Origin: Asticcacaulis endophyticus | GTDB taxonomy: Bacteria > Pseudomonadota > Alphaproteobacteria > Caulobacterales > Caulobacteraceae | Length of the DNA stretch: 64,000 bases | Direction: 5' to 3' | Assembly (NCBI RefSeq): GCF_014652575.1 | Contig: NZ_BMZB01000001.1 | Location: forward strand, 62,001 to 126,000 | In this document: in pieces, positions 1 through 64,000 of the stretch | Layout: each line of letters begins with the position of its first letter | Numbering within the stretch: the first letter of the stretch is position 1 | Program-made: the position numbers and the translations under genes | The notes under the pieces: generated by a model | What the model was told of the DNA's origin: nothing | The model's database searches: none | What the model saw: the letters and a program-made list of their open reading frames with translations, nothing else

Positions 1-81
1 AAGGATGTTGGTGCGACCGGCGTGTTCAGCGACTGGCCCGCCACGGTCAGCTATTATGCCAGTTGCCAGGGACTGAGATAG
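1..81 (+). CDS. C-terminal end of a glycerophosphodiester phosphodiesterase-like protein (partial)
   Basis: An open frame enters from the left edge and ends at TAG 79-81, giving 26 residues. The segment DVGATGVFSDWPATV followed by YYA resembles the last strand and helix of GDPD-family TIM barrels (G-V-D-G-[VI]-F-[ST]-D-[FW]-P). These enzymes hydrolyse glycerophosphodiesters to glycerol-3-phosphate and an alcohol. Only the tail is visible, so catalytic residues, length and start cannot be judged. The next gene starts 61 bp downstream on the same strand. The family call rests on this short motif alone. Confidence 0.5.
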   Translation, partial: KDVGATGVFSDWPATVSYYASCQGLR

Positions 82-142
82 CCCTTGGCCTGAGCCGCCC
101 CGTCATGCTTCAATTGGCAGGCAGACTCAGAGGGGTAGCAGG

Positions 143-1942
143 ATGACAGGCGGCAAAAGGCTAAAGGTTAAGGGGCTCGCCTTTATGGCTATGGTGATGG
201 TCAGCGGTCACGCCTGGGCCAAGCCGCCCAAGCCTGCGGATCTGATCCTCACCAACGGCAAAATCTATACGGCCAATGCCAGCGATGCCGTCACTGAGGC
301 CATGGCCATTACCGATGGCCGGATTGTATATGTCGGCAATCCTACGGACGCCAAAGCGTTTGCGGGTAAGGCCACCCGCACACTCGACCTGAAGGGGCGC
401 TTTGTCATGCCCGGCCTGATCGACGGGCATATGCATCCGCAGTCGGGTGGGCTGCGCACATTGGGTTGCAACCTCAACTATGAGCGCCTGACGCAGGCCG
501 CGTTTCTGGCGCGGATAGAGGCCTGTCTCGGCGCGGAAAACACAGCCAAACCCGATCAGTGGCTGACGGTGATCAACTGGTTTCAGCAAGACATGATCCC
601 GACCGGCTATGCGCCGACCCGGCACGATCTGGACACTCTAAAAACTCAGCGCCCGGTGATGGTACGCTCATCGTTCGGCCATTCTATTCTGGTCAATTCG
701 CGCGCGCTTGAGCTGGCAAGCATCACCCGCGCCACCGCCGATCCCAAGGACGGTAAGATTGTCCGCGACGATAAGGGTGAGGCGACCGGCCTGCTGGAAG
801 AGGGCGCGCAAGGATTGGTACGCGCGCTGATCCCGCCGCCGGATGCCGCCACCAACCTTAAGGCCGCACAGATTGTGCTTAAAATTATGAACGCACAGGG
901 GATCACCAGCTTTCTGGATGTCTATACAGATCCGGAGACGCTCACGGCCTATACGACGATTTATAAGGCGAACGAATTGACGGCGCGGGCAGCCTTTGGG
1001 GTGCTAATCGATCCGGTCGAAGGCTATGATGCCGATAAGGCCGTGAATGAAGTCCTGCGCCAGAAAAAACAGTATGAACAGGCAGCCTTTGGTGCGGCAC
1101 CCGGCCTGCGCATCCACACCGCCAAGCTGTTTCTGGATGGGGTGATCGCCGCCCCCGCTTTTACCGGCGTGATGGTTGAGCCCTATTTCGTCAATAGCGG
1201 CACTGCGGATAAGCCCATGTGGCGCCCCGGCGATCACCGCGGGCCTGTGCCTTATTTCACCGCCGCACAGTTGGAAACGACTCTGCTGAAGCTGACCGAG
1301 GCGGGCATTGATGCCCATATGCACGCCGACGGTGATGGCGCGGTCAGACAGGCGCTGGATGCCATAGACGCGGTGCGCAAAGAACTTCCGCAGGCCGATA
1401 TGCGCCCCGCCATCGCCCATGCTGAGATCGTCGATCCGGCCGATTTTGCGCGTTTCAAAGCGCTTAACGCCCTGCCGGTTTTGTCGTTCCAGTGGCAGAA
1501 ACCGGCGGCGGACACGATCGAAGCCCTGCGCGACTATATGGGTCCCTATCGCCACGCCATCGTCGAGCCGGCGGGCCTTCTGGAGATTTACGGTGCCACG
1601 ATCGTCTACGGCAGCGACTGGCCCGTCGATGCGCTCAATCCGTGGTTCGCCCTCAAAGTCGGCCTGACCCGTACCGCCAGCCCAGCCGATGCCGCCAAAT
1701 ATCCCGGTCGCTTAGGCATAGATCCGGGCCTGAGCCTGACGACCGCGCTAAAGGCCATGACCATAAATGCCGCCTACAGCCTGCGGGCCGAGACCACCAC
1801 CGGATCGCTGGAGGTCGGGAAATTCGCCGATCTGATCGTGCTCGACCGCGACCTGTTGGCCATCGCCCCTGACGATATCGCGGACACCAAAGTGCTGATG
1901 ACTATGGTTGGCGGCAAGGTGGTTTACGAGGCCGCAAAATAA
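143..1942 (+). CDS. Exported YtcJ-like metal-dependent amidohydrolase
   Basis: 599 aa. An N-terminal signal peptide (basic start, hydrophobic residues about 11-22, AWA cleavage motif near 24-26) predicts export. The amidohydrolase_3 fold is shown by GLIDGHMHPQ (His96, His98 metal pair), the later DAHMHADGDG and HAEIVDP segments with further ligand histidines, and YGSDWPVD with the catalytic-site Asp. These enzymes hydrolyse amide or similar C-N bonds; the substrate cannot be read from sequence. The start is supported by GGGGTAGCAGG just upstream of ATG 143. It converges on a TonB-dependent receptor gene across a shared terminator. A link with the neighbouring peptide-degrading locus is only inferred from position. 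Confidence 0.85.
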   Translation: MTGGKRLKVKGLAFMAMVMVSGHAWAKPPKPADLILTNGKIYTANASDAVTEAMAITDGRIVYVGNPTDAKAFAGKATRTLDLKGRFVMPGLIDGHMHPQSGGLRTLGCNLNYERLTQAAFLARIEACLGAENTAKPDQWLTVINWFQQDMIPTGYAPTRHDLDTLKTQRPVMVRSSFGHSILVNSRALELASITRATADPKDGKIVRDDKGEATGLLEEGAQGLVRALIPPPDAATNLKAAQIVLKIMNAQGITSFLDVYTDPETLTAYTTIYKANELTARAAFGVLIDPVEGYDADKAVNEVLRQKKQYEQAAFGAAPGLRIHTAKLFLDGVIAAPAFTGVMVEPYFVNSGTADKPMWRPGDHRGPVPYFTAAQLETTLLKLTEAGIDAHMHADGDGAVRQALDAIDAVRKELPQADMRPAIAHAEIVDPADFARFKALNALPVLSFQWQKPAADTIEALRDYMGPYRHAIVEPAGLLEIYGATIVYGSDWPVDALNPWFALKVGLTRTASPADAAKYPGRLGIDPGLSLTTALKAMTINAAYSLRAETTTGSLEVGKFADLIVLDRDLLAIAPDDIADTKVLMTMVGGKVVYEAAK

Positions 1943-1943
1943 A

Positions 1944-1972
1944 AAAAGCCGGAGGTTTCCCTCCGGCTTTTA
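1944..1972. terminator. Bidirectional rho-independent terminator
   Basis: AAAGCCGGAGG, a 3-nt TTT loop and CCTCCGGCTTT form a perfect 11-bp hairpin, with A-rich sequence on the left and T-rich sequence on the right. It lies between the converging stops at 1942 and 1976 and can terminate transcription from both sides. Confidence 0.9.
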
Positions 1973-1975
1973 TCT

Positions 1976-4702
1976 TTAGAAGCTGTAGCTGATATTGACG
2001 TAACCGCTACGCCCCACCGAGTCGTACCAGTCTGAGTTATAGTAAGGATATGACGTCCAGGTCGCGTCCTTGACCGGGGCTTTATCCAGCAGATTGTTGA
2101 TTGTCAGCGTGGCCTTCATCGCGGGCGTTACCTGCCAGATGGCCGTGGCATTATAGGTCGTATAGGCTTTGACACGCGCATCTTCGTCATAGTTCGGCAA
2201 CTTACCGATACGAACACCGGACAGGGTGATCGCCACCGGATCGAACGTCCAGCCCAGGCTGAGGTTCATTTTTTCGCGCGGGATGTAATATCCGCTGTCG
2301 ACCGCCAACTGATCAATTTCGTCGTCACCTTCAAACTGGATCGACGTGTGATTGAAGACATAGGTATAGCCGCCGGTCAGCCTGAAATCACCAAAGCGCG
2401 TCGGTGCCAGGGCATGGAAGTTAAGGTCGATACCGTCAGTCTTCTCATTCGCCTGATTGATCGGATTGATATAGACGGTCGTGACTTCGCCGTCTTCGTC
2501 GCGGGTAATGCGCGACACGGCATCCTGACAGGTCGGCGAACTGCTGTTGACCGGCGTGCCGCTGTCGGTAGAGCCAATGCGGCAATCGGCTTCGTCAGTC
2601 AGCAGCTTCTTGAGGCTCAGATCGTTGATCTGATTGTCCATATCGACATTGAAATAGTCGATCGAGATATCGAACAGACGGCTGGGCTGCCACACGAAGC
2701 CGTAATTGTAGGATTTCGATGTTTCCGGTTTGAGGTTGGTGTCGCCCTCACGCTGCTTGAGGATATCAATATCGGTGTAAGAACACTCATCATACGGAAG
2801 CCCTGCCTCAGCCGGGTCCGTCCGGCACTGATAGTAATCGGTGATCGACGGGTGAAACAGGTCAAGCTTGGCATAAAGATAATGCAGGTCCGGCGCGCGG
2901 AAGCCTGTGCCATACGCCCCACGGATCAGCAGTGAGTTAAACGGACGATATTCCAGACCAAAATTATAGGTCGTCTTACCGATATCGCGGCTGGCGAAAT
3001 TGTAGCTGTCGTGACGCGCCGCCAAACTGGCTTGCAGTGTGCTCAGGATCGGCACGGCAAATTCAACGCCCAGCGCCTTGTGGTCACGACTGCCGCTGCC
3101 GGAGGTCGCAGCATATTGGTAGTAGTAGCCAAAATTAGTCGCTTCCGCGTTCGGCGACACCGAATATTCCTGATTGTCCATCTCCGCAATGACCGCAAAG
3201 CCTACCGGCCCGGCGGGTAAGGTGAAAATCTCAGGGTGATTGAACTTAAGCGAGACGCCCTTGGTGGTCGCCTCGGCTTTTGTGCGGGCATATTCCGAGA
3301 TCGAAGCGTATTGTGCCGGTGTTAGTGCCGTGAACAGCTTGGCCGGATCAGCATTGAAAGTGTCTTCGTCAACCGGCGCGCCAAGATAGAAGGCATTGGC
3401 CTTGGCCGCGACGATCTGCGGGATCTTAATGCGTGTGCGGTAGGTTGAATAGTTCAGCGCCGCCTCATATCGCCACTGATCGCCGAACGCGCCCTTAACC
3501 CCGGTCGTCACTGACCCGGTCATGGAGTGGTTCTTGATCATGCCGTTTTCGAGGCCGCCCATTTCTTCGGGCATGAACACACGACGCCAGTCTTCAGGCT
3601 GATCGGAGAAGTTATTATAGAAATCAGAGATGCTGCCGTCAGGAAGCTGGTAACGCCAGTAGGTGACATCGTTCATCAAGGCAGTGTCAGCTACGCCAAG
3701 CTGAATGTCCGCGAACAGTTCTGTGCGGTCGCTTAAGTCATAGGTAATGGCGGTGTAACTATTGACCGCCTTACGACGCGACTGGATTGTACCGTAAGAT
3801 ACGGCCTCACTGGATGCGCAGTAATAGTCATCAAAACGATCGGTCGTCTTGGTGACCGTGCCGCCAGCCAGTTGCGTCATACCGCTACAGTCAGTACCGG
3901 CATCGGTGCCGTAGTCATCTTCGTAACGCTGAGCGACCCGAAACGGAAAACGGCTGTTGGTCGTCGGCGCATCAGCGCGCGAGTCCTGAATTTCGCGGTC
4001 AAACCCCCAGATCGGATCGCGCTCCGTGGCTTGCAAACCGAACACAACACTCAGCTTATCTTTGGTAAATCCCGTAGACAAAGACAGGTTCTGATCCGTA
4101 CCGCCGCCCTGCTCCGTCGTGCCAAGACGGTATTCAACAGTTGTTTTATCGACCTTCTTCTTAAGCTGGAAATTAACAACACCGGCAATGGCATCCGAAC
4201 CATAGATGGCGGAGGCCGACCCCGACAAAACCTCGACCTTTTCGATCATGCCGACGGGAATGTTGGACACATCCGTGAAATTGCTAAGGCCCTGATATGG
4301 CATGGGGAAGTCTGCAACACGGCGACCATTGATCATGACCAGGGTGTGGTTTGGCCCAAGACCGCGCAGATCGACCTGAGCCGCCCCCGGCGTCGTCAGC
4401 GCGCCACCGTAGGATTGCTGGCTCTGGGTCTGGCCACCGTTCTGGGTGACCGAGCGCAAAATATCCGGAACCGACGTATAGCCATTGGCCTCAATGGTAC
4501 GACTGTCGATAACGGTAACCGGCGCGGGGCCTTCTTTGCGAGTGCGCGGAATGTTGGAACCCAGCACCGTCACCGTGGTGATTTCCTCATCCGCAGCCGG
4601 TGCCGCCTCCTGCGCCACGGCGCTCAGGCTGATCAGGCTGCAACCCGCCAGCAGGCCAAATTTTACCGAAGTTCTGAACCGTCTGAAGTTTTCATTTGCC
4701 AT
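1976..4702 (-). CDS. TonB-dependent outer-membrane receptor
   Basis: 908 aa. Order: signal peptide (1-30, ending SAVAQ), a TonB-box-like stretch (EEITTVTVLGSNI), a plug domain with the usual GGAQVDLRGLGPNHTLVMINGRR and VEVLSGSASAIYGSDAIAGVVN signatures in part form, then a beta-barrel ending in the aromatic terminus YVNISYSF. It imports large substrates across the outer membrane using TonB/ExbBD energy. Start ATG 4702 has AAGGGGA upstream. The gene is divergent from the cyanophycinase-isoaspartyl peptidase fusion and shares its upstream region, so oligopeptide or cyanophycin-derived ligands are a reasonable inference. Plug length and lack of an N-terminal STN domain argue against a FecA-type signalling receptor. 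The ligand is not provable here. Confidence 0.93.
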   Translation of the reverse strand: MANENFRRFRTSVKFGLLAGCSLISLSAVAQEAAPAADEEITTVTVLGSNIPRTRKEGPAPVTVIDSRTIEANGYTSVPDILRSVTQNGGQTQSQQSYGGALTTPGAAQVDLRGLGPNHTLVMINGRRVADFPMPYQGLSNFTDVSNIPVGMIEKVEVLSGSASAIYGSDAIAGVVNFQLKKKVDKTTVEYRLGTTEQGGGTDQNLSLSTGFTKDKLSVVFGLQATERDPIWGFDREIQDSRADAPTTNSRFPFRVAQRYEDDYGTDAGTDCSGMTQLAGGTVTKTTDRFDDYYCASSEAVSYGTIQSRRKAVNSYTAITYDLSDRTELFADIQLGVADTALMNDVTYWRYQLPDGSISDFYNNFSDQPEDWRRVFMPEEMGGLENGMIKNHSMTGSVTTGVKGAFGDQWRYEAALNYSTYRTRIKIPQIVAAKANAFYLGAPVDEDTFNADPAKLFTALTPAQYASISEYARTKAEATTKGVSLKFNHPEIFTLPAGPVGFAVIAEMDNQEYSVSPNAEATNFGYYYQYAATSGSGSRDHKALGVEFAVPILSTLQASLAARHDSYNFASRDIGKTTYNFGLEYRPFNSLLIRGAYGTGFRAPDLHYLYAKLDLFHPSITDYYQCRTDPAEAGLPYDECSYTDIDILKQREGDTNLKPETSKSYNYGFVWQPSRLFDISIDYFNVDMDNQINDLSLKKLLTDEADCRIGSTDSGTPVNSSSPTCQDAVSRITRDEDGEVTTVYINPINQANEKTDGIDLNFHALAPTRFGDFRLTGGYTYVFNHTSIQFEGDDEIDQLAVDSGYYIPREKMNLSLGWTFDPVAITLSGVRIGKLPNYDEDARVKAYTTYNATAIWQVTPAMKATLTINNLLDKAPVKDATWTSYPYYNSDWYDSVGRSGYVNISYSF

Positions 4703-4720
4703 TCGTCTAAATCCCCTTAG

Positions 4721-4820
4721 ATATGTACATATGCACCGTTGTGATCACGACCGTGCGCGCCCTGCGCCTATTGCCAAACTGCAAAAACTGGCCAATAAGT
4801 TGATGAATTGTGATCACAAT
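4721..4820. promoter_or_regulatory. Divergent control region with three perfect palindromes
   Basis: Between the TonB receptor (start 4702, minus) and the fusion peptidase (start 4919, plus) lie ATATGTACATAT (4721-4732), TTGTGATCAC (4739-4748; GTGATCAC core palindrome) and ATTGTGATCACAAT (4807-4820, perfect 14 bp). The two TTGTGATCAC copies are 69 bp apart centre to centre, nearly a whole number of helical turns (about 6.6). This suggests one dimeric regulator binding twice to control both genes. The regulator is unknown; the only nearby candidate is the Lrp-type protein at 8171-8614. Confidence 0.55.
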
Positions 4821-4918
4821 CTGTACGCATCTGCAAACAATATGTCCCAAGCGCGCCAATTGCGCCCCAAGTGACACATAATTGTAACATTGCGACAGAT
4901 CATTTCAGGGGATACCTC

Positions 4919-6838
4919 ATGGGGAACTGGCTCAAAGCTTTAGCGGTAGGACTTGCCGCACTCTGCGGTGCGCTGTCACCGGCCACAGCGCAGATGCCAA
5001 CTGACGCAGGCTATCAGACCTTTATCATCGGCAAAGAGACGGCCAAACGTACCGGCAAACCGACCCCCGGCGTGCTGATGAGCGGTGGCGGCGAGTGGCC
5101 CTATGAGGCGTTCCGCTGGTTTGCCAAAAAATCCGGCAACGGTCATATCGTCGTTTTGCGCGCATCAGGTACAACCAGCACTGCCGATGAGATGTACTTA
5201 AAAATCGGCGGTTTTGCCTCGATCCGCACCTTTGTGTTCCATGACCGCAAGGCCGCCTATGATCCGGTTATTCTGGCGGCGCTCAAATCCGCCGATGGTA
5301 TTTTTCTGGCGGGCGGCGATCAGGCCAACTACGTCCGGTTCTGGCGCGATACGCCGGTGCAAGCCGCGCTGAATGCCCACATCAAGGCCGGAAAGCCGAT
5401 AGGTGGCACCAGTGCGGGCCTGGCCGTGCAGGGCGAATATCTCTACGGGGCCATGGACGGCGGCAGCGTCAACAGCGCCGAAGCGCTGGCTGATCCGCTG
5501 GGGCCTGCGGTCACCATCGAAGGTGATTTCCTGCATATTCCTCAGCTTAAGGGCGTGGTCACCGACAGCCATTTCAAGGAACGCAACCGTCAGGGCCGCC
5601 TGGTCGCGTTTCTGGCCAAGGCTCAGACCAGGGCAGATAAACCTCTGGTCGGTTTAGGCATAGATGAACAGACCGTTCTGACGGTCGAAGGCGACGGCAC
5701 GGCACGCGTTTACAGCAATATCGGCGGCTATGCCTGGCTGTTTGAACCGGTCGATGCCAAAGCCGCCAAAGCCAGCACACCACTTAGCGTCGATAACATC
5801 AAAGCCACCGGCATAGGGGCCGACAGCACATTCAACGTCGTTACCCGTAAAGTGACGAAACCGGCTTTTGAAAAACGCTATACGGTCACCAATGGCGTGT
5901 TGCGTGAAAAACAGCTCTGGTCTCTGGCCATCCATGGCGGTGCTGGTGTCATCGAACGCGGCGACCTGACACCCGAAAAGGACGCCGCCTATCGCGCCAG
6001 CCTGAATGAGGCGCTGAAAACCGGCCAGGCCATTCTTGAGCGCGGCGGCACGGCCCTTAATGCGGTCGAAGCCACGGTGCGCGTACTGGAAGACAACCCC
6101 TTGTTCAACGCCGGTAAGGGCGCGGTCTTTACCGCCGAAGGTGCCAACGAACTGGATGCCGCCATCATGGACGGAGCCACCCAAAAGGCCGGGGCCGTCG
6201 CCGGTGTCACCCGCACCAAAAACCCGATTACTCTGGCCCGCCGTGTCATGGAAAAATCAGGCCGGGTCATGCTGGCGCGTGACGGTGCCGATAAATTCTC
6301 GGTCGAACAGGGGCTTGAGCAGGTCGATCCGAAATACTTCTTCACGCAGGAACGCTGGGATCAGCTTCAGGCCTGGAAACAGAAAAACATGGCCGCTGTT
6401 GATAACACGCACAAATTTGGAACCGTTGGGGCTGTGGCGCTGGATCAAAACGGCAATCTGGCGGCGGCGACCTCAACGGGCGGCCTGACCGGTAAGAAAT
6501 GGGGCCGTATCGGGGATTCGCCGATCATAGGTGCGGGCACCTATGCCAAGAACGGCGCGTGCGCGGTATCGGCGACCGGATCAGGCGAATATTTCATCCG
6601 CGAAAGTGCCGCTCGTCAGGTTTGTGATCGTGTGATCTGGAACCGTCAGGACATCGCCTCGGCCGCCTTTGATACCATCATGTCGGTCGGTGCCATCGGC
6701 GGCGACGGCGGCCTGATCGCCATGGACGCAGCCGGTGAGCCTGCCTTCGGGATCAATGATCTGGGCATGTATCGCGGTTTGGTTTCCGCGACCCAATCTG
6801 CCGCCACAGCCATCTATGCCGATGAGGTGTTGAAGTAA
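4919..6838 (+). CDS. Exported cyanophycinase (S51) - isoaspartyl peptidase (T2) fusion
   Basis: 639 aa from ATG 4919, preferred over the in-frame ATG 4871 because a clean signal peptide (MGNWLKALAVGLAAL... ending ATAQ at 25) and AGGGGATA lie there. Residues about 50-310 are a cyanophycinase-like S51 domain: GGDQ (Gln135), nucleophile elbow GGTSAG (Ser165) and D-S-H-F-K-E-R-N-R-Q-G-R (Asp216, His218, Arg222, Arg224, Arg227), matching the substrate-arginine pattern of CphB. Residues about 334-639 are an Ntn-hydrolase isoaspartyl peptidase/L-asparaginase: LAIHGGAG, autocleavage/nucleophile Thr502 in HKFGTVGAVALD and the TSTGG loop. Together the domains could cut cyanophycin to beta-Asp-Arg and then to Asp plus Arg in the periplasm. 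Substrate is inferred; other isoaspartyl peptides are the alternative. Confidence 0.88.
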   Translation: MGNWLKALAVGLAALCGALSPATAQMPTDAGYQTFIIGKETAKRTGKPTPGVLMSGGGEWPYEAFRWFAKKSGNGHIVVLRASGTTSTADEMYLKIGGFASIRTFVFHDRKAAYDPVILAALKSADGIFLAGGDQANYVRFWRDTPVQAALNAHIKAGKPIGGTSAGLAVQGEYLYGAMDGGSVNSAEALADPLGPAVTIEGDFLHIPQLKGVVTDSHFKERNRQGRLVAFLAKAQTRADKPLVGLGIDEQTVLTVEGDGTARVYSNIGGYAWLFEPVDAKAAKASTPLSVDNIKATGIGADSTFNVVTRKVTKPAFEKRYTVTNGVLREKQLWSLAIHGGAGVIERGDLTPEKDAAYRASLNEALKTGQAILERGGTALNAVEATVRVLEDNPLFNAGKGAVFTAEGANELDAAIMDGATQKAGAVAGVTRTKNPITLARRVMEKSGRVMLARDGADKFSVEQGLEQVDPKYFFTQERWDQLQAWKQKNMAAVDNTHKFGTVGAVALDQNGNLAAATSTGGLTGKKWGRIGDSPIIGAGTYAKNGACAVSATGSGEYFIRESAARQVCDRVIWNRQDIASAAFDTIMSVGAIGGDGGLIAMDAAGEPAFGINDLGMYRGLVSATQSAATAIYADEVLK

Positions 6839-6854
6839 CCTGATCAGGCAGTGC

Positions 6855-8108
6855 CTAAACCTTCTCTGGCTCCGGCACCTCATCCTTATCAAGCTGGCCT
6901 TCCCATTTGGCGACGACCGCTGAGGCGACCGTATTGCCAACGACATTGGTGGCAGAGCGGCCCATATCGAGCAGGTGATCGACCGCCAGCACCAACCCGA
7001 TCCACGCTTCCGGATAACCGAAATAGGTCAGGGTCGCCATGATGACCACCAGTGACGCGCGCGGCACACCGGCTATGCCTTTTGAGGTGATGAGCAGTAA
7101 AAACAGCATGGCGATGATCTGCTGCACCGACAACTGCACGCCGTGGGCTTGCATAATGAAAATCGTCGCAAAGGTGCAGTACATCATCGAACCGTCGAGG
7201 TTAAACGAATAGCCGAGCGGCAGGACGAACGACACAATCTTGCGCGGCACGCCGGATTTCGGCAGGGCTTCCAGCAGCTTAGGGTAGGCCGCCTCACTTG
7301 ATGCCGTCGAAAACGACAACAGGGTCGCTTCGCGGATATTGCCGAACAGCCGGAACGCGACCTTGCCGGTGATCAGCAGCGCCAGCAGGAACAACAGCCC
7401 CCACAGCATCCCCAGCGACAGGTAAAACCCGCCGACAAACTTGGCATAGGTGACCAGCACCGGCAGGCCCTGCTTGGTGACGGTCGCCGCCAGAGACGCA
7501 AAGATGGCAAACGGGGCAAACTTCATGACCAGTTCGGTCACTTTCAGCATAATCTCGGCCATCTGCTCAACCAGATGCATGATCTGCGGGGCCTTGTTGT
7601 CGAGCATGCTGACCGCCGTGCCGACAAAGACGGCAAACACCACGATCTGCAAAATCTCGTTCTTGGCCATGGCATCGATGATCGACGATGGCACCAGATG
7701 AGAGATAAAGCCGGAAACGCTGAAGGTCGTGGCCGTAGGCGCTGTCAGCCCCTCACCCGCGGCGGCGGCCATCTGGGCCATTTCCGCGCCCGGCTGAAGC
7801 CATTCGACCATGAGAATGCCCATGATCAACGATACGACCGAGGCCCCTAAGAACCAGGCCATGGTCTTGGCACCGATGCGCCCGACGGCGGCTGCGTCTT
7901 CCATGTGGCCAATCCCGGCCACCAGCGTCGTCAGCACTAAGGGGGCGATGATCATCTTGATCAGGCGCAGGAAAATGTCGGTAATGGTCTTGAAGGTCTC
8001 AAGCGCGGTGGCGGTATCGGCCTCGCCCAGATACTGATTGCAGTAATAGCCAACCCCGACGCCCAGAACCATGGACGCCACCACAAACAGCGCAAACTTG
8101 TTTTTCAC
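6855..8108 (-). CDS. Dicarboxylate/amino-acid:cation symporter (DAACS, GltP/DctA-like)
   Basis: 417 aa from GTG 8108, chosen because GGGAG sits 7 nt upstream; the longer in-frame start at 8129 is a TTG without a ribosome site. Multiple membrane segments, the serine-rich hairpin SFSTASSEAAYPKLLE, and LPLGYSFNLDGSMMYCTFA are signatures of the glutamate/aspartate/C4-dicarboxylate symporter family. It acts in the inner membrane and uses H+ or Na+. It is the last gene of a minus-strand run after an Lrp regulator, and converges (16 bp between stops) on the fusion peptidase. Aspartate from that enzyme, or an acidic lysine-pathway intermediate, are both plausible cargoes. Confidence 0.9.
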   Translation of the reverse strand: MKNKFALFVVASMVLGVGVGYYCNQYLGEADTATALETFKTITDIFLRLIKMIIAPLVLTTLVAGIGHMEDAAAVGRIGAKTMAWFLGASVVSLIMGILMVEWLQPGAEMAQMAAAAGEGLTAPTATTFSVSGFISHLVPSSIIDAMAKNEILQIVVFAVFVGTAVSMLDNKAPQIMHLVEQMAEIMLKVTELVMKFAPFAIFASLAATVTKQGLPVLVTYAKFVGGFYLSLGMLWGLLFLLALLITGKVAFRLFGNIREATLLSFSTASSEAAYPKLLEALPKSGVPRKIVSFVLPLGYSFNLDGSMMYCTFATIFIMQAHGVQLSVQQIIAMLFLLLITSKGIAGVPRASLVVIMATLTYFGYPEAWIGLVLAVDHLLDMGRSATNVVGNTVASAVVAKWEGQLDKDEVPEPEKV

Positions 8109-8170
8109 GAACGACTCCCGACACTTCAATCATTAACCGTGGCATATAACCGATTACAGGCGCAACGGTT

Positions 8171-8614
8171 TTATCGCTCCAGTTTAGTCGCCAGTATCAC
8201 CGAGGTCGTGGTCCGCTCAACCCCCTCCAACGCTCCGATACGGTCCAGCAAATCATTCAATTCGACACTGTCCGCCGCCTCAACCATAACGATGACATCG
8301 TAGACGCCGCTGATGGCGTGGATGGCGCTGATTTCCGGGATTTCAGCCAGTTCGACCGCCACCTGCGCGTTGAATTTCGGCAGGCATTTGATCATGACAT
8401 GAGCGCGCATGCGGGCCTTGGAAAAGGCGGCCCCTAACCTGACCGTATATCCGGCAATAATGCCGTCGGTTTCAAAGCGCTCCAGCCGCGTATAGACCTG
8501 AGTGCGCGGAATATCGAGCTCCTTGGCCAGATGCGAGATACCGTGGCGCGAATCTTCACGCAGCATGGCCAGAAGCTTTCGGTCCGTCTCATCCAGTTTC
8601 AGCGCGTCGGTCAT
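8171..8614 (-). CDS. Lrp/AsnC-family transcriptional regulator
   Basis: 147 aa. N-terminal winged HTH (LDETDRKLLAMLREDSR; GISHLAKELDIPRTQVYTRLERFE, residues about 8-52) followed by an RAM effector-binding domain (about 70-145). Family length is typical. Such proteins usually sense an amino acid and control its uptake or catabolism. Start ATG 8614 has GGAGAGGG upstream. It sits 20 bp after the TPP-enzyme gene and upstream of the symporter on the same strand, so a role in controlling this catabolic run and the symporter is inferred. It could also bind the TTGTGATCAC palindromes near 4.8 kb. Confidence 0.9.
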   Translation of the reverse strand: MTDALKLDETDRKLLAMLREDSRHGISHLAKELDIPRTQVYTRLERFETDGIIAGYTVRLGAAFSKARMRAHVMIKCLPKFNAQVAVELAEIPEISAIHAISGVYDVIVMVEAADSVELNDLLDRIGALEGVERTTTSVILATKLER

Positions 8615-8634
8615 GGGGCCCTCTCCATGCCAAC

Positions 8635-10287
8635 TTAACCTCCTTCGGAAACCTGTTGCAAGGTCTTAGCTGGGGTAATGGCCTGCGGATCGATGAAGCA
8701 GTGAATGATGGCGGGTTTTCCGGACGCCTGCGCCCGCCCGAATGCCGGGGCGAACTCTGCCGTCGTGCGCACGGTCTCACCGTGGCCGCCAAAGGCGCGG
8801 GCATAGGCCGCGAAGTCCGGATTCTTCAGTTCTGTCCCGATCGGCCGGTGCGGATATTCCCGCTCCTGATGCATACGGATGGTACCCCACATACCATTGT
8901 CGATGACGATAATGATAACGGGGATATCGTATTGGACGGCCGTGGCGAATTCATTGCCGTTCATCAGGAAACAGCCATCACCGGCAAAGGTCACCACGGG
9001 CACATCCGGACACTGGCGCTTGGCCATAATGCCTGCGGGCACCGAATAGCCGACACTGCCTGATGTGGGGGCGACCTGGGTAAAAGGTTTGTCATGGCGC
9101 CAGTAGCGATGCACCCAGATGGCATAGTTCCCCGCCCCATTGGTGATGATCGTCTCCGGCGGCAGGCTATCCCGCAGCCAGACCATGACCTCACCATACT
9201 GAAACGCACCGGGGATCTGAGCGGGTGTCGTGGTCCAGCCCTGCCAATCGGCATGGGCAACCGCCGCCCTTTGCCCGCGCTGATGATCCGGTGAGGGGCC
9301 TAACGCGGTCAAGGCTTTCGCGAACTGATCCGGCGCGCTGACGATGCCCAGTGTCGGCTGATAAACCCGCCCAATCTCTGCCGCATCGGGGAAGATATGC
9401 ACCAGCTTTTGACGCGGGGCAGGCGCATCGATCAGGGTATAGCCATTGGACGGCACCTCGGCCATGCGCGCCCCCACAAGGATCAGCAGATTGGCGTCCC
9501 TGACCCGTTGCGACAGCTTTGGGTTTTGGCCAAAGCCCAGATCACCGGCATAGCCAGGATGGTGAGACGGAAACAGCGACGTGCGGCGAAACTCGGTCGC
9601 TACCGGCACATCAAATGTGTTTGCAAACTCAGCGACCGCCGCACACCCCTCGGCCGTCCAGCGCGACCCGCCAAGGATGATCAGCGGATTTTCCGCACCA
9701 TCCAACAGATCGGCAAAGGCCTGCATATCCGCGACCGATGGCGCCGCATCCACCGGCACCACAGGCGGGGCATCCGCGACCTCGGCCATTTCGGTCAGAA
9801 TATCTTCGGGCAGGGACACCACCACCGGCCCCGGACGCCCCTGCATGGCCTCGCGAAAGGCCCGCGCCACAATTTCCGGGATACGCTTCGGATCGGAAAT
9901 CTCGACCACCCATTTGGCGATGCCGTCAAAAGCCCGCACATAGTCCAGTTCCTGAAACGCCCCGCGCCCCAGGAAAGCCCGCTCGACCTGCCCCACAAAC
10001 AGGATCATCGGCGTGCCATCATGCTGCGCAATATGGACGCCGTGGGCAGCATTGGTTGCCCCCGGCCCGCGCGTCACAAAGCACACGCCGGGCCGTCCGG
10101 TCAGCTTGCCATAGGCCTCGGCCATCATCGCCGCCCCGCCTTCGTTACGGCAAATCAGGACGTCGATATCGGCATCGTACATGGCATCAAGGGCGGCCAG
10201 ATAGGATTCCCCCGGCACACAAGTGATGCGCTCCACGCCGTTGATCTTCAACTGATCAACTAAGATTTGTCCGCCGGTCCTAATCAT
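8635..10287 (-). CDS. Thiamine-pyrophosphate-dependent enzyme, acetolactate-synthase-like
   Basis: 550 aa from ATG 10287, preferred to the 10350 start because it overlaps the upstream stop by 8 bp and is preceded by AAGGCAGAG. Three-domain TPP fold: N-terminal Pyr domain with the activating glutamate (Glu49 in CRNEGGAAMMAEA), a central Rossmann domain, and a C-terminal PP domain with GDGCFLMNGNE as the Mg-TPP motif. It is not a typical oxalyl-CoA decarboxylase sequence. It is translationally coupled to a CaiB-type CoA-transferase in a run with glutaryl-CoA dehydrogenase, so a 2-oxoacid decarboxylase (for example on 2-oxoadipate) is a hypothesis. No regulatory small subunit is present, which argues against valine biosynthesis. 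Confidence 0.85.
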   Translation of the reverse strand: MIRTGGQILVDQLKINGVERITCVPGESYLAALDAMYDADIDVLICRNEGGAAMMAEAYGKLTGRPGVCFVTRGPGATNAAHGVHIAQHDGTPMILFVGQVERAFLGRGAFQELDYVRAFDGIAKWVVEISDPKRIPEIVARAFREAMQGRPGPVVVSLPEDILTEMAEVADAPPVVPVDAAPSVADMQAFADLLDGAENPLIILGGSRWTAEGCAAVAEFANTFDVPVATEFRRTSLFPSHHPGYAGDLGFGQNPKLSQRVRDANLLILVGARMAEVPSNGYTLIDAPAPRQKLVHIFPDAAEIGRVYQPTLGIVSAPDQFAKALTALGPSPDHQRGQRAAVAHADWQGWTTTPAQIPGAFQYGEVMVWLRDSLPPETIITNGAGNYAIWVHRYWRHDKPFTQVAPTSGSVGYSVPAGIMAKRQCPDVPVVTFAGDGCFLMNGNEFATAVQYDIPVIIIVIDNGMWGTIRMHQEREYPHRPIGTELKNPDFAAYARAFGGHGETVRTTAEFAPAFGRAQASGKPAIIHCFIDPQAITPAKTLQQVSEGG

Positions 10288-11413
10288 GCCACTCTGCCTT
10301 ACCTTCGCCCAGTTTTGGCGATGGCCCATCGGCCACCATGCGCGCGCCATTGATCACAATGGGGGAGGCCACGCCGGATACCGCCCCCAGTTCCAGACGC
10401 ATACCGCGGTGGATGACCTGCGGGTCGTTAAACACATCACCGATGCGATTGATCGGCCCGGCAGGCACCCCCGCCGCTTCGAGTTTGGCCAGCAACTCCG
10501 CCCGCGTGTGCATCATCATGAGCGGCTGTAACGCGGCCTCAAGCTGCACCCGCGATGCGACCCGTCCGGCATTGGTCTGCCATGTCGGATTTTCAGCCAC
10601 ATAGTCGGCCTCCAGCACCTGACAGAACCGTCGAAACTGATGGTCGTTACCGACCGCGACGATGACGTGGCCGTCCTTGACCTGAAACACCTGATAGGGC
10701 GCAATATTGGGGTGAGCATTGCCCAGACGCGACGGCGATATACCCGACGTCAGATAATTCATCGCCTGATTGGCCAGCATGGCGACCGCGCAATCCATCA
10801 AAGCCATGTCGATATGGCTGCCCTCACCGGTCATATCGCGCTGACGCAGGGCTGCCAGAATGGCCGTTGAGGCATAGACGCCGGTGAACAGATCGACTAC
10901 AGCGACGCCTACCTTTTGCGGCTCACGGTGCGGCTCCCCGGTAATATCCATCAGGCCCGACAGGCCCTGAATGATGTAGTCATAACCGGCGCGGTGCGCA
11001 TAGGGGCCGTCCTGCCCAAAGCCGGTGATCGACACATAAACCAGACGCGGATTGATAGCTTTCAGGCTATCGTAATCCAGGCCGTATTTTTTCAGACCCC
11101 CGACCTTGAAGTTCTCAATCACCACATCGGCGTCGGACACCAGCCGCTTGATCGCGCCCTGCCCTTCGGGTGTGGCCATATCCAGACAGACTGAGGATTT
11201 ACCGCGATTGGTGGCATGGAAATAGGCGGCACCCCAGACGCTGCCGTCAGTATCGTGCACAAACGGCGGGCCCCAGCCACGGGTGTCATCGCCCTCACCG
11301 GGGCGCTCGACCTTGATGACCTCGGCGCCCAGATCCGCCAGCACCTGACCGGCCCACGGCCCCGCCAGTATCCGCGCCAGTTCTAGAACCTTAATGCCGG
11401 ATAGTGGTTTCAT
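10280..11413 (-). CDS. Class III (CaiB/BaiF-type) CoA-transferase, probable glutarate CoA-transferase
   Basis: 377 aa. The N terminus GIKVLELARILAGPWAGQVLADLGAEVIKVE-type motif (residues 5-36), conserved VIENFKVGG and the catalytic-Asp region YVSITGFGQDGPYAHRAGYD are diagnostic of the family, which moves CoA between carboxylic acids. Start ATG 11413 has GGGAGGAG upstream. The stop (10280) overlaps the next start by 8 bp. Because glutaryl-CoA dehydrogenase lies just upstream on the same strand, glutarate activation (as in GcdG of pseudomonads and the related human SUGCT) is the best inference. Formyl-CoA transferase is less likely since no oxalyl-CoA decarboxylase accompanies it. Confidence 0.87.
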   Translation of the reverse strand: MKPLSGIKVLELARILAGPWAGQVLADLGAEVIKVERPGEGDDTRGWGPPFVHDTDGSVWGAAYFHATNRGKSSVCLDMATPEGQGAIKRLVSDADVVIENFKVGGLKKYGLDYDSLKAINPRLVYVSITGFGQDGPYAHRAGYDYIIQGLSGLMDITGEPHREPQKVGVAVVDLFTGVYASTAILAALRQRDMTGEGSHIDMALMDCAVAMLANQAMNYLTSGISPSRLGNAHPNIAPYQVFQVKDGHVIVAVGNDHQFRRFCQVLEADYVAENPTWQTNAGRVASRVQLEAALQPLMMMHTRAELLAKLEAAGVPAGPINRIGDVFNDPQVIHRGMRLELGAVSGVASPIVINGARMVADGPSPKLGEGKAEWHD

Positions 11414-11420
11414 GTCTTAT

Positions 11421-11537
11421 CTCCTCCCCTGCGATCGCGGGGGAGGTGGCAGCCGTAAGGCTGACGGAGGGGGCACGGCTGTAAGTTTCCCCCCTCCACC
11501 GCTTCGCGGTCCCCCTCCCCCGTAAACGGGGGCGGAG
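11421..11537. repeat. GC-rich intergenic palindromic (REP/BIME-like) element
   Basis: Between gcdH and the CoA-transferase gene lie interleaved inverted repeats: CTCCCCTGCGATCGCGGGGGAG, then GGCAGCCGTAAGGCTG, and CCGCTTCGCGG followed by CCCCCGTAAACGGGGG. Similar building blocks (CGGTCCCCCTCCCC, gggag palindromes) recur at 29450-29609. No open frame is convincing. This is a typical extragenic palindromic cluster; it may fold in the mRNA and separate the two genes' expression. Confidence 0.7.
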
Positions 11538-11644
11538 AAAGATCAACACATAATATCATTATCCGTTTCTCATTCTTCCCTTACAGGCAAAAAGTACACT
11601 GAGGGCTCTGCCCGAAGGACTTTTGCCTGAGTTGTTTGTTTTTT

Positions 11645-11690
11645 GTCGCGCATTTAATCCAAAAACCGCTTCACACTTTTTGGCATGCGC
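11645..11690 (+). repeat. REP-like repeat, copy 1 of 5
   Basis: GTCGCGCAT, a CCAAAAA arm, loop ACCGCTTCACAC, TTTTTGG arm and ATGCGC. It forms a hairpin with GCGCAT/ATGCGC outer and CCAAAAA/TTTTTGG inner pairing. It directly abuts the gcdH stop codon (11690-11692). Other copies: 34756, 42887, 45666 and 52054. Confidence 0.85.
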
Positions 11691-12853
11691 TAGTAAAACG
11701 CCTGCAGGCCCGTCTGCGCCCGACCCAGGATGAGGGCATGGACATCGTGGGTGCCCTCATAGGTATTGACGCTCTCCAGGTTCTGGGCGTGGCGCATGAC
11801 ATGAAATTCTTCGTGGATGCCGTTGCCGCCGTGCATGTCGCGGGCATGACGCGCGATCTCCAACGCCTTGCCGCAGTTGTTGCGCTTGATGAGTGAGATC
11901 ATCTCCGGCTGCATCTGACCGGCGTCAAACAACTGCCCCACGCGCAGGGCCGCTTGCAGGCCCAGCGTAATTTCGGTCTGCATGTCGGCCAGCTTCTTCT
12001 GGAACAACTGCGTCTGCGCCAAAGGCCGGCCGAACTGTACCCGATCAAGGCCATACTGCCGCGCCCGATGCCAGCAGTCTTCCGCCGCCCCCATCACGCC
12101 CCAGGCAATGCCATAACGCGCCCGATTGAGGCACCCGAACGGCCCTTTCAGGCCCTCGACATTCGGCAGGATGGCGTCGTCACCGACATCGACATTGTCC
12201 ATCACAATCTCGCCGGTGATCGAGGCCCGCAAGGACAACTTGCCGTGGATTTTCGGCGCTGAAAGCCCTTTGGTGCCCTTGTCGAGCACAAAGCCGCGAA
12301 TGACCCCGTCCAGCTTAGCCCAGACCACAAACACATCGGCGATGGGAGAGTTTGAGATCCACATCTTGGTGCCATTGAGCACATAACCGCCGTCCGTTTT
12401 GCGCGCCGTGGTGCGCATTGATCCGGGGTCAGACCCTGCGTCCGGTTCGGTCAACCCAAAGCAGCCGATCCATTCTCCTGACGCCAGCTTCGGCAGATAT
12501 TTTTGCTTTTGAGCGTCGGAACCATAGGCATGGATCGGATACATCACCAGCGACGACTGCACGCTCATCATGGAACGATAGCCGGAATCGACCCGCTCGA
12601 CCTCACGCGCGATCAGACCGTAGGCGACATAGCTCGCCCCCGCCCCGCCGTATTCTTCCGGCAAGGTCGCGCCTAACAATCCGCGCTCACCCATCTCGGT
12701 GAAGATGGCCCGGTCGGTGTCCTCTTCGGCATAGGCCTTCAGCACCCGCGGCATCAATGACGATTGCGCATAGTCATGCGCCGCATCACGGATCATCCGA
12801 TCTTCGTCGGATAACTGACCGTCGAGCAAAAACGGGTCGGACCAGTTAAACAT
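11690..12853 (-). CDS. gcdH: Glutaryl-CoA dehydrogenase
   Basis: 387 aa from ATG 12853; the frame stays open further upstream but that part is antisense-like and inside the aldehyde dehydrogenase gene. Acyl-CoA dehydrogenase fold with signatures specific to glutaryl-CoA dehydrogenase: [41 protein letters not shown], and catalytic Glu366 in [17 protein letters not shown]. It is an FAD enzyme that oxidises and decarboxylates glutaryl-CoA to crotonyl-CoA. Its start overlaps the stop of the upstream amaB-like gene by 8 bp (GATGTTTAA), implying translational coupling. This places it in lysine/glutarate breakdown. Confidence 0.95.
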
Positions 12854-14357
12854 CGAACTTGACCCCCTGAGCCAACGGCAGGGTCGTGCCGTAGTTGATG
12901 GTATTGGTGGCGCGGCGCATATAGGCGCGCCACGAGTCTGAACCCGATTCACGCCCGCCGCCGGTTTCTTTTTCGCCGCCAAAGGCTCCGCCGATTTCGG
13001 CACCGGACGGGCCGATATTGACATTGGCAATGCCGCAGTCAGACCCCGCCACCGACATGAACAATTCGGCTTCGCGGACATCGTTGGTAAAGATCGACGA
13101 CGACAGCCCCGCCCCCACGGCGTTTTGCAGATCAATAGCGCCGCGGATATCCGAATAGCGCATGACATAAAGAATCGGCGCAAAGGTTTCCCGCAGCACC
13201 GGCCCCATATGGGCATCCATTTCGACCAGCGCCGGACGGACATAGTGGCTTTGATGACCATTGATATCGACCCGCTCACCGCCGGTTACCTTTCCGCCGA
13301 CACCACGCGCTTCATCGAGCGCTTTCTCGAAGTTCTGGAACGCCTGCGCATCAATCAGCGGCCCAATCAGGGTGCCGTCTTCGAGCGGATGACCGACCTT
13401 AACCGAGCCATAGGCCTGCTTCAGGCGTGGCACGAAAGCGTCATAGATGCTGTCGTGGACAAACAGCCGCCGCAGGGTGGTGCAGCGCTGACCGGCGGTG
13501 CCCATAGCCGCAAAGGCCACGCCACGTAAGGAAAGATCGAGATCAGCGCTTGGGGCGATTATGGCGGCGTTATTACCGCCCAGTTCCAGCAGGGCACGGG
13601 CAAAGCGCGCGGCCAGTTTCGGCCCCACAGCGCGGCCCATAGCCGTCGATCCGGTGGCCGAGACCAACGCAACCTTATCGTGATCGACCAGAGCTTCGCC
13701 GACCGCTTTGCCGCCGATCAGAAGCGCCGACAAACCTTCGGGGATGGCGTATCCGGCAGCCTTATATTTCGCTATGGCCCGTTCAAACAGAGCATGGGTG
13801 GCTAAAGCTGTGAGGGGCGTTTTCTCAGACGGCTTCCACACGATCGCATCGCCGCACACCAGCGCCAGACAGGCATTCCAGGCCCACACGGCGACCGGGA
13901 AATTGAACGCCGAAATAATGCCAACGACACCGAGCGGATGCCAGGTTTCCATCATGCGGTGTTCGGCGCGCTCCGTGGCGATGGTCAGGCCGTACAGTTG
14001 CCGAGAAAGCCCGACCGCAAAGTCGCAGATGTCGATCATCTCCTGCACTTCGCCGAGGCCTTCGGAGGTGATCTTGCCCGCTTCGACCGAGACCAGCTTT
14101 CCGAGGGCGTCCTTGTGCGCGCGCAATTCTTCGCCGAATAACCGCACCAGTTCACCGCGCTTAGGGGCCGGGATCAGACGCCATTGCAAATACGCCTGAT
14201 GGGCGGCGTCGATACGCGCGTTGGCCTCCGTCACAGAGGTTTCGACCACCTCGGCAATAAGTTCGCCGGTATTGGGCGAGTGGACCTTTAAGGTCCCGCC
14301 GGTGTGGCCAGAGGTAACTCCTAAGCTTTCCAGCAAAATCCGTGTACCCGCGCTCAT
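12846..14357 (-). CDS. amaB: L-aminoadipate-semialdehyde (piperideine-6-carboxylate) dehydrogenase, ALDH7-type
   Basis: 503 aa, the normal ALDH7 length. Motifs: [21 protein letters not shown] (split here as residues about 90-110), [21 protein letters not shown], catalytic Glu258 in LLELGG and nucleophile Cys292 in GTAGQRCTT. These match the antiquitin/AmaB branch that oxidises 2-aminoadipate-6-semialdehyde (in equilibrium with piperideine-6-carboxylate) to 2-aminoadipate with NAD(P)+. ATG 14357 has AGGAAGGG upstream. It lies 11 bp after the FAD oxidoreductase and overlaps gcdH by 8 bp, one operon by spacing. The pairing with an AmaA-like oxidase supports the substrate call. Confidence 0.92.
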
Positions 14358-14368
14358 GATTACCCTTC

Positions 14369-15643
14369 CTAAAGCCTGTGTTCAACCGCATGCAGCATCG
14401 CCGCACCGGCTTCATAATAAATCTCTTTCGTGGCCCGTAAGCCCGCCGCTTTTGCCACTGTGACCGGCAAGGGCAGGTCGTCTGCGTGCAAGTCTCCGGC
14501 AACGTGCTCGGCCAGCACGCGCCCCATGACCGTGCCCGGCGCAATACCGCGACCATTATAGCCCGACACGCCAATCACCCGATCGGCAAAGCGATGAAAG
14601 CGTGGCAAATTATCATCGGTCATGCCGATCCACCCAAACCACTCATGCTCAAATTCGATGCCTTTGAGTTGCGGATAAACCCGCGTCATAGCCCGTTTGG
14701 CCCACTCGCGATGCACACCGTGCACCCCATGCCTGAGCGCCCCGACCGAACCCCATACCAGCCGCCCCTGCGCATCCATCCGAAACGATGACAGCACCTC
14801 AGCCGTATCCCACGCGCCCTGCCCTTGCGGCAAAAGGCTGGGCCGGATATCCTCCGGCAAAGGGATCGTCGCCATGTTAAAATAGGGCAGATGTACCTGC
14901 TCTGTCCGGATAATATCCCACGGACCTTGCGCATAGGCATCGGTCGCCATGATCACCCAGTTCGCCGTCACCGATCCGCCATCGGTTACCACCCGCCACT
15001 GATCGCCGACCGCCTCAACGGCGCTGACCGGACTGTCGGTAAAAATTTTAGTCCCCGCCGCAATCGCCGCCCGCCCCAGTCCGCGCACATAGGCCAGCGG
15101 CTGGATAGTCCCCGCCCGCAGATCAAGCAATGCTGCCGGGTAGGCGTTTGATCCCATCTTTTGCGCGGTTTCCGTCGCATCCAGCAACTGCACAGCCGCC
15201 CCCCGCGCCTGCCATTGTTGCGCCCGCCGCTGCAATTCTTTGATACCGGATTGACCGACCGCACAATGCAGGGTGCCTGCCGTTTGCAGTTCGCAGTCAA
15301 TATTGTGCTTAGCCACCCGCGCGAACACTTCATTGGGCCCATCACCCAGCACGCTCAGCAGGCGCTCACCGTGCACCGCCCCCAGAACCTTGGGCAGTTC
15401 ATCAGGCATGACCCACATGCCGGCATTGACCAGCCCGACATTGCGCCCCGCCCCGCCAAAACCAATGTGTTTGGCTTCGATCACCGCCACCGACAAGCCG
15501 CGCTCCGCCAGATTAAGCGCCGCCGACAATCCGGTATAACCCGCCCCCACAATGGCGACATCGGCCCGCACATCGCCCGCCAGCACCGCCGTTTGCGGGG
15601 CGTCAGGTGCCGAAGCCTGCCAAAGTCCGTGGGTGAGTGACAT
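14369..15643 (-). CDS. amaA: FAD-dependent oxidoreductase, probable L-pipecolate oxidase
   Basis: 424 aa. The FAD-binding Rossmann motif DVAIVGAGYTGLSAALNLAE is at residues about 29-48, and GFGGAGRNVGLVN follows; the C terminus carries GVSGYNGRGIAPGTVMG, typical of DadA/glycine-oxidase-type flavoenzymes. The family oxidises amino or imino acids. Direct pairing with the ALDH7-type gene, as in the pseudomonad amaA-amaB pair, suggests oxidation of L-pipecolate to piperideine-6-carboxylate. ATG 15643 has GGCGGAA upstream. It is first in the minus-strand run and divergent from a LysR gene. Oxidation of another secondary amine cannot be excluded. Confidence 0.82.
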   Translation of the reverse strand: MSLTHGLWQASAPDAPQTAVLAGDVRADVAIVGAGYTGLSAALNLAERGLSVAVIEAKHIGFGGAGRNVGLVNAGMWVMPDELPKVLGAVHGERLLSVLGDGPNEVFARVAKHNIDCELQTAGTLHCAVGQSGIKELQRRAQQWQARGAAVQLLDATETAQKMGSNAYPAALLDLRAGTIQPLAYVRGLGRAAIAAGTKIFTDSPVSAVEAVGDQWRVVTDGGSVTANWVIMATDAYAQGPWDIIRTEQVHLPYFNMATIPLPEDIRPSLLPQGQGAWDTAEVLSSFRMDAQGRLVWGSVGALRHGVHGVHREWAKRAMTRVYPQLKGIEFEHEWFGWIGMTDDNLPRFHRFADRVIGVSGYNGRGIAPGTVMGRVLAEHVAGDLHADDLPLPVTVAKAAGLRATKEIYYEAGAAMLHAVEHRL

Positions 15644-15780
15644 GTCGGTTTCCGCCGCGCCCTGAGCCTGGGTTTACACGCAAGATCATTCGCTTGCGTA
15701 ATGTTACGACCTGTTTTACGCTGACGAAACGCTAATAACAATGACTGTTTTGGCAAAAGATCATTCTGAAATGGCATAAC
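15644..15780. promoter_or_regulatory. Divergent LysR-type control region
   Basis: The 137-bp gap between the amaA-like gene and the LysR gene contains an inverted repeat ACGCAAG-N8-CTTGCGT (15678-15699) and GCTAATAAC further right. Such a dyad in a divergent LysR promoter is the expected binding site for the adjacent regulator. Neither a clear -35 nor a -10 was assigned. Confidence 0.5.
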
Positions 15781-16677
15781 ATGCTGTCACCCCGCCGCTT
15801 CCTGCCGTCGCTGTCGCTCCTGTCGGCTTTTGAGGCCACCGCCCGTCTGGGTTCGATCACCGCCGCCGCGCGTGAGCTGAACCTGACCCAGAGCGCCGTC
15901 AGCCGCCAGATCGCCGCGTTAGAGGCGCAACTGGAGGTCAATCTGTTCCACCGTGAGCGTCAGACCGTGCGCCTGACCTCCGGCGGGGAAACCTATGCGC
16001 GTGAGATTCGTGAAGCGCTGAAAACCATCCGCACGGCCTCGCTTAATCTGCGCGCCAATCCGATGGGCGGCACGCTCAACCTCGCCATCCTGCCGACTTT
16101 TGGGACGCGCTGGCTGGCGCCGCGTCTGCCGACCTTTCTGGCGCAGCATCCGGGCATTACGCTCAACCTTAAGACCCGCATCAACACCTTCGATTTCCGG
16201 CTGGAGACCATGGACGCGGCCATTCATTTCGGCCACGCCAACTGGCCGGGCACGGAAATGGCGTTGCTGAGGACCGAAGAGGTCGTCCCGGCCTGCAGCC
16301 CGCAGCTTAAGGCCCGCTATGATTTCCGCGAGCCGAGCGATTTGCGTCAGGCCCCGCTGCTGCACCTGACCTCACGGCCTGATGCGTGGGAGCGCTGGCT
16401 GGCGGCCTATGGGGCGGGGGCGGAAAGCGTGCAGGGCATGCTGCTCGATCAGTTCGCCACAGCCGCGCAGGTGGCCCGCTCCGGCCTTGGGGTGGCGCTT
16501 CTGCCGACCTTCCTGATTGAGGAAGAGTTATCGAGCGGCCAACTGGTGCGCGCGCTGGATCTGCCGCTTAAGAGCGAAGAGGCCTATTATCTGGTCTGGC
16601 CGTTTGAGCGCGCCCAGCACCCGCCGCTTACGGCCTTCAAGCAGTGGCTGCTCAATGAAACCGCGTCGTTCAGATAG
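15781..16677 (+). CDS. LysR-family transcriptional regulator (GcvA-like)
   Basis: 298 aa. N-terminal winged HTH: LSAFEATARLGSITAAARELNL then TQSAVSRQIAALE (residues about 14-50), followed by a periplasmic-binding-protein-like effector domain with GcvA-like features (LPTFGTRWLAPRLPTFL). It is divergent from the pipecolate/aminoadipate genes and only 9 bp ahead of the ornithine-cyclodeaminase-family gene on its own strand. It therefore probably controls both directions in response to a lysine-pathway intermediate. Start ATG 15781 lacks an obvious Shine-Dalgarno sequence, but the HTH begins at the expected distance. Confidence 0.92.
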   Translation: MLSPRRFLPSLSLLSAFEATARLGSITAAARELNLTQSAVSRQIAALEAQLEVNLFHRERQTVRLTSGGETYAREIREALKTIRTASLNLRANPMGGTLNLAILPTFGTRWLAPRLPTFLAQHPGITLNLKTRINTFDFRLETMDAAIHFGHANWPGTEMALLRTEEVVPACSPQLKARYDFREPSDLRQAPLLHLTSRPDAWERWLAAYGAGAESVQGMLLDQFATAAQVARSGLGVALLPTFLIEEELSSGQLVRALDLPLKSEEAYYLVWPFERAQHPPLTAFKQWLLNETASFR

Positions 16678-16686
16678 GGGAAAACC

Positions 16687-17577
16687 ATGCGCATAGTCAC
16701 CGCCGAAGAGGTTCGCCAAAAGCTCAGCTATGACCGTCTGGTTGCCAAACTGCCGCCGCGTTTACGCGCCGACGCCCAAGTGCCCGCCCGCAGCCAGATC
16801 ACCATCCCGCGCGACGATGAAGACGACGCCACCCTGCTGCTGATGCCCGCCTGGAGCCCATCAGTCGGGGGCCTCAAAATCGTCCATGTCACACCGGGAA
16901 ATGCGACCCGACATAAGCCGTCGGTCAATGCCTCCTACCTGCTGTTCGACGGCACAACCCATGAGCATCTGGCCCTGATTGATGGCGGCGAACTGACGGC
17001 GCGGCGCACCGCGGCGGTGGCGGCGATTGCGGCGGGGAAGTTGGCCGCACCGGACGCGACCCGCCTGCTTCTGATCGGTTCAGGCCGGATCGCCTCAGAA
17101 CTGCCGCTTGCCTACAGAGCGGTACGACCCATTACCCACGTCAGTGTCCATAGCCCGACCCGCGCCAATGCCGAGGCCCTTGTGCAAAAACTGCGCGATA
17201 ACGGCTTTAACGCTGCGGTGTGCGAAGACCTCGCCCATGAGGCAGGCCGTGCCGATATCATCGCCTGCGCAACCTTGAGCCACACGCCGATCGTGCAGGG
17301 TGACTGGCTCACCGGCGCACACCATCTGGCCCTGATCGGCGGATTTACGCCCGCCATGCGCGAAGCTGACGACGGCGCCATCCGCAAAGGCTATGTGTTT
17401 GTCGATACCCTGACCGCCCTGACCGAAGCGGGCGATGTCGCCATGCTGACAAAAAATGACATCAAAGGCGTGCTAAGCGATCTGTGCGACCCCGCGTTCA
17501 CCCCGCCGTCCGGCCTTACGGTCTTTAAGAGCGTCGGCGAAGCGTCTCAGGATCTGGCCTGCGCCAGTTTATTATAA
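16687..17577 (+). CDS. Ornithine cyclodeaminase/mu-crystallin-family ketimine reductase
   Basis: 296 aa. Family motifs: [15 protein letters not shown] (residues about 100-114), the NAD(P)-binding [10 protein letters not shown], and the C-terminal [14 protein letters not shown]. Members include ornithine and alanine enzymes and reductases of piperideine-2-carboxylate or pyrroline-2-carboxylate. Position directly behind the LysR gene that faces a pipecolate-oxidase operon favours piperideine-2-carboxylate reductase, which would make L-pipecolate from the D-lysine-derived imine. That would feed the divergent amaA-amaB pair. ATG 16687 has AGGGGAAAA upstream. The family is clear; the substrate is inferred. 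Confidence 0.85.
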
Positions 17578-17641
17578 CATCCGCATTGCGCCCCCCGCGC
17601 AGGCCACTATATGTGTGCACAACGGTACAGAAAGGGCGGAC

Positions 17642-18556
17642 ATGGACACGATCATTGCCATAAAAGGCCTGGAGAAAACCTATGCCAGCGGCCACAAGGC
17701 GCTTAAGGGTATAGATCTCGATATCCGTCGCGGCGAAATCTTTGCGCTGCTGGGGCCGAATGGCGCGGGTAAAACAACCCTGATCGGGGCAGTATGCGGG
17801 CTGGTGCGCCCGACCGGCGGCACCATCATCGCCGATGGTCATGATATCTCTAAAGACTTCCGCGCCGCCCGTGCCAAGATCGGGTTGGTGCCGCAGGAAC
17901 TGGCGACCGACATGTTTGTCACGGTCTGGAACACGGTCGCCTTCAGCCGCGGCCTGTTTGGCCTTGGCCCCAATAAGGCCTATTTAGAGAAAATCCTGAA
18001 AGATCTCAGCCTGTGGGACAAGAAGGACGCCAAGATCGCCACCCTGTCCGGCGGTATGAAGCGGCGTGTGCTGATCGCCAAGGCGTTATCGCATGAACCC
18101 AAAATCCTGTTTCTGGATGAACCGACCGCCGGCGTCGATGTCGAGCTTAGGCGCGACATGTGGCAGATGGTGCGCCGCCTGCGTGAACAGGGTGTCACTA
18201 TCATCCTGACCACCCACTATATCGAAGAGGCCGAAGACATGGCCGACCGCATCGGTGTGATCAACAAAGGCGAGATCATACTGGTCGAGGACAAAACCGC
18301 CCTGATGCGCAAGCTGGGCCGCACCGAAGTGGTCATCGGCCTGAAAGAGCCCACCTCAGCCGCCCCCACCATCAGCGGCCACACGCCGCTCATATCCGAA
18401 GATGGCCTGACCCTGACCTATGTGATTGACGGGGACGAAAACGACGAAGCCCCGGCCGATCTGATTAAACGGCTGGCCCAGTCGGGCATGGATTTCACCT
18501 CCATCAATATGAACCGCTCCTCGCTGGAGGACATCTTCGTCACGCTAGTGCAGTGA
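17642..18556 (+). CDS. ABC-2-type transporter ATP-binding protein (YadG-like)
   Basis: 304 aa from ATG 17642, preferred over 17615 because AAAGGGCGG lies just upstream and the fold starts at [11 protein letters not shown]. Walker [11 protein letters not shown]-loop LVPQE, signature LSGGMKRRV, Walker [13 protein letters not shown] and switch His in [15 protein letters not shown] are all intact. Length and C-terminal extension match YadG-like exporters. The partner permease starts 168 bp downstream. The last codons (CTA GTG CAG TGA) form the left arm of a twin-hairpin element at 18545-18710, so this gene's 3' end is part of that structure. Cargo is unknown. Confidence 0.93.
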
Positions 18557-18710
18557 TGCGGACATTTGATCCACGGGTGCCCCACACTCGATATCAAATG
18601 TCCGCATCGTAAACTGCGCTAGAATTAATTAGTTAATAGTGCACTTTTGCCTCATTCATTTGCTCTCAAGGCAGCCGCAAGCTTTAGCAAATGAATGAGG
18701 CAGTGCACTA
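18545..18710. repeat. Twin-hairpin element, copy 1
   Basis: Hairpin A, 18545-18622 (78 bp): CTAGTGCAGT pairs with ACTGCGCTAG, a TTAC-equivalent 4-nt bulge lies on the 3' arm, GATGCGGACATTTGAT pairs with ATCAAATGTCCGCATC, loop 22 nt. Hairpin B, 18637-18710 (74 bp): TAGTGCAC pairs with GTGCACTA, a 3-nt bulge on the 5' arm (TTTT against A), GCCTCATTCATTTGCT pairs with AGCAAATGAATGAGGC, loop 21 nt. Spacer 14 bp, AT-rich. Copy 2 at 24667-24830 has the same architecture with different stems. No U-tract follows, so it is not a simple terminator. Confidence 0.85.
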
Positions 18711-18724
18711 ATGGAGGACAAGGC

Positions 18725-19486
18725 ATGAACCTGCACGCCATAAAAGCTATCTATGCGTTTGAGATGGGCCGGTTTTTGCGCACCATTTTCCAGAGCATCG
18801 CCTCGCCCGTCCTGTCGACCTCGCTCTATTTCATCGTCTTTGGTTCGGCGATCGGCAGCCAGATGACGGAGATCGGCGGCGTATCTTACGGCGCCTTCAT
18901 CGTGCCGGGCCTGATCATGCTGACCGTCCTGACCGAAAGCGTATCGAACTCATCGTTTGGCATCTATCTGCCGCGCTTTACCGGCACGATCTATGAGGTG
19001 CTGTCGGCACCCGTCGAAGTCGGCGAAGTGATATTGGGCTATGTGGGTGCGGCCGCCACCAAGTCGGTCATTATCGGCACCATAATCCTTGGTACCGCGC
19101 GCCTGTTTGTGCCGTTTGAAATTGTTCATCCGCTGGCCACGGCGGGTTATCTGGTGCTGATTGCCGTCACATTTTCGCTGTTCGGGTTTATCTTGGGCAT
19201 ACTTGCCGACGGGTTTGAAAAGCTGCAGATCGTGCCCATGCTGATCATCACGCCGCTGACGTTTCTGGGGGGCACGTTTTATTCGATTTCCATGCTGCCT
19301 CCGGCCTGGCAGACCGTGACCCTGTTCAATCCGATCGTCTATCTTGTCAACGGCTTTCGCTGGACGTTCTACGGCAAGGCCGATGTCAATATCGCCGTAA
19401 GCCTAGGCATGACCGTGCTGTTTATGGTGGTTTGCGTTGGCATAATTTCATGGGTATTCAGGACAGGTTACCGCTTACGCACCTGA
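18725..19486 (+). CDS. ABC-2-type transporter permease (YadH-like)
   Basis: 253 aa from ATG 18725, with GGAGGACA upstream immediately after the twin-hairpin element; the 18695 start lies inside the hairpin. Six hydrophobic segments and the ABC-2 pattern [37 protein letters not shown], and the C-terminal [19 protein letters not shown] identify the family. It is the membrane partner of the ATPase at 17642-18556. The unusual point is that the two subunit genes are split by a 166-bp structured insertion, which could lower or uncouple permease expression. Confidence 0.92.
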
Positions 19487-19535
19487 TCCGCTTACGGACT
19501 TTTTATAACACCGGGGCCTTAACCCGATATAGCAT

Positions 19536-19544
19536 TTATCCACA
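19536..19544 (+). other. Perfect DnaA-box sequence
   Basis: TTATCCACA matches the consensus DnaA box TTATNCACA exactly. It is a single site in the 197-bp gap between the ABC permease and the DUF4142 gene. One box does not make an origin; transcriptional control by DnaA or chance are the alternatives. Confidence 0.45.
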
Positions 19545-19637
19545 GGCCGTTAAGATTCATGAACGGTGAGAATCGCCCATAAGCCTGTTGACCGTAAACG
19601 GTTAGACTCAGGCCATATAAAAGTTTGGTGTGCAGTG

Positions 19638-19668
19638 GGTTGTCCGCGGCAGGTGCCGCGCTCCAACC
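19638..19668 (+). promoter_or_regulatory. Leader hairpin upstream of the DUF4142 gene
   Basis: GGTTG pairs with CAACC (outer) and CGCGGCA pairs with TGCCGCG (inner, 3-nt-scale loop). It ends 15 nt before ATG 19684, next to the ribosome-binding region AAGGCG. It would sit in the 5' leader and may affect translation start; no known riboswitch class is recognised. Confidence 0.45.
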
Positions 19669-19683
19669 TCAAGGCGATTTTCA

Positions 19684-20202
19684 ATGTTCATGTCCCCTCA
19701 TAATCTGACGGCCTTGCTGTCAAACGCCCTGCCCTTTCCGGCCGCCCATAAGTTCAACCGCAGCCTGACGGGCGCACAGTTTGCCGCCCGCGCGTCCATG
19801 CTCAACGGCTGCGCCATTAAGCTGCATCGTCTGGCGATTGAGCGCTCATCCCGCGCTGAGGTGCGCGACTATGCCCGCCAGATGGCCGAGGCCCATATCT
19901 GGACGGCTGAGGCGTTGCTGACGTCAGTGCAAAGTACGCACCTTCATGTTGAGCTTTATCAGCAGCCGGACGACCGCCACCACAGGCGGCTGGAGGCGCT
20001 CAATCTGGTCGCGTTACCGGATTTCGACTATGACTATATTGACGCCCAGAACCGGCTCTATATGGAGCTGATCGTGCTCAGCGAGCAATATATCGAAACC
20101 GGAGCCGATAAGGCGCTGGCGTTTTTTGCGACCAACACACTGTCCTATCTCAGCCACCACCTTCAGCAATTTGCACCGCTGGCTGGCGCTGATTGTCAGT
20201 AA
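19684..20202 (+). CDS. Ferritin-like DUF4142-type protein
   Basis: 172 aa from ATG 19684 (AAGGCG upstream). The helix pattern FAARASMLNGCAIKLHRLAIERSSRAEVRDYARQMAEAH (residues about 33-70) matches DUF4142: a four-helix ferritin-like bundle with the characteristic A-IERSS--EVR-YA--M---H core. Most members are exported; this one has no clear signal peptide. Function in the family is unknown, with stress association suggested. It ends 7 bp from the convergent HD-GYP gene and follows a leader hairpin. Confidence 0.6.
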   Translation: MFMSPHNLTALLSNALPFPAAHKFNRSLTGAQFAARASMLNGCAIKLHRLAIERSSRAEVRDYARQMAEAHIWTAEALLTSVQSTHLHVELYQQPDDRHHRRLEALNLVALPDFDYDYIDAQNRLYMELIVLSEQYIETGADKALAFFATNTLSYLSHHLQQFAPLAGADCQ

Positions 20203-20209
20203 AGATAGC

Positions 20210-21634
20210 TTAAGCCACCTTCATGACGGGTGCCTGACCGTTGATGACCAGCGTACCATCCTGGCCGTTGCGCTCGATCAGCTCAATGGCACGCTTCAAA
20301 GCCTCAAAGCAGACCGGATCGATGGCGGTGCCCACGCTTTCGCCAATGATATCCAGCGCCTTGCCCACCGGCATAGCTGCGCGGTAAGGCCGGTCGGCGG
20401 TTAGGGCATCAAAGAAATCCGCCGTCGATATGATGCGGGTTTCAAAGCTGATCTGCTCGGCCGCCAAACCATGCGGATAGCCTTTGCCGTCAAGGCGCTC
20501 ATGGTGGGCGCCGGCGATCTGCGCCAATTCTGCAAAGGCTGAAATACGCGACAGGATATGCTCGGTATAAAGGGCGTGATTTTGCATCTGCACCCACTCA
20601 TCGCCGTCCAGCTTACCCGGCTTGTCGAGGATGGTGTTGGAGACCCCAAGCTTTCCGACATCATGCAGCAGGGCGGCCCGCTTAAGCCAGCGCCGGACAT
20701 GGTCGTCCAGCCCTAAGACCTCGCCCATCATGTCGGTATAGAGCGCCACCCGCGCCGAATGACCGGCGGTATAGGGGCTTTTGGAATCGACTACCTGCCC
20801 GAAGGCAATGGCAATATCATCCAGAAAGTCTTCGTCCAGTTCAACCTCATGATTGGCGGGTTCCAAGCCGTAAACCTGCGCGTTCAAATCCGGATCGGAC
20901 AGGCCTTCCCAGAAACCGGGCCGGGCCGAGGCCTCAAGGAAAGCGTCGGCCATTTCCGGCTCAAACCATGTTCCCGCGCGCTTTTGGACCTCATTGATCG
21001 CCGCTAACCGACCGTGACTGGCGTTGAAAACATCGACGACCTGCGTCAGGAGCGCAATGCGGGCATAGGGGGAAATCTCACGACCTTTAAGTTTTTGCGG
21101 CTGGCCCTTGCCGTCCCAGTGTTCATCCAGATCACGGATGCCGACGGCGACGGCTTCGGAGAATCTAAGTTGACGGGCAATGTCGGCCCCGCGCGTGCAG
21201 CGCGTCTCAATCAGCTCGCGCGACAGTTCCCCACCATTCTGAAAGATATTGATCGTGGCGCGAAACCGGGCGGCCAGATCGGCCTTCAGCCCGGTATGCG
21301 ACATCACAAAACCCAGAATATTGGACAGGTCGGAATCGATGGTCTTGAAGTCGCGCTTAAAGCTTAAATCATCGGTCAGATAGAGCTGGCAGATGCGCGC
21401 GGCATTCGACGAACAGCCCAGATCTTTGAGCAGCAGGACGTAATAAAGCTCCCACCGTTGCAGATCGTTTAGTTCCAGCTCATCAGCCATGTGCATGCCG
21501 ATATAGGCGCAACGCACGCAGTGACCTTCGGGCTGGCCTTCGGTCATGTCAAGGGCATGTGATAGCGCCCCCAGCAGTTCCGACAGCCTGAGACTTTTTG
21601 CCGAAATATCCGGCAATTTCGGTGCCTTATGCAC
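20210..21634 (-). CDS. Tandem HD-GYP protein with degenerate N-terminal copy
   Basis: 474 aa, GTG start with GGGAAAGG upstream. The C-terminal copy (about 265-460) is a full HD-GYP: LLHDVGKLGVSN (His324, Asp325), and HHERLDGKGYPHGL (377-390), the signature of cyclic-di-GMP phosphodiesterases. The N-terminal copy (about 20-240) aligns with it but has LLKDLGCSSN in place of LLHDVGKLGVSN (His lost at 70) and LDEHWDGKGQPQKL in place of the GYP segment, so it is probably non-catalytic and may serve as a dimerisation or sensing module. No receiver domain or membrane segment is seen. It probably lowers cyclic-di-GMP in the cytoplasm. Confidence 0.88.
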   Translation of the reverse strand: MHKAPKLPDISAKSLRLSELLGALSHALDMTEGQPEGHCVRCAYIGMHMADELELNDLQRWELYYVLLLKDLGCSSNAARICQLYLTDDLSFKRDFKTIDSDLSNILGFVMSHTGLKADLAARFRATINIFQNGGELSRELIETRCTRGADIARQLRFSEAVAVGIRDLDEHWDGKGQPQKLKGREISPYARIALLTQVVDVFNASHGRLAAINEVQKRAGTWFEPEMADAFLEASARPGFWEGLSDPDLNAQVYGLEPANHEVELDEDFLDDIAIAFGQVVDSKSPYTAGHSARVALYTDMMGEVLGLDDHVRRWLKRAALLHDVGKLGVSNTILDKPGKLDGDEWVQMQNHALYTEHILSRISAFAELAQIAGAHHERLDGKGYPHGLAAEQISFETRIISTADFFDALTADRPYRAAMPVGKALDIIGESVGTAIDPVCFEALKRAIELIERNGQDGTLVINGQAPVMKVA

Positions 21635-21787
21635 GATGTGACCTTTCCCGCCGTAAAGGTTTTTAAGTTCGCAGATCAGATATTCTACCCCATCAGGCTT
21701 AAGATTGATTTACGCGCCATAGACTGATGCGTAGGGGCGCGATTCAGGCTATGGACGATCACCATTCATGCCCATCCGGACAGTACC

Positions 21788-22627
21788 ATGCCCCGTCATC
21801 GCTCAGCCGCTCTGAAAGTCTTTTTTCTTATCGGCCGGATCGCGCTGGTGGCGGCATTGGCGGTTTATCTGCTGATCCTGGGGCATATCTACGTCAATCA
21901 GCAAAACATGCTGTATGAAAAGGTCACCACCGTCACGGCCCCCAAGGTCGACGGCGTGCCGGACATAGAAGACATCCGCCTGAAAACCCCTGACGGTGAA
22001 ACCCTGCGGGCCTGGTATCTGCCGCCGGAAGACGGCAAGCCCCTGATCCTGTTTTTCGGCGGTCAGGGCTCAGGCATACATGATCAGTCCGATCGCTATA
22101 TCCGCATGCATCGCGAAGGGGTTGGCTTTCTGGCATTGTCCTATCGCGGCTATGCCGGATCGACCGGCACCCCAAGTGAGACGGGCCTGTTTACCGATGC
22201 AGCCACCGCCTATGACTGGTTGGCCGCGCAAGGCTATGGGCCGGAACGGATCGTGCTTCACGGCCATTCGCTCGGCTCAGGCGTGGCTACCTGGCTGGCG
22301 ACCCAGCGCCCGGCCCGCGCCCTGATACTGGAGGCACCGTTCACCGCCGCCTCGGATGTGGGCCAGGAGCGCTATCCCCTGCTGCCGGTATCGTTCCTGA
22401 TGAAGGACAAATATTTGTCACGCGACCGGATCAAGGATGTGCACATACCGGTGCTGATCGCGCACGGCGACCGCGATACGGTGATACCGTTCCATCACGG
22501 GGTCAGACTCTATGACCTTGCCAATCAGCCCAAAACCTTTGCCCGCTATGAGGGCTCAGACCATTCGACGCTGGTGCGTGATGGTCTTTATGAGCGCAGC
22601 ATCTGGCCGTTTCTGGGACTTAAATAA
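21788..22627 (+). CDS. Membrane-anchored alpha/beta hydrolase
   Basis: 279 aa. An N-terminal hydrophobic anchor (about 8-36) is followed by an alpha/beta-hydrolase fold: oxyanion region LILFFGGQGSG, nucleophile elbow GHSLGSG (Ser about 158), acid in HGDRDTVIP and His in GSDHSTL near the C terminus. This is the ABHD17/Bem46-like branch of serine hydrolases. It probably faces the periplasm. Substrate is unknown (lipid or peptide ester). It ends 2 bp from the convergent Yip1-family gene. Confidence 0.85.
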   Translation: MPRHRSAALKVFFLIGRIALVAALAVYLLILGHIYVNQQNMLYEKVTTVTAPKVDGVPDIEDIRLKTPDGETLRAWYLPPEDGKPLILFFGGQGSGIHDQSDRYIRMHREGVGFLALSYRGYAGSTGTPSETGLFTDAATAYDWLAAQGYGPERIVLHGHSLGSGVATWLATQRPARALILEAPFTAASDVGQERYPLLPVSFLMKDKYLSRDRIKDVHIPVLIAHGDRDTVIPFHHGVRLYDLANQPKTFARYEGSDHSTLVRDGLYERSIWPFLGLK

Positions 22628-22629
22628 CT

Positions 22630-23808
22630 CTATTCAATGAGCTTTTCGGCGCGGGTAACACCGACCGCATCCACCGCACTTTTCAGGGTGGCCATCTCGA
22701 CATTGTCGCCCTCGGCCTCAATCAGAATCCGCTCCGCCACCAGAACCGAATATTTGCCGTGCTTGGTGTCGGCATCATAGGATTCCGAGACTAACCGGCC
22801 GTTCTCAGTAGTGATTTTCTCGTAAGACTCACCGACCTTGCGGCTGGAATTGACGTTCATGGCCGTGCCGAGCGCCGCCATGGCGCCCATGGCCCCAATA
22901 TCGGTGACCTTGACGTTGAGATTGCCGTCTTCGATCAGATACTGAGCCTCGGCGCTTGAGCCGGAATATTGCCCGGCCGAATTGGCGCTGGTGGTCACTT
23001 CACCGCGCGCAGCACCCGCCACCATCGCCGGCATCAGGCCTTCGAGGACGTTGGGGTCCACGACCTTGACCGCCTCGGCGTTCTGCATCTTTTCGGCAGC
23101 GTCTTCCATCTTGCGCGCTGCGGCCTCCAGACCCGTCACATCGACGGTTTTGCCGTTAATCGTCACTTCGGAAGGGGCATTGGCGGCGATATTGGCACCC
23201 GCCCCACCGACCAGCCCCATGACCGGCGCAATGAGTGCAAACAGCACCAGATTGATGACGATCCCAACCACAACCACCGCCAGCGTAAAGGTCGTTGATT
23301 TCTCAACCGGCGACTTCATCAAACGCGGCAAACCCCGGTAGAGCAGATAAATGCCGTAAAGCCCCAGCAACCCCAGCACCCCCAGATGCGGGATCAGGCT
23401 GAAAATCCCAACCAGCCACCCCGGCGTATTGCTGTAGGCCGCAACCTTATAGGCCTGTGCCGGGTTCTTTTCGCCCTGAAAAGTCGGGGTCAGGGCATTG
23501 ATAACCAGTGACAATACCCACACCGACACCAGCGACACTCCGTAGACCAGCACTGCCGTCAGGGCCGACTGCCACAGGGGCGGCTTAACGCTGAACAGGA
23601 AGGCATTCACCCCGAAAACCTGACTGCCGATCAGACCAGCCAGCGCCGGGATCGCGGCCAGGATCAGTACATAGCGGCTGAATACCTCTTTGGCGGTCGT
23701 CGCCTCCAGGGCGATTTTATCCCATTCCACCGATGGCTGGAGCAGGATATTACGGACGCGCGCCACAAGCGACGTGGCGGCTGTATCGTTGTCTTCGACC
23801 GTGTTCAT
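22630..23808 (-). CDS. Yip1-family membrane protein with long soluble C-terminal half
   Basis: 392 aa. The N-terminal half holds about five hydrophobic segments with YIP1-like features (LLQPSVEWDKIALE at the start, then AYKVAAYSNTPGWLVGIFSLIPHLGVLGLLGLYGIYLL in pieces). The C-terminal half (about 215-392) is soluble and Ala/Glu-rich, including an EAAARKMEDAAEKMQNAEA helix. ATG 23808 has GGGGATAGC upstream. Function in bacteria is not established. It converges on the alpha/beta hydrolase gene. Confidence 0.75.
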   Translation of the reverse strand: MNTVEDNDTAATSLVARVRNILLQPSVEWDKIALEATTAKEVFSRYVLILAAIPALAGLIGSQVFGVNAFLFSVKPPLWQSALTAVLVYGVSLVSVWVLSLVINALTPTFQGEKNPAQAYKVAAYSNTPGWLVGIFSLIPHLGVLGLLGLYGIYLLYRGLPRLMKSPVEKSTTFTLAVVVVGIVINLVLFALIAPVMGLVGGAGANIAANAPSEVTINGKTVDVTGLEAAARKMEDAAEKMQNAEAVKVVDPNVLEGLMPAMVAGAARGEVTTSANSAGQYSGSSAEAQYLIEDGNLNVKVTDIGAMGAMAALGTAMNVNSSRKVGESYEKITTENGRLVSESYDADTKHGKYSVLVAERILIEAEGDNVEMATLKSAVDAVGVTRAEKLIE

Positions 23809-23986
23809 GCTATCCCCATTGCCCTAAATTTATCCGGTTAAACATGACCAATAAGCGAGAAGGGGTCAATGCGGATACGGTAAATTTCGCGTAACCGGTG
23901 AAACGGCCCGCGTTCATTCGGCTTGGAGCGGCGGCCAAAGCGTAATATAATTAGCTGAATTCATAACTTTTACAGGGTGCGGGCCT

Positions 23987-24670
23987 ATGTACAATCTCTA
24001 CATCGCCAATAAGAACTATTCGTCATGGTCGCTGCGCCCGTGGGTTCTGTTAAGCGAACTGGGTATCGAATTTGTCGAGCATATGAATTTCTTCAAAGGC
24101 GGTTACGGCAAAAATACCGAATTTCTGAAGTTTTCACCGACCGGCCTAGTGCCCTGCCTGACCGAACACAGTGTGACGGTTTGGGATTCACTGGCCATTG
24201 CCGAATATGTCTATGAGCAGCACCCGTCCGTCTGGCCGAAAGACCATGCCGCACGGGCGTGGGCGCGGGCGGCGGCAGCGGAAATGCATTCGGGGTTTTC
24301 AGCCCTGCGCAACACCTGTTCGATGAACTGCGGCGTGCGTATCAAACTGCGCGAGGTTAGCCCTGCGCTTCAAAAGGATCTCGACCGGCTGGAGGCCCTA
24401 TGGCTGGACGGATTGAAGCGTTTTGGCGGGCCTTATCTCGCCGGTGATAAATTTACGGCGGTTGATGCGTTTTTCTGCCCGGTCGCGTTTCGGGTGCGCA
24501 GCTATGGTCTCAAACTGTCGCCCAAATCAGCCGCCTATGTCGAGCACCTGCTGGATCTGGAGTCGATGCAGAACTGGTACGCGGCAGCTCTGGCGGAAAA
24601 GGCGCGCGATCCGGACCATGAGGCCGAGCTTGAGGCCGCCGGTGACCTCATTGCCGACTACCGCGCCTAG
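23987..24670 (+). CDS. Glutathione S-transferase-family protein
   Basis: 227 aa, normal GST length. The thioredoxin-like N-terminal domain opens YNLYIANKNYSSWSLRPWVLL, with the usual Ser-rich active-site loop; SPTGLVPCL carries the cis-Pro; AEYVYEQHPSVWP ends domain 1, and an all-helical C-terminal domain follows. It would conjugate or reduce substrates with glutathione in the cytosol. The stop codon TAG (24668-24670) is part of the first CTAG of a twin-hairpin element, so the gene's 3' end and the element are fused. Confidence 0.88.
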   Translation: MYNLYIANKNYSSWSLRPWVLLSELGIEFVEHMNFFKGGYGKNTEFLKFSPTGLVPCLTEHSVTVWDSLAIAEYVYEQHPSVWPKDHAARAWARAAAAEMHSGFSALRNTCSMNCGVRIKLREVSPALQKDLDRLEALWLDGLKRFGGPYLAGDKFTAVDAFFCPVAFRVRSYGLKLSPKSAAYVEHLLDLESMQNWYAAALAEKARDPDHEAELEAAGDLIADYRA

Positions 24671-24830
24671 TGTCCTGAATCTAAAATTCGCCTCATGGCT
24701 ATATCAACCTTTAGCGAATTTCAGATTCAACAGGACACTAGAAATCACTGAATTCTAGTATCGTTTTAAATTCGAAGTTCGCTTGTGTCCTGATATCGAA
24801 AGGAGGCGAACTTCGAATTCACGATACTAG
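24667..24830. repeat. Twin-hairpin element, copy 2
   Basis: Hairpin A, 24667-24741 (75 bp): CTAGTGTCCTG pairs with CAGGACACTAG, a 3-nt bulge on the 3' arm, AATCT pairs with AGATT, AAATTCGC with GCGAATTT, loop 22 nt. Hairpin B, 24755-24830 (76 bp): CTAGTATCGT pairs with ACGATACTAG, a 3-nt bulge on the 5' arm, AATTCGAAGTTCGC pairs with GCGAACTTCGAATT, loop 23 nt. Spacer 13 bp. Bulge sides, sizes and order match copy 1. The 24831-24967 remainder of this gap shows no further strong feature beyond the next gene's ribosome site. Confidence 0.87.
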
Positions 24831-24967
24831 CCTGAACCTGTATAATTCGCCCGTCAGGCGTATAGGTACAGTTCTTGCTAAAACTGACAACTGAAGGGCG
24901 TAGTGTGTCGTAAATGCACACCGCGCCCCCGAAGATCAGGTTCGCGTGTGCGGTAAAAGGGGTTGTT

Positions 24968-27352
24968 ATGTTGCTGGAGACTGAAGCCGATCTGGTGATG
25001 GTGCTGGGTGCCGCCGCCGGTATTCTTCTGTTTCTGGCGCTGGCCTGCGGCATTATCGCTACGTTGAAAACCTTTCAGGTGCGCCAGTTCCAGACCCTGT
25101 TGCACAATTCGGAACGCAAGGTCGATAACTTAGAGCGCCGCATTTTTAACGTGCTCAATGCCGTGCCGGTGGCGCTGGTCGAAACCGACCTGACCGGCAA
25201 ATTCACCTTTGCCAATAAGGCCGCCCATCAGTTGTTGGGCCGCAAGGACTCTGAGCTGATCGGGCTTCGGTTTCACTCGGCGACCTGGGGGATCACCTAT
25301 CCGGACGGGCGCATGATCCCGCCCGACCTGCTGCCGATTGCCCGCACCCTTCGTGGCCAGACGGTTAAGGGCTTTCAGCACATGCTGGCCCATCCGGTTA
25401 CACGCGGCAAGGTGATGATCTCGGTCACCTCCATGCCGATCGTCAGCCCCCACGGCGAAATCACCGGCTCGAGTGCGGCCTTTGTCGAAATCGAATCTCA
25501 GGCTGGTGAAGGCATTGGCGACATCACCGGCGTATGGCGCGGCCACTGGTTTACCGCCGCGTCTGTGCCGTTTTGGGGCCTTGATCTGGCAGGTAAGGTG
25601 CTGGACCTCAATGGGGCCGCAGTCGATGTTTTATCGACCACGCGCGATGACAGTCTGGGTCAAAGCTGGGCCCAAAGTTTTGTCAGCGATACAGACTTCC
25701 AGCGTGCCGTCGATTATCTGGCTGAGGTTCAGGCCGATGCCGCCGCCCATCATCCGCCCGCCCCGCTGCCCCTCATCCTGAAACGTGCGGATGGCACGGC
25801 GCAGACGGTTATGGTCAGCGCGTGGAAGGTACGCACCCCGGACGGCGCCGATCAGGGCCTGACGGTCATGGCGGTGCCTGCCCCCGTATCTTTAGCCGCA
25901 CCCAGTGCTGAACTGGCCACGCCCCAACTGGATGATGACGCAGCACAGGCGCTTGAAGATCTGCGTCAGGCCGAAACCGCCCGCGCCGATCTGGGGGTCG
26001 GGGTATGGGTCTATGATCGTGACGCCGATACCATTGTCGAAGACGAAGGTATGCGCCGCCTGATCGGGCGCGAAACCCCAGGCGGCCCCACCCTGATTTC
26101 CGATGAAGATCAGGCCATTGCCGACAAAGCCTTTGCCGCCCTGATGGCCGGTGAGACCGACACGCTCGATATCGAACTACGGGTCGGTCCGGCTGATCAG
26201 CCCCTGCGCTGGATCAACCTAAAAGGTCGCGCCGACACCCGTGACGATGGCACCCGCGACGTGTCGGGCATAGCGCTCGACATCAGCAGCTACCGGACGC
26301 AGATCGCTGACGTGGCGCCCCCCGCTGAGCCAGCCGAAACCGTCGCGCAAATCGAAGCCCGCCTCAGACCCGTCCTTGAGGCCGAACTGTTGAACCGCGC
26401 CGAAAGCGATATCGCCGGGCAGATTGAGGCCGCCATAACCTCTGAGCGCACACTCATGGAGCAGGTCATGGCCGAAGCCGTGTCTGAGGCGCAAGGTGCC
26501 GCTACCGCAGAGGCGCAAGCGGCCCTGATGGCCGAGATCGAGGCCCTTAAAGCCCGCCCTGAACCAGAGCCCACCCCCGAGCCTGCGCAATCGCCATCCG
26601 CCAGAGATGTGGCCCTAACCTTATCTAAACTGACACGGTACTGGACATTACGCAGCGGCAAGCCGACCCTGATCAGCCTGTCAGCCGACTGGCATGACCT
26701 GACCGGATTAATGGCTCACGAATTTATGGGCGAAGGCTTCCTCGACTGCGTGCACCCTGACGATCAGGCCGAACTGTTTGATACGCTCAAAAGCTTTATG
26801 ACCGGCAGCCGCGGCGGCCAGATCAGCTACCGCGTGCGCAACGCCAACGGCGACTATGTGCGCCTGATCGAGCAAGTCACGCCGTCATTTGATAACGGCG
26901 CCTTTGACGGCCTGATCGGTATGGCCTTTGAGATCGAACATCTGATGCCCGCCACCGTTGTCGAGGCTGAGGTCGAACCGCCCCCCGAACCCGTTATCAT
27001 CCCCGTGGACACCACCGAACTCGCCAGACTGCGCGACGAACTCGATGATCTGCGCCAATCCCTCAATTCGGCCATCGCCAGCAAAGCCTCCCTTGAGGAC
27101 AAAGCGCGTAAACTGGATGACGCCCTGCAACAGGCTCAGAAATATGAAACGGCGGGTCGCCTGACCTTTAATGTCGCCAATGATTTTGGCCAGATGCTGC
27201 ACGTTATCAACGGCGCGCTCGACATGATGCAAAAGCAGTCAAATAATCCTGAGAACATCCGCCGCCTGTCGGAAGCCGCACTTGTGGCAGGTAAACGCGG
27301 CGAACGCCTGACCCGCCAGTTGCAGGCCTTTACGCAATCGGATGAAGACTAA
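24968..27352 (+). CDS. Multi-PAS pseudo-histidine-kinase lacking the ATPase domain
   Basis: 794 aa from ATG 24968 (AAAGGGG upstream; the 24914 start lacks one). One N-terminal membrane segment (about 8-30), then PAS-like modules at about 50-150, 185-280, 330-445 and 545-660, an Ala/Glu-rich helix (about 480-535), and a coiled coil (about 675-725). The C-terminal 70 residues (AGRLTFNVANDFGQMLHVI) match the HWE/HisKA-type dimerisation helix normally reading G-L-T-G-V-A-H-D-F-N-N, but the phospho-accepting His is Asn738. The protein ends just where an HATPase_c domain would begin. A signalling or scaffold role in trans is inferred. Confidence 0.8.
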   Translation: MLLETEADLVMVLGAAAGILLFLALACGIIATLKTFQVRQFQTLLHNSERKVDNLERRIFNVLNAVPVALVETDLTGKFTFANKAAHQLLGRKDSELIGLRFHSATWGITYPDGRMIPPDLLPIARTLRGQTVKGFQHMLAHPVTRGKVMISVTSMPIVSPHGEITGSSAAFVEIESQAGEGIGDITGVWRGHWFTAASVPFWGLDLAGKVLDLNGAAVDVLSTTRDDSLGQSWAQSFVSDTDFQRAVDYLAEVQADAAAHHPPAPLPLILKRADGTAQTVMVSAWKVRTPDGADQGLTVMAVPAPVSLAAPSAELATPQLDDDAAQALEDLRQAETARADLGVGVWVYDRDADTIVEDEGMRRLIGRETPGGPTLISDEDQAIADKAFAALMAGETDTLDIELRVGPADQPLRWINLKGRADTRDDGTRDVSGIALDISSYRTQIADVAPPAEPAETVAQIEARLRPVLEAELLNRAESDIAGQIEAAITSERTLMEQVMAEAVSEAQGAATAEAQAALMAEIEALKARPEPEPTPEPAQSPSARDVALTLSKLTRYWTLRSGKPTLISLSADWHDLTGLMAHEFMGEGFLDCVHPDDQAELFDTLKSFMTGSRGGQISYRVRNANGDYVRLIEQVTPSFDNGAFDGLIGMAFEIEHLMPATVVEAEVEPPPEPVIIPVDTTELARLRDELDDLRQSLNSAIASKASLEDKARKLDDALQQAQKYETAGRLTFNVANDFGQMLHVINGALDMMQKQSNNPENIRRLSEAALVAGKRGERLTRQLQAFTQSDED

Positions 27353-27427
27353 CGCTCAAAGTCAAAAATCCGTCATGGATCATCGCTAAGGCCAAAGGTA
27401 GAATAGGCCGTAGCCAGAGGATTTTTC

Positions 27428-28846
27428 ATGACCGACGCCGCGCAGAACGCCCCACTGACCTTTGGCTGGGAAGAATGGCTGGGTCTGCCGGATCTGGGCC
27501 TGCCGGCCATCAAGGCCAAGGTCGATACCGGCGCGCGCACCTCATCGCTGCACGCCGTCGATATCGAACCGTTCGGCACACAGAGCAAGCCGCGCGTGCG
27601 CTTTGTGGTCAACCCGATCGCCGGGCGTCATGATGTCGAAGTCGTCTGCTCGGCTGATATAATTGGCCAGCGCGAGGTGACGTCATCGAACGGTGAGACC
27701 GAGATGCGCTACTTTATCGAAACCCGTCTTGATGTCAAAGGCCGGCTGATCCCCATCGAAGTCTCCCTGACCAACCGTGAGGGCATGGCGTACCGGATGC
27801 TGCTGGGGCGCCAAGCACTTGAGAGTATGGGCGCGCTGGTCGATCCGGTTCGCTCGCAGATTTTGCCGCCGCGCTCCTATGACGCCTACAGTGGCACTGA
27901 AACCCCCGCCGTGCGCAGGCCTTTGCGGATCGCGCTGTTGACCCAGGCCGCCAGCAACTATTCCAGCCGCGCCATTATCGAGGCCGCCCAAAGCCGCGAC
28001 CACGTCATTGAAGCCATCACCACCTCACGCTGCTACATGAACATCAATGTCCTGCGCCCCGAGGTCCATTATGATGGCAAGCCCCTGCCGCAATTCGATG
28101 TGGTCATCCCGCGCATTGGCGTGCCGATGACCAGCTATGGGTTGGCGGTGGTGCGGCAGTTTGAAACCACCGGCGCCTATTGTCTGAACCGCTCCAACGC
28201 CATTGCCGCCTCACGCGATAAACTCCATGCCCTTCAGGTTTTGGCGCGCAAGGGCATCCCCATGCCGGTGACCGCCTTTGCCAAATCGCCGAAAGATACC
28301 GACTATGTGGTCGACCTTGTCGGCGGCGCACCGCTGGTGGTCAAGCTGACCAAGGGCGCGCAGGGCCGCGGGGTGGTGCTGGCCGATACGCGTCTGGCGG
28401 CATCGTCCGTCATCTCCGCCTTTCGTGACCTTGATGCCGAACTTCTGACGCAGGAGTTTATCAAGGAAGCCGACGGCGAAGACCTGCGCTGTTTCGTCAT
28501 TGGCCATAAGGTCGTGGCCGCCATGATGCGCCGTGCCAAGATCGGTGATTTCCGCGCCAATCTCCATCAGGGCGGCGACGCACTCAGTGTAGACATTTCG
28601 CTCGAAGAGGCTCAGATTGCGGTAAAGGCCGCCCGCGCCTTGGGCTTACAGGTCGCAGGCGTTGATATTTTGCGTTCCAAAACCGGCCCGAAGGTCTTAG
28701 AGGTCAATTCCTCACCCGGCCTGCAAGGCATAGAAAAGGCATCGGGGGTTAAGGTCGCCGACCTGATCATCGGCCACATCGAAGGCCGGATGCGGCCGAT
28801 ACAGCGTTTGGGGGCCAAAAGCCCAAGGTTGCTCAGAAGGGAATAG
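27428..28846 (+). CDS. RimB-RimK fusion: retropepsin-like peptidase plus ATP-grasp glutamate ligase
   Basis: 472 aa. Residues about 10-145 form the retropepsin-like RimB/ATP-dependent zinc protease domain with KVDTGARTSSLHA (catalytic Asp-Thr-Gly) and the second-lobe MLLGRQALE. Residues about 160-460 are a RimK-type ATP-grasp: RIGVPMTSYGLAVVRQFE, lysine-rich ligase motifs PLVVKLTKGAQGRGVVLA, DLRCFVIGHKVVAAM and metal site KVLEVNSSPGLQGIE. RimK adds glutamates to ribosomal protein S6 (or makes poly-glutamate), RimB trims them. In pseudomonads these are separate neighbouring genes. AGAGGA precedes ATG 27428. It overlaps the Smr gene by one base. Confidence 0.88.
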   Translation: MTDAAQNAPLTFGWEEWLGLPDLGLPAIKAKVDTGARTSSLHAVDIEPFGTQSKPRVRFVVNPIAGRHDVEVVCSADIIGQREVTSSNGETEMRYFIETRLDVKGRLIPIEVSLTNREGMAYRMLLGRQALESMGALVDPVRSQILPPRSYDAYSGTETPAVRRPLRIALLTQAASNYSSRAIIEAAQSRDHVIEAITTSRCYMNINVLRPEVHYDGKPLPQFDVVIPRIGVPMTSYGLAVVRQFETTGAYCLNRSNAIAASRDKLHALQVLARKGIPMPVTAFAKSPKDTDYVVDLVGGAPLVVKLTKGAQGRGVVLADTRLAASSVISAFRDLDAELLTQEFIKEADGEDLRCFVIGHKVVAAMMRRAKIGDFRANLHQGGDALSVDISLEEAQIAVKAARALGLQVAGVDILRSKTGPKVLEVNSSPGLQGIEKASGVKVADLIIGHIEGRMRPIQRLGAKSPRLLRRE

Positions 28847-29436
28847 TGCGCGTGGCGACGGGCTCAAAAGGCGAAGATCAAAAGCTTTGGGCCCTGGTGA
28901 CCGCAACCGTGCGGCCCTACATTTCGCGCAAAATCTCCCGCAAAACAGCGCCCGTCAAGCCTACTGAGCCCGAAGTGGTTAAGGTTCGCGATATGCCGGA
29001 TATGGTAGCTAAACCGCTGCGGAAAGCCGAGCCTCTGACCCCGTTTAAAATCGGTGATGCCATTAAGCCGGACGGCGGCTATCGGCTGGTGCGCGCCACA
29101 TCGTTTGAGCCCGATCCGATTGAGCCGAAACGCAAGCGCCGCATTACCCGCGAACGTGATCCGATCGAGGCGCGCCTTGACCTGCACGGCCTCACCCAGA
29201 TCGCGGCGGAGGCCCGCCTGAAAGCCTTCGTGCAACAGGCCTACGCCAATGATTACCGTGCTATTCTGGTGATTACCGGCAAAGGCATGGCTGAAAACGG
29301 TATCCTCAAGCGCAACGCCCCGGAATGGCTGGCCGATCCGGCAATGGCCCACATGGTCGCCGGTATCTCACAGGCCCATGCCCGCCACGGCGGTTCCGGC
29401 GCGTTATATGTGGCACTCAAGAAGCGGCAGAGATAG
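28846..29436 (+). CDS. Smr-domain protein
   Basis: 196 aa, GTG start at 28846 overlapping the RimBK stop (TAGTG), with AGAAGGG upstream. Residues about 105-196 form an Smr domain: LDLHGLTQIAAEARLKAF (the DLHG motif), VITGKGMAENGILK, and the terminal HGGSGALYVALK. The N-terminal ~100 residues are basic, proline-containing and probably disordered. Stand-alone Smr proteins are nucleases acting on branched DNA or on collided-ribosome mRNA. Coupling to a RimK-type ribosome modifier makes a translation-linked role attractive, but this is inference. Confidence 0.9.
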   Translation: MRVATGSKGEDQKLWALVTATVRPYISRKISRKTAPVKPTEPEVVKVRDMPDMVAKPLRKAEPLTPFKIGDAIKPDGGYRLVRATSFEPDPIEPKRKRRITRERDPIEARLDLHGLTQIAAEARLKAFVQQAYANDYRAILVITGKGMAENGILKRNAPEWLADPAMAHMVAGISQAHARHGGSGALYVALKKRQR

Positions 29437-29449
29437 CCCTCAAGGAGCG

Positions 29450-29609
29450 CAGCGTTAGGGCAAAAAGCGCAAATAGGCCCCCACCACCCTTTTGCTACGC
29501 AAAACGGTCCCCCTCCCCGGCACGCCGGGGAGGTATAAAATTACGACTTCATACCTCCCCAACTTGTTGGGGAGGAGGGAGGCCCGAAAGGGCCGGAAGG
29601 TGGGGGTTC
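29450..29609. repeat. GC-rich intergenic palindromic cluster
   Basis: The gap between the Smr gene and the convergent GH97 gene consists of nested palindromes: TTTTGCTACGCAAAA, CCCCGGCACGCCGGGG, CCTCCCCAACTTGTTGGGGAGG-type and GGCCCGAAAGGGCC, bracketed by GCCCCCACC and GGTGGGGGT. It is related to 11421-11537. It may end transcription from both sides; no gene is seen. Confidence 0.7.
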
Positions 29610-31661
29610 TTATTTCTTTTTCCCAGCCGGACTGATCTTGACCACAGCACCGCCATTGGCCGCCAGCTTCAACCTCACTGAACCCGACTTATCAACCCTG
29701 GCATCGCTGACGTTCAAGGTCGAAATCGTCACCCCGTCCTGCCAGAGTTTGGCCGAAAACGCCCCGTCACCCAAAAACCCAAGCGGCACGGTCACCTCGC
29801 GGGCCTGATCGTCAGTCATGGCGCCAATGTACCAGTCCTTACCCGACCGGCGGGCGATGACCACACTCTGGCCGATCTCACCGGCCACAAAGCGCGTTTC
29901 GTCCCATGACGCCGGAACGCCCTTGATAAAATCAACGCCGTCTTCCCATGAACCATCAGCTTTGCGATACGCAGGCGGCGAATCCGATACCATGCCGAAC
30001 GGGCTCTCATAGACCACATACATGGCCAGGGCGGCCCCGCGCGTCGTCATGACATAGGGGTTGATAAAGCTCTGCTTTGACGGAAACTCAGCCGGTGTCG
30101 CGTGGCGAAACCCGCCCTGGGTATAGTCCATCGGCCCCAAAAGCCCGCGGGTATAGGCCAGCATGATATTATGGTGCGCGGTGATCCGGCGGCTCCATTT
30201 GTTGTTCTCCGCCCCCAGCACGCCTTCCTGCGTCATATAGTGCGGATAGGTGCGCGTCAGCCCCGCCGGCGGAAAGGCCCCGTGCAGATCGACCATCAGT
30301 TTATGCTGGGCGGTCTTGGTCAGGAGGCGCTGATAATAGTCCATGATCTCCTGATCGTTGCGGTTCAGGAAATCGACCTTAATGCCCTTGATGCCCCAGC
30401 GCTCATAGGTCGCCAGCGCCTCATCCATCTGGTTATCCAGTTGCTGCCATTGCAGCCAGATCCACACGCCCACGCCCTTGGATTTGGCGTAACGGATGAT
30501 CTCGGCCATATCCATTTCGGGCTTGGGTGTGGTGACATCGGCGGCAGGGTTAGGTTCCACCGTCGATCCCGCCGACCAGCCTTCGTCGATCAGGATATAT
30601 TCCAGCCCCAGCTCGGCCGCAAAATCGGTATAGGCCTTATAGGTCGCGGTATTCATGCCGGATTTTTGGCCGTTCGCATTGTGGGGCGCTGGCAAAGGGA
30701 AATCGTTGCCATTCCACCAGTCCCAGGCTGACAGACCCGGTTTAATCCACGACGTATCCTTCACCACCGATGGCTCACCCAGGGCATTGATCAGATTGGA
30801 TTCAATCAGGTTTCCGGGTCGATCCCCCAGCATGATCACCCGCCACGGCGTTTCAAAACCGTTCGTTGCATCGATGCGAGCAGCGCGGGTGTTAAAGCGC
30901 GCGCCGGGGTCATTGTCCTTGCGCGGGGTCAGCACGACCTTGACGCCGTAACTGGCGTCACTCAGAGCGGTGTAGTAGGCGCCCGGATAGGCCTTTAGGT
31001 TGGATTCCGCAATCGCAAAGGCCGCCTCACCGGTATCGCACACGACGGGAGCTTGGAACAGGTGAAACACCCGCATCTGAGACGCTTTGATCGCGTCGTG
31101 TTCGCCTTCAAAACTGTTCTCGAACCGGCCTTGGTTCAGGCCCCAACAATCATAATCGGCGGCGAAATTAAACGCCGTCATCTCGTCCTGAAGGTCGAAC
31201 GCGGCCACCCCATCCTGTTTCGGGATCACGTACCTTAGCGCCACCCCGTCATCATAGGCCCGCACAATCAGCTTCAGGGTCTTCACGTCACCCGTGGCCG
31301 CCCTATAAGTAAACTCAGTTTGATTATACCGCGCGTTTACGGACTTTACCTTGCCGACAGGAAGCGTAAACTGATCGGCACCAGACGTGGTTTTCTGATC
31401 GACCAGGGTAAACCCGCCCGCCCCGATGGCGGTGCCAAATGGCGGACGGTTTTGCAGGGTAAGACCAAGGCTTGAGGGCGCAATGACGGCCTTGCCATTG
31501 CGGCTGACGGCATAGGTCAAACCCTTATCGGTCAGGGTGACTTCGATCCGGTTGCGCTGATCGGGTGAGGCGGCGGTGAAAGTCTCCGCCGAAACTTGCG
31601 CGGCGCACAACAGACCGAAACTTAAGGCGCACCCGCGCACTATTGAGGCAGATATTACCAT
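29610..31661 (-). CDS. Glycoside hydrolase family 97 (alpha-glycosidase), exported
   Basis: 683 aa. Signal peptide (1-25, ending VSAE), N-terminal beta-sandwich, central TIM barrel with WIKPGLSAWDWWNG, LEYILIDEGWS and GIKGIKVDFLNRNDQ, and a C-terminal beta-domain. The KVDF Asp at the position of the retaining-type nucleophile points to the retaining (alpha-galactosidase-like) branch of GH97 rather than the SusB inverting branch; this subdivision is a motif reading. AGGGAAGCG precedes ATG 31661. It acts in the periplasm on alpha-linked oligosaccharides. It is divergent from the PmoA-like gene. Confidence 0.88.
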   Translation of the reverse strand: MVISASIVRGCALSFGLLCAAQVSAETFTAASPDQRNRIEVTLTDKGLTYAVSRNGKAVIAPSSLGLTLQNRPPFGTAIGAGGFTLVDQKTTSGADQFTLPVGKVKSVNARYNQTEFTYRAATGDVKTLKLIVRAYDDGVALRYVIPKQDGVAAFDLQDEMTAFNFAADYDCWGLNQGRFENSFEGEHDAIKASQMRVFHLFQAPVVCDTGEAAFAIAESNLKAYPGAYYTALSDASYGVKVVLTPRKDNDPGARFNTRAARIDATNGFETPWRVIMLGDRPGNLIESNLINALGEPSVVKDTSWIKPGLSAWDWWNGNDFPLPAPHNANGQKSGMNTATYKAYTDFAAELGLEYILIDEGWSAGSTVEPNPAADVTTPKPEMDMAEIIRYAKSKGVGVWIWLQWQQLDNQMDEALATYERWGIKGIKVDFLNRNDQEIMDYYQRLLTKTAQHKLMVDLHGAFPPAGLTRTYPHYMTQEGVLGAENNKWSRRITAHHNIMLAYTRGLLGPMDYTQGGFRHATPAEFPSKQSFINPYVMTTRGAALAMYVVYESPFGMVSDSPPAYRKADGSWEDGVDFIKGVPASWDETRFVAGEIGQSVVIARRSGKDWYIGAMTDDQAREVTVPLGFLGDGAFSAKLWQDGVTISTLNVSDARVDKSGSVRLKLAANGGAVVKISPAGKKK

Positions 31662-31768
31662 GATCGCTTCCCTGATGGTTATGCCGTTCGGTATTTATTT
31701 TTGATGGGGCGTAAGGCACCTTAAAGTCGGGCACAGGTCAAGGCTAATTATCAGTTCAGGAGGTTGTG

Positions 31769-32587
31769 ATGGCAAACGCGGTATTGACGGGTTGGAAAGC
31801 GGAACAGGGCCTGACCTATGTGCGCCTGTACCACCGTAATAAGCCGGTCATGACCTACCATTTCGGACCGTGCCGCAACTATGAGCCGTGGCGGATGAAC
31901 TATATCCACCCCATTCATGGCCTGTCGGGCGCGGTGCTGACCGAAAACACCCCCGAAGATCACCACCATCAGCGCGGCCTGTTCTGGGCGTGGCGGGAAA
32001 TCTACCTGCTGGGCGAAAAGATCGCCGATGGCTGGGAAGGCCACAATATCCGCTTTGAACCGCTGAGCTTCGAGCACGCCGAAGACTTAGATGGCAACTA
32101 TACCTTACGCGCCCATTACCGTTGGTATTCGACCAAGCATGACGCCGATTTGCCGATCATGGATGAAGCCGTGGTTATTACGCTCCATCCCGATGATGAG
32201 CATGGCCGCCGGTTTAGCGTCGATATCACACTCAAAGCATTAGTGGCGGGCTTAAGTCTGGGTGGGACGCCGGATAAGGGCTATGGCGGGCCGAGCGTGC
32301 GCTTCCTCCATTCCGAAGACATCACTATCCGCACCAAAGGTCAGGCCGTGACGGCCCAGTTTGCGGCGGTTGAAACCGGTGATGCCGTGGCCTTTAGCTG
32401 GCCCCTGCGGCCCGATATGCCCGATGAGATTGAGCTGTCCTGCCTGATCAATGGCACGCCGTGGACCACCTGGGTACTGCGCCAGGAAAAGAGTATGCAA
32501 AACGCGGCCTACCCCGGCCTAGGCTCGGTGCCGGTCGATATGGACGCGCCGCTGAATATCCGCCTCAACTGGCGGCAGGTAGTTTAG
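31769..32587 (+). CDS. PmoA-like family protein (DUF6807 type)
   Basis: 272 aa from ATG 31769 (AGGAGG upstream; the adjacent GTG 31766 is too close). Motifs: HPIHGLSGAVLTE, and PEDHHHQRGLFWAW, the His-rich signature of the family misleadingly called methane oxygenase PmoA. These proteins are soluble beta-sandwiches commonly found with sugar-degrading genes. Here it is divergent from a GH97 glycosidase and followed by a tiny membrane protein. A role in carbohydrate processing is inferred; true methane oxidation is not. Confidence 0.75.
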   Translation: MANAVLTGWKAEQGLTYVRLYHRNKPVMTYHFGPCRNYEPWRMNYIHPIHGLSGAVLTENTPEDHHHQRGLFWAWREIYLLGEKIADGWEGHNIRFEPLSFEHAEDLDGNYTLRAHYRWYSTKHDADLPIMDEAVVITLHPDDEHGRRFSVDITLKALVAGLSLGGTPDKGYGGPSVRFLHSEDITIRTKGQAVTAQFAAVETGDAVAFSWPLRPDMPDEIELSCLINGTPWTTWVLRQEKSMQNAAYPGLGSVPVDMDAPLNIRLNWRQVV

Positions 32588-32608
32588 GGCCGCATCCGGG
32601 GGGAGATC

Positions 32609-32734
32609 ATGAATATCTGGAGCATAGCGATCGGGCTGATTGTGTTTCTGGTGGCGGCGCTGGTGTTCACCTATGCCCTGTTCAAAAACATCCCCGACGA
32701 GCCCAAGAACGATGATGATGAACCGTGGAAGTAG
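32609..32734 (+). CDS. Small single-pass membrane protein
   Basis: 41 aa, ATG 32609 to TAG 32732-32734, with GGGGGGAGATC directly upstream. One hydrophobic segment (about 3-25) and an acidic tail (PDEPKNDDDEPWK). It lies 21 bp behind the PmoA-like gene and is probably co-transcribed. No homologue is recognised. The strong ribosome site and clean topology support a real gene. Confidence 0.65.
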   Translation: MNIWSIAIGLIVFLVAALVFTYALFKNIPDEPKNDDDEPWK

Positions 32735-32855
32735 GTCGCGCTAACCTTAATGATATAATGAGCTGAAATATTTTAAATGTATCAAACATAACAATATCTT
32801 GAGAATATTTTAGTTTTTTATTTTAAGCTGTTCTATATTCACATACACTAATTAT

Positions 32856-33323
32856 ATGGTTTTAGCGCATAGCATTGAAAACAGTAAGGGCTGGAAAAGC
32901 CAGTATGAAACGATGACTCGCTGGTATCATCGGTGCGAAAAAATACATGTCGATGGCTGTTATGTAGACTTCCATGACGCATGGGATTTTGGATTTAGCT
33001 TCTTCATTGCTTGTCACAGCCTAAAAGACTGGCTCAAGAAACAATGCCCTACCTATGTGGCACCTGAATATCCAATCTGCATGAAGATATGCCGTGACAT
33101 AGCTAATAGAGCCAAACATCTAAGACTAGATCAAGCCTCCCTTGATGCGGACTGGTCTATGGTCAGAGAATACGATCACTACAAAGATGGCGTAAAGCTA
33201 AAGCTTGTTTTTGAGGGGCATAAAAAAGATTACAAATTCCCGCCGTCGTTTCCTCTGATTAGTGTAATTCGAGATTGTCAGAAATTCTGGGAAATCGAGT
33301 TAAGAAGACAAAATTTGCTTTGA
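32856..33323 (+). CDS. Hypothetical protein, low-GC orphan gene
   Basis: 155 aa. Base composition is clearly lower in GC (about 40% by eye) than the roughly 60% surroundings, and the 120 bp upstream are AT-rich too. The protein is basic with several Cys, Trp and aromatic residues (CYVDFHDAWDFGFSFFIACHSLKDWL; here residues about 35-60), no signal peptide or membrane segment. No family is recognised. It abuts the 3' end of a tRNA-Gly gene, a common insertion point for foreign DNA, but no integrase or duplicated tRNA end is visible. Recent transfer is inferred from composition only. The start ATG 32856 has no clear ribosome site. Confidence 0.6.
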   Translation: MVLAHSIENSKGWKSQYETMTRWYHRCEKIHVDGCYVDFHDAWDFGFSFFIACHSLKDWLKKQCPTYVAPEYPICMKICRDIANRAKHLRLDQASLDADWSMVREYDHYKDGVKLKLVFEGHKKDYKFPPSFPLISVIRDCQKFWEIELRRQNLL

Positions 33324-33343
33324 ATCTAATGAATTTTTTTTGA

Positions 33344-33372
33344 ATAAAAACCAAAACACTCTGAGAGTGTTT
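33344..33372 (-). terminator. Terminator of the tRNA-Gly gene
   Basis: On the minus strand AACACTC, a 3-nt loop and GAGTGTT form a hairpin followed by a T-rich run (TTTTGGTTTTTATT). It lies directly after the tRNA CCA end. Confidence 0.8.
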
Positions 33373-33446
33373 GGAGCGGGCGAAGAGGATCGAACTCTCG
33401 ACATCAACCTTGGCAAGGTTGCGCTCTACCGCTGAGCTACGCCCGC
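33372..33446 (-). tRNA. tRNA-Gly (anticodon GCC)
   Basis: Read on the minus strand: acceptor GCGGGC, D-arm GCTCAGCGGTAGAGC, anticodon arm CAACCTTGCCAAGGTTG with anticodon GCC, T-arm with GTTCGATCC, acceptor GCCCGC, discriminator T and an encoded CCA. All stems pair. Length 75 nt including CCA. Confidence 0.97.
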
Positions 33447-33565
33447 TCATCTGCGCGGTCATGTTCATGTCCGCCGAAGAGGTGCGCCTTATAGACATTA
33501 AGCCCTTGGCCTTGCAAGCCCTCTTTTTGAAAAAATCCGATTTTTCCACATGGTTTGCAAACGGC

Positions 33566-33982
33566 TTAAGTGAGCGCGATCCACGCCACGCGGGCCATGA
33601 GTATCACAACCCCTGCAAAGTTGATCACAAACACCATCCCGCGCAGAGGCACATTGCGGGTCAGGGTCTGCACCACCGTATGGACCACGCGCCCGAACAA
33701 AAACAGCCATGCCGCCGCCACATCGATCACCGCAACCTCACCCGACAGATAGATAAACAGACCGGCAAACAGCGCAAATACCGGCAGTTCAAACTGGTTC
33801 GACAGGTTGCGGGCGACGCGCAGTGAACGCTCAGGATCGGCACCGGCGCGGATGAAATCAGCGATGCGCACCTCACCCTTAGCGACCGCCGACTGGCGCT
33901 CAATCGTCAGCCAGACATAGAGCAGCGCTACCCAGCCAAAATGGGCCAGAAACGCCAGAATAAACACCTGAGCAAGCGTCAT
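33566..33982 (-). CDS. MAPEG-family membrane protein
   Basis: 138 aa with four hydrophobic segments. RVARNLSNQFELPVFALF (residues about 55-72) carries the MAPEG-family R-x(3)-N-x(2)-E/x-P signature of membrane glutathione/eicosanoid enzymes. Bacterial members are inner-membrane proteins of uncertain substrate. The start ATG overlaps the moeB stop by 4 bp (ATGA), so it is translated from the same message. The functional link to MoeB is not evident. Confidence 0.82.
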   Translation of the reverse strand: MTLAQVFILAFLAHFGWVALLYVWLTIERQSAVAKGEVRIADFIRAGADPERSLRVARNLSNQFELPVFALFAGLFIYLSGEVAVIDVAAAWLFLFGRVVHTVVQTLTRNVPLRGMVFVINFAGVVILMARVAWIALT

Positions 33983-34725
33983 ATGCCCCCCTTTGCGGCA
34001 CAGACCGGACAGTCAGGCTCAGGGGGGATACGGATGGTGCGGCTCTCTCCCGACAGGCCGTCATAGATCAGCAACCGCCCCGTCAAGACCTTACCTGCGC
34101 CGGTGATTAGTTTGACCACCTCAAGTGCGGCCATCGACCCCATCACACCGGCCAGAGCGCCCACGACCCCTACCCGCTCACAGGTTTCCGCATCGGGGGG
34201 AATGTCCGGCACAAAGCACTGATAACAGGGTTTGCCGGTAAAGACCGCCACCTGTCCGCTCCAGCGCCCAAGTGCTGCCGACACCAGCGGTTTATTCAGG
34301 TCTACGCACATCCGGTTGACCAGAAAGCGCGTCTCGAAATTATCGCACCCGTCCAGCACGATATCGTAGGCGCCGATGATCTCCGCCGCATTATTATCCG
34401 TCAGCCGCACCGGATGAGTGATGCACGCCACATGCGGATTGAGCGCTTCCAAATGGGTTTTGGCCTGCCCGGCCTTGGAGGCCCCGACATCGGAGGTCGC
34501 ATACAGCACCTGACGCTGAAGGTTTGAGACCGAAACCTCATCATCATCCAGTAGCCCAAGCCGGCCCACACCTGCCGCCGTCAGATAAAGCGCTGCCGGT
34601 GAGCCTATGCCACCCATGCCGACGATGAGCACCTTCGCCCCCTTAAGCCGCATCTGGCCCATGCCGCCGATTTCCTTAAGAACTATATGGCGGGCGTAGC
34701 GGTCGAATTCATCATCGTTGAGCAT
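33979..34725 (-). CDS. moeB: ThiF/MoeB-family adenylyltransferase (molybdopterin-synthase activating)
   Basis: 248 aa. Nucleotide site GMGGIGSPAALYLTAAGVG (residues about 36-54), arginine finger VSNLQRQ, CDNFETR with the catalytic Asp, and a zinc site formed by CYQCF... and the C-terminal CPVCAAKG. MoeB adenylates the C-terminal Gly of MoaD in molybdenum-cofactor synthesis; ThiF acts on ThiS. No rhodanese domain is attached. The MoeB assignment over ThiF rests on general resemblance because no moa or thi neighbours are in the window. Confidence 0.85.
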   Translation of the reverse strand: MLNDDEFDRYARHIVLKEIGGMGQMRLKGAKVLIVGMGGIGSPAALYLTAAGVGRLGLLDDDEVSVSNLQRQVLYATSDVGASKAGQAKTHLEALNPHVACITHPVRLTDNNAAEIIGAYDIVLDGCDNFETRFLVNRMCVDLNKPLVSAALGRWSGQVAVFTGKPCYQCFVPDIPPDAETCERVGVVGALAGVMGSMAALEVVKLITGAGKVLTGRLLIYDGLSGESRTIRIPPEPDCPVCAAKGGI

Positions 34726-34755
34726 TTAAACGAAATGGCACTTTTTTATAGATTT

Positions 34756-34801
34756 GTCGCGCATTTGATCCAAAAACCGCTGGACACTTTTTGGAATGCG
34801 C
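34756..34801 (+). repeat. REP-like repeat, copy 2 of 5
   Basis: GTCGCGCATTTGATCCAAAA with the inner arms CCAAAAA/TTTTTGG, loop ACCGCTGGACAC, and closing ATGCGC. This copy lies between the divergent starts of moeB and hslV rather than behind a stop codon. Confidence 0.85.
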
Positions 34802-34846
34802 TTAGGCCCCTTGAACTACAACCCCAAAACCGCCAAGTAAGACAAC

Positions 34847-35404
34847 ATGAGCGAACACAATTCCCCGTTTCCAAACTGGCATGGCACCACCATCGTCGCC
34901 GTGCGCCAAAACAATAAGACCGTGATTGCCGGTGACGGTCAGGTCTCCATGGGCCCGACCATCGTCAAGGGCGGCGCGCGTAAGGTGCGCACGCTGGCCG
35001 GCGGTAAGGTACTGGCCGGCTTTGCGGGGGCAACGGCGGATGCCTTTACTCTGCTGGAGCGGCTGGAAGCCAAGCTTGAGCTATACCCGGACCAGTTGGC
35101 GCGAGCCTGCGTTGATCTGGCCAAGGACTGGCGCACGGATCGTTACTTACGCCGGCTTGAGGCCATGCTGCTGGTGGCCGATAAGAACCATATTTTGACC
35201 GTGACGGGCGTGGGCGATGTGCTGGAGCCCGAAGACGGCGTGGCGGCGATTGGCTCCGGCGGCACCTATGCCCTGTCGGCGGCACGCGCTTTGCTGGAGT
35301 ACGAACAGGACGCCGAAACCATCGCCCGCAAGGCCATGAAAATCGCGTCCTCCATCTGCGTCTACACCAATGATCATTTGACGCTTGAGGTTTTGAACCC
35401 GTGA
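34847..35404 (+). CDS. hslV: HslV, ATP-dependent protease proteolytic subunit
   Basis: 185 aa. Mature N-terminal threonine Thr14 in [12 protein letters not shown] after a 13-residue propeptide, longer than the single Met of E. coli HslV; then [25 protein letters not shown] and [11 protein letters not shown], all typical. It forms the double-ring peptidase chamber with HslU. The stop overlaps the following GNAT gene by 4 bp (GTGA). The operon is hslV-GNAT-hslU. Confidence 0.97.
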
Positions 35405-35925
35405 TCAGTTTCCGCCCGCTAACTGATAATGATGCCGGATTGCTGTTGCTGTGGATGACCTCACCGCATGTTCAGCAGTGGTGGCTGAGCGATTGCCAGA
35501 CCGCCGAAGACGGTGTTGAGGATGCTCTGGCCTATATCGGGGCAGCCAATGCCACAGCCTTCATGATCACCTATAGCGATCAACCGATCGGCTATTTTCA
35601 GTGCTATGAATGCAATCCGGACCATGAACCCGACAGCCCGTGCTACAGCGAAAACCCCAGAGGCACATTTTTGTTCGATATGTTCATCGGGGACGCCTCA
35701 CACCTCGGTGACGGCTTAGGGGCGAAAGTCCTCAACAAAGCCGCGGACGGCCTGTTTTATAAGGGCGCTCAGTGCCTGCGCGCCGCCCCCCATGCGACCA
35801 ATATCGCCGCCGTCAAATCGTGTGAACGCGCAGGCTTTACCGCCACCGATCACACCCGCGCCAATGGGCTGGTGCTGATGGTGCGGGCGCGTGATGTGGC
35901 GCCCGACGCTGTGAAATCGGCCTGA
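35401..35925 (+). CDS. GNAT acetyltransferase between hslV and hslU
   Basis: 174 aa, GTG start overlapping hslV by 4 bp. GNAT fold: [19 protein letters not shown] opening, [19 protein letters not shown] as the acetyl-CoA pyrophosphate loop (D-G-L-G for the Q/R-x-x-G-x-G/A motif), then [16 protein letters not shown]. It resembles aminoglycoside 6'-acetyltransferase-like or siderophore-type GNATs in overall order, but its substrate is unknown. Its insertion inside the hslVU operon with translational coupling suggests co-expression under protein stress. Confidence 0.85.
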
Positions 35926-35960
35926 CCCGGCCCGCTATTCCTAATTTGGACTTTGAATTT

Positions 35961-37262
35961 ATGTCTCATACCTTTTCCCCGCGCGAAATTGTCTCCGAAC
36001 TGGACCGTTATATTATCGGTCATAACGATGCCAAAAAAGCCGTGGCCGTGGCGCTGCGCAACCGCTGGCGCCGTAAGCAAACGTCTGATGACATCCGCGA
36101 TGAGATCACCCCGAAAAACATCTTGATGATCGGGCCCACCGGCGTCGGTAAGACTGAAATCGCGCGACGTCTGGCCAAATTGGCCAATGCGCCGTTCATC
36201 AAGGTCGAAGCCACCAAATTCACCGAAGTCGGCTATGTCGGGCGCGATGTCGATCAGATTGTCCGCGATCTGGTCGAGGCCGCCATGCTGATGGTGCGCG
36301 AAAAGAACCGGGCCGGTGTGCGCGCCAAGGCCGAGGCTGCCGCCGAAGAGCGCCTGCTCGACGGGCTGGTCGGGGCCGGGTCGTCACCCGCCACCCGCGA
36401 CAGTTTTCGTAAGCGCCTGCGGGCCGGTGAACTGGACGATAAGGACATCGAAATCAGCGTCAACGAAAGCGCCTCCCCCATCGGCGTGTTTGAAATTCCG
36501 GGCCAGCCGGGCGGCAATTTCAACATCGGCGAAATGCTGTCCAAGGCCATGGGCAATAAGCAAAAAACCGTGCGCCTGACGGTCAAGGCCGCCCAGCCGA
36601 TCCTGCTGTCCGAAGAAAGCGATAAACTGCTCGATCAGGAATCTGTGACGGCAGAGGCTTTGAGCCTGGCCGAAAACGAAGGCATTGTCTTTCTTGATGA
36701 AATCGACAAGGTGGCTTCGAAATCCGAGCGCGGCGGGGCTGATGTTTCCCGCGAAGGGGTACAGCGCGACCTGCTGCCGCTGATCGAAGGCACGACCGTT
36801 TCGACCAAGCATGGGCCGGTCAAGACCGACCATATTCTGTTTATCGCATCGGGCGCGTTCCATGTGGCTAAACCGTCAGACCTGCTGCCGGAATTGCAGG
36901 GCCGCCTGCCGATTCGCGTCGAGCTTAAGGCCCTGACCCAAGACGATTTCCGCCGGATTTTGTCGGAACCCGAAGCCAATCTGATCAAGCAAAATCAGGC
37001 CCTGATGCTGACCGAAGGCGTTGATCTGCAATTCGATGACGGCGCGATCGCCGAGATGGCGGCTGCCGCCGCGCAAGTGAACGCCAAGGTCGAAAACATT
37101 GGCGCGCGCCGTCTTCATACGGTGATTGAAAAGGTCATGGAGGACATTTCCTTCACGGCCTCAGATAAGTCAGGCCAGACCATCCTGATCGATGAAGCCT
37201 ATGTCAAGGAACGCCTTGGCGAGATCGCGGGTGATGCTGACCTCAGCCGATATATTCTATAG
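35961..37262 (+). CDS. hslU: HslU, AAA+ unfoldase of the HslUV protease
   Basis: 433 aa from ATG 35961; the frame opens at TTG 35946 but the family starts at [19 protein letters not shown]. Walker [19 protein letters not shown], the pore loop region [13 protein letters not shown], intermediate domain (about 110-230), Walker [11 protein letters not shown], and the C-terminal YIL that docks into HslV. It unfolds substrates with ATP and feeds them into HslV. The Shine-Dalgarno sequence is weak. Confidence 0.97.
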
Positions 37263-37273
37263 CCGGATTCAAG

Positions 37274-37546
37274 TCAGACTCCGGTCTTTTCCTGCACATA
37301 GCCATCATAGTGCTGGATCAGAAACTCACGGAACTGCCCCGCCAGATGGTCGATATGTTTGTCGCGGTCGGTCGCTATTTGCTCAGGCGTCAGGCTTTGC
37401 GAGACCATAAACGCATTATAGCGGGCCGCGGCGTGGCTCATAGCAATGGCGACCAGTTCATAATCGGCGTCCTTGCTGTGGGTGTTGGCCAGATCAATGT
37501 GACCAGAGGCCATTTTAACGAAAAGTTCCTGATTATTATCCGACAT
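37274..37546 (-). CDS. DUF3144-type small protein
   Basis: 90 aa. Helical, acidic, with the pattern FVKMASGHIDLAN, and AIAMSHAAARYNAFMVSQS, then FREFLIQHYDGYVQE, which resembles the DUF3144 family of small soluble proteins. No function is known. It is convergent with hslU, 11 bp apart. A CCGGA/TCCGG dyad covers the junction (37265-37289). Confidence 0.65.
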   Translation of the reverse strand: MSDNNQELFVKMASGHIDLANTHSKDADYELVAIAMSHAAARYNAFMVSQSLTPEQIATDRDKHIDHLAGQFREFLIQHYDGYVQEKTGV

Positions 37547-37582
37547 GTTACGCCCTGTGATTTTTTATGACTAATATTGATC

Positions 37583-38062
37583 TTATGTGGCGGTGAAATC
37601 CGGGCCTGTCAATTGTTTAAGCAGGGCGGCGCTGGCCTCTTCGCATAAACGGTAAACCGCCTCAAAGTCCCTTGGCCCGCCGTGATAAGGGTCGGGAACA
37701 TCCTTGCGCAGACCCAAGGCCTGCTCCAGATAAAGCCCGACGCGAGCTTTTGATCCGGCGGTTTGCAACCGGCGGATATCGCTAAGGTTTTGACGATCAA
37801 GCCCCAGGATCAGATCAAAACGGTTGAAATCTTCGTGCACCAGTTTACGCGCGCATTGCTCGTGAATGGCAATACCGTAGCGGGCGGCGACGGCAATCGA
37901 GCGCTTATCGGGCGCCGCGCCTATGTGCCAGCCGCCGGTGCCAGCGGAATCGATGAAAAAATGATCGCTCAAACCGACTTCCATGACCTTATGGCGGAAC
38001 ACGCCCTCAGCCAAAGGTGAGCGACAAATATTGCCAAGACAGACAAATAAAACAGATATCAT
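37583..38062 (-). CDS. Low-molecular-weight protein-tyrosine phosphatase
   Basis: 159 aa from ATG 38062; the frame extends to a TTG at 38098 but the P-loop would then be too far in. ISVLFVCLGNICRSP holds the C-x5-R-S loop (Cys8, Arg14) at the N terminus, and VPDPYHGG carries the general-acid Asp near residue 128. It dephosphorylates phosphotyrosine or, in some bacteria, arginine-phosphate or exopolysaccharide kinases. No kinase or polysaccharide genes are next to it. Confidence 0.92.
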   Translation of the reverse strand: MISVLFVCLGNICRSPLAEGVFRHKVMEVGLSDHFFIDSAGTGGWHIGAAPDKRSIAVAARYGIAIHEQCARKLVHEDFNRFDLILGLDRQNLSDIRRLQTAGSKARVGLYLEQALGLRKDVPDPYHGGPRDFEAVYRLCEEASAALLKQLTGPDFTAT

Positions 38063-38130
38063 GACAGGGTTATAGGCATTGCCTGATGGCGGAATCAACT
38101 TAATAGTGGGTTGAACACAGGGTGAACACC

Positions 38131-38469
38131 ATGTCCCAGCCTCTCCCCGAACTGGAAAATTTTATCGACCGGCTTAAGGCCATATCGGATCGCTATGGCC
38201 GGGTATATGGCGTCGATCGCGGTGGCGACTGGCATATCCTGAAACTTCAGGAAGAGATGGGGGAACTGACCCAAAGCTATCTGGCCATGACGGGCCGATC
38301 GCGGCGCGATGAAGCGACCGCACGGCACCATGTGGCTATGGAAATGGCTGATGTGATGTGCATGTTGCTGCTGATGGCGCGGGCTGAAGGCATTGACCTC
38401 AATGCCGCCATTACCGAAAAATGGCTGAAGTGGGAAACGGTGATGACTGAGGAAAGTCACGATGCCTGA
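38131..38469 (+). CDS. MazG-like nucleotide pyrophosphohydrolase
   Basis: 112 aa from ATG 38131, with CAGGGTG upstream. The metal-binding pattern LQEEMGELTQSYLAM (E-E-x-x-E) and EMADVMCMLLLMA (E-x-x-D) are those of the all-alpha NTP pyrophosphatase (MazG/dUTPase-like) superfamily. It may hydrolyse non-canonical nucleoside triphosphates. The stop overlaps the nth start by 8 bp, tying it to DNA repair in one message. Confidence 0.82.
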   Translation: MSQPLPELENFIDRLKAISDRYGRVYGVDRGGDWHILKLQEEMGELTQSYLAMTGRSRRDEATARHHVAMEMADVMCMLLLMARAEGIDLNAAITEKWLKWETVMTEESHDA

Positions 38470-39091
38470 TCCCCGTTTGATCGAAAAACTGTTTACGCGT
38501 TTTGAGGCCGATAAACCCGACCCTAAGACCGAGCTTGATTTCATCAATCCCTATACGCTGGTGGTGGCGGTAGCGCTCTCAGCCCAGACCACCGATAAGG
38601 CGGTCAACAAGGCCACCAAACCGTTGTTTGACCTGGCCTATAATCCGTTCGACATGGTGGCCCTGGGTGAGGAAAAGCTGTCGGCCATGATCGCCTCGAT
38701 CGGGCTTTATCGTACCAAGGCCAAAAACGTCATCAGGCTGTCGCAGATCCTGATCGACAGCTATGGCGGGCAGGTGCCGCTTAACCGTGAGGCGCTGATG
38801 GCTCTGCCCGGCGTGGGCCGCAAGACCGCCAGTGTGGTGCTGAATGAGCTAAATATCGAACCGGCCATTGCGGTTGATACCCATGTTTACCGCGTTTCGC
38901 ACCGCTTAGGGATTGCAGATGCGACTACACCGGATAAGGTTGAGGCGCAGTTGATGGCGATTATTCCGCAAAAGTGGCTGACGCGGGCGCATCATTGGCT
39001 GATCCTGCACGGACGCTACACCTGCGTGGCGCGTAAGCCCATGTGCGGCAGTTGTATCGTCGCGGATTTATGTCCGAAGATCGGCGTCTAA
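38462..39091 (+). CDS. nth: Endonuclease III
   Basis: 209 aa. Helix-hairpin-helix LPGVGRKTASVV with the catalytic Lys, AVDTHVYRVSHRLG with the catalytic Asp, and a C-terminal 4Fe-4S cluster C-x6-C-x2-C-x5-C in CVARKPMCGSCIVADLC. It is a bifunctional DNA glycosylase/AP lyase that removes oxidised pyrimidines. It is translationally coupled to the MazG-like gene and overlaps a small minus-strand gene by 4 bp at the stop. Confidence 0.96.
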   Translation: MPDPRLIEKLFTRFEADKPDPKTELDFINPYTLVVAVALSAQTTDKAVNKATKPLFDLAYNPFDMVALGEEKLSAMIASIGLYRTKAKNVIRLSQILIDSYGGQVPLNREALMALPGVGRKTASVVLNELNIEPAIAVDTHVYRVSHRLGIADATTPDKVEAQLMAIIPQKWLTRAHHWLILHGRYTCVARKPMCGSCIVADLCPKIGV

Positions 39092-39264
39092 CGGCAAATG
39101 CCCGAAGTGACGACAGCATCCTGAGTAACCGACACGCAGTCATTGGCTGACATCTTCACCAGCGTCCGGCCCAGCGAAAACCCGACCAGTACCAGCACGG
39201 CCAGAAGAAAGATCATGGCGTAGATATTGACCGATTTGGTATCACTAGTGTTGAACAACGCCAT
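39088..39264 (-). CDS. Small single-pass membrane protein
   Basis: 58 aa, ATG 39264 (GGGAGGG upstream) to TAG 39088. Hydrophobic segment NIYAMIFLLAVLVLVGFSLG at about 13-32; the C-terminal part contains two Cys (NDCVSVTQ and SGICR), suggesting a periplasmic disulfide-bearing tail. Unknown family. A 20-bp perfect palindrome lies 71 bp upstream, indicating a specific repressor or activator. Confidence 0.7.
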   Translation of the reverse strand: MALFNTSDTKSVNIYAMIFLLAVLVLVGFSLGRTLVKMSANDCVSVTQDAVVTSGICR

Positions 39265-39334
39265 ATAACCCTCCCGAATAGCTGAGTAGAAATACGCCCG
39301 TTACGCGAATGACCAGCGGCGAAAGCTAATCGCA

Positions 39335-39354
39335 ATGTTTACAATTGTAAACAT
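39335..39354. promoter_or_regulatory. 20-bp perfect palindromic operator
   Basis: ATGTTTACAATTGTAAACAT is perfectly self-complementary and contains TACA-N2-TGTA, the core recognised by BlaI/MecI/CopY-type repressors. It lies upstream of the 58-aa membrane protein gene. The cognate regulator is not in the window. Confidence 0.6.
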
Positions 39355-39418
39355 AAGTTTAACGGAAATGCGCTCACGAAGCTATAACAGTCATGTGAGC
39401 CATGATGTCGCACCGGGT

Positions 39419-39937
39419 TTAAGCTGGCCGTAAGCGCTCGAAAACACTGGCAATTTCGCCGTGATAGGTGACATCATGACGGTAGCGGAAGCCTGCCTTG
39501 CGGGCCAGTTTGCGCGAGGGTTCATTGTCATGGCTGATCATGCATAGGGTGCGCTCCAGCGACAGATCGCCATCGGCCAGATCCAACACCGCGTTCACCG
39601 CCTCCCGAGCATAGCCATGACCGTGATGCGCCGGATCGAGGCCCCAGCCCATCTCCGGGGCGTCAAAGACGGGCTCTATATCGCGCATATAGTTGAAAAT
39701 CCCGACACTGCCGATCCAGTTGCCGCCGTCTTTCAATCTTATAGACCAGTTGCCATAGCCAAAGACCTGCCAGTGGCCGATGTCGCGCAACAGCCTCATC
39801 CACACCTCCTCCGGCGTCAGGGGGCGGCGCGTGATGTCGCGCACAAAATCTTCGTTGCGCCATAGGGTGCATAACGGCTCAAAATCATCCGCCGTCATGG
39901 GCATCAGGATCAGACGCGCGGTTTCAATCCGGTTCAC
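39419..39937 (-). CDS. GNAT acetyltransferase (RimJ/RimL-like)
   Basis: 172 aa. MNRIETARLILMPMTADDF is the classical start of RimJ/RimL-type GNATs; GWGLDPAHHGHGYAREAV contains the acetyl-CoA loop (H-H-G-H-G-Y-A), and HDNEPSRKLARKAGF ends the fold. It acetylates protein N termini, ribosomal proteins or small amines; the substrate is unknown. The start overlaps the creatininase-family stop by 4 bp, so both come from one message. Confidence 0.9.
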   Translation of the reverse strand: MNRIETARLILMPMTADDFEPLCTLWRNEDFVRDITRRPLTPEEVWMRLLRDIGHWQVFGYGNWSIRLKDGGNWIGSVGIFNYMRDIEPVFDAPEMGWGLDPAHHGHGYAREAVNAVLDLADGDLSLERTLCMISHDNEPSRKLARKAGFRYRHDVTYHGEIASVFERLRPA

Positions 39938-40710
39938 GATACAGCCTTTGGCGGCACGGGTTCAGCGCTGAAACGCGCGGCATCTTTAAGCAGGCTTATC
40001 GCGGCAGCATCGATCAGTTGCTGGCCTTTTTCGATGCTAGCCAGCGTCGGGTCGGAGCCAATCCGGCCATCGGGGAAGCGGGCGCGATAGTCGGCGGCTT
40101 CGCGGATCGGGCCGTTCGGCGCGATTTTCGGGTCTGGCACCACGTCACGCACCTGATCCGGATAGGCGGCATAGGTAATGGCGATTTCAGACGGAGTGGC
40201 ATGGCTGCCGTGGCCGGTCGGGAACATGACCGAGCACATTTTGGCTATGCCTGACAAATCCCACCAGTTGGTCAGTTTCAGCGCAAACGGGCAGACTTCG
40301 CCGCGGTAGGAATAGCGCGCATATATCTCCGAAAAGGTCGCTTCAATGGTCGCGATATTGCCGCCGTGCCCATTGAGGAAATAGATGCGCTCAAAACCGT
40401 GCCGCGCCAGCGACATCACCCAGTCCTCAATCGCCGCCATAAAGGTCGAAGGCCTGAGAGAAATCGTCCCCGCAAAGCCGAGATGATGCTGCGCCATGCC
40501 GATATTAAAGGTCGGGGCGATCAGAACCGGCTCACCCTGTTCAGCCGCCAGTTTTTCGGCGGCGTGAGCGATGATTTCCGGACACAGCCAATCGGTTCCC
40601 AGAAGGCCGGTCGGGCCGTGCTGTTCATTGGAGCCGATGGGAATAATTACGGTTTTAGACGCACTCAAAAACCGTTCGATTTCCGGCCAGGTCGATACAT
40701 GCAGGATCAT
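39934..40710 (-). CDS. Creatininase-family metal-dependent amidohydrolase
   Basis: 258 aa. Motifs: VIIPIGSNEQHGPTGLLGTDW (Glu, His and Asp metal ligands, about 21-41), YFLNGHGGN and the GHGSHATPSEIA segment. The family includes creatinine amidohydrolase, formamide hydrolases of flavin synthesis and MftE-type peptidases. No mycofactocin or creatine genes are nearby, so the substrate is open. Confidence 0.88.
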   Translation of the reverse strand: MILHVSTWPEIERFLSASKTVIIPIGSNEQHGPTGLLGTDWLCPEIIAHAAEKLAAEQGEPVLIAPTFNIGMAQHHLGFAGTISLRPSTFMAAIEDWVMSLARHGFERIYFLNGHGGNIATIEATFSEIYARYSYRGEVCPFALKLTNWWDLSGIAKMCSVMFPTGHGSHATPSEIAITYAAYPDQVRDVVPDPKIAPNGPIREAADYRARFPDGRIGSDPTLASIEKGQQLIDAAAISLLKDAARFSAEPVPPKAVS

Positions 40711-40927
40711 ATCAGCTACTCTTTAGTCATTACCGCACAGCCCTTAATGAACAGATGGCGGCGCCTGACGGAATTTGCGACAGTTTGGGCCTGGAAAGCT
40801 AATGTTTTTTTGCGTTTTTCAACATTGGTTCTCTCGACTCTGCCCCAATTTCATCCCATGTTCCGGGTGAAAATAAGACGCAGGCTGTCAAGCTGCGCCC
40901 GACTATTTAGATTTAGGAACGCCACAG

Positions 40928-42877
<1,950 letters not shown>

Positions 42878-42886
42878 CTTATTATT

Positions 42887-42948
42887 GTCGCGCATTCCGA
42901 CAACCGCTTCACACTTATCGGAAACGGAGTTCGGCGAAGCCAATGCGC
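42887..42948 (+). repeat. REP-like repeat, copy 3 of 5 (expanded)
   Basis: GTCGCGCATTCCGACAACCGC starts it (split: GTCGCGCAT, TCCGA arm, ACCGCTTCACAC loop, TCGGA arm). An extra ~18 nt (ACGGAGTTCGGCGAAGCC) precedes the closing AATGCGC. It abuts the stop codon (42950-42952) of the minus-strand protease-like gene. Confidence 0.75.
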
Positions 42949-42949
42949 T

Positions 42950-43783
42950 TTAGGTGCGCAGGCAACCCACCTGCGCCACCCGATATTCGCGGCGGAAAGT
43001 ATCGGACACGGTGCCGTAATTGCGGCGCGTGATCGTTTCTTCGCGGTCATAGTCCGGGCGGCGCGACGCAGGATTAGCCAGGGCGTGCAGGGTTTCCGGC
43101 GTCGAAGTATAGATCCGGCCCCGGCGCGGATTGTGACGCAGGGTAATGCCGACCACCTGAGACGCCGTATTCACCGCCGGGCCACCGATAAGCTGGTTCA
43201 GGCTGCCCTTAAGCTCATGGGTATGGCCGGACTCCGCCCAGGCCAGTACGGATTCATTGGACTCAAAGCGCTTGGATTTCGACAGGGTGGTGCGCCCGAT
43301 AAACCGGCCCGTCGCCTCCCCCACCTCACCGCGCGGAAAGCCCGGCATAAAGGCGCGCTGCCCCACTTTGAGCGCTGCCGGATCGGCCAGTGGCAAGGGC
43401 CGTGTGCCACCTGACGTCACCGCAATCTCATAGTTCTCATGGCCCGCAGATTTGCGTATCTTAAACGGTACGCCCAGATTGCCGCCTATGTTCAAGAACG
43501 GATGGGCACAGTTGCGGATGCTGTCGCGGGCAATGATCCATTCACCGGACTGGGACACCGAAAACGCCGTGCCGGTATAGTCGATCTGGGTGGCGACTCC
43601 CTGACCGCTCGGCAAGCTGATGATCGAGCCTTGGGCGAACGGGCTGAAACTGGCCAAAAGGGATATCTCGGACGCACTGGGCGGCGGTGGCGCGGGCGGC
43701 GCCATAGACCGGTCGCGCCAGTTGACGGTGACCATCGTCCCCACCGCCAGCGCAACCCCATAAAGCAGCCAGTCGAGTTTCAC
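42950..43783 (-). CDS. Trypsin-like fold protein with lost catalytic residues
   Basis: 277 aa, GTG start preceded by GGGGCAGCAG. N-terminal membrane anchor (about 5-20), a proline-rich linker (APPAPPPPSA), then a chymotrypsin-like beta fold: YTGTAFSVSQSGEWIIARDSIRNC aligns with the region that normally gives T-A-A-H-C, but reads A-R-D here (84-87), and NQLIGGPAVN (196-205) replaces G-D-S-G-G-P, so Ser is Ile. Both the His and the Ser are therefore missing. A binding or scaffolding role is inferred. It follows the DUF350 gene by 18 bp. Confidence 0.7.
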   Translation of the reverse strand: MKLDWLLYGVALAVGTMVTVNWRDRSMAPPAPPPPSASEISLLASFSPFAQGSIISLPSGQGVATQIDYTGTAFSVSQSGEWIIARDSIRNCAHPFLNIGGNLGVPFKIRKSAGHENYEIAVTSGGTRPLPLADPAALKVGQRAFMPGFPRGEVGEATGRFIGRTTLSKSKRFESNESVLAWAESGHTHELKGSLNQLIGGPAVNTASQVVGITLRHNPRRGRIYTSTPETLHALANPASRRPDYDREETITRRNYGTVSDTFRREYRVAQVGCLRT

Positions 43784-43801
43784 CTGCTGCCCCTTCTGGT
43801 C

Positions 43802-44260
43802 TTAGCCCGCCACAGCGGCGGCGAGGATAATGGCCCCGGCCAGCTTGGCCGCCACCAGCAGCACCGCAGCCGACACTTCGCCTTCGTTGATGCGCTCAGG
43901 CAGGCCCGACAACAGAAAATCGACAATGCGGAACACGAACAGTTGCAACAGGATGGTCGCCCCGCCCCAGATCACAATCTCACGGATCGAGGTTGAGGCT
44001 GACATCGACGTCGCCAAAGGAATAGCCAGACTGATGATCACCCCGCCAAAGCCCACCGCCGCGGCCGAATTACCGTCGCGGATCTGGTTGATTTCCTTAT
44101 AGGGCGTGAGGAACGCATAGACGGCGGTGCCGATCATCAGCATCAAAAGCGTCACACCCGCATGCAGTAAGGTGACGGGAAACCCCGTGCCAAACGCCTG
44201 AAACTCAGGGCGTAAGGCTTCCGGGATAAGGAATTCCGGGTTCAGAAAATCAGGTATCAT
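43802..44260 (-). CDS. DUF350 membrane protein
   Basis: 152 aa from ATG 44260 (GGGGCGAAG upstream; the longer start is TTG). Four hydrophobic segments; DGNSAAAVGFGGVIISLAIPLA and REIVIWGGATILLQLFVFRIVD match DUF350, an inner-membrane family often linked to stress or spermidine-conjugate genes. It is co-transcribed with the pseudo-trypsin gene 18 bp downstream; a membrane complex of the two is a reasonable guess. Confidence 0.82.
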   Translation of the reverse strand: MIPDFLNPEFLIPEALRPEFQAFGTGFPVTLLHAGVTLLMLMIGTAVYAFLTPYKEINQIRDGNSAAAVGFGGVIISLAIPLATSMSASTSIREIVIWGGATILLQLFVFRIVDFLLSGLPERINEGEVSAAVLLVAAKLAGAIILAAAVAG

Positions 44261-44402
44261 AAAGCTTCGCCCCGCCGCTTTGATAATCTTCAAGACCGTT
44301 TTACCGCGCGCTCAGACCATGACGCGTGATGGGCCTTTGTCAATCATTTCAATATAACCGGAAATTCCTAAGATATTGCGACGGTTTTCCCCCAAAACGG
44401 GT

Positions 44403-45614
44403 TTAATCAGCGTCCTCGACCAGGTGCCCAAACGGCAAACCGTCGATATGGTCGACCATAACCACGCCGTCGCGACTCTGCCGCCGCGTTTCACTGGCGC
44501 GTTGTTTCTCGCTCTCGGACTTAAGCTGCCCGCAGGCCGCCAGAATATCGCGCCCGCGCGGGGTGCGAATGGGGGAAGCATAACCGGCGCGGTTGAGAAT
44601 GGCGGCGAACGCCTCAATCGTCTTCCAGTCCGAGCACTGATAATTGGTGCCAGGCCACGGATTGAACGGGATCAGATTGACCTTGGCCGGTATACCTTTC
44701 AGCAGATTGATCAGAGCGCGCGCTTCGGCGGCGCTGTCGTTCACGTCCTTCAGCATCACATATTCAAACGTCACGCGCCGTGCATTAGAAATGCCCGGAT
44801 AGGTGCGGATACCGGCGATCAGGTCTTTGAGCGGATATTTTTTATTGAGCGGCACCAGCATGTCGCGCAGTTCGTCATTGGTGGCATGCAGCGAAATCGC
44901 CAGCATGGCCTGCGTGCGCTCACCCAGAGCCGTCAGTTCAGGCACAACACCGGAAGTCGACACGGTGATACGGCGGCGCGACAGGGCAATGCCTTCGTTG
45001 TCGGAGATAATGTCGATGGCATCGGCCACGCTGTCGAGATTATAGAGCGGCTCACCCATGCCCATAAAGACGATGTTGGATAGTTTGCGCGCCTCACGCG
45101 GCGACGGCCATTCCTCAAGGTCGTCACGCGCGATCTGCACCTGCGCCACGATCTCTGCGGCGGTCAGGTTACGCACCAGCTTTTGCGTGCCGGTATGGCA
45201 GAACGAACAATTGAGCGTACAGCCGACCTGCGACGACACACATAAGGCCCCGGCACGGCCAACGCCCGGAATAAAGACGCTTTCGACCTCAATACCGGGC
45301 GCCATGCGAATCAGCCATTTGCGCGTGCCGTCGTTGGATATCTGGCGTTCAATGATTTCTGGACGGTCGAGGGAGAATTTTTCCGCCAGAGGCCCGCGCT
45401 GATCTTTGGCGATATCGGTCATCTGATCGAAGCTGGTGACGCCGAAATGATGGACCCAGCGCCAGATCTGCGTGGCGCGCATTTTGGCTTTGCGCGGTTC
45501 CACAACACCAGATTCGGCCAAAGCGTCGATTAGCCCCTGACGGGTCAGGCCGGTGATATTAACGCGGGCAGGTGCAGCAACAGGTTTGGAACTCAGGTCA
45601 AGCGTATAGGCCAC
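44403..45614 (-). CDS. rlmN: 23S rRNA (adenine-2503-C2)-methyltransferase / tRNA m2A37 methyltransferase
   Basis: 403 aa. Radical-SAM motif C-x3-C-x2-C at Cys132, Cys136 and Cys139 ([16 protein letters not shown]), [12 protein letters not shown], and the C-terminal substrate Cys in [12 protein letters not shown]. It methylates A2503 in the peptidyl-transferase centre and A37 of some tRNAs. The N-terminal HhH-like adaptor (about 20-100) is present. A C-terminal tail of about 35 residues is charged and variable. Confidence 0.96.
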
Positions 45615-45665
45615 GGGTGGGGATTCTCAAGGCTGTCGGGAAACTAAAAAAGGCAGGGACTTGTA

Positions 45666-45712
45666 GTCGCGCATTTGTATCTGAAAACCGCTTCACACTT
45701 TTCAGAATGCGC
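45666..45712 (+). repeat. REP-like repeat, copy 4 of 5
   Basis: GTCGCGCATTTGTATCTGAA start, CTGAAAA arm, loop CCGCTTCACAC, TTTTCAG arm and ATGCGC. The inner arms differ from copy 1 (CTGAAAA/TTTTCAG against CCAAAAA/TTTTTGG) yet still pair. It lies upstream of rlmN, in the gap to the autotransporter. Confidence 0.85.
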
Positions 45713-45776
45713 GTTAGTCCTGCCGCCTAGAACTTATAACTGAAAACGGGCCCATGCGCAAATTTAAGGTTCGCGC

Positions 45777-45813
45777 AAAAAAGCGCCCCCACCAGATGAT
45801 GGGAACGCTTTTT
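45777..45813 (-). terminator. Rho-independent terminator of the autotransporter gene
   Basis: On the minus strand AAAAAGCG and CGCTTTTTT-type arms enclose an inner CCC/GGG pairing, ending in a T-run. It lies 20 bp past the autotransporter stop. Confidence 0.75.
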
Positions 45814-45832
45814 GTTTTCAACGGTCAGCCGA

Positions 45833-48800
45833 TTACTTCAGGCGATATTTCACGCCCGCACGCACGGTCCAGCCATTCAGCGTATCGCCCAGGCGGGCAT
45901 CGGCCGTAAGGTGGCCCGACAGGTTCTCATTCGATCGCGACTGCGCCGTAACACCCATCAGAGCCTGACCGAACGCCCCGGTACGCTGACCGGCCAGCCA
46001 GACCGCGCCGGTGCCACTTTCCGGCACATAAGCGGTCTGGGTCTTAGCGGCATCTTCCTGCCAGGCGTTCAGTTCACCGTAAGGCGTCCAGATCACCCGC
46101 TCGGTCGACAGCGACGTACCGACACGGACACCGGCTCTGATGAGCTTGCTTTTCAGTTCAGCGATTTTCGCGCTGCCCTGATCCGCCGGAATGTCCAGCG
46201 TATCGGCATCGACCTTGGTCGTCATGTAGCCGATGACCGGCTCAACAAACAGGCTGTTGAGGTCATAGCGATTGGACAAGGCCACCGAGAACGTCTCAGA
46301 GCGGGCCTTAAGGCGGCTGTTCAACAGGCCAAGCGCCGGATTGGTGACGTCGGCTTTCAGGATTTCGTGGCGGTTCTGAACCGACAGGCGAAGGCCTTTG
46401 TGCGTCAGGGCGGCGTAGTAGCCATAGTTCGGAGCGTCGATTTTGACGCTTGAACCCGACAGAGTTTCATCCGTCACCTTGGCGTCGGTCGAACCGCCCA
46501 TGAAGCCCGCGCGCAATGAGACGCCGGTGCCATGGATGTTATAGACACCCGCGTCGAAGCCGTACTGTACGCCGTCCTGAGACGACTTGGCCTTGGTGGT
46601 TGTGCCCGACGAATAGCCGTCCGAAGTCGTGAAAGCTTCCTTTAGTGACAGATCGCCGCTATAGGCGCGCGCCCAGCTATTGGCCATCCACTGGTTGACG
46701 CCGTATGCACCATCGCGGACGAACACCTCTTCGGGCAGGTCAGCCAGATTGAGGTTCTGCGCCGTGACATAGGCCGTCAGGCTGGCGCTCAGGCTGGTCA
46801 GCGACGGCGTATTCAGGCTTGAGACAATGCCCCAGTCGCTAGTGCCTGCGATTTTGGCCAGACGGTAGCTCATCAGGCTCTGACTGCCCAAAACGGCATT
46901 GGTGCCGATATCGGTATCTGCGGTCAAAGTCCCGTCGCCACCACCTGAAGAGACCAGCACCACAGGTGCGCTCAGGTAAGCCCGGCCTGCGGCTGAATTA
47001 TTGAGGCGCACCGTCGATGTGCCCGACAAAGTCCCGACATTGAGGCGGTCGGCCTGACCGGTCAGCATATCGACATCGAACGACAGAACCGATCCGGCGA
47101 TGCCCGTATAGGCACCGGTCACATTGACTATATCACCGGTACGGCCATTGGCCATATGCAGCGCGCCCGCATTGCTCAGGCTGGCGGCATTCAGGAAACC
47201 GGCATTGGCTGTGGTGCCGACCGAAATCGTACCTGCGGCGGCGTTGGAGACCGCGCCAAAGCCGTTGAAACCGTGATCAGCGATATTCAGCGTGCCTGAG
47301 TTGTCAAACGCCGAACCATTGCCGGTCAGATTACCCTGGAGGATAAAGGCGCCAGCATTAGTCATGGTACCGTTGACCACACCACCAACCTCAGCCGAGC
47401 CCGTATTGGTCAGGTCGCCGTTGATGGTGCCAAGGCTGAACAACGTCCCCGACGTGGCAATATCACCATTCCACACACCGGCATTTATAAGCGTACCGGT
47501 GTTGCTAAGAACCTGACCATTCCAGACGCCGGTAGCATAGTTGGTGATCGTGCCGCTATTACTGTTGACGATGCTGTTGGATGTCCCGGCGTTATCAACC
47601 TCACCGGCATTACTCAGGCTGGTAGCATTCAAGGCACCGGCAGTCACAAAGTTTCTGATCAGGATGGTCCCATTCGCCGCGTTCGTCACCGCGCCAAAAC
47701 CATCAAAGACATAGTTATCAATAATCAGAGCGCCGGAATTATTGAACGCCGAACCATTGCCGGTCAGATTGCCCTGAAGGGTAAAGGTGCCGGTGTTGGT
47801 CACCGCGCCATTGATCACACCATAAAGATAGGCTTCGCCGCTGCTATTTAGGGTTCCGGTAAATGTTCCCGTGCTGACAAATTCGCCAGCGTTCGTGACA
47901 TCGCCGTTCCAGGTTCCGGCATTGAAAACCGTCCCGGAGTTTGCCGTCACTGCGCCGTTCCAGGTTCCGGTGCTGTAGATCCAGTCCGCATTGCTCAGGA
48001 CATCACCATTCCAGACGCCCGCGTTGCCAATGTCGCCGCTATTGGCATTAAGCGCGCCGTTGACGGTGCCGGAGTTGCGGAAATAACCGGCATTATTGAC
48101 CGAACTGTTCAGGGTTGCGTTAGCATTCACCCACGCCCGGCCGTTCGCATCGCTGGTGAGGCCAGCAGCCGTTAAGCTAATGGGGCCAAAGACCGTGACA
48201 TCGCCGCTATTGGTGATCGCACCGGTTGTCATATCTCCCGTCACTTCGATCGTGCCGGAGTTGGTTACGCTGCCCGTGATAATGCCGCCGCCCGTGACCG
48301 TGCTCATGCCCACAAAAGAGGCGTTATTGCTCAGGTTGCCGTCAACTGTGCCGGTATTATTGAAATTGCCGTCAACCAAGGTGACGTTACCGTTTATGAC
48401 ATTGCTGTTGTCCGCAGTGCCCCAGCCGCTCACGCTCAGATCACCATTGAGCGTGCCGTTATTGCCGAAATAGCCGGAGGACGCGACATCGCCATTCCAG
48501 ATACCGGCATTGGTCAGCATGTTGGTATTGCTGCGCACTTCACCGTTCCATTCGCCGGTGGCGGTGTTCAGGATTGTGCCGGTATTGGTGTTGACGATGG
48601 CGTTATAGGTGCCTGCGTTTTCGACATCACCGGCGTTGTCCAGATCATCCGTGACCGTGCCGCCCTGCTGGATGAGCAATTGCCCGCCCAACTCATTGGT
48701 AATGTGACCGGCAGTAATTGAAGCGCCATTGCGCACCATGACGAGAGCGCCGTTCTTAATCTGTATGCTTGAGGTGTTGTTAATCGAGCCATACAAATTG

Positions 48801-49906
48801 AGGAGAACGTTATTTTCGATCGTCGTGGCACCGGTATAGGTGCTGTTGCCGTTCAACATAACCGCGGTCTGAACGCTACCGGTATTGGCAAAAATGATCG
48901 ACCCGCCTGTGGTCTGATCGGTCAGATCGCCGTCCAGATTTACCGAAACGTCCCGCAGGTCGATCGTATTGGTCGCCGAATTACCGAGTTGAAAATTTTG
49001 AGCAAAAGCGCCAGGCGTCGTGAAAAATAGCGTACCACCCGCAAACACCGCATTCAGGCTGGTGCCCAGTTGCGCGGCATCATAACCGCCAGCGGCAGCG
49101 GTGTCGATATCGGTTGAGGTTGGCGTTGGCGTGCCGCCCGATGTACCCACCGGTGTGCCAGTATAGGTGCCGATGACAGAAGAGACATAAAGGATAGGGC
49201 TCAGACCGTCATCGAGTGCGTTAAAGCCCCCAAAGCCCAACTGGTAACTCCCCGCTGTAGACACGCTAAAGGACGCCGTGATCCAAGGGGTGTTGCCATA
49301 GCTTTGCAAAATAAGCGCGCCGGTCGGGTAACCCGCGCTGCCCGGCACGATCGAGGTTTCGCCGTTGCGAGCCAGGATGTTGAATTGCGATACGCCCTGA
49401 CCGCCCAGTGAGAAGAACACACCATCAGAATAGGGCAGGTAATCACCGGCCGAATAGGCCCAACCGAAGGTATAGGTACCGGTTTGCAGGCTGAACGATT
49501 TGGTGATCAGACCAAAATTGGTTGAATTGCCGGCGATGGCCGCAGCGGCTGTGCCGTTTGTCAGACCCAGAATGGAATCGACAGTGCTGACGTCTATGAT
49601 TGAGCCGTCGGCCTCGATCTTGACCATTGCCTCACCCGTTGCCGGGGTCAAGGTGAAGGGACTGCCGCCGTGATTAGAGGTTTCGGTCGTCGTCATGACC
49701 GACGTGGCGCCTTGGGTCGTCCAGCCCGTCAGACCGGCATTAACATCAAGGAACGTATCCGCGAAAGCCGCTGCGGGCATTATCGCCACCACAGCCAGGG
49801 GCACACTCAGCGCCGTCATGATGGCTTTAGGCGCCATGCCCAAGACCAGCGCCCGAACAGACGCTCCACACAGAAAACGCTTACCCATACGAGATAAAGA
49901 CACCAC
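45833..49906 (-). CDS. Large autotransporter (type Va secretion) with repeated passenger
   Basis: 1357 aa. Extended signal region (about 1-50, ending AAAFA), an N-terminal domain (50-255) reminiscent of exported adhesin domains, a Thr/Pro linker, then a beta-helix passenger (about 265-1065) built from Asn/Gly/Thr-rich turns such as NAGVWNGDV, NSGT and INGDLTNTG. About 146-residue units are duplicated: the DNA GAACCATTGCCGGTCAGATT-like stretch recurs with a 438-bp offset (47311 and 47749). Residues about 1080-1357 form the autotransporter beta-barrel ending WTVRAGVKYRLK. It would display the passenger on the surface. GTG 49906 follows AGGTGAG; ATG 49888 is an alternative. Confidence 0.88.
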   Translation of the reverse strand: MVSLSRMGKRFLCGASVRALVLGMAPKAIMTALSVPLAVVAIMPAAAFADTFLDVNAGLTGWTTQGATSVMTTTETSNHGGSPFTLTPATGEAMVKIEADGSIIDVSTVDSILGLTNGTAAAAIAGNSTNFGLITKSFSLQTGTYTFGWAYSAGDYLPYSDGVFFSLGGQGVSQFNILARNGETSIVPGSAGYPTGALILQSYGNTPWITASFSVSTAGSYQLGFGGFNALDDGLSPILYVSSVIGTYTGTPVGTSGGTPTPTSTDIDTAAAGGYDAAQLGTSLNAVFAGGTLFFTTPGAFAQNFQLGNSATNTIDLRDVSVNLDGDLTDQTTGGSIIFANTGSVQTAVMLNGNSTYTGATTIENNVLLNLYGSINNTSSIQIKNGALVMVRNGASITAGHITNELGGQLLIQQGGTVTDDLDNAGDVENAGTYNAIVNTNTGTILNTATGEWNGEVRSNTNMLTNAGIWNGDVASSGYFGNNGTLNGDLSVSGWGTADNSNVINGNVTLVDGNFNNTGTVDGNLSNNASFVGMSTVTGGGIITGSVTNSGTIEVTGDMTTGAITNSGDVTVFGPISLTAAGLTSDANGRAWVNANATLNSSVNNAGYFRNSGTVNGALNANSGDIGNAGVWNGDVLSNADWIYSTGTWNGAVTANSGTVFNAGTWNGDVTNAGEFVSTGTFTGTLNSSGEAYLYGVINGAVTNTGTFTLQGNLTGNGSAFNNSGALIIDNYVFDGFGAVTNAANGTILIRNFVTAGALNATSLSNAGEVDNAGTSNSIVNSNSGTITNYATGVWNGQVLSNTGTLINAGVWNGDIATSGTLFSLGTINGDLTNTGSAEVGGVVNGTMTNAGAFILQGNLTGNGSAFDNSGTLNIADHGFNGFGAVSNAAAGTISVGTTANAGFLNAASLSNAGALHMANGRTGDIVNVTGAYTGIAGSVLSFDVDMLTGQADRLNVGTLSGTSTVRLNNSAAGRAYLSAPVVLVSSGGGDGTLTADTDIGTNAVLGSQSLMSYRLAKIAGTSDWGIVSSLNTPSLTSLSASLTAYVTAQNLNLADLPEEVFVRDGAYGVNQWMANSWARAYSGDLSLKEAFTTSDGYSSGTTTKAKSSQDGVQYGFDAGVYNIHGTGVSLRAGFMGGSTDAKVTDETLSGSSVKIDAPNYGYYAALTHKGLRLSVQNRHEILKADVTNPALGLLNSRLKARSETFSVALSNRYDLNSLFVEPVIGYMTTKVDADTLDIPADQGSAKIAELKSKLIRAGVRVGTSLSTERVIWTPYGELNAWQEDAAKTQTAYVPESGTGAVWLAGQRTGAFGQALMGVTAQSRSNENLSGHLTADARLGDTLNGWTVRAGVKYRLK

Positions 49907-50211
49907 TTAACTCACCTTTTCTAAACTGAACACGGCAGGTCAGCAGAAAAAGTTAAAACCAATGCTATCGCACTGATCATCGAGTGACGCTCTAAACGAG
50001 TATAACGTATTTTACGCCCACACGATGCTTACTGCATACTGTTGTGATGTACCAATAAGGCACAGGTCTTAAAACACGGTTTATGAAATCTTTATAAAAC
50101 ACTAATTTGAAAAGATTGAAGAATTTTCCCGATAACAATTCTTATTTTACCGACTTCAACAGCAGATTATAATCTTGGATTCGTAAATACTTACAAAGCC
50201 TTTGGGAAGCC
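49907..50211. other. AT-rich 305-bp intergenic region
   Basis: Upstream of the autotransporter on the minus strand. The right-hand 150 bp are distinctly AT-rich for this genome. No open frame, tRNA or long repeat was found. It probably holds the autotransporter promoter, but no -10/-35 pair was assigned with confidence. Confidence 0.5.
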
Positions 50212-50592
50212 TTACGCGGCCTGACGATGCCAGACGGCCTGATCGACCTTAGAGGCATTAAGCGCACCCGCCATCTGTTCCTGATACATCATGCCCACCA
50301 CCATTTCATTGAGCGACTTGAAGCTGGCGTCGATGTCTTCGACCCGTCCCTGATTTGACATGGCAAAAAACTGCACGGCATTCACGCGCGGCATTTTAAG
50401 CTGAATAAGATAGGCCAGACGGCGGGCGCGCTCAGGGTTCTGGCGGTGGGCCTGCGGGTCTTGCGCAAACATTTCCTTACCCAGTTGGGCGATGTAATCA
50501 AGGCTCAGGGCCTCGAAACGCTCAGCCTCCAGCGGGTGCATCATGCGCGAGGGGTCAAGCTCAAGGACCAGATCGTTCAGTAGAAAAAACAA
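50212..50592 (-). CDS. Hypothetical protein
   Basis: About 126 aa with TTG 50592 as start, chosen because AGGAAGG lies 8 nt upstream; the frame stays open to 50685, which would overlap the upstream DUF1491 gene. The sequence begins FFLLNDLVLELDPSRMMHPLEAERFEAL and is otherwise helical and soluble (MFAQDPQAHRQNPERARRLAYL). No family is recognised. It follows the DUF1491 gene on the same strand and is probably co-transcribed. The start is uncertain. Confidence 0.6.
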   Translation of the reverse strand: MFFLLNDLVLELDPSRMMHPLEAERFEALSLDYIAQLGKEMFAQDPQAHRQNPERARRLAYLIQLKMPRVNAVQFFAMSNQGRVEDIDASFKSLNEMVVGMMYQEQMAGALNASKVDQAVWHRQAA

Positions 50593-50671
50593 CAGCGACA
50601 CCTTCCTAAAGCCAGTAATACTGAGCCCCACCCTACACCCAAGGGTTTGATATCCCGTTGAAGAAGAAGGT

Positions 50672-51001
50672 TTACAAATCCTCAACTTTCTCGGTTAAGA
50701 AGTGACGACCTTCGCGGTCCTCGATCTCGACCACCCACAGATCGGCATCAAATTTTATCTGCTTTTGCAGATAGATATCGATCTCCGCCTCGTCATCGGT
50801 CTTGATCGGACGCATCCACAGCGCGCCGTCATGGCCTTGCACCTCACGCAGCACATAGGCCTGACGGGTCAACAGATTAACGACTTTCAGGATTACCCCA
50901 CCAGCTTTCGCATCGCCTTTGCGCGCAATATAGCCAAAGCCGCCGCCCTGTTCGATGCGCCGCAACAGGGCTCCGACCCAAAAATCCGTCGATAATAACA
51001 C
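50672..51001 (-). CDS. DUF1491-family protein
   Basis: 109 aa. LSTDFWVGALLRRIEQGGGFGYIARKGDAKAGGVILKV (residues about 3-40) is the DUF1491 pattern (T-D-F-W-V-x-A-L-x-R-R, GDA-AG), a small alphaproteobacterial family of unknown function. It is followed within 80 bp by a hypothetical gene. A short helix-rich acidic C terminus is normal for the family. Confidence 0.82.
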   Translation of the reverse strand: MLLSTDFWVGALLRRIEQGGGFGYIARKGDAKAGGVILKVVNLLTRQAYVLREVQGHDGALWMRPIKTDDEAEIDIYLQKQIKFDADLWVVEIEDREGRHFLTEKVEDL

Positions 51002-51101
51002 GCTGTTTACCTTCTTTGGAAACGGAGCCTAAAGCCTGATCGGTTTATGCTGCCCTTACAAATGGGTTTTGGCATAAGCTTTCGGGTCAGGTGTAATTTT
51101 C

Positions 51102-52046
51102 GTGTCCGTCTATAAAGTATTATCGGCTCTGATCATAGCGTCAGGCCTGATGTCGGGTGCGGCCCACGCGGCGGCACCCAGCGACATGGTCGAAATCCTG
51201 ACCCGGCGCCAGTTTATGCTGACGGCGGATAAACGCTGCCATCTGCTGGATGCCCCCGCAGTGACCGCACTGAATGCCGGTCTGGTGCAATCGCGCAATC
51301 AGCTTGTGCGCGCTGGCATCTCGGCCACCAACATGCGTGCGGTTTTAAACCGCGCCCGTGACGCCGGCGAACGCGTCGACTGCGCCTCGTCTGCCCTGCA
51401 ATCCGAAGCCGAGACCGTACGCGGCGCCTACCGCGCTTTTGTGGCTCAGCCGCGCCTTGAACTGCCGTCCGACCGCACCCACTGGCAGGCCACCCGCAGC
51501 CATGCCTCAGATCGCATGTGGCGGCTGGTGCAGCATCAGGACAGCCGCGACGCCCGCCTGGCGTTCGGGCTTTACGGCACACTGACAGGCTTCAACCTGA
51601 CCGTAATGGCGCAGTTCACTGCTGAGGAAACGCCTTATGGTGCGCGCCTGCTGCTCCGCGATCCACGGCTAAACCCGACCGGCGTGATTACGCGCGGCGG
51701 CTATACCTTAAGCCGCGACCTGCCCAAGGGATTCAGCGAAACCTACAGCCGCAGTTTTATGGCCTCCGGTCGCAACGACCTCCAGATCGCTCTGGGGGCG
51801 GATCGCCGGGTCAATTTTGCGGGCTTTGATCCGTCCGGAAAGCGCGTCGGCACGATCGAACCCAAGCCCACCGTGCGCTTTGATTTTCCGCGTGAGATCA
51901 TGACCGCCATGGCCGGTCTCGACCCACGTGAAGACGTGATTATCGCCTTCGATTTTCAGGACGGCCCCCGCTATGCCCGCTTTGAAATCGGCGATTTCAT
52001 CACAGGCGCGGGGTTTATCGCCCTGCCATCGCCCTACGGGCAGTAA
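51102..52046 (+). CDS. Exported hypothetical protein
   Basis: 314 aa, GTG start with AGGTG upstream. A signal peptide (about 1-23, AHAAA cleavage) is followed by a helical segment (30-125) with two conserved-looking Cys (KRCHLL, DCASSA) and a beta-rich C-terminal half (170-314). No catalytic motif or family is recognised. It is probably periplasmic. A REP-like repeat lies just behind its stop, between it and the convergent DUF1428 gene. Confidence 0.75.
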   Translation: MSVYKVLSALIIASGLMSGAAHAAAPSDMVEILTRRQFMLTADKRCHLLDAPAVTALNAGLVQSRNQLVRAGISATNMRAVLNRARDAGERVDCASSALQSEAETVRGAYRAFVAQPRLELPSDRTHWQATRSHASDRMWRLVQHQDSRDARLAFGLYGTLTGFNLTVMAQFTAEETPYGARLLLRDPRLNPTGVITRGGYTLSRDLPKGFSETYSRSFMASGRNDLQIALGADRRVNFAGFDPSGKRVGTIEPKPTVRFDFPREIMTAMAGLDPREDVIIAFDFQDGPRYARFEIGDFITGAGFIALPSPYGQ

Positions 52047-52053
52047 GCTTTAA

Positions 52054-52099
52054 GACGCGCATCTTGTCCCAAAACCGCTGCACACTTTTGGGGATGCGC
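52054..52099 (+). repeat. REP-like repeat, copy 5 of 5
   Basis: GACGCGCATCTTGTCCCAAA start, CCCAAAA arm, loop CCGCTGCACAC, TTTTGGGG arm and ATGCGC. Its end is one base from the stop codon (52101-52103) of the minus-strand DUF1428 gene. Confidence 0.85.
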
Positions 52100-52100
52100 T

Positions 52101-52835
52101 TTAAACGTCGACTATCGCCTCAAACCCACCGTAAACACGCCGCATCTGGCCATCGGTCGGCAAGGCTGAGGCATCGTCTTCAAAGCGCGCATCGCTCATC
52201 AGATTGCCCCAGGCCGCGTCGCGCACCGCTCTGGACGGCCATTCGATCCAGTTATAGGTCACCACTTCACCGGGGTTGAGCAACACCGCCCCCTTATAGT
52301 CCGTCACTTTACCATCAGGCACATCATCGCCCCAGGCCCCGACCACCCGCAGGGCGCCCTGCTCGATAAAGGCCTGCGCCTGCGCCACCGACTGAGCACG
52401 GTACGCGTCTTTCCCGGCCTCCGGCACGGGCAGCAATGAGCCATCGACATAGGCCGGTTTGCCGCCCTTTGTCACGCCAGCCCCTTCGTCGATGATCACC
52501 TCGAAACCGGCATAGATCATGCGCGACGCATCAAACGGCATATCCTGCATCATCGCTTCCATGCGCGGATCGTCCATCATCTTTTCATTGGTGGCATCAC
52601 GGGCAGCACGGTCGGGATATTCAAACCATGAGAACAATACCACCTCATCGGGCTTTGCCTTGACCGTGCGCTTAAAGTCAGTGAGCTTGCCGTCCGGCAC
52701 CTGATCTCCCCAGCCTTCAAACATCCGTGACGCCCCCAGTTCCCGGATCATTTCTCCCGCTTTTTCAGCGTGGTGAATGTAGATATCCCGGTTGTCAGCG
52801 GGCACTGCGGTAACGAAACCTTCTACATAGGCCAT
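52101..52835 (-). CDS. Tandem DUF1428 (YbaA-like) protein
   Basis: 244 aa made of two DUF1428 domains: residues about 1-118 (MAYVEGFVTAVPADNRD, WGDQVPDGKLTDF, SWFEYPDRAARD) and about 127-244 (KPAYVDGSLLPVPEAGKD, WGDDVPDGKVTDY, NWIEWPSRAVRD). Single-domain members are about 117 aa and belong to the dimeric alpha-beta barrel fold, so this gene encodes a covalent dimer. Function is unknown. GGAGACACG precedes ATG 52835. Confidence 0.88.
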   Translation of the reverse strand: MAYVEGFVTAVPADNRDIYIHHAEKAGEMIRELGASRMFEGWGDQVPDGKLTDFKRTVKAKPDEVVLFSWFEYPDRAARDATNEKMMDDPRMEAMMQDMPFDASRMIYAGFEVIIDEGAGVTKGGKPAYVDGSLLPVPEAGKDAYRAQSVAQAQAFIEQGALRVVGAWGDDVPDGKVTDYKGAVLLNPGEVVTYNWIEWPSRAVRDAAWGNLMSDARFEDDASALPTDGQMRRVYGGFEAIVDV

Positions 52836-52939
52836 GTCGTGTCTCCGTGTTCAGGTGGTTATCGGTTGCCCCTTTTTACCACTCAGATCACGACCGCATA
52901 GTCACGTTATATCAAATCTGAATATAGCCGAATCTCATC

Positions 52940-54319
52940 TTAAGTCCGCAGATGGCTCTTTAAAAACGCAAACAGGCGTTCATCCTGTGACTGGGCGATG
53001 TTGAAGCGCATGAAACGGGTCGCGGTTTGATTGACGCTGAACGCATTACCGGGCGCCAGCACGATGCGCTCATTCAGGGCCTGCCGCGCCAGATCGGAGG
53101 CATCATAGCCTTCCGGCAATTCGCACCACAAAAACATACCGGCCTGCGGCCGCAGCCACGGTTTCAGCCCCAGCTTTTCCAGCCGCTCCGCCGTAGGGCC
53201 CCGCACGGCCGCCAGTTTCTGGCGCAGGGTATCGAGGTGCTTACGGTAATGACCGTCGCTCAACACCTGACAAACCAGTTCGGCGGCAAAGGTCTGGCTG
53301 GAAAACAGGGTGGCGATTTTAAGATCCGTCAGAGCTTCGATCCAGTCCGGTCGGGCGGCGATGTAGCCCAGCCGGATCGATGCCGACAGCGCCTTTGAGA
53401 AACCCCCGACATAGACCACCCGCTCAAACCCGTCGAAGGCCGACAGGCGCGGGCCGGGCTCCAGCTCAAAGTCGCTGTAGATATCGTCCTCGATGATAGT
53501 CAGGTCATAGGCTTCGGCCAGCTTCAAAAGGCGATGGGCATTGATCGGCGACAGGCTGGCGCCGGTCGGATTGTGCATCGACGTATTGGTCAGGTACAGG
53601 CGCGGCCGGTGGGTTTCAAGCGCGGCCGTCAGCGCCGCCATATCCGGCCCGTTCGGCGTATATGGCACGCCTACGACATTGACCTTATGGGCGCGTAACT
53701 TGGCCAGAAAATTAAAATAACACGGATCATCCAGCAGAACTGTATCGCCGGGCTTAAGCAAAAACCGGCACAACAGTTCTATGGCCTGAGTGGCCGAATC
53801 CATCAGGATGATCTGACCGGGGGATACGTCGATATCCTTTTCCGCCAGCCGCCGCGTCAGAATCTGGCGCAAACCTGCGTGTCCCGCAGGCGTCGAATAA
53901 TCGAGCAGATCGGCCTTCGGATTACGGGCCAGTGCCCGCAGCGCCCGACGGATATCATCTTCCGGCATCCATGACGCCGGCAGCCAGCCACAACCGGGTT
54001 TGAGGTAATCACGTGTCTCCAGCGACTGACGCGACACCCACAATGGATCGACCTGCCGGTCAAGGCGCGGGCCGATTTCCGCCAGCGACAAAGGGGCAAA
54101 TGCCGACGCCACATAATAGCCCGAACCGCGCCGGGCGGTGATCACCCCTTCGGCCAGCAGCCGGTCGTAGGCTTCGACCACGGTCGATTTCGACACATTT
54201 TGCGCCTCGGCAAAGGCCCGGATCGACGGCAAACGCGCCCCGGCCGATAGCTGGCGGCGGGCGATCTGGTCACGGATCACAGTCATGACCTGCTGGGTCA
54301 GGGTAAGGTCGAACGCCAT
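52940..54319 (-). CDS. MocR-type regulator (GntR HTH plus aminotransferase domain)
   Basis: 459 aa. Winged HTH at about 10-75 (ARLPSIRAFAEAQNVSKSTVVEAYDRL) joined to a fold-type-I aminotransferase domain with the PLP-Lys in VYVGGFSKALSASIRLGY and an N-P-T-G-like NTSMHNPTGASL. MocR proteins sense PLP or amino compounds and control a neighbouring gene. It is divergent from an EamA exporter, a common pairing, with an operator-like dyad between them. Confidence 0.92.
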   Translation of the reverse strand: MAFDLTLTQQVMTVIRDQIARRQLSAGARLPSIRAFAEAQNVSKSTVVEAYDRLLAEGVITARRGSGYYVASAFAPLSLAEIGPRLDRQVDPLWVSRQSLETRDYLKPGCGWLPASWMPEDDIRRALRALARNPKADLLDYSTPAGHAGLRQILTRRLAEKDIDVSPGQIILMDSATQAIELLCRFLLKPGDTVLLDDPCYFNFLAKLRAHKVNVVGVPYTPNGPDMAALTAALETHRPRLYLTNTSMHNPTGASLSPINAHRLLKLAEAYDLTIIEDDIYSDFELEPGPRLSAFDGFERVVYVGGFSKALSASIRLGYIAARPDWIEALTDLKIATLFSSQTFAAELVCQVLSDGHYRKHLDTLRQKLAAVRGPTAERLEKLGLKPWLRPQAGMFLWCELPEGYDASDLARQALNERIVLAPGNAFSVNQTATRFMRFNIAQSQDERLFAFLKSHLRT

Positions 54320-54335
54320 AAAGTGTCCTGCAATT

Positions 54336-54377
54336 TGTATCGGTACAGTTTAGTGCAATTTTAGCCGAATGTATCTG
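54336..54377. promoter_or_regulatory. Candidate MocR operator
   Basis: Inverted repeat TGTA-TCGG-TACA at 54336-54347 and a partial direct repeat TGTATCTG at 54370-54377, 34 bp apart, in the divergent gap between the MocR and EamA genes. MocR regulators typically bind combined inverted and direct repeats of this sort. Confidence 0.6.
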
Positions 54378-54424
54378 TTCGCGCCAGCCCCCGCCCTCCA
54401 TAACCGGGGCCGGAGACACTTATT

Positions 54425-55312
54425 ATGACCACCACAACCCTTACCCAAACGAGCGTTCGCAACGATGCCTGGATCAGCGGCGGCCTCGCCGTTGTGGCTT
54501 TCAGCGGCTCACTGCCCGCCACGCGCATCGCCGTACTCGACATGTCGCCCTGGTTCCTGACGGGGGCACGCGCCACGATTGCCGCCGTTCTGGGGGTTCT
54601 GTGCCTGTGGGCCTTTCGCGCTCCGTGGCCAAAAAAGAGCGAGATCGGGTCGTTGCTGATCGTCGCAGGCGGCACCGTGATCGGCTTTCCCCTCCTGACG
54701 GCCATCGCGTTGCAAACGGTCTCTTCAGTTCATTCGATCGTCTTTACCGGATTGCTGCCGCTATCGACCGCCCTGTTTGCGACCCTCCTGGGTGAAAAGC
54801 GTCCGACGAAGATGTTCTGGCTGTTCTCAGGCCTTGGGGCCGCTTGCATACTGGCCTTTGCGGCCGTTCAGGGCTTTGCCGTATCGCCCATGGGCGATCT
54901 TCTGATGCTGGCGGCGATCATCGTGTGCGGGCTCGGCTATGCCGAAGGCGGACGGCTCGGCCGCCGCTTGGGCGGGTGGCAGGTCATCTGCTGGGCACTG
55001 CTGATCGCCCTGCCCGTCATGGGCCCGGTAATGATGCTGACCCTGCCTGCTGATATGGCCGCGATCTCATGGCCCGCCTGGCTTGGGCTTGGTTATGTTT
55101 CAATCTTTTCGATGCTGATCGGGTTTTTCTTCTGGTATCGCGGCCTGTCGCTGGGGGGTATTGCCGCGATCGGTCAGTTGCAGTTGATCCAGCCGTTTCT
55201 GGCGCTCATTCTGGCGGCGCTGCTGCTGAAAGAGCCGGTCGGGCTGTCGGTCTTGGCGGTCATGCTGGCCATTGTTGCCTGCGTCTTCGGGGCCCGCAAA
55301 TTCTCAGGTTGA
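54425..55312 (+). CDS. EamA-family (DMT) exporter
   Basis: 295 aa with about ten hydrophobic segments in two repeats, each an EamA domain (first about 15-145, second about 160-290; ALSIG-like end GGIAAIGQLQLIQPFLALILAALLLKEPV). Inner-membrane exporter of amino acids or small metabolites. It is divergent from, and likely controlled by, the MocR regulator at 52940-54319. Confidence 0.88.
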   Translation: MTTTTLTQTSVRNDAWISGGLAVVAFSGSLPATRIAVLDMSPWFLTGARATIAAVLGVLCLWAFRAPWPKKSEIGSLLIVAGGTVIGFPLLTAIALQTVSSVHSIVFTGLLPLSTALFATLLGEKRPTKMFWLFSGLGAACILAFAAVQGFAVSPMGDLLMLAAIIVCGLGYAEGGRLGRRLGGWQVICWALLIALPVMGPVMMLTLPADMAAISWPAWLGLGYVSIFSMLIGFFFWYRGLSLGGIAAIGQLQLIQPFLALILAALLLKEPVGLSVLAVMLAIVACVFGARKFSG

Positions 55313-55398
55313 TAACCTGACGCGCGACACAAACCTCGCGCAATAGTGGTATTCAATTTGCAGTCTTCCCGCTTTGCAGCATCAAAACGGGACGGCAC

Positions 55399-56565
55399 AT
55401 GAGTACCTCGGCCATATCGACATCAACAAAGCCAGCCAAAGCGGTGACGCAAGGCGCGATAGGCGATGTCGCACGCGGCCTCAGCATCTTGCTGGTTCTG
55501 CTGGTCCATTGCCTTGTTATCTTCACCTATCCGGGTAGTGGCCGCCCCCTGGATGTTCCGGCCTTTGAAACATCGCGCGTCATTTCAACCTTTATCATGC
55601 CTGCCTTTTACTTCATTTCGGGACTGTCAGCCCTTGGGTTGGCGTCACGGTCTATGCGTAAGATCACGACATCAGCCCTGCGCTTTATCCTGCTGGCCTT
55701 TGTGACCCAGCTACTGGCGGCGCCTTTGCTGCTCATTGCCAATCCCGGCATGGACTGGCTGACCCTGAGCGTTAAGATCATCCGCCCCTTACTGACCGGA
55801 AAAGATTTCATATTGGTGGTGACGTGGTTTTTTGTCTCTCTGGCCGGCGTGCAGGTCCTGGCGTGGCTATATCTGCGCCAAAGCCTGTGGATCAAGCTGG
55901 GCGTGGTCGCTATTGTCATTGCCGCATACCTGATGACCACTCTGACCGGAAAAACCTGGTTCATGATGCATACCTGGGCGATTGGCTTGCTGTTCTTTCT
56001 GGCCGGGCGCGCATATGCCAAAAGACCGGTGATAAACCTGCCCCCGCTCTATGCGCTGGCCGTATCGGTCATAAGCCTTTTTGTCCTCACCCTGTTCTAC
56101 GACCTGAATAAGGGCTGTGCGTTCAGCCCGACTGAGGTCTGTGATATCCCAAGCGGCTATCCCCGCTTTTATATTGATGTCGTCTATGGCCAGTTTGGCT
56201 TCATGCCCTATTTTCTGCTTTGCGCCGTAATCGGCATCATAGGCCTGATGACCTTGTCTATGTGCCTGAGCCACACGAAATACGCGCCGAACATCGCCCG
56301 CATAGGCAAGAATACGCTGGTGTTGCTAATGATTAATGGCGTGTTTGTGGCCCTGTCGCCATCGCTGCTGGCCGACATCATACCAACCCTTCCGGATACC
56401 TGGATATTATCCTTGGCGTTGGTCGCCGCCCAGGTGGCGCTCTATCCCATTATGTCCAAGCCGATCAATAATTTGCTGCATATATGCTCAAACTGGGCAG
56501 ACAAGATCACCCATCTGGTGATCAGTAAATCCCCAAAGCCGATACAAGCCCTGCTGTCCAAATAG
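55399..56565 (+). CDS. Acyltransferase-3-family membrane protein
   Basis: 388 aa with about ten hydrophobic segments. ARGLSILLVLLVHCLVIF near the N terminus resembles the R-G-x-A-x-x-x-V-x-x-x-H opening of acyltransferase 3 (OafA/NodX type), the His being the probable catalytic residue, and FIMPAFYFISGL matches the following helix. Such proteins acetylate sugars of exported glycans. No polysaccharide genes are adjacent, so the acceptor is unknown. Confidence 0.78.
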   Translation: MSTSAISTSTKPAKAVTQGAIGDVARGLSILLVLLVHCLVIFTYPGSGRPLDVPAFETSRVISTFIMPAFYFISGLSALGLASRSMRKITTSALRFILLAFVTQLLAAPLLLIANPGMDWLTLSVKIIRPLLTGKDFILVVTWFFVSLAGVQVLAWLYLRQSLWIKLGVVAIVIAAYLMTTLTGKTWFMMHTWAIGLLFFLAGRAYAKRPVINLPPLYALAVSVISLFVLTLFYDLNKGCAFSPTEVCDIPSGYPRFYIDVVYGQFGFMPYFLLCAVIGIIGLMTLSMCLSHTKYAPNIARIGKNTLVLLMINGVFVALSPSLLADIIPTLPDTWILSLALVAAQVALYPIMSKPINNLLHICSNWADKITHLVISKSPKPIQALLSK

Positions 56566-56729
56566 CCCCCCCCTTCAGACCGGGTTCCTGACCGCCTTTC
56601 GGCGCGGTACCGGGTTGCGGCATAAGGGCTTGGCACACAAAGACTCGCCTTTTTTCGGTCTTTATTCTAAGATTTATGGTTAAGGCAAGACTGGGTTTGG
56701 GGAGAAACCACGACCAGAGAGAATATTAG

Positions 56730-57293
56730 ATGAAACATTTTAAGCCTGTCGCCGCCCTTATTGCGCTCCCGTTGATGCTCAGCCTCACGGCCTGCGCCAG
56801 TCATAAGTATGTCGACGAAAAGATCGGTGCCGCCAATAGCCGCATGGATCAGCAGGACTCCCGTCTTACCCAACTTGATGCAACCACTCAGGATGCGCTT
56901 AACCGCGCCACCGCCGCCGGTAAGCTGGCGGAGGGTAAGTTTGTCTATTCGGTGGTACTGACCGACGATTCCGTCAAGTTCGATACCGGCAAAGCCGTCC
57001 TGTCTGATGAAGCTAGGGCGACGCTGGCGCAACTGGCCGAACGGCTCAAGACCGACAACAAGAACGTCTATCTTGAAGTTCAGGGCTATACCGATTCCAC
57101 CGGCACGGACGACCTCAACTACAAGCTGGGGGCTGAACGCGCCGACAGCGTGCGCCGCTTCCTGAACACGCAGGGTTTGGCGCTGAACCGGATGTCGTCG
57201 ATCTCCTATGGCTCGGAACAGCCTGTGGCCGGCAACGATACGTCTGCGGGCCGCTCCGCTAACCGCCGCGTGGTGATTGTGGTTCTGTCGTAA
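56730..57293 (+). CDS. OmpA-family outer-membrane lipoprotein
   Basis: 187 aa. Lipoprotein signal with lipobox LTAC (Cys22), a coiled-coil-like stretch (YVDEKIGAANSRMDQQDSRL, about 26-60), and a C-terminal OmpA peptidoglycan-binding domain (about 80-187): VKFDTGKAVL, LEVQGYTDSTGTDDLN and ENRRVVI-like SANRRVVIVVL. It tethers the outer membrane to peptidoglycan. A terminator follows 22 bp behind the stop. Confidence 0.9.
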   Translation: MKHFKPVAALIALPLMLSLTACASHKYVDEKIGAANSRMDQQDSRLTQLDATTQDALNRATAAGKLAEGKFVYSVVLTDDSVKFDTGKAVLSDEARATLAQLAERLKTDNKNVYLEVQGYTDSTGTDDLNYKLGAERADSVRRFLNTQGLALNRMSSISYGSEQPVAGNDTSAGRSANRRVVIVVLS

Positions 57294-57314
57294 GGATTTA
57301 ACGCCAATATATAT

Positions 57315-57352
57315 AAAGCCCGCGTCTTCTTAACCACAGGCGCGGGCTTTGT
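57315..57352 (+). terminator. Rho-independent terminator of the OmpA gene
   Basis: AAAGCCCGCG and CGCGGGCTTT form a 10-bp stem around a 16-nt loop, followed by a short T-rich run (TTTGTTATGTTT). Confidence 0.85.
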
Positions 57353-57362
57353 TATGTTTAAG

Positions 57363-57421
57363 AACTCCCCCTGAGGCAGGGGAGCTTGAAATGAAACCCT
57401 GTTTCATTTCAAGAGGGGGTT
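57363..57421. repeat. Intergenic palindromic element
   Basis: A 12-bp hairpin TTGAAATGAAAC / GTTTCATTTCAA (57386-57412, 3-nt loop) is enclosed by CTCCCC / GGGGAG and AACTCCCCCT / GAGGGGGTT pairings. It lies between the convergent OmpA and kinase genes, behind the OmpA terminator, and shares the CCCCCT-rich style of the clusters at 11.4 and 29.5 kb. Confidence 0.7.
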
Positions 57422-57438
57422 AAGGCAACACCCGGTCG

Positions 57439-59313
57439 CTACGACCGTGGGGGGCGGATGATAAAGTCGGAAAAGCCGCCCGGGTCGGACTGAGCTCCCC
57501 CCTCAGCGGAGGCGGTGGATGTGCTGACGTGATCCAGTATCCGGGTGCGGACATGGCGCGCATCAAAGGCGGTGATGGCGTCATCCCCGGCCTGTGAGGC
57601 AGTGGACACCGCATTAATCTCAACCGGCCCCGCTTCTTCGGATATGATGGGCAGGATCACGCTGACACTGGTGCCGACGCCGAGCGTGCTCTCGATCGTC
57701 ATCGACCCGCCATGCAGATGGGCCAGCGATTTGACCAGCGATAGCCCAAGGCCGGTGCCGCCGGCTTTTTGCGCGTTAGATCCGCCCTGCTCATAGGGCT
57801 GGCCCAGGCGGGTCAGGTCAGCGGGGGAAATACCGGTGCCGGTGTCGGTGATATTGATCTCTAGCCTGTCGGCGCCTACCACATTGAGCATCAGGGTCAC
57901 CTGCCCACCCGCCGGGGTAAAACGCACGGCATTGGTCAGCAGGTTCAGGCAGATCTGTTTCAGGGCGCGTTTATCGGCCTTAACCGCAATCGGACTGTGG
58001 GGCAGAACCGACTTGATGCGCACCCCGCCGGTGCCCTCAGTTGCTCCCGGCTCAGCCATGTTCTGAATCATGTTTTGGGCTTGCGCTCGCACGATACGCA
58101 GGGCTGCGGACACCGGTTCACGGGCGTCGAACGCCTCAATCGACAGCGTATATTTCTGGGCCTCGATCTTTGAGACATCGAGCACATCATTGATCAGATC
58201 AAGCACATGCTGGCCCGACTCGAAGATAAGTTGAGAATATTCAGCATATTTCGCCGACAGAGGCCCGAACATCTTTTGGCGCATGATGTCAGAAAAACCG
58301 ATGACGGCATTGAGCGGCGTGCGCAATTCGTGGCTCATACTGGCCAGAAACTCGGACTTAGACTGATTAAGGCCCTCGGCCTCGACCTTGGCTTGCTCAA
58401 GCGCCACCTCACGGCCATGGGTGAGCGAAGCATCGCTCATCACCCCGTAAAGCCGCCCGTCAGGCCCGCGCCGCAAACTAAGATGCAGATAATGGTCCAG
58501 CGCTGCATGGGGCGTAAAGCCGACCTCCGACCGGCCAAGGCTGGTGGCCTGCTCGACCGACAGGGCCACCGCCACCCGGTCCGGCACATGGGCGCAGGCG
58601 GTCAGGCCATGCTCCATCATCAGACGGATATCAAGCCCCGCCGGCGCCTCGCCATAGGCCGACAACACCTGTCCGCCCTCATCAAAGGTCAGGATCAGGC
58701 ACGGCTGCTCGGTCAACTGGGTCAGCAACCGTTCATGGGCGTCTTCGGCATCGCGCGCCCGCTCCACCCGTGCGCGCAGGGCGGGCATCAGGGCCAGCGA
58801 CAGCCCGACCATTACACTCAACAGCGACAGGAACGACAGCCAGAAGCCTTCCTGATCATCGGGGATGCGGATATTTTGGGAAACGCTCAAAAACGTCGCA
58901 ATCAGCAAGCACATGAACGACAGGCTGGCCCCCAGCGAGATCAGCACCCGCTGATTGAACGCCACAGCCGCCGCCAGGGGTGCGGCTATCCACACCGCTA
59001 ACGGCCCGGCCACGCCGCCGGTTAAGCCGACCGCGATCAGGCTGCACAGGCTCCAGATCCACAACAGAATCTGACGCCGGCGCAAGCTATCGTTCGACAG
59101 CAGGAATATACCGCACAGGCCGGGAATGGCGCCCGCCACCATGGCGCCTACCACAAATGAGGTCGTGGTGAGAAACAACATCCCCGCCAGCCCCATCAGG
59201 GCCAGGGTCGACCAGCCCAGATGCCACAGAACGACACTGACCCGCAGCGGGTTGCGGGCCACAGTCAGGCCAGTCAAAGGCGACGTCGATGAGGGTTTCG
59301 GCGCATCAATCAT
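57439..59313 (-). CDS. Membrane sensor histidine kinase (DivJ-like architecture)
   Basis: 624 aa from ATG 59313 (upstream frame lacks a better start, Shine-Dalgarno weak). About six hydrophobic segments (25-185), a linker and PAS-like region (200-320), His[29 protein letters not shown] with phospho-His, HATPase_c with [28 protein letters not shown] and [13 protein letters not shown], and a 70-residue tail. The topology and the [31 protein letters not shown] stretch recall DivJ/PleC-type cell-fate kinases of Caulobacter; this is resemblance, not proof. No receiver domain is fused. It is divergent from a related soluble kinase. Confidence 0.88.
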
Positions 59314-59550
59314 AAACTTAAGCACACCACAGAATCTGTGATAAGGCCACCGCCGGTTAAGCTTAACAGAGGCGCAATATCTTATTTTTAACAGATGTGA
59401 CATTAACGAACAAAGTTGAATACAGCCAAAACTCTCACTCATTGGGGGAAAGCGGCGATATATCCATGCCCGCACTTACCCACCGCTTACCCCCGCAAAA
59501 ATTGGCCGGGGCTTAAACCCCATTTAAGCATGTTGTGTTAGGGTGCCCTC

Positions 59551-60339
59551 ATGTCTTTATCCCTGCGACACCTTCAGGCACCGGAAATTACCGACAATGC
59601 CCCCGCTGCAGAGCCCGGTCACCGCGTGTTATCCGGCGATGATCCGGCCGATGGCGGGCGTGCGTTTCTGCGCATGGTCAGCCATGAACTGAGGACGCCG
59701 CTCAATTCGATCATCGGCTTTTCCGAAGTCCTGCGTCACGAACATTTCGGCCCGCTGGGCTCGCCGCAGTACCATGAATATGCCGGGATCATTCACGACA
59801 GCGGCCGCAGGCTGCTGGGGCTGTTTGATGATGTGCTGGAAATCGTGCGCCTGCAAGGCGGCAATGCCGATCTGGTCTGCGCCCGCCAGCCGGTTCTGCC
59901 GTGTCTGGAAGACGCCCTGCTCGGCCACGCCGGACGGGCCGAAGCGCGCAATGTCCGTTTTAGTCTGCGCCTCAAGGATGAGGACTTAAGCGGCCATTTC
60001 GACGCCCGCGCGGTCGGCATATGCCTTGATCACCTGATCGATAACGCCCTCAACCACGCCCCCGAAGGCTCGCTGATCGAGGTCTCGGCCAAGGCGGTGG
60101 GTGAGGATATCGACATTTGGGTGTTCAATGTCGGGGGGGCCCCCACAGTGGAAGAGATTGACCGGCTGATGCGGCCGTTTGAAATCGGCCCCAAGGCCCC
60201 TGGCCGCAGCCAGCCCGGCGCAGGTCTCGGTTGGGCGATCGTAAAGCTGTACTGTCAGGCGATGGGCGGCGATTTTAAGGTCACGACGTCGCCCGGTCTG
60301 GGGCTTAAGGCCATTTTGCGCTTGAAATCACAGCCCTGA
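59551..60339 (+). CDS. Soluble histidine kinase without sensor, altered G1 box
   Basis: 262 aa. His[25 protein letters not shown] (about 38-60) with phospho-His, N box CLDHLIDNALNHAPEGS, then VFNVGGAP where D-x-G-x-G is expected, so the adenine-contacting Asp is Asn, and GAGLGWAIVKLY as G2 box. No membrane or sensory domain is present beyond a 35-residue N terminus. The dimerisation domain is closely similar to the neighbouring kinase (HFGPL...YHEYAGIIHDSG against MFGPL...[12 protein letters not shown]), so the two look like divergent paralogues. It may act as phosphatase or phosphotransfer partner. Confidence 0.85.
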   Translation: MSLSLRHLQAPEITDNAPAAEPGHRVLSGDDPADGGRAFLRMVSHELRTPLNSIIGFSEVLRHEHFGPLGSPQYHEYAGIIHDSGRRLLGLFDDVLEIVRLQGGNADLVCARQPVLPCLEDALLGHAGRAEARNVRFSLRLKDEDLSGHFDARAVGICLDHLIDNALNHAPEGSLIEVSAKAVGEDIDIWVFNVGGAPTVEEIDRLMRPFEIGPKAPGRSQPGAGLGWAIVKLYCQAMGGDFKVTTSPGLGLKAILRLKSQP

Positions 60340-60378
60340 AGGGTCACATCCGGGGAAAGTGTATAGGTTCCCCTGAAT

Positions 60379-60789
60379 ATGTCTGAATTTACTGCGCGCC
60401 TCGATGATCTCAATGATGAGTTTGAACTCTTCGACGACTGGGAAGAGCGCTATAAATATATCATCGATCTGGGCAAGGACATGGCCCCTCTGACTCTGTC
60501 CGAAAAAACCGAGACCAATAAGGTGCGCGGCTGCGCCAGTCAGGTCTGGCTGGTCATCGATGATGCGCCGGATGGTATCCTGCGTTTTCGCGGCGATTCC
60601 GACGCCTTTATCGTCAAGGGCCTGATTGCGCTGTTGTCGCGTTTGCTGAACGGTCTGTCGCATGAAGCGATTCAAGGTTTTTCGATCCGCGATACGCTGA
60701 ATAAACTTGGCCTGAATGAAGCTTTGTCGTCCCAGCGCACCAATGGGCTGATGTCGATGGTCGAGCGCCTGAAACACGCCACGGCTTGA
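60379..60789 (+). CDS. sufE: SufE-family sulfur acceptor
   Basis: 136 aa, family-typical. NKVRGCASQVWLV carries the sulfur-accepting Cys52, and the fold opens DEFELFDDWEERYKYIIDLG. SufE takes persulfide from SufS in iron-sulfur cluster assembly. It follows the soluble kinase by 39 bp on the same strand. Its stop codon is inside a 13-bp hairpin (60783-60814). No suf operon genes are adjacent. Confidence 0.93.
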   Translation: MSEFTARLDDLNDEFELFDDWEERYKYIIDLGKDMAPLTLSEKTETNKVRGCASQVWLVIDDAPDGILRFRGDSDAFIVKGLIALLSRLLNGLSHEAIQGFSIRDTLNKLGLNEALSSQRTNGLMSMVERLKHATA

Positions 60790-60814
60790 GCGGAATGATT
60801 TTTCCGCTCAAGCC
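60783..60814. repeat. Hairpin overlapping the sufE stop codon
   Basis: GGCTTGAGCGGAA, a 6-nt loop and TTCCGCTCAAGCC form a perfect 13-bp stem that includes the sufE TGA (60787-60789). More dyads follow (GGTGGC-GTA-GCCACC near 60835-60850). No T-run follows, so it is a weak terminator at best, possibly mRNA-stabilising. Confidence 0.75.
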
Positions 60815-60871
60815 GCCATTGAGGCGGCGGCCAAGGTGGCGTAGCCACCGCCCGGCGAGGGACTTAATGAA

Positions 60872-61348
60872 TTATATCCCGTAATAAACGGCCAGCCGCT
60901 CCAGCGCGTCGCGGACGGAGACCTTACCCTGACCACGCGGCAGGCTGTAATCGCGCTCCAGAACCGGCAGGGTCAGGCCCTCTTGCATCAGACGGCGGAT
61001 CATATCCCCCGACTGATGGCCCAGATGGCAGATCGCCCCTTCATAGGCCGCCCGCGCCTTAAGGCGGAACATCGGCTCATCGACCCTTAAGCGCGCCGGA
61101 TTACCGTCCGCGCCAAAGGCTCGCCAGTCCGTCCCTGCCGGAGCGGTGACAAATCCGGCCCGGAAATCGCGGGCTAGTTGCTCAAACGCTGCCTTATGCC
61201 GCATCTGTAGCAGAGGCCCGCCTTCGGCGCTTTTCAACCGCGCAAGGGCCGACAAAGGCCTTAGGGCCAGGATTTCCGATGGCGCGGGTTCGGACGAAAG
61301 CGGCTGGGCGTCACGGCGCTGCCCGATCGACTGCAACAGTTTAAACAT
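60872..61348 (-). CDS. DUF6456-type protein
   Basis: 158 aa from ATG 61348 (GAGCGGGTG upstream). The C-terminal two thirds match the DUF6456 pattern: A-E-Q-L-A-R-D-F-type helix, DWRAFGADG, RLKARAAYEGAICHLGHQSGDMIRRLMQEGLTLPVLERDYSLPRGQGKVSVRDALERLAVYYG (quoted here only by its position, about 95-158). Alphaproteobacterial, possibly DNA-binding. It lies 63 bp behind the DnaA-domain-IV protein on the same strand. Confidence 0.75.
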   Translation of the reverse strand: MFKLLQSIGQRRDAQPLSSEPAPSEILALRPLSALARLKSAEGGPLLQMRHKAAFEQLARDFRAGFVTAPAGTDWRAFGADGNPARLRVDEPMFRLKARAAYEGAICHLGHQSGDMIRRLMQEGLTLPVLERDYSLPRGQGKVSVRDALERLAVYYGI

Positions 61349-61410
61349 GACACCCGCTCGTCTTAAAATCTGTGCTTTATCATAGGCCAAAGAGGTTAAT
61401 TTTTAGGCCC

Positions 61411-61842
61411 TCAGCACACTATGGCCAAAGGTTCCGGCGCGTTTTTCAGGCACGCTTCCAGCTTATCCAACTCAAGGTCAAAGCGGCGATCATCACGCAA
61501 ATCCTCGATCAGGCGGCACGCATGACCCGCCGTCGTGCGATCGCGTTTGAATGCCGCCCCAATCCGCGCCAGCGGCCACTGATAGGTGATATAGGCCAGA
61601 TACATGGCCACCTGCCGCGCCCGCGCCGCACCGGCATGATTACGCGATGACGATAAAATCTCAGCCGCCGGTATGCCCGTGGCATGCGATACCACATCGA
61701 TGATAAACAAGGCCTTGGCGCGATCCTTCAGCGCCTGCATATCCTGCCCGGTCAGGCGCTCCACAGACGGCGCTGCCCCTTCGCTCCGCACCGCGACCGC
61801 CGCCCTGGCCGCACGGGCGGCACTGAAAATCCCAATTGTCAT
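61411..61842 (-). CDS. DnaA domain-IV-like protein lacking the AAA+ ATPase
   Basis: 143 aa from ATG 61842. Residues about 50-135 match DnaA domain IV: IIDVVSHATGIPAAEILSSSRN, then ARQVAMYLAYITYQWPLARIG and FKRDRTTAGHACRLIEDL, including the R-D-R/H-T-T segment that reads DnaA boxes (H replaced by R). There is no AAA+ domain. It may compete for or read DnaA-box-like sites as a regulator. The 251-bp upstream gap is AT-rich. Neighbours (DUF6456, PAS_5, MucR) are regulators. Confidence 0.8.
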   Translation of the reverse strand: MTIGIFSAARAARAAVAVRSEGAAPSVERLTGQDMQALKDRAKALFIIDVVSHATGIPAAEILSSSRNHAGAARARQVAMYLAYITYQWPLARIGAAFKRDRTTAGHACRLIEDLRDDRRFDLELDKLEACLKNAPEPLAIVC

Positions 61843-61908
61843 TATCACACCATCTTTTATTAAGGCGGCCCCGAGCCGCGGTACAAACCACAGCATAGAC
61901 ACGCCCAA

Positions 61909-62060
61909 AGATTAGAGGATAACTTTCCTATATAAAATAAAAAATAGGCTTAAATGCCTAAATTTTATTCGCGCATAGATTGCCAAACGATTCAAAATTA
62001 TGGAAAAACAATTTTTGATAAATTAAAAATAGGCGAAAAATCCTATTGCACGACTGCGGA
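61909..62060. other. AT-rich intergenic segment
   Basis: The gap between the DnaA-like gene and the PAS_5 gene has long A/T runs (TATATAAAATAAAAAATAGG, and AAACAATTTTTGATAAATTAA). No gene is convincing. AT-rich tracts with T-A steps are the kind of target bound by MucR-type proteins, and mucR lies 0.8 kb away; a promoter here for the DnaA-like gene is inferred. Confidence 0.45.
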
Positions 62061-62093
62061 TGGCCCGCCCATAAGGCCCATGATCGCCGTGAG

Positions 62094-62627
62094 TCAGGCC
62101 GCGCGAATCCCGCTGGTAGGGGCTTCAAGACGCCCGATCATGGCATCATGGCCCAGAATCATATCAACCTTAACCCCATCGCTGGCCAGCGGCAGACGCA
62201 GCCAGAACAGGCTCAGGCCCCGTGCCCCGCGCCAGGCCATGGAGTGTAAGCCCACATTAGGCTTACGGGTGGTGGCGACCAGCGACAATTCTTCGGCCCA
62301 GTACATGGCCTCATTAATTGTATATATCTCATCGAAGGTCTTGCCGGTGATTTCAGTGCCGTAGGCGCTGAATAATTCCGTTCCGGCCAGTCGCTGACGA
62401 AAGGCTTCCGGCGGGAGAATATGACGGTCATCCGCCGGATAGCTGTCAGAAACATCAATCAGGCTGATGGTCGGCAGGAGTTTGCGCAAGGCACACGGAT
62501 CTATATCGGCCCGTGCGGGCAGTCGTCCGGGCTTACGAAGGCCCTTCCAGTAACGGAAGATGTCTTCGTGGCCGCGTAAAGCCGATGCCATTTCAGCCGC
62601 TATACCCGCCATAACAAAACGCGCCAC
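62094..62627 (-). CDS. PAS_5-family protein
   Basis: 177 aa. YWKGLRKPGRLPARADIDPCALRKLLPTISLIDV (residues about 26-59) is the hallmark of the alphaproteobacterial PAS_5 family (R-x(2)-x-L-P-x-R-x-D-I-D-P), followed by a single PAS-like fold with FRQRLAGTELFSAYGTEITGK. No output domain is attached, so it probably works as an interaction partner. Its promoter side faces mucR. Confidence 0.82.
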   Translation of the reverse strand: MARFVMAGIAAEMASALRGHEDIFRYWKGLRKPGRLPARADIDPCALRKLLPTISLIDVSDSYPADDRHILPPEAFRQRLAGTELFSAYGTEITGKTFDEIYTINEAMYWAEELSLVATTRKPNVGLHSMAWRGARGLSLFWLRLPLASDGVKVDMILGHDAMIGRLEAPTSGIRAA

Positions 62628-62803
62628 TACCCCTTATGCACGGACGACACCCACCGTCCGTCAACCTGCCCCGAATCGCACGAATCACCAGTATTCCGCG
62701 CACGATCAAAACGAATCACCTAAATTTACCTTCTCTTAAGGGGTGATTCTTTGGCAAGCAAAAAAGGGTTAACGCGACCTCTCTGTTGGTAAAAAGACAC
62801 AAA

Positions 62804-62838
62804 AAAGGCGCCTTAATCTCAGTTATGGCGCCTTTAGC
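62804..62838 (-). terminator. Rho-independent terminator of mucR
   Basis: AAAGGCGCC and GGCGCCTTT form a 9-bp stem; on the minus strand it is followed by TTTTTTGTG. It lies 35 bp past the mucR stop. Confidence 0.85.
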
Positions 62839-62872
62839 ATTAATTATCGATAGGAAGATATTGAGACGAGCT

Positions 62873-63301
62873 TTACTTTACGACGCGGGTTTTGCGTGCA
62901 ACCTGACGGCCACCCTGGCCCAGGCCCATCTTTTTGGCCAGATCCGAACGGGCCTTGGCATAGTTTGGCGCGACCATCGGATAGTCCTTCGGCAAGCCCC
63001 ACTTGGCGCGATATTCTTCAGGCGACATATTGTACTTGGTGCGCAGGTGACGCTTGAGCGACTTGAACTTGCGACCGTCCTCAAGACAGACAATATGATC
63101 AGAAGAAATCGACTTCTTTACCGATACCGCAGGCTCTTTCGGCGCTTCGATCTTGGTTTCTTCGCCGGTAGTTATGCTGTTGAGGGCGGCATATACATTC
63201 TGGATCAGGGACGGCAACTCACTGGCCGGCACAGAATTATTACCAACATAGGCCGAAACAATGTCCGCCGTCATATCAATGGTGTCTGTCTTGTTGTCCA
63301 T
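62873..63301 (-). CDS. mucR: MucR/Ros-family transcriptional regulator
   Basis: 142 aa. VCLEDGRKFKSLKRHLRTKYNMSPEEYRAKWGLPKDYPMVAPNYA (residues about 76-120) is the MucR zinc-finger consensus: Cys and His ligands plus the conserved YRAKWGLP. The N-terminal part (1-60) is the oligomerisation region. MucR proteins repress AT-rich promoters and control surface, motility and cell-cycle genes in alphaproteobacteria. Inverted repeats upstream (63396-63417) suggest autoregulation. Confidence 0.93.
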   Translation of the reverse strand: MDNKTDTIDMTADIVSAYVGNNSVPASELPSLIQNVYAALNSITTGEETKIEAPKEPAVSVKKSISSDHIVCLEDGRKFKSLKRHLRTKYNMSPEEYRAKWGLPKDYPMVAPNYAKARSDLAKKMGLGQGGRQVARKTRVVK

Positions 63302-63395
63302 TACACAAATCCCGTGAATTCGCCTGAAATATCAACTTTAGTTCGCGCTTTAACTAAGCCATGACTTTTGATTATTCAAGTCTTCAACAGAAAAA

Positions 63396-63417
63396 ATATT
63401 CACATCGTGGTGAATAT
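63396..63417. promoter_or_regulatory. Inverted repeat upstream of mucR
   Basis: ATATTCAC-ATCGTG-GTGAATAT, 8-bp arms, centred 105 bp upstream of the mucR start. A second dyad ACTTAC-N7-GTAAGT lies at 63429-63447. Candidate operator for MucR or another regulator. Confidence 0.5.
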
Positions 63418-63482
63418 GGGAATGCATTACTTACAAAAACCGTAAGTTGACGCAAGGTCATCCTGCGTAAAAATCATCACCG

Positions 63483-64000
63483 TCAGGCTTTCAGATCCTG
63501 AGCAAAGGCCAGCATTGCCGCACGTTCCGGCACGGTTAAGCCGTCCAGATCAACCTCTTCGCCTTTACTCAGGGTACGGATCAGAGTGGCGCTTAAGGCC
63601 GAAGACAAAGACCAGTTCCAGTAACGCAATACGGTCTGCGCCCGGTCAGTCGCCAGCACATCAAACGTAATCAGCACATGCTCAAGCTCCGGATGGACTG
63701 AACCATCCGCCATCTGGGACGGGCGGCGCAAGGCCTGCCACAGACCGCGTAATGACGCCTTGGGCAGACCAGTCGCCTTGCACAGCACCGCCAGAGGCTC
63801 TCCGCCCCGATCGCGCAGCATCTTGGCACCGGTCGAAGGCTTAATCCCCGCAAGGTAAGATATCTCTTCGGCCAGATGACGGGTCATGCCCTTGCGGGCC
63901 GCCTCATCGATAGCCGCATCCAGACTGTCGAACGGACTGCGCGCCAGAGCCGCCCGGTTACGCTGACGCCGCTCAATGAACTGAAGCGCCTTGCGCGATA
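63483..64000 (-). CDS. DUF2336-like protein (N terminus beyond window)
   Basis: The frame is open from the right edge to the stop at 63483 (at least 172 residues). The visible part reads RAALARSPFDSLDAAIDEAARKG, then HLAEEISYLAGIKPSTGAKMLRDRGGEPLAVLCKATGLPKASLRGLWQALRRP in the middle, resembling the C-terminal helical repeats of DUF2336 (LAGL...V..LL.DR.GE.LAVL..A.GL). Alpha-helical, soluble, alphaproteobacterial. The true start is outside the window; the internal ATG 63887 is not the start because coding continues upstream. Confidence 0.6.
   Translation of the reverse strand, partial: SRKALQFIERRQRNRAALARSPFDSLDAAIDEAARKGMTRHLAEEISYLAGIKPSTGAKMLRDRGGEPLAVLCKATGLPKASLRGLWQALRRPSQMADGSVHPELEHVLITFDVLATDRAQTVLRYWNWSLSSALSATLIRTLSKGEEVDLDGLTVPERAAMLAFAQDLKA

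Follow-up and report, generated by a model that had tools for sequence, protein, structure and literature searches.

The twin-hairpin element of Asticcacaulis endophyticus, about 165 bp long, is quite probably a non-autonomous (MITE-type) element of the IS630 (Tc1/mariner) kind, because the arm of its hairpin A resembles annotated IS630 ends and its insertions favour CTAG. Like MITEs in general, it is short, lacks a transposase gene and occurs in multiple dispersed copies. Two copies lie in the window, that is, in the whole 64-kb stretch of DNA that was analysed. We read the element as an IS630-type MITE with an unusual layout, in which the ends are doubled and the inner arms are interrupted.

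Architecture of the twin-hairpin element

Both stretches (18545-18711 and 24667-24830) consist of two hairpins of about 75 bp each in mirror orientation, as the initial annotation had described, and this arrangement was recovered both by parsing and by folding (z from -6.6 to -9.1). When a single parsing rule was applied to all four hairpins, each showed the same order of parts: a 9-bp tip, a 16-bp inner stem (body), a loop of 22 to 24 nt, the 16-bp body again, a bulge of 3 to 4 nt, and the 9-bp tip. The layout given in the initial annotation was therefore correct, with corrected dimensions: the tips measure 9 bp in all four hairpins and not 8 to 10 bp, the loops 22 to 24 nt in this register and not 21 to 22 nt, and the spacer between paired hairpins 13 nt in both copies and not 14. 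The tips begin with YTAGT, the bulges read TAAA, AAA, ACA and AAA, and all four lie on the spacer-facing arm. The features are as follows.

17615-18556, plus strand: gene for an ABC transporter ATPase, ending with its stop codon within copy 1
18545-18711, no strand: twin-hairpin element, copy 1, lying between the ends of the ABC ATPase gene and the permease gene
18545-18622, plus strand: hairpin A of copy 1 (DNA fold z of -9.0)
18545-18569, plus strand: outer contiguous arm of hairpin A of copy 1 (9-bp tip and 16-bp body), from parsing
18610-18613, plus strand: 4-nt bulge TAAA in the inner arm of hairpin A of copy 1, from fold and parsing
18623-18635, no strand: 13-nt spacer of copy 1, from parsing
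18636-18711, minus strand: hairpin B of copy 1 (DNA fold z of -9.1), with the bulge at 18645-18647 and the outer contiguous arm at 18687-18711
18725-19486, plus strand: ABC-2 type permease gene, downstream of copy 1
23987-24670, plus strand: glutathione S-transferase-like gene, whose TAG stop codon lies within the terminal CTAG of copy 2
24667-24741, plus strand: hairpin A of copy 2, from fold and parsing, with the bulge at 24730-24732 and an arm that matches IS630 ends
24742-24754, no strand: 13-nt spacer of copy 2, from parsing
24755-24830, minus strand: hairpin B of copy 2, from fold and parsing, with the bulge at 24764-24766

As single-stranded DNA the four hairpins fold with z values of -9.0, -9.1, -6.6 and -8.7 in order, and for none of them did any of 200 shuffles fold as stably. 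Scanning both strands of the window for the architecture returned four matches, which are these four hairpins, and none in 20 dinucleotide shuffles. The stem sequences differ between copy 1 and copy 2 and the pairing is retained, which agrees with the earlier claim, even though the pairing is not perfect in this register: the first hairpin contains two G-T pairs, the second is unpaired at its outermost position, the third has one mismatch and the fourth has one G-T pair. Each end of the element is thus doubled, with a contiguous outer arm followed by the loop and then by an inverted copy that is interrupted between the 9-bp tip and the 16-bp body.

The layout recurs across the family. Of 77 distinct pairs of adjacent hairpins, parsed with the side of the bulge left free and the best parse kept, 76 carry the bulge on the inner arm of each hairpin; in the remaining pair, L117, one of the hairpins lacks a bulge. 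Across 43 parsed copies, a count that excludes three orthologous duplicates of copy 1, the unit measures 159 to 167 bp, with bulges of 2 to 5 nt, loops of 21 to 25 nt and spacers of 12 to 15 nt plus one of 6 nt. Related twins with loops of 3 to 7 nt retain the stems and the bulge (G154, G371). A GANTC motif is present in 39 of the 43 copies and falls within the stem or outer arm of hairpin A in 35; this CcrM-type site in the hairpin A arm is GAATC in some subfamilies and GATTC in others. An ATAT core, mostly as GATATC, occurs in 73 of the 86 loops of these copies, which are variable otherwise.

Two further observations concern the surroundings. The glutathione S-transferase-like gene takes its stop codon from the CTAG at the end of copy 2 (24667-24670), and at the Labrenzia locus L254 an SDR gene likewise terminates at the CTAG of the element. 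The window also carries another intergenic repeat, which is G+C rich (GGGGGAGGTGGCAGCC...GCTGACGGAGGGGGC), at 11423-11540 and 29509-29578; the latter stretch is an inverted repeat with CCTCCCC runs similar to the repeat at 11423-11540, and many short matches to relatives of this repeat were met in ten genomes through the flank of copy L105.

Insertions, target sites and transposon ends

The two twin hairpins are two insertions of one kind of mobile element. The permease beside copy 1 has a match in 32 of 41 genomes, and among 18 upstream stretches read, four (G000, G012, G003 and G013) carry copy 1 at the orthologous locus and 14 are without it; at the empty site of G008 the gap closes to GTCACTTTGGTGGAGG. 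Copy 2 is absent at its site from four near relatives (G012, G003, G013 and G008). The initial annotation had staked its proposal on finding further copies by genome search and on pairing at orthologous loci. Further copies are present, and the orthologous loci without pairing turn out to be empty sites only.

A scan of named genomes with the pattern found 25 stretches, 22 in Asticcacaulis, two in an Inquilinus MAG and one in Limobrevibacterium. With a covariance model built from 20 hairpins, from which those of copy 1 were left out, matches were obtained in 19 of 41 related genomes (17 of these in the genus), in 10 of the 62 genomes from a different family within the order, and in 15 of 289 genomes sampled across the class, the own genome included; since the class-wide search scored few candidates per genome, the copy numbers that it gives are minimum values. 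Two twins of the own genome were recovered by the model, namely copy 2 and a twin on contig C4; copy 1, without which the model had been built, was missed. No second copy of copy 1 was found in 25 genomes of the genus, which leaves copy 1 an orphan. Nine Roseibium/Labrenzia plasmids match the unit with 71 to 78% identity, and in the eight that were fetched it lies at one locus; searches of plasmids with copy 1 and with copy 2 as queries gave no match. Genome G058 holds many near-identical copies, and at L234 2-328 of this genome two units stand in tandem, overlapping by a common CTAG.

The neighbourhood of copy 1 was also considered as an old conserved site. Positions 1284-1519 of L003, which span copy 1, show no SNP between G000 and G013 amid a divergence of about 10%. 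Because bins 2300-2900 of the same locus are likewise free of SNPs between these genomes, recombination between species appears a likelier cause than constraint, as judged from this alignment.

IS630 reportedly prefers CTAG, a preference said to have been described by Tenzen and Ohtsubo in 1991. The outer tetramer of the element is CTAG on the left in 36 of 46 copies and on the right in 34 of 46. We queried 13 copies for empty sites, and nine gave an aligned empty site among 30 loci fetched. A single exact CTAG, as predicted for TA duplication, stands at the empty sites of L040 (two genomes) and L070 (three genomes). The empty sites of L104 and L106 read TTAG, those of L069 and L105 read CCAG, that of L037 reads CCTA in a single genome and differently in three more, and those of L035 and L114 diverge further from CTAG. 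The sites of relatives that face copy 1 are CTGG/TTGG-like, and those facing copy 2 read CCAA, so the TA is not seen in all relatives at five of the nine empty sites, nor at copies 1 and 2. The window holds fewer CTAG than expected (19 compared with 59, six of the 19 lying inside the two elements), and because of this depletion, loss of CTAG in the relatives is a possible cause of the sites without TA.

The resemblance to IS630 ends emerged when a 31-nt query with the hairpin A arm was searched against 72,556 plasmid records. It matched 21 records, with an IS630 transposase gene under the match in five. In four of eight fetched matches (L238, L239, L242 and L244), an annotated IS630 gene lies at the match and a second CTAGTGTCCTGA end lies beyond it, and the hairpin A arm resembles the terminal repeats at these ends over its outermost 25 bp. 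Among the others, a helix-turn-helix gene stands next to the match in L240, where a second end is lacking; L241 and L245 have no annotated IS630 gene, and the record of L243 is nearly without annotation. The E-values of these short matches are weak (0.6 to 7), and their weight comes from their position exactly at transposon ends. Within the genus, the IS630 elements L149 and L155 and a multi-copy one of G022 begin at both ends with CTAGTG or CTATTG, and TGA occupies positions 10-12 in five of their six ends. Copy 1 has only the CTAGTGNNNTG start in common with IS630 ends, its arms being otherwise very different. As far as its sequence goes, its link to IS630 rests on the layout, the CTAG/CTAA ends and this common start.

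A cognate transposase was sought in carrier genomes by PF13358 only. This domain had no match in G000 and G001. In the genus it gave 48 matches, and none of the 30 loci fetched from among these showed a transposase with matching ends, nor did any of the eight PF13358 loci of family f5. This negative result lowers the probability of membership among IS630-type MITEs and does not exclude it, as the partner need not persist.

Covariation between the arms and its causes

The initial annotation had proposed that pairing was maintained through compensatory change, and such paired change is real and strong. An alignment of 20 hairpins has 25 paired positions, 15 of which vary on both sides, and pairing holds in 96.6% of its cells, a level reached by none of 500 shuffles (85.9% after shuffling); one of five measures, the number of further pair types, did not exceed the shuffles (22 versus 21.8, with 308 of 500 reaching 22). 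In 25 hand-chosen representative hairpins (12 from the genus, 11 from family f5 and two from Labrenzia), 95.7% of the cells are Watson-Crick pairs. Counted over sequence pairs, not as events, these representatives show 1936 two-sided and 476 one-sided differences, whereas column-shuffled 3' arms give means of 310 and 2619. Loop and bulge lengths are chosen by the parsing so as to favour pairing, to the benefit of the inner stem. The tips of 9 bp, being anchored at both ends, display the same pattern by themselves (717 two-sided versus 137 one-sided).

At fixed loci the changes are of the other kind. Ten orthologous pairs, three of which share the G000 copy of copy 1, hold 16 one-sided changes and one two-sided change in 500 base pairs; the eleventh pair, L106/L131, was left out as a 1-nt insertion shifts its register. 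By eye, the eight Roseibium/Labrenzia copies at one locus have four one-sided changes and no two-sided change. In the same ten pairs the loops differ at 22 of 459 positions and the stems at 18 of 1000. These counts lend no support to upkeep of the fold at each locus. From these comparisons of copies, the maintenance of pairing seems to show in the mobile lineage and not at individual sites.

A folded RNA under selection should clearly favour G-U pairs. The 76 twins comprise 152 hairpins with 3800 cells, of which 171 depart from Watson-Crick pairing: 58 G-T, 44 A-C and 69 others, in a comparison that leans to G-T as the scan scores G-T as half a pair. Because changes at fixed loci are nearly all one-sided and no G-T excess is clear, pairing seems to be kept at the DNA level in the mobile lineage and not through an RNA acting at each site. 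From the initial proposal of selection on a folded DNA or RNA, then, the paired change between lineages stands, and the folded RNA finds no backing in these cells.

Within one hairpin the arms agree at 95.5% of positions; between hairpins A and B of an element, the agreement of the outer arms is 71% on average and 84% at most (76 twins). Because of this difference, common ancestry or a common binding site alone is insufficient; the element must either require pairing as such or have the two arms of a hairpin rewritten from each other. The second of these, in which one arm serves as the template for rewriting the other (quasi-palindrome correction or arm exchange) while the element is active and pairing is not selected, is a possible though somewhat doubtful cause of the covariation. 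It can be combined with the IS630-type MITE reading, as it concerns the covariation only. In its favour, two-sided changes dominate between lineages, and one is found even at a fixed locus, where the orthologous pair L075/L103 differs by an A-T to T-A change. In L128 (6656-6730) the loop of hairpin B is inverted relative to other copies between unchanged arms, which is a trace of arm exchange. Such copying has not erased the inner-arm bulge, except perhaps in L117, and since changes at fixed loci are mostly one-sided (16 to 1 and 4 to 0), such renewal would need to be either rare or coupled to transposition.

That all four arms were separately selected as binding sites for one transposase, with folding playing no part, is unlikely. 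The hairpin A arms do match IS630 ends, and the A and B arms are alike, but a single transposase reading all arms would make the two hairpins as similar as the arms of one hairpin, which the values of 71% and 95.5% contradict.

We regard as still less probable a regulatory RNA or terminator, whose transcript would fold into two hairpins and stop transcription or protect the mRNA at gene ends. The folds are very stable and the positions are extragenic, several at the 3' ends of genes with CTAG even giving a stop codon; however, the 58 G-T against 44 A-C cells show no clear excess under a scoring that if anything favours G-T, decay at fixed loci is one-sided, and empty sites are common. The neighbouring genes of the 43 copies are co-directional in 19 cases, convergent in seven and divergent in seven, with one side unassigned in 10, a mix that does not resemble that of a terminator, and an Rfam search of the window and of four loci matched only tRNAs, with no family for the element. 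The mirror pair of imperfect extragenic hairpins would fit a REP/BIME-like element that a RAYT transposase (Y1, HUH) mobilizes through hairpins in single-stranded DNA, but this is very improbable given the CTAG ends and IS630-like arms, the presence of PF01797 (Y1) in only four of 25 genus genomes and in none of the carriers G000, G001, G005 and G006, and the lack of such hairpins at the nine Y1 loci fetched.

For the IS630-type MITE that we favour, the following mode of action may be proposed. An IS630-type transposase supplied in trans would bind the contiguous outer arms, cut at the TA of CTAG and move the whole unit. In the interrupted inner arms the tip would be out of phase with the body, and owing to this wrong spacing only the outer ends would be cut. 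The arms would stay complementary as a well-paired hairpin, or arm-to-arm copying, forms part of mobile life, and after a copy is fixed they would decay independently. Tentatively, and with some reservation, one may extend this to a class-wide family whose transposition substrate is the hairpin pair, each end being paired with an out-of-phase inverted copy of itself and renewed at the DNA level during mobility, so that the ends diversify as the geometry of 9 bp, bulge and 16 bp stays fixed. Transposon ends here covary with their own inverted copies between distant alphaproteobacterial lineages, and single copies decay uncompensated. Structural upkeep of a mobile lineage is thereby separable from function at a site, and the family offers a system for asking whether IS630 transposition uses or renews hairpins.

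Comparison with known systems

A literature search at the level of titles and abstract openings found no description of the twin-hairpin element. REP and BIME sequences are inverted pairs of imperfect hairpins in extragenic DNA. The present element, like those associated with RAYT, is such a pair, but it differs in its far longer stems, its CTAG ends, its IS630-like arms and the lack of a linked Y1 gene.

Among IS630 insertion sequences and their MITEs, the RUP of Streptococcus pneumoniae, linked to IS630-Spn1, is a precedent for a MITE attributed to IS630 (PMC2229807), and TA duplication is described for ISY100 (PMC2170065). The element resembles these IS630 ISs and MITEs (RUP) in its terminal repeat CTAGTGTCCTGA..., in TA/CTAG targets at part of the sites, in its small size and in having no gene. 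Unlike in those, each end here is doubled into a long hairpin, the inner arm is interrupted, and the arms covary between lineages.

The initial annotation knew of no named element with this layout, a statement that needs amending, since the ends and target resemble those of IS630-type transposons and the Caulobacter CIR repeats are described, in PMC2229807, with a two-arm layout. According to this source, CIR (Caulobacter and other alphaproteobacteria; Chen and Shapiro 2003) comprises two arms and a linker, has TA termini, a length of about 110 bp, no TIR and GANTC at the terminal loop, and its mobility is given as unclear; repeat elements other than CIR are said there to fold by pairing of the 5' end with the 3' end (PMC2229807). 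Our findings raise the question whether the CIR repeats are of the same kind. Compared with that description, the present element differs from CIR in its length of about 165 bp, its imperfect terminal repeats and the location of GANTC in the hairpin A stem (35 of 43 copies). It agrees with the CIR described there in its two inverted-repeat arms with a linker, the TA at its termini, its intergenic position and the possession of GANTC (39 of 43 copies).
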